33,424 bases of DNA from Alphaproteobacteria bacterium (GTDB taxonomy: Bacteria; Pseudomonadota; Alphaproteobacteria; JAJTHO01; CANGYM01): NCBI GenBank assembly GCA_947458145.1, contig CANGYM010000007.1, forward strand, positions 1-33,424, in the 5' to 3' direction. This document shows positions 1-33,424 of the stretch, one piece after another. The translations under genes were made by a program, and so were the position numbers. The notes beneath the pieces were generated by a model, which worked only from the letters and a program-made list of their open reading frames with translations, was not told the DNA's origin and did no database searches. The stretch's first letter is position 1. The number at the start of each line of letters is the position of its first letter.

Positions 1-2
1 AT

Positions 3-857
3 GGGATCGAACCCTTGCTGTATGAAGCCATCCCCGTTTTGGATCATGGGTTTGTGCGGGTGATTGATTATATGGGCAATGATGCCGCCATCACGCAGGC
101 CGCCCGCGTGTCTTACGGCAGCGGCACCAAACAGGTGCAGCAGGATCGGGGGTTGATTCGGTATCTGATGCGTCACTGGCACACCACCCCGTTTGAAATG
201 TGCGAAATCAAATTGCACGTCAAACTGCCCATCTTTGTGGCCCGTCAGTGGATTCGTCACCGCACGGCCAATGTCAACGAGTATTCCGCCCGCTATTCCA
301 TCATGGATAAAGAATTTTATCTGCCCAGTCCCGAACACTGCGCCCCCCAATCCCAAAACAACAAACAGGGACGTCAGCCCGAACCCCTGTCCCCCCAGCG
401 CACGGCGGAGGTTTTGGAGATCTTAAAACAGGACGCCACGCGCTGTTATGATGATTATATCGCCCTGATGAACACGGACGAATCCGGCCATGTCCTGAAC
501 GAAGGCACCGAAGGTCTGGCCCGAGAGCTGGCCCGTATGAACCTGACCCTGAATTATTATACCCAGTGGTATTGGAAAATTGATCTGCACAATCTGTTTC
601 ATTTTTTGTATTTGCGGGCGGACCGTCATGCACAATACGAAATTCGGGCCTACGCCGATGTGATTTACGATATTGTCAAACAGTGGGTTCCTGTGGCGGC
701 AGAGGCCTTTGAGGAATACCGCCTGCACGGCGCCCACCTGTCCAAAACCATGGTGACTATGGTGCAAAAACTCTGGCGCGGCGAGGCGGTGGATCAAGCC
801 ACATCCGGCCTATCCCCCCGTGAGTGGGAGGATTTTATGCGGGTGGTGGAGCCATAA
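3..857 (+). CDS. thyX: FAD-dependent thymidylate synthase ThyX (5' end outside window)
   Basis: Makes dTMP from dUMP using methylene-tetrahydrofolate, with reduced FAD carrying the electrons. It replaces ThyA and acts in the cytoplasm. The ThyX signature [15 protein letters not shown] is encoded at 255-299 and matches the family pattern RHRxxSxNxxSxR with alphaproteobacterial substitutions. The flanking stretches [14 protein letters not shown] and [14 protein letters not shown] are also typical. The frame is open from base 3 and the first candidate start is a TTG at 15. Alphaproteobacterial relatives carry a further N-terminal leader before the [11 protein letters not shown] block, so the true start most likely lies upstream of the window. 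The next gene starts 132 bases downstream in the same direction, apparently from its own promoter. No terminator is visible after the stop. Confidence 0.95.
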
Positions 858-955
858 CCCCCCCCGATAAGGTATTGCCATCAAAGGAAGAATGCGGCAG
901 GGCGCCTTTCCCCTATTGTTGAAAAGGAATAGCCCTGTTTTGCCCAACCTTCCCC

Positions 956-984
956 TTGCCCCCTGCCCTTCCCTTCGCTATGGT
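956..984 (+). promoter_or_regulatory. Candidate sigma-70 promoter of the transglutaminase gene, possibly leaderless
   Basis: TTGCCC at 956-961 and TATGGT at 979-984 are separated by exactly 17 bases. The -10 ends only five bases before the ATG at 990, so transcription would begin at or next to the start codon. No Shine-Dalgarno sequence precedes that ATG. The boxes are visible; that the transcript is leaderless is inferred. Confidence 0.45.
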
Positions 985-989
985 GGCGT

Positions 990-3900
990 ATGACTTTGTT
1001 GACGGCCCTGCACCATGTTACCCGTTATGATTATGATCGCCCGATTATGCTCGGGCCTCAGACCATTCGGCTGCGTCCTGCCCCCCATGCGCGGGCGTTG
1101 GTGGAATCCTATAGTTTGCAGGTCACGCCCAAGCCCCATTTTTTAAACTGGCAGCAGGATCCCTTTGGGAACCACTTGGCCCGCGTGGTGTTTCCCGAGC
1201 CCACCCGTTTTTTGCAGGTTGCGGTGGATCTGGTCACCGACATTCGGGTGTTTAATCCTTTTGATTTTTTCCTAGAAGACACCGCGCAGCACATTCCCTT
1301 TGTCTATGATGCCAGCACCGCCGAAGAGCTGATTCCCTATTTGGAAATCAAAGATCGGGGGCCGCTGCTGACGACCTTTTTATCGGGCATCCCCCGCACC
1401 AAAACCCCCACCATTGATTTTCTGGTGGCCCTGAACCAGCGGGTGCATCATCATCTGGCCTATGGCATTCGTTTGGAGCCTGGGGTGCAGTCCTGCGAAG
1501 AGACCATGGAAAAGCGCAGCGGATCCTGCCGCGATATGGCGTGGCTGCTGTGCCAGATGCTGCGGCATCTGGGGCTGGCCAGTCGCTTTGCCTCAGGGTA
1601 TTTGATCCAATTAAAGGCCGATGTGGACGCCCTCGATGGGCCGAATGGACCCAAGGAAGATTTTACGGATCTGCATGCATGGTGCGAGGTTTATTTGCCC
1701 GGGGCCGGATGGGTGGGGCTGGATCCCACGTCGGGGCTGTTTGCGGGTGAGGGGCATATTCCGTTATGCTGCACCCCCAACCCATCGAGCGCGGCGCCCA
1801 TCAGTGGCGTGCTGGATCCGTGCGAAAGCACGTTGCATCACAGCATGACGGTGACACGCATTCACGAAGATCACCGCGTCAGCAAACCCTATCCCCCGTT
1901 GCTATGGCAGGCCATCGATGATTTGGGCCAAAAGGTGGATCAGGATTTAATCGCCGGTGATGTGCGCCTGACCATGGGCGGGGAGCCGACTTTTGTCTCG
2001 CTGGATGAGCGTGACCACCCCGCATGGGAAACCGCCGCGCTGGGCGGGCAGAAAAAGGCATTGGCCTATACCCTGTTTCAGCCCCTGTGTCCCGCAGGAT
2101 CCGTGCAGCAATTTTCCCATGGGAAATGGTACCCGGGGGAAATTTTGCCCCGCTGGTCCATGGCGTCCTATGGCCGTAAAGATGGATTGCCGATTTGGAA
2201 AAACAGGGCCCGTCTGGCGGACCCCGAAAAGCCCGAGGGCCACACCCCTGAAATGGCCAAGGCGTTTTTGCAGGATTTGGTTCAGGTTTTGGGGGTGTCA
2301 GGAGATGCCATTCTGCCAGCCTTTGAGGATATCCCTTACGCCCTGTGGAAAGAGGGAACTTTGCCGCTGGATGGGGATATTCGCCACGATGACCCGTTCG
2401 AGGCCGCTGAACGTGCCCGCCTGCAACGTCTGTTTGATCAAACCTATAACAGCCCTGCGGGCTATGTCCTGCCCCTGTTTTACAGTGTGGCGCAGGGGGG
2501 GTGGACCAGCGCGTTATGGGCGTTTCGGCGGGATCGTTTGGTGTTGTTGACGGGGGATTCACCGGTGGGATTGCGCTTGCCGCTGTCCAGTTTGCCCCAT
2601 GAGGCCCCCGCCGAACTTTTGCCCGAGCGCAGCCCTGAGGATCAGGGGGATCCCCTGCCCACTTTTGAGGATTTATTGCCGCCCAAGTCTGAAGCCTTCC
2701 GCTGGGACAGCACCGTTCGTACGGCCCTGTGTGCTGAGGTTCGGGGCGGCACGCTGCATTTGTTTTTGCCGCCGTTGTCTTACGCCGAGCATGCCTTGGC
2801 CCTGTTGGCGGCGGTGGAGGCGGTAGCGGAGGCCCAAAACGTGGCGGTGGTGTTGGAGGGGTATCCTCTGCCGGCCGATTTGCGTCTGCAATATTTCAGC
2901 GTCACCCCCGATCCCGGGGTGATTGAGGTGAACATTCAACCCGCCCATTCCTGGGATGATTTAAAAACCATCACGGAAAGGGTTTATGAAACGGCCCGAC
3001 AATCCCGCCTGACTGCCGATAAATTTCTGCTGGATGGCCGGCGCGTGGGCACCGGCGGGGGCAATCACATTGTCACGGGGGCCGCCACGCCGCAGGATAG
3101 CCCGTTTTTGCGCCGTCCCGATTTGCTGAAAAGTTTGCTGACGTTCTGGCAAAATCATCCGTCCTTATCCTATTTATTTTCCGGTCAGTTTATTGGTCCC
3201 ACCAGCCAAGCCCCCCGCGTGGATGAGGCCCGTTTGGACAGTTTGTATGAACTGGACATTGCCCTGTCCCATATTCCCCAAAGGGGCAGCGGGGAGATGC
3301 CGCACTGGTTGCTGGACCGGATGCTGAGGAATCTGTTGGTGGATTTAACGGGCAACACCCATCGGTCGGAATTTTGTATTGATAAACTCTATAGCCCCGA
3401 CAGCCAGCGCGGGCGGCTGGGCCTGCTGGAGATGCGCGGGTTTGAAATGACGCCCCATCCGCAGATGAATTTGCTGCAGGCGCTGTTGATTCGGGCGTGC
3501 ATTGCGGCCTTTTGGCATAAGCCCTATCAGGCCCCTTTGGTGGCGTGGGGTACGCGGTTGCATGATCAATTTATGTTGCCCCATTGTGTGTGGCAGGATT
3601 TTCTGGATGTTTTGGGCACATTGAAACACCATGGGTATGCCTTTGATCCGGTGTGGTTTTTGCCGTTTTTGGATTTTCGTTTTCCCCTGTATGGTACGGT
3701 TCAGGTGGGGGATGTGCGGCTGGAGCTGCGCATGGCCCTCGAGCCTTGGCCCGTGATGGGGGAAGAGCCCGCCCTGGGCGGGGGCACATCGCGGGGGGTG
3801 GATTCGTCATTAGAGCGTCTGCAGGTGGCCGCCCACGGCCTGATCCCCGGGCGTCACATCGTGACGTGCAACCGTTACCCCCTGCCCTTGGTGGCCACAG

Positions 3901-4223
3901 AGGCCATGGATACCTTTGTGGCGGGGGTGCGGTACAAAGCTTGGGCCCCCGCGTCATCCCTGCACCCCACCATTCCCATGCACACGCCGTTGGTGTTTGA
4001 CGTGGTGGATACGCGGTATTCTCGGTCGTTGGGGGGTTGCACGTATCACGTGATGCACCCGGGGGGCCGCAATTACGAACGCCTGCCCATCAATGAAAAC
4101 GAAGCCGAAGGCCGCCGCCTGTCCCGTTTTGAAAAAAGCGGTCATACCGCAGGGGCCTTTGTCCCCAAACCGGCCCTGCACCATCCGGCGTTTCCCTGTA
4201 CGTTGGATTTGCGATGGGGGTGA
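990..4223 (+). CDS. Transglutaminase-like / DUF2126 large protein
   Basis: A 1077-residue protein in two parts. Residues 1-290 are a bacterial transglutaminase-like N-terminal domain and core with a full papain-like triad: Cys180 in GSCRDMAWL, His229 in DLHAWCEVY and Asp245 in GLDPTSG. From about residue 325 (LTMGGEPTFVSLDERDHPAW) to the end it is DUF2126, including the family's conserved EF.IDKLYSP and GRLGLLEMRGFEM blocks at about residues 793-822. There is no signal peptide, so it is probably cytosolic. In other proteobacteria this family usually neighbours a circularly permuted ATP-grasp protein and an alpha-E protein, and the set is thought to act in peptide ligation or modification; the substrate is unknown. 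Neither partner is in this window. The gene converges with an unknown gene whose stop lies five bases away. Confidence 0.9.
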   Translation: MTLLTALHHVTRYDYDRPIMLGPQTIRLRPAPHARALVESYSLQVTPKPHFLNWQQDPFGNHLARVVFPEPTRFLQVAVDLVTDIRVFNPFDFFLEDTAQHIPFVYDASTAEELIPYLEIKDRGPLLTTFLSGIPRTKTPTIDFLVALNQRVHHHLAYGIRLEPGVQSCEETMEKRSGSCRDMAWLLCQMLRHLGLASRFASGYLIQLKADVDALDGPNGPKEDFTDLHAWCEVYLPGAGWVGLDPTSGLFAGEGHIPLCCTPNPSSAAPISGVLDPCESTLHHSMTVTRIHEDHRVSKPYPPLLWQAIDDLGQKVDQDLIAGDVRLTMGGEPTFVSLDERDHPAWETAALGGQKKALAYTLFQPLCPAGSVQQFSHGKWYPGEILPRWSMASYGRKDGLPIWKNRARLADPEKPEGHTPEMAKAFLQDLVQVLGVSGDAILPAFEDIPYALWKEGTLPLDGDIRHDDPFEAAERARLQRLFDQTYNSPAGYVLPLFYSVAQGGWTSALWAFRRDRLVLLTGDSPVGLRLPLSSLPHEAPAELLPERSPEDQGDPLPTFEDLLPPKSEAFRWDSTVRTALCAEVRGGTLHLFLPPLSYAEHALALLAAVEAVAEAQNVAVVLEGYPLPADLRLQYFSVTPDPGVIEVNIQPAHSWDDLKTITERVYETARQSRLTADKFLLDGRRVGTGGGNHIVTGAATPQDSPFLRRPDLLKSLLTFWQNHPSLSYLFSGQFIGPTSQAPRVDEARLDSLYELDIALSHIPQRGSGEMPHWLLDRMLRNLLVDLTGNTHRSEFCIDKLYSPDSQRGRLGLLEMRGFEMTPHPQMNLLQALLIRACIAAFWHKPYQAPLVAWGTRLHDQFMLPHCVWQDFLDVLGTLKHHGYAFDPVWFLPFLDFRFPLYGTVQVGDVRLELRMALEPWPVMGEEPALGGGTSRGVDSSLERLQVAAHGLIPGRHIVTCNRYPLPLVATEAMDTFVAGVRYKAWAPASSLHPTIPMHTPLVFDVVDTRYSRSLGGCTYHVMHPGGRNYERLPINENEAEGRRLSRFEKSGHTAGAFVPKPALHHPAFPCTLDLRWG

Positions 4224-4228
4224 TGGGG

Positions 4229-4510
4229 TTATTGGCGGTGTTGAATTAGGTTACGTTGCATCCACGTTTGTTGTTCGAATCTTTCAAGTTCCTCGGGGGG
4301 CAATTCAACGTACTTTTTCTCTTCAGCGGCACTTGGAAAACACCGCGGCATTACTTGGGTACAAGCCCTTGTAATGTTTTTGAACCCATTCCCTACGCTG
4401 TTCCCCAGACTATGGAGTACTTCTGAAGGATTAATGTTAGTGGTCGCGCTAACTGCGAAAGCTAGTGATACTAGAAATGCTGATGGGAATAGTAGGGCCC
4501 GCCATATCAT
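4229..4510 (-). CDS. Small exported hypothetical protein
   Basis: A 93-residue protein I do not recognise. Residues 1-22 look like a Sec signal peptide: MIWR, a hydrophobic run through LLFPSAFLVSLAFAV, then SA as a plausible cleavage point before TTNINPSE. The mature part would be about 70 residues with two cysteines (CTQVMPRC), which could form a disulphide in the periplasm, and a Glu-rich C-terminus. It lies 37 bases downstream of the other unknown gene on the same strand, so the two may be cotranscribed. The Shine-Dalgarno sequence is weak. Being small and without a known homologue, it could be spurious, but the signal peptide and position favour a real gene. Confidence 0.55.
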   Translation of the reverse strand: MIWRALLFPSAFLVSLAFAVSATTNINPSEVLHSLGNSVGNGFKNITRACTQVMPRCFPSAAEEKKYVELPPEELERFEQQTWMQRNLIQHRQ

Positions 4511-4547
4511 AAACTCAAGCCCCCAACCTTGATGCCCATTCCCCCAC

Positions 4548-5060
4548 TCACGCCCCCTGAAATCGTGTGCGTGGCCCCTGAGTCAGGGCTTGGCTTTGTT
4601 GCAATTCTTCGTTTTGCAGCCATTGCAGGACTTTTTTGGTCATTTCTAGGGCCTCGTGCAGGCATTGTTCCAACAAAGACCGCCCCCACGCCACCCCCTG
4701 ACGGGTGCAAAAAAACAACCCCGCGAAAAATCCAACCACGATGCCGTAATTGTGGGACAAATCATCATTGTCCGAGGGCATCATGGCCCTGAAAAACGCG
4801 CGAACATCTTGAAAAAAGGAGGTCATGGCCTCAGACACATTGCCCTGACATTGATCCAAAAACGCCACTGCGGTTTTCAGACCGACTTTGATTTGCACCT
4901 GCGCGGGGGTGTCGCCCTGCGTGGTGTTGGTATAACCGGACAAAGCATCCACGGCGGCGCTGACAACAGCGTCACCCACGGGCATGGGCCAACCCTGCCG
5001 CAACTGTTGATCGGGGATCGGGCCATAAGCCACATTTCGCTTTTCTGCCAGTGTTGCCAT
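4548..5060 (-). CDS. Hypothetical protein, 170 residues, one hydrophobic segment
   Basis: Not recognised. The N-terminus (MATLAEKRNVAYGPIPDQQL) is soluble. The middle (VQIKVGLKTAVAFLDQC, SEAMTSFFQDVRAFFRAMM) looks helical. A hydrophobic stretch, YGIVVGFFAGLFFC at about residues 105-118, could be a membrane segment or a buried helix, and it is followed by an amphipathic Gln/Glu/Leu-rich tail. It heads a possible two-gene unit with the small exported protein downstream. An AT-rich region with a perfect inverted repeat lies 53-71 bases before the start, and an insertion-sequence end lies about 107 bases before it. The opposite strand is also open here (4656-5174), but that reading has no domain and spoils the AT-rich control region, so the minus-strand call is preferred. 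Confidence 0.55.
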   Translation of the reverse strand: MATLAEKRNVAYGPIPDQQLRQGWPMPVGDAVVSAAVDALSGYTNTTQGDTPAQVQIKVGLKTAVAFLDQCQGNVSEAMTSFFQDVRAFFRAMMPSDNDDLSHNYGIVVGFFAGLFFCTRQGVAWGRSLLEQCLHEALEMTKKVLQWLQNEELQQSQALTQGPRTRFQGA

Positions 5061-5112
5061 AGGAATACAACGGACCTTGAGGGATCGTGGTTAAAAAATA
5101 CAATTTATATTA

Positions 5113-5131
5113 TTATTATCACCAATAATAA
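5113..5131. promoter_or_regulatory. AT-rich inverted repeat, candidate operator
   Basis: TTATTATcaccaATAATAA is a perfect 7-5-7 inverted repeat inside an AT-rich island (about 5088-5160) in otherwise GC-rich DNA. It sits upstream of the minus-strand gene starting at 5060, where promoter boxes would be expected. On the minus strand TTGCGG and ATTATT lie 17 bases apart and overlap the repeat. A repressor-binding site is a reasonable reading; the regulator is unknown. The shape is loosely like Fur-type sites but does not match them closely. Confidence 0.35.
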
Positions 5132-5167
5132 CACAGTCTTTTTTAGCCGCAAGTGGTTTTTTTACAG

Positions 5168-5193
5168 TGTATAAGTTCACCCCATTTGAGACA
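5168..5193 (-). repeat. Probable right terminal end of an IS3/IS481-like element
   Basis: The plus strand begins TGTATAAGTTCACCCC here, 11 bases beyond the stop of the transposase remnant. The TGT start followed by an A/C-rich CCCC block resembles the ends of IS3-family elements (TGT...CCCC). Its position just outside the transposase C-terminus is where a right inverted repeat belongs. No matching left end was found in the window. Confidence 0.35.
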
Positions 5194-5203
5194 AACCGAA
5201 GGA

Positions 5204-5340
5204 TCAAGCGGCGTCCTTGAGGAGGATGGTTTTTGTATACGCGGAGGGTGTGGATCCTTTCAAGGCATAATGTGGGCGGTAAGTGTTATATTTGTGGACG
5301 GCGGTTTTGAGGAGGGCGCGGCCCATTCCCAAAGCCTTCC
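5204..5340 (-). pseudogene. Transposase C-terminal remnant (IS3/IS481-like integrase core)
   Basis: Read on the minus strand, the bases just beyond the antirepressor gene's stop encode about 44 residues that include HKYNTYRPHYALKGSTPSAY and end in LLKDAA before TGA. The YNTYRPHxxLxxxTPxxY block is the hallmark of the extreme C-terminus of IS3 and IS481 transposases, just after the catalytic Glu. The upstream catalytic domain is absent: the frame runs straight into the 3' end of the BRO-N/DinD gene, so this is a 3' fragment left after deletion or recombination. It has no start of its own. It shows that an insertion sequence once sat between the antirepressor gene and the two unknown small genes. 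Confidence 0.7.
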
Positions 5341-6215
5341 TATGGATTGTCCATCCCCGCCTCGCCACGTTTTTTCTGCCCCCTGACGGCTTTGGGCGTG
5401 GTTACGTTTAAATAATTCTCACCGCTCACCACACTTCGCCCCAATTCTGCCTCGGCCTGCTTGCGGGCGGTGCCTGCCACACCGCCGCCGCGCTTGGCGA
5501 CACGGCGATTTTCTGCCAACCCTTCCGGTTGTTCTTTACCGGAAATCTCGGTGGTTACTCTCTCGCCCAACATGGTGAAAATCAATTCCAAATCGGTCAT
5601 ATGATCCCGCAGGTTTACGCCCGATTTTTCTGGTAGGTTCTTATGTTTTTTATATTCTTTTGGCGTCATGCCAAAGGTGGCGCGGGAGATATCAGCAGTC
5701 AGAATGGCGTAATCCTTCTGGCTGGTGAGACCCCGCTGTTTCCATTCATCGGTCAAATCCTGCCGCACCGCCATGCCGCGCAGGCGCTTGTCGATCCAGT
5801 CTTTGGGATAGCCTTTTTCCTCGTAAAGGCGTTTCATGCGCTCTTGCGCCAGTTCAGGATTTTCAATTTCTTGAATGCGTTCATACCCCACCTTCGCCAG
5901 CCAACGCTTGAACGGTTCGGCCCTGGGGGACGGAATAGACTGAATAATCCGCAACAGGGATTCGGTATTGGCGCAATCAGTCGCACGCATTTTTCCGTCA
6001 GGAGCAGGCAGTTTCAACCCGTGACAAAATGTCACGACTTCACTCTCTTCCTCATTCAGCCGCTGTTTCAGCTTGCGCCAATAGGCCCCAGGGTCTGGGC
6101 TTTCGGTGAGTGCGCCTGCCACGTCCACCACCGAAAACCACCATGCACCCTGATGCCAAGTACGGCGGATTTTTTGTTCGTTGAATAAAACAATAGCCCC
6201 GTGCGTTTCGGTCAT
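5340..6215 (-). CDS. BRO-N / DinD-like antirepressor protein (full-length copy)
   Basis: 291 residues. Residues 1-120 are a BRO-N domain, the DNA-binding module of phage antirepressors: IRRTWHQGAWWFSVVDVAGAL near the start and PFKRWLAKVGYERIQE near its end. The C-terminal half (KDYAILTADISRATFGMTPKEY through LRDHMTDLELIFTMLGERVTTE) resembles DNA-damage-inducible protein D. The start is supported by AGGGGAG a few bases before the ATG. It begins 18 bases after the precorrin-2 dehydrogenase stop, so it probably shares the cysI transcript, an odd host for a phage-type regulator. Its first 158 codons recur near 26.2 kb. An insertion-sequence remnant abuts its 3' end. The regulated target is unknown and no LexA box was recognised. 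Confidence 0.85.
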   Translation of the reverse strand: MTETHGAIVLFNEQKIRRTWHQGAWWFSVVDVAGALTESPDPGAYWRKLKQRLNEEESEVVTFCHGLKLPAPDGKMRATDCANTESLLRIIQSIPSPRAEPFKRWLAKVGYERIQEIENPELAQERMKRLYEEKGYPKDWIDKRLRGMAVRQDLTDEWKQRGLTSQKDYAILTADISRATFGMTPKEYKKHKNLPEKSGVNLRDHMTDLELIFTMLGERVTTEISGKEQPEGLAENRRVAKRGGGVAGTARKQAEAELGRSVVSGENYLNVTTPKAVRGQKKRGEAGMDNP

Positions 6216-6403
6216 ACGCTCCCCTGCAAAATGTTACCCCTTCCCCACCAACCCCGAAAACCCATCCCTGAGAGCCTTGGCCACATCAGCAAAGCTGACC
6301 CCTTCGGCTTTTAGGCGGGCGCGGAGGGCCACCAGATCTTCGAAAGATTTTCCCCATGCGGGGGGAAACACGTGGGTGCCCAGATGCTGCGTGATGGCTT
6401 TGG
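5740..6403 (-). repeat. Inverted duplicated segment, copy 1 (intact)
   Basis: Covers the last ~57 codons of the precorrin-2 dehydrogenase gene, the 18-base spacer and the first ~158 codons of the BRO-N/DinD gene. It recurs in opposite orientation at 26036-26647. From the last codons of the first gene onward (the VGKG stop region) the copies are about 97% identical; I counted roughly 15 differences in 475 coding bases. Upstream of that the match is clearly weaker and copy 2 lacks about 50 bases. Both genes are whole here, so this is the ancestral arrangement. Confidence 0.85.
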
Positions 6404-6773
6404 ACAGGCCCGCCGCTTGGCCGTCGCTGGACACTGTGATCATCACCGGTCCCCGCCGCATGAGGGAGGGAACGTGAAAATCACACAGGGGCTTCACGTC
6501 CTCCACATTCACAAAGGCCCCGCCGGCCTTGGCGGCGGTGTAATAGGGACGGGCTTCGTCTTCGCCAAGGCCCGCAATATAAACAACGCGGTACGTGCCG
6601 GCGGATAAGCGGGGCAACAGGGACGGGTCCCCCGCCCCCTCTTGCGGCAAGGCATAAAGGTCAAGGGCGCCCGCGCCGGCCTCGGTCAACAGGGTCAGGC
6701 GTTTGTCATAGGCCTCCCCCCGTCCCGCCAAGGCGATGGGCAGTGTCTCCACATCCAGCATCAGGGGCAGCAT
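6234..6773 (-). CDS. Precorrin-2 dehydrogenase (siroheme synthase N-terminal domain)
   Basis: 179 residues matching the NAD-binding part of CysG/Met8: MLPLMLDVETLPIALAGRGEAYDKR, where GRGE replaces the usual GGGEVA nucleotide-binding turn, then VNVEDVKPLCDFHVPSLMRRGPVMITVSSDGQAAGLSKAI in broken form as the family's dinucleotide and substrate-binding core. It would oxidise precorrin-2 to sirohydrochlorin, and possibly insert iron, to supply siroheme. There is no uroporphyrinogen methyltransferase domain, so that step must be encoded elsewhere. Its ATG overlaps the cysI stop (TGATG), implying translational coupling with the siroheme-using enzyme. Its last 57 codons recur as a broken relic near 26.1 kb. 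The residue motifs are seen; the exact activity is inferred from the family. Confidence 0.85.
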   Translation of the reverse strand: MLPLMLDVETLPIALAGRGEAYDKRLTLLTEAGAGALDLYALPQEGAGDPSLLPRLSAGTYRVVYIAGLGEDEARPYYTAAKAGGAFVNVEDVKPLCDFHVPSLMRRGPVMITVSSDGQAAGLSKAITQHLGTHVFPPAWGKSFEDLVALRARLKAEGVSFADVAKALRDGFSGLVGKG

Positions 6774-8485
6774 CAGGCGGCGTCCGCCAGCAGGGCCTTC
6801 ATATACTCCCCGCCCCGATCATGGCAATAATCCCCAAAGGTGGCGTGTTTGTCCGTCCGATGATCCCGAAAATCCACAAAGGCCTTTTTCAGGGTGCCGG
6901 TGATGGCTTCGTAGGGGAGTTTATCAAGGACTTTTTCACTGAGCCGCGTGCCCAAAAAATCCCCCCCCAAATACAGGGCATACACCCCAGGGGTGCGGCC
7001 CACCAACCCAATATCCCCAGCATAGGGACGGGCGCAGCCGTTGGGGCAGCCCGTGATGCGCAGCGTAAAAAGGTCTTGGCTGAGGCCAATGTCCGCCAGC
7101 ATGGTTTCAATATCCGTCATCAGGGGATCATGGATCCGCTCGGCCTCCGTTAAGGCCAAGCCGCACGTCGGCAAGGCCGGACAGGCCATGGACCAGCGGC
7201 GCACGTTGGAAAGATCATCCCGCAATTTCACACCGTGCTCTTGAAACACGGCCTCCACCGCGGGGCGATCTTGGGGGCGAATGTCCCCCAAAATGACATC
7301 CTGCGTGGGGCTGATCACCACCAAGGGGGCATAATCCGTCACCACACGGCGCAGCGCAGAGCGCAAACGCAACGCGCCCACGTCATGAACACGGCCACTG
7401 AGGACCGGCAGGCCAAGGTATAACAACCCATCCCCCTGTTCATGCCAGCCCAAATGATCCACGATGGTATAGGGCGCTTGGGGTCTGGGATCGTCCAGAG
7501 GGCGTCCCATGATGATTTCCATCTGGGCTTTGACCCACGCTTCCCCCTGTTCCTGCACCACGTATTTGATGCGGGCATGTTTGCGGTTTGTGCGGTCCCC
7601 CCAATCACGGTGAACGGTGACCACGGCGCGGGCGGCGGCCAGCAAATCCTGCGGTCCCACAAAACAGATGGGGGTGGCCAGACGCGGATAGGTTTCGGCT
7701 TTGTTATGGGTGATGCCAAGGCCCCCGCCCACGTGAATGTTGTACCCCAACAACGTCTTCTGATCGTCAAACAACGCCACAATGGCCAGATCGTTGGTGA
7801 GAACATCCACGGAATTGTCCTGCGGCACGGTGATGCCGATTTTGAATTTTCGTGGCAGATAGGTGGCGCTGTACAGATCCTCAACCTGCCCCCCATCTTT
7901 GTTCACAGAGGGGTTGTGGACGTCGGCGAATTTTTCGTTATCCAACCAGATTTCGGCATAGGCGTTGGAGCGCGGCAACAACGATGCGGACAGCATGTCG
8001 GCATCCTGAAACAGGCGTTGATGGATGGGGTCCTGAATGGGGGCTGCGATGGTGGTGACGTTACGCACCACATCGCCGCAGGCGGCCTCGGTGGTGAAAA
8101 GGCTTTCGTTAATCCCCGCAATGGTGGCGTGTAAATCGCCCTTTAGGATGTTGTGATACTGAATGGCTTGGCGGGTGGTGAAACGCAATTTCCCGCCGCC
8201 GTATTGATCGGCCAGCGCGTCAAAATGCAGATACTGCGCCCGATCCATGCGCCCGCCCGGGATGCGCACACGAATCATCATTTCGTATTCTTTATCCAGT
8301 TTCATTTTTTTCCGCTCGGTGGCGGTGTCGCGGTTGTAACCCTGATAGACCCCGTGGAATTTCAAAAGGTTATACATATCCTCAGAAAACGGGATTTGGG
8401 CATCGCCCAAGTCCCCCTTGATCGTGCCGCGCAGCTGCTGGCTGGTGGCCTTAACATCTTCAACGTGGGAGAGCTTTTCAGTCAT
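6773..8485 (-). CDS. cysI: Sulfite reductase hemoprotein subunit (nitrite/sulfite reductase family)
   Basis: Reduces sulfite to sulfide at a siroheme coupled to a 4Fe-4S cluster, in assimilatory sulfur metabolism. The four cluster ligands are Cys435 and Cys441 in CPALPTC, and Cys480 and Cys484 in CPNGC; spacing and position agree with E. coli CysI within one residue. Length 570 residues is also equal to that enzyme. Substrate-binding arginines are expected in the RFTTRQAIQYHNI block near residue 105. No flavoprotein subunit (CysJ) is in the window, so the electron donor is unknown. The gene heads a minus-strand operon with precorrin-2 dehydrogenase. No clear Shine-Dalgarno sequence precedes the ATG. 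A good promoter lies 37 bases upstream and overlaps the divergent rnd promoter. Confidence 0.95.
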   Translation of the reverse strand: MTEKLSHVEDVKATSQQLRGTIKGDLGDAQIPFSEDMYNLLKFHGVYQGYNRDTATERKKMKLDKEYEMMIRVRIPGGRMDRAQYLHFDALADQYGGGKLRFTTRQAIQYHNILKGDLHATIAGINESLFTTEAACGDVVRNVTTIAAPIQDPIHQRLFQDADMLSASLLPRSNAYAEIWLDNEKFADVHNPSVNKDGGQVEDLYSATYLPRKFKIGITVPQDNSVDVLTNDLAIVALFDDQKTLLGYNIHVGGGLGITHNKAETYPRLATPICFVGPQDLLAAARAVVTVHRDWGDRTNRKHARIKYVVQEQGEAWVKAQMEIIMGRPLDDPRPQAPYTIVDHLGWHEQGDGLLYLGLPVLSGRVHDVGALRLRSALRRVVTDYAPLVVISPTQDVILGDIRPQDRPAVEAVFQEHGVKLRDDLSNVRRWSMACPALPTCGLALTEAERIHDPLMTDIETMLADIGLSQDLFTLRITGCPNGCARPYAGDIGLVGRTPGVYALYLGGDFLGTRLSEKVLDKLPYEAITGTLKKAFVDFRDHRTDKHATFGDYCHDRGGEYMKALLADAA

Positions 8486-8521
8486 GGGAAAACGTCATCA
8501 TTGCCATCATCATCAAAACCT

Positions 8522-8550
8522 TTCATAAAGGATAGACCAAAAAACTTCAA
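8522..8550 (-). promoter_or_regulatory. Promoter of the cysI operon with overlapping palindrome
   Basis: On the minus strand TTGAAG (8545-8550) and TATGAA (8522-8527) are 17 bases apart. The perfect inverted repeat CCTTTcatAAAGG at 8519-8531 covers the -10 box, a natural place for a repressor. The -35 lies inside the rnd promoter spacer. The boxes are seen; regulation is inferred. Confidence 0.5.
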
Positions 8551-8561
8551 GACTCTATACC
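8533..8561 (+). promoter_or_regulatory. Candidate promoter of rnd
   Basis: TAGACC (8533-8538) and TATACC (8556-8561) are 17 bases apart, giving a leader of about 35 bases before the ATG at 8601. It overlaps the divergent cysI promoter, so the two polymerases would exclude each other. Confidence 0.4.
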
Positions 8562-8600
8562 CCATCCTTTTGAACCCATTCTTTTGCCCTTGTTGTCTTT

Positions 8601-9689
8601 ATGAATCCTGTTTTGTTGACGGAAACCTCTGCTTTGGCGGCGTATTTGGACCGGTTTTCGGATGAACCGCAGGTGGCCTTGGATGTGGAGTTTGTGCGCC
8701 AGACAACCTATTACCCCCATTTGTGTTTAATCCAAATGGCTTTTGCGAATCAGGATCCCGTTTTGATTGACCCCTTTTCGTGTGATGTAACGGTGTTGGG
8801 GCCCCTGCTGACCAACCCCAAGGTTCTGAAAATTGTGCATGATGGGAAACAGGATGTTGAGGCCCTGCGTTATGCCCTGTCCGTTGTGCCGGCGCCGTTG
8901 TTTGATGTGCAGTTGGCGGCGGCGTTTTGCGGTATGGGATCCCAGATCCGTTATGAAAAGCTGGTTAGGACGCTGTGCGATTCTTCCTTTTCCCAAATCA
9001 AAACGCCGCTGGATTGGAAACGCCGGCCTTTGCCCACGGGGCATTTGCATTATGCGGCGGAGGATGTGCATTACCTGAATGCGATTTATCAGGGCCTGAC
9101 AGAACGGTTGAACCAAACAGGGCGCCGCGCTTGGTTTGATGAGGACATGGCGGCCCTTGAGCGATCGTTCCAAACGCCCCTTTGCGAACACGACATGGGG
9201 GGAAAATTCAAAGTCGGCCATTTGCCCTATCCCCACGTGCCAACGGCGCGGGCCTTGGTGGTGGTGCGGGACCGCATCGCCCGTCATAAAAACATGGCGC
9301 GGCGGCGGTTGCTGTCGGATGAGGGTCTGCTGGCGGCCGCATCTCGCGGGGCAGAGGCTGCCATGCATCTTTTTCCCGAGCATAACGAGTTCTGGCAGGA
9401 TTTTGATGCCCTATGCGCCCTGTTCAAAAAAGCACCCCCATCAAAAGCCCAAGACGAAGAAGCCGTGCGTTTTTTCCTGCTCTCCGCTGCGTTGAAAGAT
9501 GTGGCCCAGAAAAACAATCTGCCGGAATCCTTACTGGCCAACCGCGAAGCCCTGCGGGTGTTTGGCAAAGCCCCCAGCCCCCTGGATCAGGGATGGCGGG
9601 CGGAGGTTGCGGGCAACCTGCTGCAGTCTATTCAGCGGGGCAATGTTTCGGTGCGCCTGTCGGGGGAAGTGTTGGTTTATGAAACATAA
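8601..9689 (+). CDS. rnd: Ribonuclease D
   Basis: A 3'-5' exoribonuclease that trims tRNA and other stable RNA precursors. The DEDDy catalytic residues fall at Asp28, Glu30, Asp85, Tyr151 and Asp155, in DVEFVR, HDGKQDVEAL and YAAEDVHYL, at essentially the same positions as in E. coli. An HRDC nucleic-acid-binding domain follows at about residues 205-290 (ARALVVVRDRIARHKNMARR), with a second weaker helical region to the end. Length 362 residues is normal. The ATG lacks a strong Shine-Dalgarno sequence. It diverges from cysI and is followed after 130 bases by the ABC permease gene. Confidence 0.95.
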   Translation: MNPVLLTETSALAAYLDRFSDEPQVALDVEFVRQTTYYPHLCLIQMAFANQDPVLIDPFSCDVTVLGPLLTNPKVLKIVHDGKQDVEALRYALSVVPAPLFDVQLAAAFCGMGSQIRYEKLVRTLCDSSFSQIKTPLDWKRRPLPTGHLHYAAEDVHYLNAIYQGLTERLNQTGRRAWFDEDMAALERSFQTPLCEHDMGGKFKVGHLPYPHVPTARALVVVRDRIARHKNMARRRLLSDEGLLAAASRGAEAAMHLFPEHNEFWQDFDALCALFKKAPPSKAQDEEAVRFFLLSAALKDVAQKNNLPESLLANREALRVFGKAPSPLDQGWRAEVAGNLLQSIQRGNVSVRLSGEVLVYET

Positions 9690-9819
9690 AAAAACCCCGT
9701 CTAAACGCGACCCCCTTGCACCCTAACACCAAAACCGCTTTAATCATGGTGCTTAGCCGAGGTCACGTCATAAAAACCACGGCAAGACAAGCCGTCCAAA
9801 GCCAGAGGCCCATCACACC

Positions 9820-10518
9820 GTGTCTTTTTTGCCTGAGTTTTTAACGGTTCACCTGCCCAGTCTGATGGTGGGGGCCGTGACCACCCTGCAATTAACTTTG
9901 GTGTCTTTTGGCCTGAGCTTGCTCATTGGCCTTATATGGGCGATGATGTGCCTTTATGGCCATCCTGTTGTGGCCAGGGCGGCGAAAAGTTTATCGTTGT
10001 TTTTTCGGGGCATGCCAGAACTGCTGATCATTCTGGCGGTGTATTATCTGCATGGGCCGATTCTGGAAATTCTGACATGGGGGCGCATCAGCCAGTTGTC
10101 GTCGTTTGCGTCGGGTGTTTTGGCGTTGTCCCTGTGTTATGGGGCCTATGCCAACGAAGTGATCCGTTATGCCATCATCACCATTCCCCCCCAGCAGATC
10201 GAGGCTGCGGATGCCTTCGCCCTTTCTGCCAAACGCCGATTCCTGAGAATCATTCTGCCGCAGGCGACCTTTCGCTCTCTCAAAGGTCTGACAAATCTGT
10301 TTTTGTCTTTGATGAAGGACACGGCGCTGCTGTCTGTCATCAGTGTGCCGGAATTGATTCGTATGACGCATCTGAGCATTGCCACCGCCAAGAATCCGTT
10401 CACCTTTTACATGCTTGCGGCGTGTTTGTATTTGCTGATGACCTTTTTTGTTCTGTTCATCATGCGTGTTTTGGACCGTGTTTATTTTTATCGTTTTATG
10501 AGCGAGGATCGACCGTGA
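9820..10518 (+). CDS. Polar amino-acid ABC transporter permease (HisM/HisQ family), orphan
   Basis: A 232-residue inner-membrane permease with about five hydrophobic segments, beginning at LMVGAVTTLQLTLVSFGLSL. The cytoplasmic EAA loop contacts the ATPase and begins at Glu128: EAADAFALSAKRRFLRIILP. The SLFFRGMPELLIILAVYY block is typical of the His/Glu/Gln/Arg transporter family. The start is GTG, with GAGG about 11 bases upstream. No binding protein, ATPase or second permease is adjacent. Instead its stop overlaps the start of metC (TGATG). A link with methionine, cystine or another sulfur amino acid is suggested by that coupling but is inference. Confidence 0.85.
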   Translation: MSFLPEFLTVHLPSLMVGAVTTLQLTLVSFGLSLLIGLIWAMMCLYGHPVVARAAKSLSLFFRGMPELLIILAVYYLHGPILEILTWGRISQLSSFASGVLALSLCYGAYANEVIRYAIITIPPQQIEAADAFALSAKRRFLRIILPQATFRSLKGLTNLFLSLMKDTALLSVISVPELIRMTHLSIATAKNPFTFYMLAACLYLLMTFFVLFIMRVLDRVYFYRFMSEDRP

Positions 10519-11657
10519 TGCACCCCGAAACCCGTTTGGCCCATATGGCCCGCGATGCCCGTCGTTTTGATGGGGCTGTCAATTTGCCTGTGATGCGGGC
10601 CTCCACCGTGTTGTTCGAGGATACGCAGCATCTGAAAACCACCGAAAAAACATGGTGGGAAAAACCTTATTATGGTCGCCATGGCTTAACCCCCACCTTT
10701 GCCTTTGAAGAGGCCATCGCGCAGCTGGAGGGGGGATACAAAGCCATTGCCGTGGAATCCGGTCTGGCGGCTTTAACCTGCGCGTTGTCTGCATTTTTAA
10801 AAAGCGGGGATCATGTTTTGATTCATGATGCGGCCTATGGCCCTGTGCGGCACTATTGTGATGATGTGTTGCGGCGCTTTGGGGTGGAGGTGACGTATTA
10901 TCACCCCAATCAAGATATCGCCGCCCTGATCCGTCCCCATACCCGCGTTTTGCATCTGGAGGCCCCTGGGTCCATTACCTTTGACATGCAGGACATTCCC
11001 GCCCTGTGCGCCCTGGCCCAAAGCCGAGGCATCATCACCGTTCTGGACAACACATGGGCCACCCCCCTGTATTTTCAGGGGTGCGTGGTTGGGGTTGATG
11101 TGGTCACCCATGCAGCCACAAAATATCTGGTGGGCCATTCCGATGCCCTGCTGGGGGTGATGGTGGCCAGAAACGAGGCGGTGTATCACACCCTGAAAAC
11201 AAATGCTGCGCGTCATGGGCACCATGCTGCGCCGGATGATCTGTATTTGGCGCTGCGGGGTATGCGTACTCTGGCCGTCCGATTGGCCCGCCATCAGGAC
11301 ACCGCTGGGCGTTTGATGACATGGCTGGCGGATCATCCCTTGGTGGCGCGGATTTTGTCCCCTGCCTATCCTGAGCATGAAGGTCACGCCCTTTGGAAAC
11401 GGGATTTTTCAGGGGCCAGTGGCTTGTTTTCCTGTGTGATGAATATGGATTATCCGGCGCTGTGTCAGGTTGTGGATCGTTTGACCCTGTTTGGGCTGGG
11501 TTACAGTTGGGGAGGCTTTGAATCACTGGCCGTTCCCTTTGATATGCGCCGCGCCCGCACCGCCCAACCATGGACCGAGGGCCCCGTTCTGAGACTTCAT
11601 GCAGGATTAGAACACCCCGACGATTTGATTGGGGATTTGGCTAACGCTTTGGGGTGA
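10518..11657 (+). CDS. metC: Cystathionine beta-lyase
   Basis: A PLP enzyme of 379 residues that cleaves cystathionine to homocysteine, pyruvate and ammonia in methionine synthesis. The PLP lysine is Lys202 in HAATKYLVGHSDAL. YGRHGLTPTFAFEEAIAQLEG and LDNTWATPLYFQ are typical Cys/Met-metabolism PLP blocks. The same frame is open back to 9936, but that extension lies inside the permease gene. The true start is the ATG at 10518, which overlaps the permease stop and has GAGGA nine bases upstream. It converges with mutS across seven bases. A related cystathionine or methionine gamma-lyase cannot be fully excluded, but the alphaproteobacterial MetC style (FDGAVNLPVMRASTVLFED) is clear. Confidence 0.92.
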   Translation: MHPETRLAHMARDARRFDGAVNLPVMRASTVLFEDTQHLKTTEKTWWEKPYYGRHGLTPTFAFEEAIAQLEGGYKAIAVESGLAALTCALSAFLKSGDHVLIHDAAYGPVRHYCDDVLRRFGVEVTYYHPNQDIAALIRPHTRVLHLEAPGSITFDMQDIPALCALAQSRGIITVLDNTWATPLYFQGCVVGVDVVTHAATKYLVGHSDALLGVMVARNEAVYHTLKTNAARHGHHAAPDDLYLALRGMRTLAVRLARHQDTAGRLMTWLADHPLVARILSPAYPEHEGHALWKRDFSGASGLFSCVMNMDYPALCQVVDRLTLFGLGYSWGGFESLAVPFDMRRARTAQPWTEGPVLRLHAGLEHPDDLIGDLANALG

Positions 11658-11664
11658 AAATACC

Positions 11665-14265
11665 CTAAACCATCCCCCGCCACCCACTGATCAACCCCAG
11701 CGCCTGCAGCGGGGTGAGGGTATCAGGGTCCGTCTGGGACAGGGCCGCAAGGACGGGGTGGGTTTTTTCTGGGGACGAGGGCGCGGGTTCTGGGGCCAAA
11801 AAGGTGGGTTGGGTTTGGGCCTGTTCCCGCAGACGTTCCAGATTGTTCAGGATCACACGGGCGCGGGCAATGACGGCCTTTGGCACGCCCGCCAACTGGG
11901 CCACATGAAGACCGTAAGAATGGGCGGCGGCCCCTGGGGACAGACTGTGCAGAAATTGAATCTCCTCCCCCGCCGTGGCCACATCCATTTGCATACAGCG
12001 CAGGCCGCGGTGGGTTTGGGCCAGTTCGCTGAGTTCATGATAGTGTGTGGCAAACAACGTGCGGGGCCGCCGCCCATCGTGGAGGTATTCCAAGGTTGAC
12101 CATGCCAGCGATAGGCCATCAAACGTCGCCGTTCCCCGCCCCATTTCATCCATAATCACCAGAGATGACGGGGTGGCCTGATGCAAAATGGTGGCCGTTT
12201 CCGTCATTTCCACCATAAAGGTGGATTTGCCACTGGCAAGATCATCCGCCGCCCCCACGCGGCAGAAGACGCGGTCGCACAGGCCGAACGTCATGGCCTG
12301 CGCCGGCACAAAGGATCCCATTTGCGCCATGATGACCATCAGGGCATTTTGCCGAAGATAGGTGCTTTTGCCCGCCATGTTGGGACCGGTTAAAATGACC
12401 ATGGCGCTGCCGGATTTAAGCTGGGTATCGTTGGGCACAAAGCGCTGTTGCCGCTGCCGTGCCTCGATAACAGGATGACGGCCTGCGGTGATCAGCAACG
12501 AGGGCTCCGGCACCACCACAGGACGGCACCACTGTTCATTCAGGGCATTGCGGGCGTGGGTCAGCAGCACATCCAGCAACGCCACCGCATCGGCCATGGC
12601 GATGAGGGCGGGGGCTTCACTAAGAACCTGCGCTGTTAGCACGGCAAACAAGTCTTTTTCCAGCGCCAGTGCCTCTGCGGTGCTGCGGGACAGGCGGGAT
12701 TCAACCTCCTGCATCTCGGTCGTGGTATAGCGGATGGCATTGGCCAGCGATTGCCGGTGGATGAAAAGATCTCTAGGAAGGCCGTCCGCATTTTTGGGCG
12801 CACATTCCAAAAAGGCCCCCAAAAGGTTATTGGTTTTGTAGCGCAGGCCGGCTTTGGGATACAGGGCTTGATAGCGGGCTTCCAGATCGCGCAGATGGCG
12901 CTCTCCCTCCGCTGCGAAGGTTCGCAGCGCATCCAACTGCCCGTGATGGCCTGTGCGTATTACCCCCCCATCCCGCAGCGTTTTGGTGGGATCGGGATTC
13001 AGGGCATCCCTGAGGGTCTGACCCAAAAGACTATGGCTGGGCAAATTCGCCAGGGCGCCTGCCAGCAAAGGGGGCGGGGGGGGATACTGGGCCGCAAAGG
13101 CCTTGATATGTTCACACCCCGCCAAGGTTTGCATCAGGGCAATCAAATCCCGCGGCTGGCCCGCCCCCGCCGTTAAACGCGTCAAAAGACGACGAACATC
13201 CGCCAGCGGCGTCATGGTTTCTGAAACCTGACGGGCAAAATCCGGATGAAACACACCGTAATCCACAGCATCCCAACGCGCGGTGATCCCATCTGTCTGC
13301 ACCAAAGGCCGCATCAGGTGTTCACGCAACAACCGGTGCCCCGCCGCCGTTTGGCAACGATCCAAAACGGATAAGAGACTGCCGGCTTTTCCCCCGTTTT
13401 GGGCATAAAACAGATCCAGATTTCTGGCGGTGGCCATGTCATAGCGCAGGGCATCATCCCGCCGGATCTGCTGAGGCGGATTTAGGGCCACCCCGCACCC
13501 TGTGGTGCCGAGGTATTGCAGGATAACACCAAAGGCGATGATTTCCGCATCCTGAAACGGGGCAAAGACAGATAGGTCTTGGGTTTTGTACAGGGCCTGC
13601 CATGCCCGCTGGGCGCGGGGCAAAAAAAACAAACTGGCGGGCTGGGGGCTCAGGCTGGTTTTGCGGGCATCCCTGAAAAAGGGATCCAGACGATCCCCCA
13701 GATCCTGATCCCGAATCAAAATTTCTTTGGGATCCAGAAAATACACCAGATTGCTCAATTGCGCCGTGGGCAGGGTTTGAACAAAGGCATCCCGCGTGGA
13801 TACATCGCACCAAGCCACGGACACGTGATCCTGATGAAAGGCCAAGGCGCACAAAAAATGGGGGGCCTGCGGGGACAGCAGTGTTTCTTCAATCACCGTT
13901 CCGGAGGTTAGGACCCGAACGACCTCGCGCCGCAGCAGGACTTTGTCTTTGCCGCCGGTGCGCAGGGCCGCCTCTTCGGGGGTTTCCATTTGCTCGGCAA
14001 TGGCCACTTTGTGTCCGGCCTCCAGCAACAGGGGAACATAGGCATACAGTTGATGCCACGGAATGCCGCACATAGCCGCAGCATTATCACGGTTTTTGTT
14101 GCGTTCTGTCAGCTGAATTTTCAGGCAGTCCGCCACCACCTTGGCGTTTTCAAAAAAAACCTCATAAAAATCCCCCATGCGAAACAACACAATGCAATCG
14201 GGGTGTTGATTTTGAAAGGCCTGATACTGGGCCATCATGGGGGTTAGGCTGGGGGCGTCGCTCAT
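11665..14265 (-). CDS. mutS: DNA mismatch repair protein MutS
   Basis: Recognises mismatches and small loops as a dimer and starts mismatch repair. 866 residues. The mismatch-binding domain holds FRMGDFYEVFFENA (Phe-x-Glu intercalation motif: F in DFYEVF) within residues 25-40. The Walker A loop is GPNMAGKST at residues 627-635, followed by VIMDEMGRGTATFDG (Walker B and signature) and the ATHYHEL motif. It is the last gene of a minus-strand run beginning with cmoA, 42 bases after the methyltransferase gene. The Shine-Dalgarno sequence is poor (AGGGG directly before the ATG). mutL is not in the window. Nothing in the protein looks broken. Confidence 0.97.
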   Translation of the reverse strand: MSDAPSLTPMMAQYQAFQNQHPDCIVLFRMGDFYEVFFENAKVVADCLKIQLTERNKNRDNAAAMCGIPWHQLYAYVPLLLEAGHKVAIAEQMETPEEAALRTGGKDKVLLRREVVRVLTSGTVIEETLLSPQAPHFLCALAFHQDHVSVAWCDVSTRDAFVQTLPTAQLSNLVYFLDPKEILIRDQDLGDRLDPFFRDARKTSLSPQPASLFFLPRAQRAWQALYKTQDLSVFAPFQDAEIIAFGVILQYLGTTGCGVALNPPQQIRRDDALRYDMATARNLDLFYAQNGGKAGSLLSVLDRCQTAAGHRLLREHLMRPLVQTDGITARWDAVDYGVFHPDFARQVSETMTPLADVRRLLTRLTAGAGQPRDLIALMQTLAGCEHIKAFAAQYPPPPPLLAGALANLPSHSLLGQTLRDALNPDPTKTLRDGGVIRTGHHGQLDALRTFAAEGERHLRDLEARYQALYPKAGLRYKTNNLLGAFLECAPKNADGLPRDLFIHRQSLANAIRYTTTEMQEVESRLSRSTAEALALEKDLFAVLTAQVLSEAPALIAMADAVALLDVLLTHARNALNEQWCRPVVVPEPSLLITAGRHPVIEARQRQQRFVPNDTQLKSGSAMVILTGPNMAGKSTYLRQNALMVIMAQMGSFVPAQAMTFGLCDRVFCRVGAADDLASGKSTFMVEMTETATILHQATPSSLVIMDEMGRGTATFDGLSLAWSTLEYLHDGRRPRTLFATHYHELSELAQTHRGLRCMQMDVATAGEEIQFLHSLSPGAAAHSYGLHVAQLAGVPKAVIARARVILNNLERLREQAQTQPTFLAPEPAPSSPEKTHPVLAALSQTDPDTLTPLQALGLISGWRGMV

Positions 14266-14307
14266 ACCCCTGATTATGGGGGCATGGGTGTTCTTGTCAA
14301 GGCTGCG

Positions 14308-15054
14308 TCACGACTGTTTTTTGTGAAGACGTTTTTTGTAAACCCTCATAAGACTCAGAGCCACCGTCAGCACCGCAAGGGTGAGGAGCCATGGCCAAAC
14401 CGCCTGCCAAAGCAGGGTTTGATCGCGGTAAAAGTCCCTGATGATTTCCACCGCAATCAGGGCAAACAGGGTGTTGTAAATGGTGGTGTAGTCTTTGGTT
14501 AAGCAGCGGTCAAATTGAAAAGTCATACCCTGTATAGACTGTTTGTAGCGATTAAAATTGGGAATCCACCGCGGCACGGCCTGGCAGTACGTGTCATACT
14601 CAGGGCCAAATTTTTGTTTTAGGAAATGTTCCTCTGCGGCAATGATGCTTTCGTAAATAAACCAATACAAACCAATGCCCAAAACAACCACAAAGGGATT
14701 CCCGTGAAACAAAAACAACCCTGAGTAAATCAGCATATTGCCCACATAAAGGGGGTTGCGGCAGAGTCCAAAATACCCCTCGATCACCAGTGTGTTGGCG
14801 TAAACCTCTTTGTTCAATCCGCCGCGTTTGATATAGGCCCACCCGATGGTGGCCAAGCGAAAAGCCAGCCCAGAAAACACCACCACAAGAGCGGCGATTT
14901 CTCTTGGCCCCAAAAGATCCCCTTCGGTATGGGCAATGGCCGCAGGTTTAAAGAAAACGAAAAACGGAAACAGAAATAAGGGAAAAACAATGTTTCTGTA
15001 TTTAAAGAAGAAATCACCAATTTTGACAAACAGCGTTTTGGATGGTTCTGTCAC
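14308..15054 (-). CDS. ICMT/PEMT-like membrane methyltransferase
   Basis: A 248-residue multi-spanning membrane protein of the isoprenylcysteine carboxyl methyltransferase / phospholipid methyltransferase superfamily. The SAM-binding signature lies in the middle: RNPLYVGNMLIYSGL, then EEHFLKQKFGPEYDTYCQAV and the closing PRWIPNF. Hydrophobic stretches flank it on both sides, including a C-terminal pair (LLTLAVLTVALSLM). It starts at GTG with AGGGGGA six bases upstream, and only 11 bases separate it from cmoA, so the two are almost certainly cotranscribed. The substrate cannot be read from sequence; lipid, quinone-related or protein targets are all possible. The DNA of this pair appears more AT-rich than its neighbours. 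Confidence 0.8.
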   Translation of the reverse strand: MTEPSKTLFVKIGDFFFKYRNIVFPLFLFPFFVFFKPAAIAHTEGDLLGPREIAALVVVFSGLAFRLATIGWAYIKRGGLNKEVYANTLVIEGYFGLCRNPLYVGNMLIYSGLFLFHGNPFVVVLGIGLYWFIYESIIAAEEHFLKQKFGPEYDTYCQAVPRWIPNFNRYKQSIQGMTFQFDRCLTKDYTTIYNTLFALIAVEIIRDFYRDQTLLWQAVWPWLLTLAVLTVALSLMRVYKKRLHKKQS

Positions 15055-15065
15055 AAAAAGTCCCC

Positions 15066-15809
15066 CTATTTAATGGCAATAATCCCAGAAAAATTGTACC
15101 AGCGGAAAAAATCCTCCACATGGCGAAAACCGACATTTTTAAGAAGGGCAACGTTTTCTTCCATACGGTAGGGGATCAAAACGTTTTCCAGAGCCTCTCG
15201 CTTTTGCGTGATTTCGGTGTTGGAGTAGCCTTGGGTTTTTTTGTAATCATAATAGTGATCAATAAACAGGCGATTGAGCATTCCATCGGCACTGATGAGT
15301 TTTTCAACAATAATCAAAACCCCGTTGTGGCCCAAGCCATCATAAATTTTCCGCGCAATTTTTTCCCGGGCCAGAGGCCGCACAAACTGCAGCGTCAGCA
15401 CCATCAAAACGACGGAGGCATTTTCGATGGTGTAATTGCCTTCCAAATCCGCATGCACCAATTGCACGGATCGTTTTTCCGATATGTCGGCCAATTTGTT
15501 CCGCGCTTTTTCCAACATGGGGGCGGAATTATCCAGTCCCACAAACCCAATGCTGTCATCCAACAGGGGATGCAAATGATGAAAGGTTGTCCCCGTAGAG
15601 CACCCCAAATCGTACACGTGGGTTCCTGGGGCCGCAAAATCCTGCGTCAATTGACACGTCATTTTTTGAATTTCTTGATAAAAGGGAACGGACCGCCCCA
15701 CCATGTCATCAAAAACGCCCGCCACCTTTTGATCAAAGGCGAAATCCCCCACCCGTTCGTTGGTTTCAAACAACGTGTCTTTGGGTTTGAACAGGGTTGC
15801 ATTGTCCAT
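15066..15809 (-). CDS. cmoA: Carboxy-S-adenosyl-L-methionine synthase CmoA
   Basis: Converts SAM plus prephenate into carboxy-SAM, the donor CmoB uses to make the 5-oxyacetyluridine wobble base (cmo5U34) in tRNA. Recognised from FDDMVGRSVPFYQEIQ, the SAM-binding loop YDLGCSTGTTFHHL, LTLQFVRPLAREKI, and the C-terminal YYDYKKTQGYSNTEI with QKREALENVLIPYR. I start it at the ATG at 15809, giving 247 residues, the E. coli length, with GGAA upstream. The frame is also open to a TTG at 15860, but those 17 residues do not belong to the family. cmoB is not next to it; instead a membrane methyltransferase and mutS follow. A downstream-facing terminator of aqpZ separates it from that gene. Confidence 0.93.
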   Translation of the reverse strand: MDNATLFKPKDTLFETNERVGDFAFDQKVAGVFDDMVGRSVPFYQEIQKMTCQLTQDFAAPGTHVYDLGCSTGTTFHHLHPLLDDSIGFVGLDNSAPMLEKARNKLADISEKRSVQLVHADLEGNYTIENASVVLMVLTLQFVRPLAREKIARKIYDGLGHNGVLIIVEKLISADGMLNRLFIDHYYDYKKTQGYSNTEITQKREALENVLIPYRMEENVALLKNVGFRHVEDFFRWYNFSGIIAIK

Positions 15810-15886
15810 AGGATGTTTCCGCCATTTGTATGTCGGGCATTCTGATCCTGTCTGATTCAAAAGTCATCAAAAAAAGGAAGTCTCTG

Positions 15887-15915
15887 AAAAAAAACAAAGG
15901 GGGCGCGAGGCCCCC
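15887..15915 (-). terminator. Rho-independent terminator after aqpZ
   Basis: On the minus strand GGGGGC-CTCGC-GCCCCC forms a perfect six-pair GC stem (15899-15915), followed by TTTGTTTTTTTT (15887-15898). It lies 25 bases past the aqpZ stop and insulates aqpZ from cmoA. Confidence 0.9.
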
Positions 15916-15939
15916 TCTTAAGCCAACATCATCGTGGCT

Positions 15940-16632
15940 TTAGTCTTTTTGATCCATCAGGCGATAAAGGAACGATCCCAAAATGGCACCAGCGATGGGG
16001 GCAATCCAAAAGACAGGCAACTGTTGGATGGCCCAGTCCCCTGTGAACAAGGCCTGCCCTGTGCTCCGCGCGGGGTTGACAGAGGTGTTGGTCACGGGAA
16101 TGCTGATGAGGTGAATCAACGTCAGTGCCAAACCAATGGTCAAGGGAGCAAAACCAGCTGGGGCGCCTTCACGGGTGGATCCCAAGATCACAATCAAAAA
16201 GCCCGCGGTCAGAACAACCTCGATCAGCACAGCCGAAACCAAGCCATATCCCCCAGGAGAGTGGGCCCCAAATCCATTGGATGCAAATCCACCGTCCGTA
16301 TTAAAGCCAGGGGCACCTGATGCGATGAGATACAGAATCCAAGCGGCAGCCACAGCCCCGAGAACCTGAACAACAATATAAGGCAAAACACGAGACGCAG
16401 GACAACGCCCCGCAGTCCAAAGACCAATGGTGACCGCCGGATTAAAATGTCCACCGGAAATATGCCCAAGGGCATAGGCCATGGTCACAACGGTAAGGCC
16501 GAAAGCCAAAGAAACCCCTGCAAACCCAATGCCCAGCTCTGGGAACCCAGCGGCCAGAACGGCACTGCCACATCCCCCGAAAACCAACCAAAAGGTTCCT
16601 ATAAATTCTGCCAGTAACGGACGTGTCATCAT
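15940..16632 (-). CDS. aqpZ: Aquaporin Z (water channel)
   Basis: An inner-membrane water channel of 230 residues with six membrane spans and two half-helices. The NPA motifs are at Asn64-Pro-Ala ([10 protein letters not shown]) and Asn186-Pro-Ala ([10 protein letters not shown]). The narrow aromatic/arginine filter is the water-selective type: His174 (LIHLISIPV), Thr183 and Arg189, the same numbers as E. coli AqpZ, with Phe44 near the expected Phe. This argues against a glycerol facilitator. The start has GGAG eight bases upstream. Expression appears monocistronic, with a strong terminator downstream and 107 bases separating it from the DUF2066 gene. Confidence 0.95.
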
Positions 16633-16739
16633 TGCAAAAACTCCAAAAAAAATTGACGAAAACGGGGTGAACCCTATCGGCCACCCTTTTTACATGGCTA
16701 TGACGCAAACGCAAGGCTGTTGTAGATTGTGTACCAGAT

Positions 16740-17795
16740 TTATTCCTGCCCCAGTTCCCACGTATTTTCATCCACCGCTTTCAGGGTATAGCCTGAAGAA
16801 ATCAGGGCCTCTTGAAGGGCTGCGGCCTCCCCCTTAAAACCCACGTTCAGGCGCAGCCCATTGGGGGTGATGTCCTGCACGTTCGCAAAGGCGACGTTGG
16901 CGATGCTTCGCACAGTACTCAGGGCCTGAAAACGCGCCTTAACATCGGAGATTGGGATATCAAGCATTAGGGAGGTCTGCCCTGTTATGGGGGCAGATTG
17001 AGGGGATCCCTCCAAAAGGGTCATGGCCTGGGTCATGGCCGCTTTGTAGGTGGGGGCTGAGGGAACCTCCCCCGCATTCAGGGGTTGATCAAACTCCCCC
17101 AAGGTGCGCATGCCCCCAGATTCCGGAACAAACACGCTGACATGAAGGGCTGTATCTTGGGGCTGAAACGCCACATAACGGATATCGGCGCTGGGATAAC
17201 GGGCCTTTAGGTCTGTGATCACCGGATGGGTGGAAAGGGGAAGCGTGGTTAAAGTTTTCAGTTTGGCCTGCGAGGGGTCCTGCCCTCTTGGCAAAATCAC
17301 ACCCGACTGGGCGGCAGCCTGTTGAATGGCCACATCTTGATCGGGGGGAAAGGTTGTGTGCCAAGCCTCGGATGCATCCTGCCAAAAGGGAATCACGAGG
17401 GTGGTGGCCCGTGACTGTCCCTTAGGATTCAGGCCCAGACGGCCGGCGAGATCGCGGACCTTTGCGGTATACAGGTGCATAGTCACCATGGCCCTATAGC
17501 GATGGGCCGATACCTTTTCCCACACAATATCCGTGGCATAAACATACCGGCTGTCGATATTGGCAGAGGCCACGGCGGCATCCGTCACGGCCGCAGGGTC
17601 GCTGGCGATTTGCTTGAGGGCTTGCTTGACGGCCTGTTGCGTCCCCTGTTTTTGGGCCAGAGCGCGGGCGTCTGTGGCTTTATCAGCAGAGGCATCCAAA
17701 GACAGATTATCAATGCTCATCAAATCAACAGCCCATACCGGCTGAACGCCGAGCAGACAAAGCATCAAAACAAACAGGGGGAAAAAGCGTTTCAT
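16740..17795 (-). CDS. DUF2066 domain protein, exported
   Basis: 351 residues. Residues 1-22 (MKRFFPLFVLMLCLLGVQPVWA) form a clear signal peptide, so the protein is probably periplasmic or membrane-attached. The rest has the DUF2066 layout: an N-terminal alpha/beta region with KQGTQQAVKQALKQI and YRAMVTMHLYTAKVRDL, and a C-terminal repeat-like region (LMLDIPISDVKARFQALST, then LRLNVGFKGEAAALQEALI) reminiscent of small ferredoxin-like folds. DUF2066 genes are commonly found next to purM in alphaproteobacteria, as here, where they diverge across 58 bases. Function is unknown. Length is near normal and nothing is missing. Confidence 0.75.
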   Translation of the reverse strand: MKRFFPLFVLMLCLLGVQPVWAVDLMSIDNLSLDASADKATDARALAQKQGTQQAVKQALKQIASDPAAVTDAAVASANIDSRYVYATDIVWEKVSAHRYRAMVTMHLYTAKVRDLAGRLGLNPKGQSRATTLVIPFWQDASEAWHTTFPPDQDVAIQQAAAQSGVILPRGQDPSQAKLKTLTTLPLSTHPVITDLKARYPSADIRYVAFQPQDTALHVSVFVPESGGMRTLGEFDQPLNAGEVPSAPTYKAAMTQAMTLLEGSPQSAPITGQTSLMLDIPISDVKARFQALSTVRSIANVAFANVQDITPNGLRLNVGFKGEAAALQEALISSGYTLKAVDENTWELGQE

Positions 17796-17853
17796 GGGAA
17801 CAGTGCATGTGGTATAGAAAAAAACTGCTGTTGACTATAGGGGATAAATCATT

Positions 17854-18879
17854 ATGACGCAAACCTTGTCCTACAAAGCCGCCGGTGTGGATGTTGAGGC
17901 TGGCGATGCCTTTGTATCCCGCATTGCGCCGCTGGCCAAAGCCACGGCCCGTCTGGGATCCATGGACGGGCTGGGGGGGTTTAGCGGGTTTTTTGATCTG
18001 TCCGCCCTGAATTACAAAAAACCGGTTTTGCTCTCGGCCACAGACGGCGTGGGCACCAAGCTGTTGGTGGCCAAAGCCATGGGGCAGTATCATGGCATTG
18101 GGGTGGATGCCGTGGCCATGTGCGTCAATGATCTGTTGGTCCATGGGGGGGAGCCCCTGTTTTTTCTGGATTACCTTGCCACCGGCAAACTGGAACCCGA
18201 TACCCTGACAGCGATTGTGGCGGGGATTGCTGATGCCTGCCAAGAGGTGGGATGCGCCCTGATCGGTGGGGAAACCGCCGAAATGCCGGGCCTTTACGGG
18301 CATGGCGATTTTGATATTGCCGGTTTTGCGTTGGGTGTTGTGGAAAAAGAAGGCATCATTACCGGAAAAACCATTGTTCCTGGGGATATGATTGTGGGTT
18401 TGCCGTCCTCTGGCTTGCACGCCAACGGCTTTTCTCTGGTGCGGGCCATTGTTGAGAGAGAGGGTCTGTCGTATCATGATCCTGCGCCGTTTGATCCGGA
18501 TCAATCGTTGGGCCAAGCGTTGCTGACCCCAACAAAGCTGTATGTCAAACCCGTTTTGGATCTGCTGAAAACCACCCCTGTGAAGGGGATGGTGCACATC
18601 ACAGGGGGCGGCTTTCATGGCAATATCCCCCGCATTGTGCCCGAAACCTGCACCGCGGTTTTGCGTCATGGCACGTGGGAGGTTCCGGCTGTGTTTGACT
18701 GGCTGCGGGCGCGGGGCAACCTGTCTGAGGATGAGATGCACACCACCTTTAACGCAGGTCTGGGCTATATCCTGATTGTGGCGCCGGAGCATATCGAGGC
18801 CACCCTGAACGCCCTGCCCGACGCCACCTTGGTGGGCAAGATCATCCCCAGAGACGGTCCGGCTGTGTGGGTTCAGTAA
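17854..18879 (+). CDS. purM: Phosphoribosylformylglycinamidine cyclo-ligase (AIR synthetase)
   Basis: Closes FGAM to AIR with ATP, the fifth step of purine synthesis. 341 residues, normal length. Family blocks are SYKAAGVDVEAGDAF at the N-terminus, LLSATDGVGTKLLVAKAM (nucleotide site), AMCVNDLLVHGGEPLFFLDY, GGETAEMPGLY, and VHITGGGFHGNIPRI. The start is supported by GGGGATA upstream. It diverges from the DUF2066 gene and converges with the sensor kinase gene; 51 bases separate the stops and no clear terminator is visible. purN, its frequent partner, is absent from the window. Confidence 0.97.
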   Translation: MTQTLSYKAAGVDVEAGDAFVSRIAPLAKATARLGSMDGLGGFSGFFDLSALNYKKPVLLSATDGVGTKLLVAKAMGQYHGIGVDAVAMCVNDLLVHGGEPLFFLDYLATGKLEPDTLTAIVAGIADACQEVGCALIGGETAEMPGLYGHGDFDIAGFALGVVEKEGIITGKTIVPGDMIVGLPSSGLHANGFSLVRAIVEREGLSYHDPAPFDPDQSLGQALLTPTKLYVKPVLDLLKTTPVKGMVHITGGGFHGNIPRIVPETCTAVLRHGTWEVPAVFDWLRARGNLSEDEMHTTFNAGLGYILIVAPEHIEATLNALPDATLVGKIIPRDGPAVWVQ

Positions 18880-18930
18880 CGGCAAGGGTCAACTTCACCT
18901 GAATCCCTCTGGCGTGTCCCTGCCCCTCCA

Positions 18931-20700
18931 CTAGGCTTTGGCTTGCGCCCTAAGATGACCTTCACCCGCAAGGGCATTGTCCTTGGGCAAGCTCATATAA
19001 AAAACCGTTCCCTTTCTGGTCGATTCAAACCAAATACGGCCCCCGTGCAGTTCAATGATTTTTTTGGCCATGGGCAAACCAACGCCCGCATTTTCCGTTT
19101 GGGCATTAAGGGATTCGAAAAGAGAAAAAATATGATCCGTATAAAGCTTTTCAATACCGGTCCCATTGTCCTGCACTTTAATCACCCATTCTGTTTCCAG
19201 ATCTTGACAGGATAATCCCACGATGGGGGGAATGCTGGGGTTATGGTCAATCCCATTTTTAATCAGGTGATACAGGGCTTTTTTGAAAGACCCATAATGA
19301 CAAAACACATCGGGAAACACCCCAAACGTTTTGATGCGGGCACCGCGTTTTTTAATGACAGGCAGCAGATCTTTCAAAGCGGCCTGTATCATTTTATGCA
19401 AAGACGTTTCAGGAAAAGGAGGAGCAATCTGAATGTGATCGTACTCTGAAAGGCCTTGTAAACGCTTTAAACTCAGCGTTGTCCATCGTTTGACTTCGGC
19501 CAGTTTTTTTAGGGCGGCCTCGCGTCTTTCCGATTCCTCCAGCGCCACTGTGCTTTGCAAAATGGCCCGCAGAGGATCGGAAAAAACATGGGTTAAACTA
19601 TGGGACAGGGTTTCATACTGCCGCTGCATGCGAACCAAAGCGTCGTGATCGCTGTTGCCATCAAAGGTGCCCAGATGTTCCGTCAAAAAAATCGCTTTTT
19701 CCCGCGTATAATAGATCACCAGACGCTTCATTTCTTCCGTCCAGTCGTTTTCTTCGAAATTGATAATGGCATTTAGGCCAGCTTGCTGCCATTTTTCCGT
19801 ATCATCCAGCATAGAATCACCCCTTAACCCCACAAGATAGGTCCCGTTGGGGTTTCGGCTATCGGCTTTGATGTATTCATTCACCACGTGATAGCCGCTT
19901 TTGGGATGAAATTTCAGACTGATCATCGCCATATGATAGCGCCCATTCAAAAGCATCTGAAGCGCATCGTCGCTATTCTGGGCAATATCAGGTTTAATAA
20001 GAAAAGATTTTTCCAAAAGATCGGCAACCTTTTTGATGGTCCCATCATCCCCTGCCGCCACCAGAACCCGCCATTTGGACACCAGATCCGGCAGATGAAG
20101 GCGCCTATCAATCAGGGATTCTTCGTTAAGAGATGTATCATAGAGCTTTGAGAGTGCGCCCTCTTCTCGTCCCAAAGAAAACCTTTGATCCACCTCTTGG
20201 TCAAAGCGTGCCAAGGCCTTTGATTCATCTGTGGTTTGATTTCTGGATTCAAGCTTTAGTTTTTCCAGATGTTCGTCATAAAGTCTCCGTCGGGTGATGC
20301 CCAAGGCATTGCCAGGGTTTAAGGCCATGTATTTTTTGACATAATCGGATAGAGATTTGGTGCTGAAGGGCTTGGTAATATAGCCTGAGGCCCCAAAGCG
20401 CATGGCCGTGTTGAAATCCGCACTGACTTGGGATGCTGTGATGATCACCACATAGCTTTTGGGATCAAAATCTCTGATTTTTTTTAATAACGTTAATCCC
20501 GACAGGCCCCCTGGAAACGTCAAATCCAAAAAAATAATATCGGGGGCCACTTGGGTAAACAGGGACCATCCCGCCTCTGGATCGTTGGCAAAGCTTTTTT
20601 CGCACTCTGGCAGGGACTGCGAAACAATGGAACGATAGCGCAGATCATCCTCAATGATCAAAATCCGTAACTTTTCGGTTTCCTGAAAAGATTTCCCCAT
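18931..20700 (-). CDS. Hybrid response regulator / histidine kinase with a degenerate second receiver
   Basis: 589 residues, no membrane segments, so a cytosolic signalling protein. Residues 12-125 are a receiver with all key positions: acidic Asp18/Asp19, phosphoacceptor Asp59 (DIIFLDLTF), Thr88 and Lys110 (ITKPFS). Residues 210-335 have receiver-like spacing, but the phosphoacceptor position is Ser261 (HMAMISLKFHPKSG), so it cannot be phosphorylated in the usual way. Residues 361-415 resemble a HisKA dimer with His371 in LTHVFSDPLRAI; Val replaces the usual acidic neighbour. The ATPase domain follows: Asn482 (LIKNGIDHNP), DNGTGI at 511, IFSLFES and GVGLPMAKKIIELHGG at 539. The start has AGGGG six bases upstream. 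It lies 122 bases after tsf. The partner and signal are unknown. Confidence 0.85.
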   Translation of the reverse strand: MGKSFQETEKLRILIIEDDLRYRSIVSQSLPECEKSFANDPEAGWSLFTQVAPDIIFLDLTFPGGLSGLTLLKKIRDFDPKSYVVIITASQVSADFNTAMRFGASGYITKPFSTKSLSDYVKKYMALNPGNALGITRRRLYDEHLEKLKLESRNQTTDESKALARFDQEVDQRFSLGREEGALSKLYDTSLNEESLIDRRLHLPDLVSKWRVLVAAGDDGTIKKVADLLEKSFLIKPDIAQNSDDALQMLLNGRYHMAMISLKFHPKSGYHVVNEYIKADSRNPNGTYLVGLRGDSMLDDTEKWQQAGLNAIINFEENDWTEEMKRLVIYYTREKAIFLTEHLGTFDGNSDHDALVRMQRQYETLSHSLTHVFSDPLRAILQSTVALEESERREAALKKLAEVKRWTTLSLKRLQGLSEYDHIQIAPPFPETSLHKMIQAALKDLLPVIKKRGARIKTFGVFPDVFCHYGSFKKALYHLIKNGIDHNPSIPPIVGLSCQDLETEWVIKVQDNGTGIEKLYTDHIFSLFESLNAQTENAGVGLPMAKKIIELHGGRIWFESTRKGTVFYMSLPKDNALAGEGHLRAQAKA

Positions 20701-20755
20701 GAAAAACCCCTGATAAACAGTTCAAAAAACAGTTTACCAGCGTATGATTGACGAG

Positions 20756-20773
20756 GCGTAAAGGATTTTACGC
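20756..20773. other. Stem-loop between tsf and the sensor kinase gene
   Basis: GCGTAAAggatTTTACGC is a perfect seven-pair stem with a four-base loop, 50 bases past the tsf stop. No T-run follows on either strand, so it is a weak terminator candidate, an operator, or an RNA-processing hairpin ahead of the kinase gene. Confidence 0.35.
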
Positions 20774-20822
20774 GGACTGTTGATTTTCAAAGGCAATGCG
20801 CCGAAGGAACACCGCCCCAACC

Positions 20823-21749
20823 TTAGCCCACGGCTTGACGGACCTCTTCGGCGAAGTCTTTTTTCTCAATTTCGATGCCCTCGCCCAGCTGATAGCGGGC
20901 ATATCCGGTCAAGGTGATGGCAGAGCCTTCGGTCTTGGCCACACCTTCCACCACATCGGCGATGCGGGTTTCGTTGTCCATTACAAAGGTTTGTTCCAGC
21001 AGGACGACCTCTTGGTAGAATTTTTTCAGGCGTCCCTCGATCATTTTTTCAATGATGGATTCGGGCTTGCCGCTGGCGCGGGCTTGGTCGGAAAACACAT
21101 CCCGTTCCTTTTGAATGGCGATGGGGTCCAGATCAGAAACAGACAGGGACTGGGGAAAAGCCGCCGCAACATGCATGGCCAGCTTGCGGCCTAAATCTTT
21201 TAAGGCGTCCGCTTTGGCGCCAGAGGAGAGGGCCACCAAAACACCAATTTTGCCCAAACCTGGGGCCAATTCGTTATGAACGTAAGATACCACAGCGCCG
21301 GCGGGAACGGACAGAGCCGTCAAGCGACGCAGGGTCATTTGTTCCCCAATGGTGGCAATCAGGTGGGTCAGTTCTTCCTCAACCGTGCGTCCCGTTTCGG
21401 GATAGGGCTGAGTTTTCAGGGCTTCCACATCGGTGAGGCCTTGCTTAAGCGCAAGCTGGGCCAACGTTTTGACAAAATTTTGAAAGGATTCATTGCGGGC
21501 CACAAAGTCGGTTTCCGCATTGACTTCCAGCACCACACCGCGGGGGCCGTCCACAGCCACAGCCACCAGACCATCGGCGGCGGCGCGGGATGATTTTTTG
21601 GCCGCAGCGGCCAGACCTTTTTTACGCAGCCACTGCTGGGCTTCTTCAAAGTCCCCGTTGGTTTCGGTTAGGGCTTTTTTGCAATCCATCATGCCTGCGC
21701 CACTTTTTTCACGCAAATCACGGACCATTTCGGCGGTAATTGTTGCCAT
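20823..21749 (-). CDS. tsf: Elongation factor Ts
   Basis: Guanine-nucleotide exchange factor for EF-Tu in translation. 308 residues. The N-terminal module ([20 protein letters not shown], then MDCKKAL) and the exchange motif Thr80-Asp-Phe-Val in [12 protein letters not shown] are at E. coli positions, and a second core repeat follows. A strong AGGAG lies eight bases before the ATG. It is cotranscribed with rpsB across 48 bases, the usual arrangement. Unusually, the next gene is a sensor kinase rather than pyrH and frr. Confidence 0.97.
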
Positions 21750-21797
21750 TGTGTTATCTCCTGTTCAACGATGCACGTCTTAATACAATAAAATCAT

Positions 21798-22544
21798 TTA
21801 GGCCGCGGCGGTATCGGCGGGGGTTTCCTCTGTGGTGTCAGAGCGATAATCCGCCACATCCACACGCAAACCCGACAAAACAGCGGCAGCAAAGGCGTCA
21901 CAGTACAATCTCAGGGCCTTTCGCGCATCATCATTGCCAGGCACAGGATAGGTAATGCCCGCAGGATCCGCGTTGGTGTCCAGAATGCCCACGATGGGAA
22001 TGCCCAGTTTGTTGGCCTCTTGAACGGCAATGCGCTCGCGGTTGACGTCCAGAACGATAATCAAATCGGGGGCTGCGTTCATTTGGCGGATTCCCCCCAG
22101 AACGCGCTCCAGCTTCTCGCGTTTGCGGTCCAGATCCAGACGTTCTTTTTTGGTCAAGGTGGTGCCGTGATCCTGAATGTATTTTTCCATCTGGGCCAAA
22201 GACTGAATGGAGTTTGACACGGTTTTCCAGTTGGTCAAGGTTCCGCCCAACCAGCGGTGGTTGATGTAATACTGGCCACATTTTTTGGCCGATTCGGAGA
22301 CGATTTCACTGGCCTGTTTTTTGGTGCCCACGAACAGAATCCGGCCACCTTTGGCGGCTGTGGATTCCACGGCCACCATGGCCTGTTCCAGCAGGGGAAC
22401 GGTTTGTTCCAAATCCAGAATGTGGACCCCTGCCCGCACGCCAAAAATATAGGGGGCCATGTGGGGATTCCAGCGACGGGTGGTGTGCCCAAAATGGACA
22501 CCGGCATTAATCAGTTGACGCAAATTGATGTGGGGACGTGACAT
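21798..22544 (-). CDS. rpsB: 30S ribosomal protein S2
   Basis: 248 residues. Recognised from LINAGVHFGHTTRRWNPHMA, YIFGVRAGVHILDLEQT, the GGRILFVGTKKQAS block, INHRWLGGTLTNW, and the C-terminal IVGILDTNADPAGITYPVPG segment. It sits on the small subunit and helps recruit S1. Translation starts at an ATG preceded by AAGGAAC. A promoter about 115-145 bases upstream leaves a leader long enough for feedback control; the leader contains a short CCAG/CTGG stem at 22565-22578. First gene of the rpsB-tsf unit. Confidence 0.97.
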   Translation of the reverse strand: MSRPHINLRQLINAGVHFGHTTRRWNPHMAPYIFGVRAGVHILDLEQTVPLLEQAMVAVESTAAKGGRILFVGTKKQASEIVSESAKKCGQYYINHRWLGGTLTNWKTVSNSIQSLAQMEKYIQDHGTTLTKKERLDLDRKREKLERVLGGIRQMNAAPDLIIVLDVNRERIAVQEANKLGIPIVGILDTNADPAGITYPVPGNDDARKALRLYCDAFAAAVLSGLRVDVADYRSDTTEETPADTAAA

Positions 22545-22659
22545 AAAAACAAAGTTCCTTTTTTCCAGTTAAACCTGGCACAAGATGTGACCCGAAGACC
22601 AAACCCCGAAGGGACCGCCTGAGGGCACCAGAAAAGCTCTTGTGCGCGTGATGGCCTTC

Positions 22660-22688
22660 CTCATACAGGATTTTTGGGGAAACAGCAA
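22660..22688 (-). promoter_or_regulatory. Candidate rpsB-tsf promoter
   Basis: On the minus strand TTGCTG (22683-22688) and TATGAG (22660-22665) are 17 bases apart, giving an rpsB leader of about 110 bases. The assignment is by spacing and match only. Confidence 0.4.
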
Positions 22689-22741
22689 GGGGGAATTCAG
22701 AACCAACCGCCATGATGGCTTCCCAACCCCCACCCACAGTC

Positions 22742-22770
22742 TTGCCATGCCCCCGCGTTGCCTTTATAAA
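22742..22770 (+). promoter_or_regulatory. carB promoter
   Basis: TTGCCA (22742-22747) and TATAAA (22765-22770) are exactly 17 bases apart, the best sigma-70 match in the window. Transcription would begin near 22777, leaving a short leader with AGAGGA before the carB ATG. Confidence 0.6.
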
Positions 22771-22799
22771 GAACGCGTGAGACAACAGCAGAGGAATGT

Positions 22800-25700
22800 A
22801 TGCCCAAACGAGAGGATATTTCGTCGATTTTGATCATTGGGGCGGGGCCCATTGTCATTGGTCAGGCGTGCGAGTTTGATTATTCGGGAACACAGGCCTG
22901 CCGCGCCCTGCGGGACGAAGGATACCGCGTGATCCTGATCAATTCCAATCCCGCCACCATTATGACGGACCCCTCATCGGCCGATGCGGTGTATATTGAA
23001 CCCATCACCCCTGACTTTGTCACCCAGATCATTGCCAAAGAACGCCCTGATGCTTTGTTGCCCACCATGGGGGGGCAGACGGCTTTGAACACGGCGCTGG
23101 CTTTGGAAAAGGCCGGTGTTTTAAAACAGTACAATGTGGAATTGATCGGGGCCAACGCCGAGAGCATTGAACGCGCCGAAGATCGCCTGAAATTCCGCAA
23201 TATCATGGACGGCTTGGGTCTGGAAAGCCCCAAAAGTCAATTGGTGCGATCCCTCAGCGATGCGCGAGAGGCGCTGTCTTTGGTGGGACTGCCGGCCATC
23301 ATTCGACCCTCGTTCACCTTGGCCGGAACGGGCGGTGGCATTGCGTACAACAGCGAAGAGTTTGAAGCCATTGTGGGCAACGGTCTGAAACTCTCTCCCG
23401 TGGGGGAGGTGTTGGTTGAGGAATCCGTTCTGGGCTGGAAAGAATATGAAATGGAGGTCGTGCGCGACCGCGCCGATAACGCCATCATTGTCTGTTCCAT
23501 CGAAAACATCGACCCCATGGGCATTCACACAGGGGACAGCATCACCGTGGCGCCGGCGTTGACCCTGACGGATAAAGAATATCAGCAAATGCGCGATGCC
23601 TCCATCGCCGTTTTGCGGGCCATTGGGGTGGAAACAGGGGGATCCAACGTGCAGTTTGCGGTGAATCCGGAAACGGGCCGTCAGGTGGTCATTGAAATGA
23701 ACCCCCGCGTGTCGCGCTCTTCGGCCTTGGCGTCAAAGGCCACGGGATTCCCCATTGCGAAAATTGCGGCCAAGCTGGCCGTGGGCTATACGCTGGATGA
23801 ACTGCAAAACGACATCACCCGCACCACACCGGCGGCGTTTGAGCCCACCATTGATTATGTGGTCACCAAAATCCCGCGCTTTGCCTTTGAAAAATTCCCG
23901 GGCACCACCCACCATTTGACCACCGCCATGAAATCTGTGGGTGAGGTTATGGGGCTGGGCCGTAATTTCAAAGAATCCTTTCAAAAAGCCTTGGCCTCTT
24001 TGGAAACGGGCCTCACCGGCTTGAACACCCCAAAAGGCGCTGACTCTGTGGATACCGAGGCCCTGCGGCGCAAGCTGGCCGAGCCTATTCCTGAGCGTTT
24101 GCTGTGGGTGGCCGAGGGTCTGCGGCGCGGCCTGACGCCGGAGGATATCTATGCCATCACAAAAATTGATCTGTGGTATCTGCGCCAGATCGCCGAAATT
24201 GTGGACACAGAAAAGGCATTAACAACGATGACGCCAGAAAGCCTGTCCCCCGAAGATTGGCTGTCCCTGAAACGCGACGGGTTTACCGATGCCCGTTTGG
24301 GGGAAGTGCTGGGGGTTTCCCCTGAGGCTGTGAAACAGCATCGCTTGGGCCTTCCCGTGGTTTACAAGCGGGTGGATACTTGCGCGGCGGAATTTGCCGC
24401 CAGCACGGCCTATATGTACAGCACCCACGAAGCGGCTGGTCAGGGTCGTGAATCCCTAACCTGCGAAGCCAACGTTTCTGACAAAACCAAAATCGTGATT
24501 CTGGGCGGCGGCCCCAACCGGATTGGTCAGGGGATTGAATTTGATTATTGCTGCGTTCATGCGGTTCTGGCCACGCGGGCCTTGGGTCACGAGGCCATTA
24601 TGGTCAACTGCAACCCCGAAACCGTGTCCACCGATTATGATTTGTCGGATCGCCTCTATTTTGAACCCTTAACGGCCGAACACGTCATTCAGATTTGCCA
24701 AAAAGAACAGGAAAACGGCCGCCTGCTGGGCGTCATCGTGCAATTCGGGGGACAAACCCCCCTGAAACTGGCCCACGCGCTAGAGGCCGCCGGCATTCCC
24801 ATTTTGGGCACATCCCCCGATGCCATTGATCTGGCGGAGGATCGCGAGCGCTTTCAGCAATTGCTGCATACCCTGAACCTGAAACAACCCGCCAACGCCA
24901 TTGCGCTGGGGGCGGAGGACGCTCTGCGGCACGGGCAGGCCCTTGGCTTTCCGCTGGTTGTTCGCCCCAGTTACGTTTTGGGCGGGCGGGCCATGGCGGT
25001 GGTGCATGATGCTGATGAACTGCGGGCCTATCTGGAGCGCGAAGCGGCCATCTTGGGGGATAAACCCATTTTGCTGGATTCCTTTCTGAATGATGCCTAT
25101 GAAATTGACGTGGATGCCCTGTGCGATGGGCAAGATGTCTTTGTGGCCGGCATTATGGAACACATCGAAGAGGCCGGCATTCACTCCGGTGATTCCGCGT
25201 GTTCTCTGCCGCCCCATTCTTTGCCGGATCGTCTGTGCGATGAATTGAAACGTCAAACCCTCGCTTTGGCCTTGGCCCTGAAGGTGCGGGGCCTGATGAA
25301 CATCCAATTCGCCATTCGTGATAACGTGGTGTATGTGCTGGAGGTCAACCCCCGCGCATCCCGCACCGTGCCCTTTGTGGCCAAAGCCACGGGTTTGCCG
25401 CTGGCGGCCATGGCCACGCGCCTGATGGCGGGGCAGACGTTGGCGGATTTGCCGGAACTGAAAACCTATACCCCGCCGCTGTCTTTTGCGGTGAAGGAAT
25501 CCGTGTTTCCGTTTTCCCGTTTCCCAGGGGTGGATGTGCTGCTGGGCCCAGAAATGAAATCCACGGGGGAGGTCATGGGGCGCGATGCCACCTTCGCCCG
25601 TGCCTATGCCAAGGCCCAGATTGCTGCGGGCACGCCGCTGCCCCTGTCGGGGCGTGTGTTTCTTTCGGTGCGGGATGCGGACAAAGCCGCCATTGTGACA

Positions 25701-26024
25701 CTGGCCAAAGATCTGGAATCCATGGGCTTTGCCCTGCTGGCCACCCAAGGCACCGCCGCCATCATTCGCAGCGCCGGTTGCACAGTGGAAACCGTGCTGA
25801 AGGTTGGGGAGGGTCGCCCCGATATCGTCGATGCCCTGATCAGCAAAACCGTGGATCTGGTCATCAACACCACATCGGGATCGCAGGCCATCAAGGACAG
25901 TTTTTCCATCCGCCGCACCGCTGTGACCAACAGCATCCCCTACGTCACAACCTTGGCCGCCGCCCGCGCCACGGTTTCCGCCATGCGGGCCACGAAGGAG
26001 GAAGGGTTGCGGATTTTTGGGTAG
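22800..26024 (+). CDS. carB: Carbamoyl-phosphate synthase large subunit
   Basis: Makes carbamoyl phosphate from bicarbonate, ATP and ammonia passed from CarA, feeding arginine and pyrimidine synthesis. 1074 residues, the normal length. Two homologous ATP-grasp halves are visible. Each opens with a dinucleotide-like loop ([20 protein letters not shown] near residue 10; [18 protein letters not shown] near 565) and each carries an ATP-grasp core with (V/E)(I/V)NPR ([24 protein letters not shown]). An oligomerisation domain separates them, and the C-terminal 130 residues are the allosteric domain. AGAGGA supports the ATG. carA is not adjacent. The duplicated BRO-N segment begins about 11 bases after its stop. 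Confidence 0.98.
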
Positions 26025-26035
26025 GTGAAAAAAAA

Positions 26036-26153
26036 CCAAGGTCATCACCCAGCGTCTGGGACACGTGGTCTTTCCTGAACCCTGGGGCCAGCTTTGCTGA
26101 GGTGGCTAGGGGCTTTGAGGGAGGGGTTTGCGGGGTTGGTGGGGAAGGGGTAA
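26036..26153 (+). pseudogene. Relic of the precorrin-2 dehydrogenase 3' end
   Basis: Just after carB the plus strand encodes VITQRLGHVVFPEPWG, matching AITQHLGTHVFPPAWG of the gene at 6234-6773. It then jumps to ASFAEVA (matching VSFADVA), shifts frame by one base, and ends REGFAGLVGKG plus TAA, matching RDGFSGLVGKG plus TAA. About 50 bases (17 codons) are missing between two short G-runs, as expected from slippage or microhomology deletion. It has no start and cannot be translated as one protein. It is the flank carried along when the BRO-N segment was duplicated. Confidence 0.8.
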
Positions 26154-26647
26154 CATTTTGCAGGGGGGCGCATGACCGAAACGCACGGGGCTATTGTTTT
26201 ATTCAACGCACAAAAAATCCGCCGTACTTGGTATCACGGTGCATGGTGGTTTTCGGTGGTGGACGTGGCAGGCGCACTCACCGAAAGCCCAGACCCTGGG
26301 GCCTATTGGCGCAAGCTGAAACAGCGGCTGAATGAGGAAGAAAGTGAAGTCGTGACATTTTGTCACGGGTTGAAACTGCCTGCTCCTGACGGAAAAATGC
26401 GTGCGACTGATTGCGCCAACACCGAATCGCTGTTGCGGATTATTCAGTCTATTCCGTCCCCCAAGGCCGAACCGTTCAAGCGTTGGCTGGCGAAGGTGGG
26501 GTATGAGCGGATTCAAGAGATTGAAAATCCTGAACCGGCGCAAGAGCGCATGAAAGGCCTTTACGAGGAAAAAGGCTATCCCAAAGACTGGATCGACAAA
26601 CGCCTGCGTGGTATGGCGGTGCGGCAGGATTTGACCGATGAATGGAA
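26036..26647 (+). repeat. Inverted duplicated segment, copy 2 (decayed)
   Basis: Counterpart of 5740-6403 in opposite orientation. The left edge lies about 11 bases after the carB stop. The right edge is inside codon 159 of the BRO-N gene, after GATGAATGGA. The BRO-N half keeps about 97% identity, whereas the first ~90 bases are clearly more diverged and carry a deletion and a frameshift. No target-site duplication or transposase was seen at either edge. Confidence 0.85.
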
Positions 26648-26873
26648 TCGTTTCACCCAGAAAGTCGATGTTGCTTATAAAACCGTTATTTTGCGCACAG
26701 TGAATGGCTTTTTTCATCGGCAGGATGATTCACGCCGTCGTTTACAGGCACATGAGGGATCAGAAATGGGTTCACGCCCTCGAGACATCCTACATTATAG
26801 CCGTATTGATTGGGGAACGAACGTCTTTGATGATGGGTATAGATACCACAAACGCTACAAAAGTAGTGTTTAG
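26172..26873 (+). pseudogene. Truncated second copy of the BRO-N/DinD antirepressor gene
   Basis: The first 158 codons match the full-length gene on the other strand with about six residue changes (for example Glu13 to Ala, and the HQ pair to YH near residue 21). The reading frame is intact through the whole BRO-N domain and the AGGGGGG Shine-Dalgarno-like sequence is kept. After TDEW the similarity stops. The frame runs on for 75 unrelated codons that lie largely antisense to the GFA gene (26686-27117), so this tail is accidental and the DinD-like C-terminal half is missing. It may be dead, or it may make a BRO-N protein able to bind DNA without the effector half. Near-identity in the coding part argues that decay is recent or is opposed. 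Confidence 0.75.
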
Positions 26874-27117
26874 CCACATAAGTGTTGAATTGATACAGTT
26901 GCAGATTCTCTTTCCCTTGCACTATGTGTATAGCATCAATAGAAACTGACGCTACGATGGCACCTTTTCGGCGGCACATAGAACAATCGCATCTGCGTGG
27001 GTTAACGATACCTTCAGGCAGCGTCAGTTCCAACACCACTGAACCACAGTGGCACGTCAGCCGATGCTTGGGCTGTATAACGACATTGCCCACTTGCTGA
27101 ATTCCCATATCTACCAC
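26686..27117 (-). CDS. GFA (glutathione-dependent formaldehyde-activating) family zinc protein
   Basis: 143 residues with the Mss4-like zinc fold of the GFA/CENP-V family. Cysteine sets are visible in order: Cys22-x-Cys24 (LTCHCGSVVLEL), Cys43/Cys45/Cys48 (RRCDCSMCRRKGA) and Cys87-x2-Cys90 (YFCSVCGIYTHH). Members are often named for formaldehyde-glutathione adduct formation, but most have no proven activity, so I assign only the family. The GTG start at 27117 overlaps the stop of the autotransporter gene; an ATG three codons in (27108) is an alternative. No good Shine-Dalgarno sequence precedes either, suggesting coupling to the upstream gene. Its 3' end faces the truncated BRO-N copy. Confidence 0.8.
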   Translation of the reverse strand: MVDMGIQQVGNVVIQPKHRLTCHCGSVVLELTLPEGIVNPRRCDCSMCRRKGAIVASVSIDAIHIVQGKENLQLYQFNTYVAKHYFCSVCGIYTHHQRRSFPNQYGYNVGCLEGVNPFLIPHVPVNDGVNHPADEKSHSLCAK

Positions 27118-29795
27118 GTCAACCGGTACACGGCCAGCGCGTGGGCTTCCTCTTGGCCGGCGACGTTGGCGTAATCTTGGCTGCCGCCGACGGTGAAGGT
27201 CACGCTTTGGGCCTCTCCCACGGGGGTGCTATAGGCGAATTCCAAGGTTTGCTCGCGCCCGCTGGGGGTCAGGTCATAGTTGGTGGTGCGGGATGCATAG
27301 CTGCCGTCATCCTGATACCCACTGATGCTGGATAGCGACCCGCTGCCCGAGCGATTGCGCAGCGGCTGGCGCAGGGATACCATGGCGGCATCGCCAGAGC
27401 TCGCCACATCGGTGGACACCAGACCCAACATCGTGCTGTCCGACGATACATCGTTCATGGCAAAGGCCTGATTTTGGGTTTGAACATCGCTGGTGGCGTA
27501 CATGTAATTTCCCGTCAAAAAGGTCGATGGGGAAAGGCTGTAGGTGGCACTGACCCCTGCAAAGGTGGTGTTGGTGTCATTCACCTCAAACGCCCCGTTG
27601 AACAAAGCGCCCAGAACCTGCCCCTTTTCCCGCATCACACCGGTAAAGGCCGCCACGTCCAGATCATCCGCAATGCGCTGGGCATATTCCAAATCATACC
27701 CCATGGTTTTGTTGTCGTTGACCATGGGCACAGATCCTTCCGCGCTGTAATTTTTGGAAAAAGCAGACCCCACCCGCAGGGCAGAGGTTTGGGACACCGG
27801 CACGCTGATTTGCATCCGGTTGGCATCTTGATCGGCATACACCGCGGGATTCATGGCAAAACCCGCCCGTAACGTGTCGCTGCTTTGATAGGAAAACAGG
27901 GGTGACATGCCGCCGCCCTTCACGTATCCCAAAGACGACGCGGCCACACCCAAGGTATCATCGCGTTTATCGGATGATGCGGACCAGTTATAAATGCTGC
28001 CCGCCTGACCCTGATCATCGCGGTCGGCAAAGGCCGAGGCCGACTGCCACAACGCCCCAAATTTATCCGTCAAATCCGCGGGATTCATGTCATCCACCAA
28101 GGTTTTCACAGGCGCGTTATAAACCCGCCCATACCCATCCAAAAACGCCACACTCCCCGTCTGCAAACTGTCCCCAAAGGCCGAAGACAACAAACCCGAA
28201 GGCATCGGCGTCGTCAAACCGCTGGCGGTGGCGACGGACGTGGCGCCTTGGGGCTTTGTGGCCTCGTCCAAATTCACCAAACCATGACCGTAAACATCAT
28301 CCACACCGGCATCCCCCAAATCCGTGGCGGTATCCAGCAACAATGTCACCACCTGCTCGGGCGTTAAATTGGGAAACGCACCCATCAACACCGCCACAGC
28401 CCCAGAAACATGGGGCGCGGCGAAGGAGGTGCCGCTAACCGTCTGATAACTTCCATTGTTTCCCGTGGTGACGATATTCACCCCAGGGGCCGCCAGACAG
28501 AAATTTTTCGTGTCGCCGCAGCCATTGCTGAAATTGGCAATGGTGTTGTTTTGATCCGTGGCCACGACGTTTAGCCATGTTCCTGTGCCAACAGGGGTAC
28601 CACTGATCACGGGCAAGCGGGCGTCAAAAGAGGATTGATTCCGATTAAAAAGTGTCGTGGCCCCTGGAATGGTGAAAAACGTATTGGCAGGAAGACTTCC
28701 CACGGGGTTGGCATTGGGATTATCGTAAAATAAAATCGCCCCATTGACACTGTTAAATCCATCATTTCCAGCCGCAAAGACAACCACCTTGCTGGCGGCC
28801 TCGGCATTGGCCAAGGCTGTGACATATGCAGAATTAAGAGCCCCTATCGTCTCGGTTTTGGGAATTGGGGTTCCATAAAACACTGTACCGACACCATCAC
28901 GGGGATCCGGCCCCGAAACAAACGTCCGGCTACCCAAACTCAGATTAATGATATCAACAGAGTCATTAGCACGGGCTATATTGAGTGAAGAGGCTAAGTT
29001 TGGGAAACTAAACCCTCTGTCTTGCCCCGCACGAATGGGCAGAATTTTGGCATCATAGGCCACACCATGCATGCCCAACCCGTTGCGAACACTGGCCACA
29101 ACGCCAGAAACCCAGTTCCCATGGTAAATGGTGTCGGGATTGTTAACATTGGTGTCACCACCAACAACATCAACCCCCGCCAGCATATTACCGGCCAAAT
29201 CCGGATGGGTCGTATCAAATCCGGAATCGATCACGGCCACCGTCACACCGGCACCCGTATACCCACGGGCGTAGGCGGAAGAAGCCTTGATCTTCCCCAA
29301 GCCATATTGATTGTTGTATTCCAACGTTTCAAAATTGCTGGGAGGCGTTGGCGTAGGATCTGGATTAGGTGTAGGGTCCGGCGTTGGCGTTGGATCACCA
29401 CCGCCTCCACCCCCGCCACCGCCACCGCCAGCAGCAAGGGCCACGATACCCCCCACCGCAAGACCCCCCAAGACATAGTAAGGAAGATCTGAGGAAACCT
29501 CTTGGGGGGCAGGCTTCGTCTGTTTTGGCTGTTTTTTCTGTTTTTTAGAGGCTGTTTTTTTCTCTGATGGTTTGGGTTTTTCAGGGGTTGATGACTGCGC
29601 CTGAGTCACGGGTTGAGGCGCTGGCTGAGGGACTGGCCGTTGCTGGGGCACAGAGACTGGGGAAGCATTCTGTTCAATCACAATCGTATCATCCGCCATA
29701 ATGGTTGACGACGCGGCGTAGGCAGACATAACCGATTGGGCGCTAAGGATAAAGCTTAAAAAAACGATAGTGCTTTGACGCATAAAAATTTCCAT
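27111..29795 (-). CDS. Subtilisin-like serine protease autotransporter
   Basis: 894 residues, predicted to be displayed on or released from the outer membrane. In order: signal peptide (to about residue 28, SAYAAS); a Pro/Gln-rich stretch (45-66); a Lys-rich stretch (77-96); a hydrophobic segment (YYVLGGLAVGGIVALAAG, 106-123); a run of 11 glycines (123-133); a DPTPTP-type linker (134-152); an S8 peptidase domain (about 165-515); and a C-terminal beta-barrel (about 610-894) ending in the aromatic YRLTW. The triad is Asp190 (AVIDSGFDTTHPDL), His225 (YHGNWVSG) and Ser457 (GTSFAAPHVSG), with oxyanion Asn344 (AAGND). HGNW replaces the common HGTH. The start may instead be Met5. The GFA gene overlaps its stop. 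Substrate unknown. Confidence 0.9.
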   Translation of the reverse strand: MEIFMRQSTIVFLSFILSAQSVMSAYAASSTIMADDTIVIEQNASPVSVPQQRPVPQPAPQPVTQAQSSTPEKPKPSEKKTASKKQKKQPKQTKPAPQEVSSDLPYYVLGGLAVGGIVALAAGGGGGGGGGGGDPTPTPDPTPNPDPTPTPPSNFETLEYNNQYGLGKIKASSAYARGYTGAGVTVAVIDSGFDTTHPDLAGNMLAGVDVVGGDTNVNNPDTIYHGNWVSGVVASVRNGLGMHGVAYDAKILPIRAGQDRGFSFPNLASSLNIARANDSVDIINLSLGSRTFVSGPDPRDGVGTVFYGTPIPKTETIGALNSAYVTALANAEAASKVVVFAAGNDGFNSVNGAILFYDNPNANPVGSLPANTFFTIPGATTLFNRNQSSFDARLPVISGTPVGTGTWLNVVATDQNNTIANFSNGCGDTKNFCLAAPGVNIVTTGNNGSYQTVSGTSFAAPHVSGAVAVLMGAFPNLTPEQVVTLLLDTATDLGDAGVDDVYGHGLVNLDEATKPQGATSVATASGLTTPMPSGLLSSAFGDSLQTGSVAFLDGYGRVYNAPVKTLVDDMNPADLTDKFGALWQSASAFADRDDQGQAGSIYNWSASSDKRDDTLGVAASSLGYVKGGGMSPLFSYQSSDTLRAGFAMNPAVYADQDANRMQISVPVSQTSALRVGSAFSKNYSAEGSVPMVNDNKTMGYDLEYAQRIADDLDVAAFTGVMREKGQVLGALFNGAFEVNDTNTTFAGVSATYSLSPSTFLTGNYMYATSDVQTQNQAFAMNDVSSDSTMLGLVSTDVASSGDAAMVSLRQPLRNRSGSGSLSSISGYQDDGSYASRTTNYDLTPSGREQTLEFAYSTPVGEAQSVTFTVGGSQDYANVAGQEEAHALAVYRLTW

Positions 29796-29809
29796 TAACT
29801 CTATGAATT

Positions 29810-29838
29810 TTTATAATATGCCCCAACTTGGGAAACAA
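29810..29838 (-). promoter_or_regulatory. Candidate promoter of the autotransporter gene
   Basis: On the minus strand TTGTTT (29833-29838) and TATAAA (29810-29815) are 17 bases apart, within an AT-rich 190-base divergent region shared with dxs. It would start transcription only a few bases before the ATG at 29795. Confidence 0.4.
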
Positions 29839-29985
29839 GACAAATATAAACACAAAACCATTAAAATAAAAGAAATAAAAGCACTGTCAGAGGACAGAAA
29901 ACGAATCCCCGATCCCCCAACGGCCGATAGATTTGTCAAAATTTTAGAGATGGAATTTTGGGGCTGATGTGCTATACCCGCTGTC

Positions 29986-31878
29986 ATGATATCGGCAACC
30001 CCGTTTTTGGATCGTATTGATACCCTGCAGGATCTTAGGGCCCTGAATGAGGATGACCTTCCCGCCTTGGCCGCAGAAATCCGCACCGAAATGATTGAAA
30101 CGGTGTCCCAAACAGGGGGGCATTTGGGGGCAAATCTTGGTGTGGTGGAGCTAACGCTGGCCCTGCACTTTGTGTTTCACACGCCTGAGGATAAACTGAT
30201 TTGGGATGTGGGGCATCAGGCCTATCCCCATAAAATGCTCACCGGTCGGCGGGCCATGATGCCCACCCTGCGTCAGGGGGGGGGATTATCCGGATTTACC
30301 AAACGCTCGGAAAGCCCCTACGATCCCTTTGGCGCGGGACACAGTTCAACGTCTATTTCTGCGGCGCTGGGAATGCGTGTGGGCCAGATCCTGCAACACA
30401 AAAGCCATAACAACGCCATTGCCGTCATCGGGGATGGGGCCATGAGTGCCGGCATGGCCTATGAAGCCATGAACAACGCAGGGGCGCTGAGGCATAAGAT
30501 GCTGGTGGTGTTAAACGACAACGATATGTCCATCGCCCCGCCGGTGGGGGCCATGAGTCATTATTTGTCCCGCCTGATTTCGTCAAAATCCTATCGCTCT
30601 CTGCGGGAGGTTGTGAAGGGCTTTGGGGAAAAACTGCCCAAATCCGTTATGGTGGCCGCCAAGCGAGCCGAGGAATTCACCCGCGGCCTGATGGTGGGCG
30701 GCACGTTGATTGAGGAACTGGGGTTTTATTATGTCGGCCCCGTGGATGGGCACCGGCTGGACGCCCTGATTCCCCTGCTGACCAACATCCGTGACAGCCA
30801 TATTGATCGGCCTGTGTTGCTGCACGTGGTGACGCAAAAGGGCAAGGGGTATGCCCCTGCTGAGGCCTCTGCCGATAAATTCCACGGCGTCACCCGTTTT
30901 GATGTCTCCACGGGTCAGGCGGCCCCTGCCAAGCCTGCCGCGCCCAGTTATACCTCTGTTTTTGGAAAAACCTTGGTTGCCTTGGCGGAAAAGGATCCCA
31001 GCATTGTGGGCATCACCGCCGCCATGCCCAGTGGGACGGGACTGGATATGTTGGCCAAGGCCTTTCCGGATCGGTGTTTTGATGTGGGCATTGCGGAACA
31101 GCATGCGGTGACCTTTGCCGCCGGATTGGCGTGCGAGGGGATGCGGCCCTTTGTTGCGCTGTATTCCACCTTTCTGCAACGGGCCTATGATCAGGTGGTC
31201 CATGATGTGGCCATTCAACAGCTGCCCGTGCGCTTTATGATTGACCGTGCGGGATTGGTGGGGGCCGATGGGGCCACCCATGCGGGCAGTTTTGATCCCG
31301 TGTTTTTGGGCACCCTGCCCCATTTTGTGCTGATGGCCCCCGCGGATGAGGGCGAATTGGTGCGCATGATCGCCACCGCCGCCGCCATTGACGATGCCCC
31401 CAGCGCGGTGCGCTATCCCAGAGGCTCTGGCACGGGGGTCATGCTGCCCGAAGCCAAACCCATCCCCCTAGGCCACGGGCGGGTTTTGCAATCGGGGGAT
31501 GGGGTGGCGATTTTGAGTTATGGCACCCGTCTGGCGGCGTGTCTGGAGGCCGCGCACACGCTGAAACACCACGATAACCTGACCATCACCGTGGCGGATG
31601 CACGGTTTCAAAAACCGCTGGATACGGCCCTGATCACCCAACTGGCCCGCCATCACCAGCATTTGATTGTGGTGGAGGATGCCAGTGTGGGGGGCTTTGC
31701 CAGTCATGTTCTGGATTTTCTGGTGCGGCAGTCTTTGCACCGCGGCCTGTCCACCATCACCCCCCTGATTTTGCCGGATCGGTTTTTGGATCACGACACG
31801 CCCGAGGCCCAGTGGGAGGCCTGCGGCCTATCCGCCCAAGCCATTGCGGCCAAGGTGCGGGAGGTTGGGGGGTCCTGA
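29986..31878 (+). CDS. dxs: 1-deoxy-D-xylulose-5-phosphate synthase
   Basis: A TPP enzyme condensing pyruvate and glyceraldehyde 3-phosphate, the first step of the non-mevalonate isoprenoid route; DXP also feeds thiamine and pyridoxal synthesis. 630 residues, normal length. Key sites: [16 protein letters not shown] near residue 45, [13 protein letters not shown], the TPP motif Gly149-Asp-Gly ([16 protein letters not shown]), catalytic Glu371 in [13 protein letters not shown], and [15 protein letters not shown]. No Shine-Dalgarno sequence precedes the ATG, and a -10-like TATACC (29973-29978) lies just seven bases upstream, so the transcript may be leaderless, though no good -35 is seen. Its stop overlaps the start of the DUF2946 gene. 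Confidence 0.97.
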
Positions 31879-32258
31879 TGCGTTTGTTCACGTGGCTGTT
31901 GGTTGGGGCTGTTTTGTTTCGGGGGTTGATCCCTGCGGGGTATATGCCGCAGGCTGGTGGGGAAAAGCATCTTTTCAACATCGTCATTTGTACCGCCGCG
32001 GGATCCCAAACCATCACCGTGGATGACCATGGCCAGCCTGCCAAAAACAATAACAACGGGAATCAAAAGCATACCGGTCTTAAAGCCCCGTGTCTTTTTG
32101 CCGTGATCACCTCTGTCATTGTGCCGGTCTCGCTTTCGGCCCCGTTGATGGTGCTGCAGGGGTATGCGGCCCCTGTGTTTTCTGCCCCTGCATTGCATCC
32201 CGCCATGGCGGTGCTGCGCAAGACGGCCCCGCCCCGCGCCCCGCCCCTGTTTTCCTGA
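31878..32258 (+). CDS. DUF2946 family protein
   Basis: 126 residues. The ATG at 31878 overlaps the dxs stop (TGATG); the same frame is open further upstream, but inside dxs. Family marks are RGLIPAGYMPQ after an N-terminal hydrophobic helix, IVICTAAG with a Cys, a His/Asn-rich middle (DDHGQPAKNNNNGNQKH), CLFAV with a Cys, a second hydrophobic segment, and a terminal RAPPLF. DUF2946 proteins are usually encoded next to TonB-dependent receptors for metals, notably copper, as here. The Cys and His residues could bind metal, but the role is unproven. It is probably membrane-anchored or periplasmic. Confidence 0.8.
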   Translation: MRLFTWLLVGAVLFRGLIPAGYMPQAGGEKHLFNIVICTAAGSQTITVDDHGQPAKNNNNGNQKHTGLKAPCLFAVITSVIVPVSLSAPLMVLQGYAAPVFSAPALHPAMAVLRKTAPPRAPPLFS

Positions 32259-32335
32259 TTTTTCGTTGTTTTTTTTGCATCTGCTGCGCCCTTGGGGTGT
32301 GGCCATGCGTTTTTTAACGTTTCAGGAGATTTTCC

Positions 32336-33424
32336 ATGACGACATCTTTATCTTTCCGCATCAAAAGCGGTGGGTTTTGGCTTACCCTTTTTTTAATCAC
32401 CCTGTCTTTGTCGGCGTTTGCCCAAGAGACAAAAAACAAACCCCTTTCTGTGAACATTACCAAAGGCAACCTAATCAAAAGCCATACCGTCCCCACCGTA
32501 AAGGAAGCCACCCGCACCATCCAGCAAACCCCTGGCGGTGTTGAGGTTGTGCCGCTAGAGGCCATCGAAAACCGCTATATCCAGAATTTTCAGGACACGT
32601 TGTCCTTTGTCCCTGGGGTGTATGCCCAAAAACGCTTTGGGGAGGAGGTTCGGCTGTCCATTCGGGGATCTGGCCTGTCCCGCGGCTTTCATATGCGGGG
32701 AATTACCCTGCTGCAGGATGGGATTCCCTTTAATCTGGCCGATGGGGGGGGGGATTTTCAAGAGGTTGATCCCCTAGCCCTGCAGTATATCGAGGTTTAT
32801 AAGGGGGGCAACGCGCTGGCCTACGGCGGCAACAGTCTGGGCGGGGCCATCAATATGGTTTCCCACACGGGTTACACCGCCAGCGGCAACCAAGTGCGCC
32901 TTGAGGCTGGATCCGAGAGCACCGTTCGCGCCCATGCCAGCAGCGGGGCTGTGTTCGATGATCAGGATATGTTCCTGAGCCTAACCAACACCACCAGCAA
33001 CGGGTTTCGCCAGCACAGCGATCAGGGCAGCGTCAAACTGAACAGCAATTACGGCATCAAGGTCCGTGATGATCTGGAAACACGGTTTTACCTGAGCGGG
33101 AACATTATTGAACAAGACCTCCCCGGAACCCTCAGCCGTGAAGATGCCCTGAATAACCCCGATAAAGCCAACCCTGCGCAGGTTAAGGGGGATCAGAAGC
33201 GGGATATCCGTTCGCTGCGCCTGTCCAACAAAACCACCTACACCCTTTCCAACACACAAACGGTGGAGGGCGGGATGTTTTTAAACCGCAAAGACCTGTT
33301 TCACCCGATTTTCGCGGTAGTGGATCAGGAAAGTTCGGATTATGGGGGATTTGGAACCCTGAAGGGATCCTATGATCTGGCGGGGCATGCCAACCGGTAT
33401 CGGGCTGGCTTTACGGCCCAAGCG
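32336..33424 (+). CDS. TonB-dependent outer-membrane receptor (3' end outside window)
   Basis: Open for 363 codons to the window edge with no stop. AGGAG lies seven bases before the ATG. Residues 1-30 form a signal peptide ending LSAFA before QETK. The plug domain is clear: PGGVEVVPLEAIENRYIQNF, LSFVPGVYAQKRFGEEVRLS, then IRGSGLSRGFHMRGITLLQD, GIPFNLADGGGDFQEVDPLA and IEVYKGGNALAYGGNSLGGA. Barrel strands begin at about residue 180. Its ligand is not readable; the upstream DUF2946 gene suggests a metal such as copper, while the plug also resembles siderophore receptors. It forms a likely unit with DUF2946, 77 bases upstream. Confidence 0.92.
   Translation, partial: MTTSLSFRIKSGGFWLTLFLITLSLSAFAQETKNKPLSVNITKGNLIKSHTVPTVKEATRTIQQTPGGVEVVPLEAIENRYIQNFQDTLSFVPGVYAQKRFGEEVRLSIRGSGLSRGFHMRGITLLQDGIPFNLADGGGDFQEVDPLALQYIEVYKGGNALAYGGNSLGGAINMVSHTGYTASGNQVRLEAGSESTVRAHASSGAVFDDQDMFLSLTNTTSNGFRQHSDQGSVKLNSNYGIKVRDDLETRFYLSGNIIEQDLPGTLSREDALNNPDKANPAQVKGDQKRDIRSLRLSNKTTYTLSNTQTVEGGMFLNRKDLFHPIFAVVDQESSDYGGFGTLKGSYDLAGHANRYRAGFTAQA

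What the first reader, a model, noticed from the sequence alone, without database searches (positions are those of the whole stretch)
5740..6403. Inverted 0.6 kb duplication joining a siroheme-gene tail to a BRO-N antirepressor gene
The same two-gene junction occurs at 5740-6403 (minus) and 26036-26647 (plus), about 20 kb apart in opposite orientation. Only the first copy has both genes whole, so the second was derived from it or from a relative with the same order. Two long inverted repeats can also recombine and flip the 20 kb between them, which holds rnd, mutS, purM, rpsB, tsf and carB.
Basis: seen in the sequence. Interest (0 to 1): 0.7.

Follow-up and report, generated by a model that had tools for sequence, protein, structure and literature searches.

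The report
Inverted, truncated copy of roaming gene
A small alphaproteobacterium-like genome carries one whole and one broken, oppositely oriented copy of a widespread DNA-binding-type gene; the duplication itself is ordinary, but the gene's family is striking because its members sit inside many unrelated gene clusters, including CRISPR and restriction systems, and swap the middle of their recognition domain.

Summary
The repeat is real: 5740-6302 (-) and 26084-26647 (+) are 95.4% identical over 564 nt, with a weaker, gapped match out to about 6403/26036. There are only two copies in the genome. Copy 1 is a complete 291-aa gene behind an intact cysG-like gene. Copy 2 is a decayed cysG 3' piece plus the first 158 codons, cut off next to a convergent gene. 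In congener G001, cysG and carB stand without the insert, so copy 1 is the source type. No evidence of inversion was found; gene order in the congener is scrambled. "Antirepressor" is misleading: the gene belongs to phage-defence-candidate family PDC-S13, common in chromosomes (at least 553 relatives) and rare in viruses. Its fold resembles Deinococcus DdrC. Beyond the window, relatives sit tightly inside operons, including CRISPR types I-C, I-E, I-F, II and V-A and restriction loci. Residues about 39-86 are exchanged independently of the rest (r = -0.08 against 0.79 within the C-terminal part; repeated in a second sample). I found no description of this in the papers I could search.

The parts
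6234..6773 (-). cysG-like gene (siroheme synthase N-terminal / precorrin-2 dehydrogenase type), intact, 179 aa, follows the sulfite reductase gene 6773-8485
   Evidence: NCBIfam CysG model E 1.5e-15 (below its cut-off), Pfam NAD_binding_7; same position behind the sulfite reductase gene in G001
5340..6215 (-). copy 1: complete 291-aa Bro-N + DinD/DdrC-like gene, family PDC-S13
   Evidence: Pfam Bro-N E 1.4e-11; PADLOC PDC-S13 E 1.8e-120; AlphaFold2 pLDDT 85.7
5740..6302 (-). repeat arm 1 (95.4% identical to arm 2); decayed homology continues to about 6403
26084..26647 (+). repeat arm 2; decayed homology continues to about 26036
26036..26153 (+). cysG 3' fragment behind carB: frameshifted, about 50 nt deleted; 27 of 120 aligned sites differ from copy 1
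26172..26647 (+). copy 2: first 158 codons of the Bro-N gene, truncated (open ORF to 26873 is a run-on into antisense of the GFA gene)
5958..6101 (-). residues 39-86 of copy 1: the segment that is exchanged between family members (exact edges uncertain, about residues 14-88 in the clearest pair)
   Evidence: block structure of pairwise identities
26286..26429 (+). same segment in copy 2; its protein sequence is identical to that of copy 1, so copy 2 offers no alternative module
26686..27117 (-). GFA-family gene convergent to copy 2; copy 2 breaks off 38 nt beyond its stop codon
   Evidence: Pfam GFA E 1.7e-11
22800..26024 (+). carB, intact, directly upstream of the cysG fragment
   Evidence: NCBIfam PRK05294 E = 0; 94% aa identity of its C-terminal part to G001

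Best explanation
A solitary, laterally acquired chromosomal gene (family PDC-S13: winged-helix-type Bro-N domain plus a helical DinD/DdrC-like part, inferred to bind DNA) sits behind cysI-cysG. A stretch of the chromosome holding the end of cysG and the gene was copied, inverted, to the 3' side of carB by the cell's own repair or recombination. Shown: the copied stretch includes host-gene sequence, and no transposase or terminal repeat was seen at either site. The second copy was truncated where it meets a convergent gene and is a relic, or at most an N-terminal fragment. The Bro-N tract of the two copies was probably evened out later by homologous recombination, because it is far more alike than the cysG stretch next to it (inferred). 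The full-length protein is most likely a DNA-binding factor of stress or phage response, expressed by hitch-hiking on the upstream operon (inferred).
For: Only two copies, one complete. cysG tail native in G001 without the gene. Copy 2 carries the Pro change at residue 122, invariant among the 42 aligned homologues, and has 9 derived changes against 4 in copy 1. dS between copies 0.09 against 0.33-0.60 between this genome and G001 for carB, cysI and cysG. The copied cysG piece shares 13 sites with G001 alone and 14 with copy 1 alone, so it split off about as early as the species did, while the Bro-N tract did not. Divergence drops sharply about 90 nt into copy 2, near 26126. Family assignment; fold.
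Against: The difference between cysG piece and Bro-N tract could also come from selection on Bro-N in both copies, or from a donor in a related species. dN/dS of 0.18 between the copies (6 nonsynonymous, 9 synonymous) is low for a gene that was dead from the start. Numbers are small. DNA binding and defence were not tested.
Confidence: 0.66

Rival explanations
1. Copy 2 came from another species of the genus that had the same cysG-Bro-N order, and recombined in behind carB.
For: The cysG piece of copy 2 is as close to G001 as to copy 1 (13 against 14 sites).
Against: The Bro-N tract is only 3.2% different, which would need a second, recent transfer or conversion. G001's own Bro-N gene is of a different clade and lies elsewhere.
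Confidence: 0.18
2. The inverted pair is an active switch: recombination flips the 20 kb and so puts the full-length gene behind either cysG or carB.
For: Inverted arms of 537 nt at 96% are long enough for homologous recombination, and the crossover would re-join the C-terminal half to the other upstream operon. Inverted hsdS copies work this way in type I restriction loci (PMC7394358).
Against: 20 kb of housekeeping genes would be flipped; there is no recombinase next to the arms; the exchangeable segment is identical in both copies; no inverted form was seen in any genome.
Confidence: 0.07
3. The pair is an assembly artefact of a 111-contig draft.
For: A draft genome in 111 contigs; exact shared stretches up to 104 nt.
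Against: The copies differ at 15 coding sites, with indels in the cysG piece, and have different flanks; an artefact would give identical copies. carB and cysG flanks agree with G001 up to the junctions.
Confidence: 0.05
4. It is a phage antirepressor left by a prophage.
For: Bro-N domain; a PHROG family of unknown function matches.
Against: No phage gene was recognised next to either copy; only 4 of 50,697 phage records and 8 IMG/VR loci match, against at least 553 chromosomal relatives.
Confidence: 0.04

Closest known systems
PDC-S13, phage defence candidate, single gene (PADLOC-DB)
   Same: Full-length match, E 1.8e-120; many relatives lie in defence operons.
   Different: No function has been tested that I could find; here the gene lies behind a siroheme gene, not in a defence island.
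DNA damage-inducible protein D (DinD), E. coli
   Same: Weak match of the part behind Bro-N, E 0.0016.
   Different: Far below that model's cut-off (17.8 of 242 bits).
DdrC of Deinococcus radiodurans
   Same: Best solved fold over most of the length, E 8e-6. DdrC binds, condenses and anneals DNA (PMC5436757).
   Different: Only 10-14% identity, TM-score 0.3-0.44, and no sequence hit.
Bro-N / KilA antirepressors of phages
   Same: Bro-N domain of the same Pfam family; viral fold hits include Bro-N and KilA-N proteins.
   Different: Different C-terminal part; hardly present in phages.
HsdS target-recognition-domain shuffling (analogy only)
   Same: A variable recognition-like segment on a constant scaffold, and full plus partial copies in one locus (L012, L072, L078).
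   Different: Unrelated protein; specificity was not shown; in the window both copies carry the same segment.

Membership tests
PDC-S13 | Full-length profile match | tested here: met
   Residues 5-276 against profile 4-274 of 286, E 1.8e-120
PDC-S13 | Located next to defence genes | tested here: not met
   Neighbours in the window are cysG, carB and other housekeeping genes; met for many relatives. This is a usual trait of the family, not a sequence criterion of the model.
PDC-S13 | Protects against phage | not testable with these tools
Bro-N domain protein | Pfam PF02498 above gathering score | tested here: met
   45.3 bits against a cut-off of 25.6
Phage antirepressor | Phage or prophage context | tested here: not met
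   no phage gene recognised beside either copy
DinD (NF008573) | Score above the family cut-off | tested here: not met
   17.8 against 242 bits
DdrC fold | Same fold over the full length | tested here: inconclusive
   Foldseek probability 1.00, but TM-score 0.30-0.44
Inverting (phase-variable) gene pair | Long inverted copies | tested here: met
   537 nt, 96%
Inverting (phase-variable) gene pair | Different variable segment in each copy | tested here: not met
   Residues 39-86 identical in both copies
Inverting (phase-variable) gene pair | Both orientations present | not testable with these tools
   No reads available

The most novel reading that the evidence does not exclude
The PDC-S13 family is a roaming, operon-embedded recognition gene. 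It is inserted again and again between genes of unrelated CRISPR-Cas and restriction operons, with start and stop often overlapping the neighbours by 4 nt, and it diversifies by exchanging one segment of its Bro-N domain on a constant DNA-binding scaffold, with partial extra copies such as the one in this window as by-products or donors.
Probability: 0.4. Interest if true: 0.75.

Novelty: new variant of a known kind. Interest (0 to 1): 0.5.

Why it matters
The duplication alone is of local interest. It shows that the gene can be copied inside a genome together with a piece of its host operon, without a transposase at hand. The family-wide pattern matters more: one small protein built into at least five CRISPR subtypes and type I restriction loci, with an independently exchanged segment in its recognition domain, points to an uncharacterised accessory or competitor of these systems and gives a concrete segment (residues about 39-86) to test for specificity.

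Tried and rejected
A search for a third copy found none. Reading copy 2's C-terminal 75 residues as a new domain was rejected: they are antisense to the GFA gene. The idea that the cysG tail is part of a mobile element was rejected: it is native in G001. Ancestral orientation of the 20 kb from gene order in G001 could not be read, because the order is scrambled. Common DNA motifs outside the ORF: similarity between relatives in different places mostly starts near the ATG and ends near the stop, but at 78-90% coding identity unselected flanks would be unrecognisable, so this does not prove precise insertion. Selection of relatives by likeness to the window protein could distort the exchange test; the control split inside the C-terminal part (r = 0.79) and a second sample found by profile answer that. 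No solved structure was found by sequence. Papers on Bro-N with CRISPR, and on PDC-S13, gave nothing on this family. L032's large upstream gene was first taken for Cas12a but did not match that model, so it is not counted as type V-A.

Full report
Observation. The inverted repeat is real. Self-comparison of the window gives exactly one such pair, 5740-6302 (-) and 26084-26647 (+), 95.4% over 564 columns, with an ungapped core of 537 nt at 96% and 19,834 nt between the arms. A search of the 1.41 Mb genome finds these two places and no others.

Anatomy. Copy 1 is the complete gene 5340-6215 (-), 291 aa, 18 nt behind a cysG-like gene (6234-6773 -), which itself overlaps the sulfite reductase gene 6773-8485. 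Copy 2 follows carB (stop at 26024). It consists of a broken cysG 3' piece (26036-26153: one inserted base, about 50 nt missing), the same intergenic stretch, and codons 1-158. It breaks off at 26647, 38 nt beyond the stop of a convergent GFA-family gene (26686-27117 -). The ORF runs on to 26873 only because the antisense strand of that gene happens to be open.

Direction and age. In congener G001 the cysG-like gene ends with the same motif and no Bro-N gene follows (L101), and carB there is followed by an unrelated convergent gene (L102). The piece behind carB is therefore cysG sequence carried there. Of the 15 differences in the shared coding part, 9 are synonymous and 6 change the protein, dN/dS 0.18. 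With the closest homologue as outgroup, 9 are new in copy 2 and 4 in copy 1, and copy 2 has lost leucine 122, which is invariant among the 42 aligned homologues. The coding tract is young (dS 0.09) beside the species split (dS 0.33 to 0.60 for cysI, carB and cysG). The cysG piece is not: 27 of 120 sites differ, and it shares as many sites with G001 as with copy 1 (13 and 14). The step lies near 26126. The simplest reading is an old copy whose Bro-N tract was later evened out by recombination between the arms; a donor from a related species or selection on both tracts are not excluded.

Inversion. The arms could recombine. If they did, the C-terminal half would be joined to the carB side and the gene would change its upstream operon (inference from the map). 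Nothing shows that this happens. In G001 the genes of the interval lie on at least seven contigs, so no ancestral orientation can be read.

What the gene is. Bro-N domain at residues 15-108; full-length match to the PADLOC phage-defence candidate PDC-S13, E 1.8e-120, and to a PHROG family of unknown function; a weak DinD match behind the Bro-N domain. The AlphaFold2 model (pLDDT 85.7) matches DdrC of Deinococcus best among solved structures (E 8e-6, but TM-score only 0.30-0.44). DdrC binds and anneals DNA (PMC5436757). The family is chromosomal: at least 553 relatives in genome contigs and 22 of 399 Pseudomonadota genomes, against 11 plasmid records, 4 phage records and 8 IMG/VR loci.

Where relatives sit. 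Neighbours point the same way in 54 of 65 cases upstream and 61 of 68 downstream; the commonest downstream gap is a 4-nt overlap. In G003 of the same order the gene lies between pheS and pheT with a 4-nt overlap on both sides. In 15 of 60 scanned cases the downstream gene is cas1. NCBIfam names the partners as type II Cas9 and Cas1, type V Cas12a and Cas4, Cas1c of I-C, Cas1e of I-E, and Cas1f with Cas3f of I-F. Restriction neighbours include HsdM, HsdS and HsdR. In the Pseudomonadota draw, which was not picked by likeness to the window, I count 9 of 20 loci beside defence genes (two of these, L141 and L147, by sequence likeness only). In a tree of 83 members the type I-linked and the class 2-linked members lie on opposite sides of a supported branch, members from different phyla intermix, and the congener's gene is not the sister of the window's.

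Exchange of a segment. Pairwise identities of residues 39-86 and of residues 87-262 are unrelated (r = -0.08, permutation P = 0.90), while two halves of the C-terminal part agree (r = 0.79, P < 0.001). A second sample gives -0.09 and 0.57. In L082 and L086, both between cas9 and cas1, the first 13 residues and everything from about residue 88 on are nearly the same, while the middle is 38% identical; the DNA shows the same drop. L012, L072 and L078 hold a second, partial copy beside a full one, so a full-plus-partial pair like the window's recurs, though in the window both copies carry the same segment.

Verdict. The finding is a genuine but ordinary segmental duplication with a relic copy. 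What deserves follow-up is the family. Insertion in operons of several defence types and exchange of the segment are shown by sequence; its function, and whether the segment sets specificity, are inferred.

Noticed in passing
L104 (G003:C155), 1405-4079: The closest homologue lies between pheS and pheT, overlapping each by 4 nt (ATGA).
   Followed up: partly
L042, L054, L056, L064, L067, L073, L080, L082, L086: Family member between cas9 and cas1 (in L080 the upstream gene is cut by the contig end).
   Followed up: partly
L139 and L141: Family member between cas1 and cas2-3 of type I-F loci, overlapping cas3 by 4 nt; L139 has an extra small gene in between.
   Followed up: partly
L082 and L086, start of the gene: Same CRISPR position, but residues about 14-88 replaced while both ends are kept.
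   Followed up: yes
L078:2145-6837: Two IS200-type (Y1) transposase genes, one before an N-terminal fragment and one before a complete family member: the only case seen here with a transposase beside both copies.
   Followed up: partly
L140, L144-L148: Several members in the Pseudomonadota draw lack the C-terminal part, so loss from the 3' end may be common; some may be cut by frameshifts or contig ends.
   Followed up: no
window 1-33424 against G001: Genes of the window lie on many different contigs of the congener despite 84-95% DNA identity: gene order is unusually fluid in this genus.
   Followed up: partly
window 9936-11657: 573-aa ORF whose residues 195-573 are cystathionine beta-lyase; the first about 195 residues are not covered by that family (possibly a fusion or a late true start).
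   Followed up: no

Follow-up and report, generated by a model that had tools for sequence, protein, structure and literature searches.

The question raised by this locus is whether a protein built like a sensor kinase still acts as a phosphate donor or whether its receivers govern an output of a different kind. The gene lies at positions 18931..20700 on the minus strand of the window, a term used here for the whole stretch of 33,424 bases that was analysed and that corresponds to one whole contig of a 1.41 Mb genome. Its frame runs from 20700 to 18931 and encodes 589 amino acids in the order receiver 1, linker, pseudo-receiver 2, DHp, and CA. Pfam recognizes a Response_reg domain (residues 13-121) and a HATPase_c domain (residues 473-574) in this protein and matches neither HisKA nor a second receiver. 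A full-length AlphaFold2 model, computed from an alignment of two sequences only, reached a pLDDT of 31.2 and gives no guide to how the domains pack.

Receiver 1 (residues 13-121; 20338..20664, on the minus strand as are all features of the gene given below) is matched by PF00072 at 1.8e-20 with a score of 73.6 bits. Its active site comprises the acid pair E17/D18, Asp59 at the phosphoacceptor position (20524..20526, codon GAT), T88, and K110, accompanied by Y107 at K-3. The initial annotation had called this receiver complete and had placed Ser261 at the phosphoacceptor position of the second one; both descriptions hold, and in the second receiver the remaining catalytic residues prove to be replaced as well. 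Separated from receiver 1 by a variable linker (residues 126-204; 20089..20325) that is 44% identical to that of the orthologue and has a dN/dS of 0.33, receiver 2 (residues 206-333; 19702..20085) carries A216/G217 in place of the acid pair, S261 in place of the Asp (19918..19920, codon AGT; Gly in the orthologue), R293 in place of the Thr/Ser, and F315 in place of the Lys. Since every one of these positions is altered, the domain is a pseudo-receiver that has passed beyond recognition by Pfam, which gives no PF00072 match over it at E<=10. Such domains are reported to be common, those without the Asp making up 2.0% of 152,269 sampled members of PF00072 (PMC12632262).

That receiver 2 nevertheless retains a receiver fold is indicated by several comparisons. 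When residues 194-353 alone were searched against 385 genomes of the class, 37 genomes were matched at E<=0.01, a figure that includes the own genome and that of the orthologue and in which, at this threshold over 385 genomes, some chance matches are expected; the best outside match had an E-value of 1.8e-7. A Response_reg domain is present in all nine outside matches scanned, above the Pfam cut-off in eight and below it in the ninth (L099; 26.4 vs 30.2 bits), a tenth (L094) having been excluded because of stops in its translation. Comparison by hhalign of a two-sequence receiver 2 profile with 12 receivers of the own genome, in which no unrelated fold served as a control, returned a probability of 87.5 and an E-value of 3.6e-6 for residues 7-107 of 142. 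Structure prediction, which had been proposed as a check of the second receiver, also yields the fold: AlphaFold2 models residues 208-333 as five alternating strands and helices (pLDDT 87.8, pTM 0.84), from an alignment of 28 rows that consists of receiver 2 of both species together with receivers and that therefore favours this outcome. In a Foldseek search with the model, receiver domains rank at the top (3crn, E 7.3e-8; DivK, 1m5t, TM 0.83), and most of the 50 entries listed are named receivers or regulators, the exceptions including CpaE (4dn6) and the designed protein 9xzo. Sequence and prediction together thus support a receiver fold that would not be phosphorylated in the normal way.

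The connecting helix and DHp region occupy approximately residues 334-430 (19411..19701), as judged from a phmmer search of the PDB, in which the match to a bacteriophytochrome begins at residue 354, and from alignment of the H-box. His371 (19588..19590, codon CAT) takes the acceptor position and is followed by Val372 (19585..19587, codon GTT; Ile in the orthologue), which replaces the H+1 acid to which the general-base role in HisKA kinases has been assigned (PMC7005713). The core was aligned in 52 rows, 49 of which are relatives belonging to the class and the others the orthologue and the window protein, the latter entered twice; in 16 of the 52 the H-box is unaligned. Position 371 is His in all 36 rows with an aligned H-box, and H+1 is acidic in each of the 33 close relatives among these (29 Asp, 4 Glu). 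A second, more diverse set, made up of five kinases of the own genome, two named genome loci, and otherwise viral-contig loci, and including some near-copies among its rows, has an acidic H+1 in 18 of 19 aligned rows; the exception is an Elusimicrobia kinase (L032:2291-3826, plus strand) with Lys at H+1 and a normal N-box Asn. The atypical H-box reported in the initial annotation is thus borne out, as is the choice of His371, to which the alignment offers no rival acceptor. His367 was considered as an alternative and rejected, because 24 of 31 aligned relatives have Tyr, Ser, Arg, Asp, or Ala there.

The CA domain (residues 473-574; 18979..19284; Pfam 1.1e-16) scores 61.6 bits against a HATPase_c cut-off of 26.4, and the earlier view of it as an apparently intact ATP-binding domain is mostly correct. 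The second N-box Asn, Asn482 (19255..19257), is retained together with D511-x-G513-x-G515 and G539-x-G541, and none of the 52 rows departs from N482 or from the glycines of G1 and G2. The first N-box Asn, in contrast, has given way to His478 (19267..19269), a change that the initial annotation does not mention. The first N-box Asn is present in 48 of 49 relatives and in 20 of 20 rows of the diverse set, or in 66 of 67 distinct relatives when two loci counted in both sets (L032 and L053) are entered once, and His478 is found in both the window protein and its orthologue. One kinase fragment (L079; G196:C146:184-525), whose H-box is unaligned, likewise has His at the position of the first N-box Asn. 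The features by which a HisKA kinase is recognized are therefore split in the window protein, which has the acceptor His and lacks both the acidic H+1 and the N-box Asn (V372, H478); the PF00512 profile gives five matches in the own genome at E<=1, and the window protein is not among them. Val or Ile at H+1 occurs solely in the window protein and its orthologue among the rows aligned there, and both also have His in the N-box. With the general base and its N-box partner both lost, the core should not autophosphorylate well, and judged by these residues it is probably impaired as a kinase, a case that His478 strengthens. As the Lys of L032 and the His of L079 illustrate, neither change alone proves a kinase dead.

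A single full-length relative, at 74-75%, exists in another species of the genus, on contig CANGYP010000001.1 of the alphaproteobacterial metagenome-assembled genome RE-18aug17-8. Alignment of this orthologue, a further check that had been suggested, shows that it keeps H371 and H478 and has Ile at H+1. Beyond the genus, the best match in 59 genomes covers the kinase core only (residues 355-580, E 7.3e-25). The family was detected in two of four genomes of the order at 1e-20 and, with at most three candidates scored per genome, in two of 385 genomes of the class at 1e-30 and in one of 378 genomes of a phylum draw at 1e-27; the single hit in that draw, which did not contain the orthologue's genome, is the window itself. 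In the genome_contigs collection, probed with two peptide patterns only, one full-length relative (L031) and two partial ones were found; viral contigs contained none. Comparison of the two species gives a dN/dS of 0.07 in receiver 1 and 0.08 in receiver 2, with 0.10 in the CA domain and 0.03 in the H-box region, where dS is saturated at 2.55. These values are rough because dS exceeds 1 throughout, yet receiver 2 still changes far less than the linker. Chance or sequence decay was accordingly dismissed as the origin of the altered residues: receiver 2 and the DHp region look constrained, and the orthologue keeps the changes.

What such a core might do is suggested by its best solved relatives, the bacteriophytochrome chains 8avv and 8sgk, which match residues 354-581. 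Although their listing names no organism, their residues correspond, with a constant offset of 14, to H532, H533, E536, R539, and H648 of DrBphP from Deinococcus radiodurans, for which reason they are taken as DrBphP and numbered according to PMC8292422. DrBphP has His533 at H+1 and His648 in the N-box, is devoid of kinase activity, and is described as an ATP-dependent, light-activated phosphatase; exchange of the H+1 Asp for His in Agp1 abolished kinase activity, and a sequence analysis by the same authors found that His at H+1 accompanies loss of the N-box Asn (PMC8292422). H648 aligns opposite H478, and the two proteins have in common the acceptor His, a non-acidic H+1, the N-box His, and the Arg at H+7 (Arg378, 19567..19569; Arg539 in DrBphP). 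They differ in their inputs, a light sensor in DrBphP and receivers in the window protein, at H+1, where His stands against Val, and at H+4, where the Glu536 of DrBphP stands against Asp375 (19576..19578). The last difference matters, since DrBphP with the exchange E536D was inactive as a phosphatase (PMC8292422): the Glu or Gln expected at H+4 of a phosphatase of the DrBphP type is absent, and phosphatase action of the window protein is not assured. Asp at H+4 is also seen in L078, a close relative whose H+1 is the usual acid. Restoring the acid in DrBphP (H533D) did not by itself bring back kinase activity (PMC8292422), so that in that protein the lack of activity may have causes beyond the residue pair. 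The two options of the earlier suggestion, a weak kinase or a phosphatase, are thus candidates alongside a phospho-sensor, the phosphatase being weakened by the Asp at H+4.

The analysis establishes which domains are present, which residues have been lost, how seldom such losses occur in the aligned rows, and that the orthologue shares them; from this we infer a protein that has lost autokinase activity, is gated by a receiver, and has a phosphatase or holding output directed at a partner. Specifically, it seems somewhat probable (roughly 0.55) that the core is impaired as a kinase and acts on the phosphate of a partner regulator, as a phosphatase or phospho-sensor, and not as a donor. The usual direction would then be reversed, the input being phosphorylation of, or binding at, receiver 1. 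Receiver 2 would relay the resulting change as a phosphorylation-independent adaptor of the PleD kind, the output gated by receiver 1 being the histidine-kinase core at the C-terminus. In this core the acceptor His, the Arg at H+7, and the nucleotide motifs are still present and the H+1 acid and the N-box Asn have been lost; it would either act as an ATP-dependent phosphatase on the phospho-Asp of its partner or hold on to that phospho-Asp. Speaking against this reading, besides the Asp at H+4, are that the altered residues are seen in two sequences only and that no gene for a partner lies next to this one. The initial annotation had raised the possibility that the receivers regulate the core and are not fed by it, which gains from the architecture and, by analogy, from ExsG of Agrobacterium, where a phosphorylated N-terminal receiver is reported to control a C-terminal kinase core (PMC3899027). 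ExsG resembles the window protein in having these two parts and differs from it in possessing one receiver only and a hexameric, HWE-family core with autokinase activity. PleD provides the parallel for the proposed input: its input module consists of an intact receiver and, after it, a pseudo-receiver (PMC12632262), an order of domains that the window protein shares. The output of PleD is a GGDEF domain, for which Pfam finds no match in the window protein, where a kinase core takes its place. L035, read from its translation as the PleD of the own genome, is related to the window protein at the level of receivers only, with a BLASTP E-value of 3e-6 arising from receiver 1 and without a real match between the second receivers.

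The genomic surroundings were examined for a candidate partner. Upstream of the gene lie rpsB-tsf and downstream purM, and the orthologue sits between purL and typA, all names being read from translations; the immediate neighbours thus differ between the two species, and an operon partner was discarded on that ground. Matches to PF00072 in the own genome number 17, including receiver 1 of the window protein, and those to HATPase_c number 10, read from their translations as two CheA, one GyrB, one MutL, and six kinases, of which the five others have a normal H+1 and N-box. DivK, PleD, CtrA, and CckA are encoded, as read by eye from the translations, together with an HPTransfase-family protein (PF10090) that we take to be ChpT-type. 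A reading of the translations by eye, as distinct from a search with a DivL model, noticed no DivL in the lineage.

Elsewhere in the window, two BRO-N domain proteins are encoded at 5340-6215 (minus strand) and 26172-26873 (plus strand), a gene type associated with phages. Their N-termini are 80% identical over 202 alignment columns and diverge after about residue 158, so that from their sequences the pair looks like a recent duplication. The frame at 9936-11657 (plus strand) matches cystathionine beta-lyase at residues 199-572 only, and its roughly 198 N-terminal residues, which have no Pfam match, point either to a fusion or to a start called too early. A 1077-aa protein at 990-4223 (plus strand) combines a transglutaminase core with a DUF2126 putative amidoligase and has no NCBIfam match at E<=0.001, and an 894-aa subtilase at 27111-29795 (minus strand) carries its S8 domain at residues 181-505, after which a long C-terminal stretch matches nothing in Pfam.

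Three other readings of the kinase core have to be weighed. It is conceivable, though unlikely, that the protein is a pseudo-kinase of the DivL kind, a phospho-sensor whose DHp, neither making nor removing phosphate, attaches to another kinase or to a phosphorylated regulator and relays the signal, with the timing set by receiver 1. DivL is described as an alphaproteobacterial kinase fold that senses phosphorylation without catalysis, functioning although it has neither activity (PMC4211667), and the loss of the autokinase residues, the H+4 Asp, which is the dead phosphatase residue in DrBphP (PMC8292422), and the presence of DivK, PleD, CtrA, CckA, and the HPTransfase-family protein in the own genome fit this reading, as does the observation that no other degenerate kinase was noticed by eye among the translations of the 10 HATPase_c matches. 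Control of alphaproteobacterial CckA is reported to lie with DivK and the pseudo-kinase DivL, in ways that differ between groups (PMC9430884), and it is a guess that the window protein fills a similar place in the control of CckA. However, nothing ties it to DivK or CckA. DivL has a Tyr where the His would be, senses through PAS domains, and binds nucleotide weakly, whereas the window protein retains both His371 and the ATP motifs, features that a pure sensor could do without.

The retained His371 and nucleotide motifs, in a region that looks constrained, would be expected of a slow but working kinase in which His367, one turn before the acceptor, or Asp375 substitutes for the general base. 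His367 is kept in the orthologue, and the Lys at H+1 of L032 sets a precedent in sequence in another gene. We nevertheless consider this improbable: base and N-box Asn have been lost together, the H+1 exchange inactivated Agp1 (PMC8292422), and the His at -4, found in seven of 31 aligned relatives, also accompanies a normal base, which makes His367 no special replacement. Most doubtful of all is a phosphotransferase whose His371 moves phosphate from receiver to receiver and does not draw it from ATP, in the manner of PhyT, which is reported to transfer phosphate from SdrG to PhyR (PMC5898713). His371 is retained while the autokinase pair is lost, and the receiver present in cis could serve as donor, but a pure phosphotransferase would not need the ATP motifs, and an HPTransfase-family protein already exists in the own genome.

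The reading of an impaired kinase core that acts on the phosphate of a partner thus assembles parts each of which is known, their combination with the paired loss being an unusual variant; among the open-access literature matches listed, whose coverage is limited, there was no protein joining a receiver, a pseudo-receiver, and a kinase core. Tentatively, and with lower confidence than in that reading itself, a PleD-like input joined to a kinase-dead core may be seen as a receiver-gated phosphatase or phospho-sensor through which one two-component pathway switches another off, the latter possibly being CckA-ChpT-CtrA. If true, the protein would constitute a natural second test of the DrBphP-derived rule that the acid at H+1 and the N-box Asn are lost together, this time with Asp at H+4 and with Val/His in place of His/His. 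A further implication would be that a PleD-like input drives a kinase fold, forming a direct wire between two pathways in a 1.4 Mb genome with six non-CheA kinases, the window protein included.
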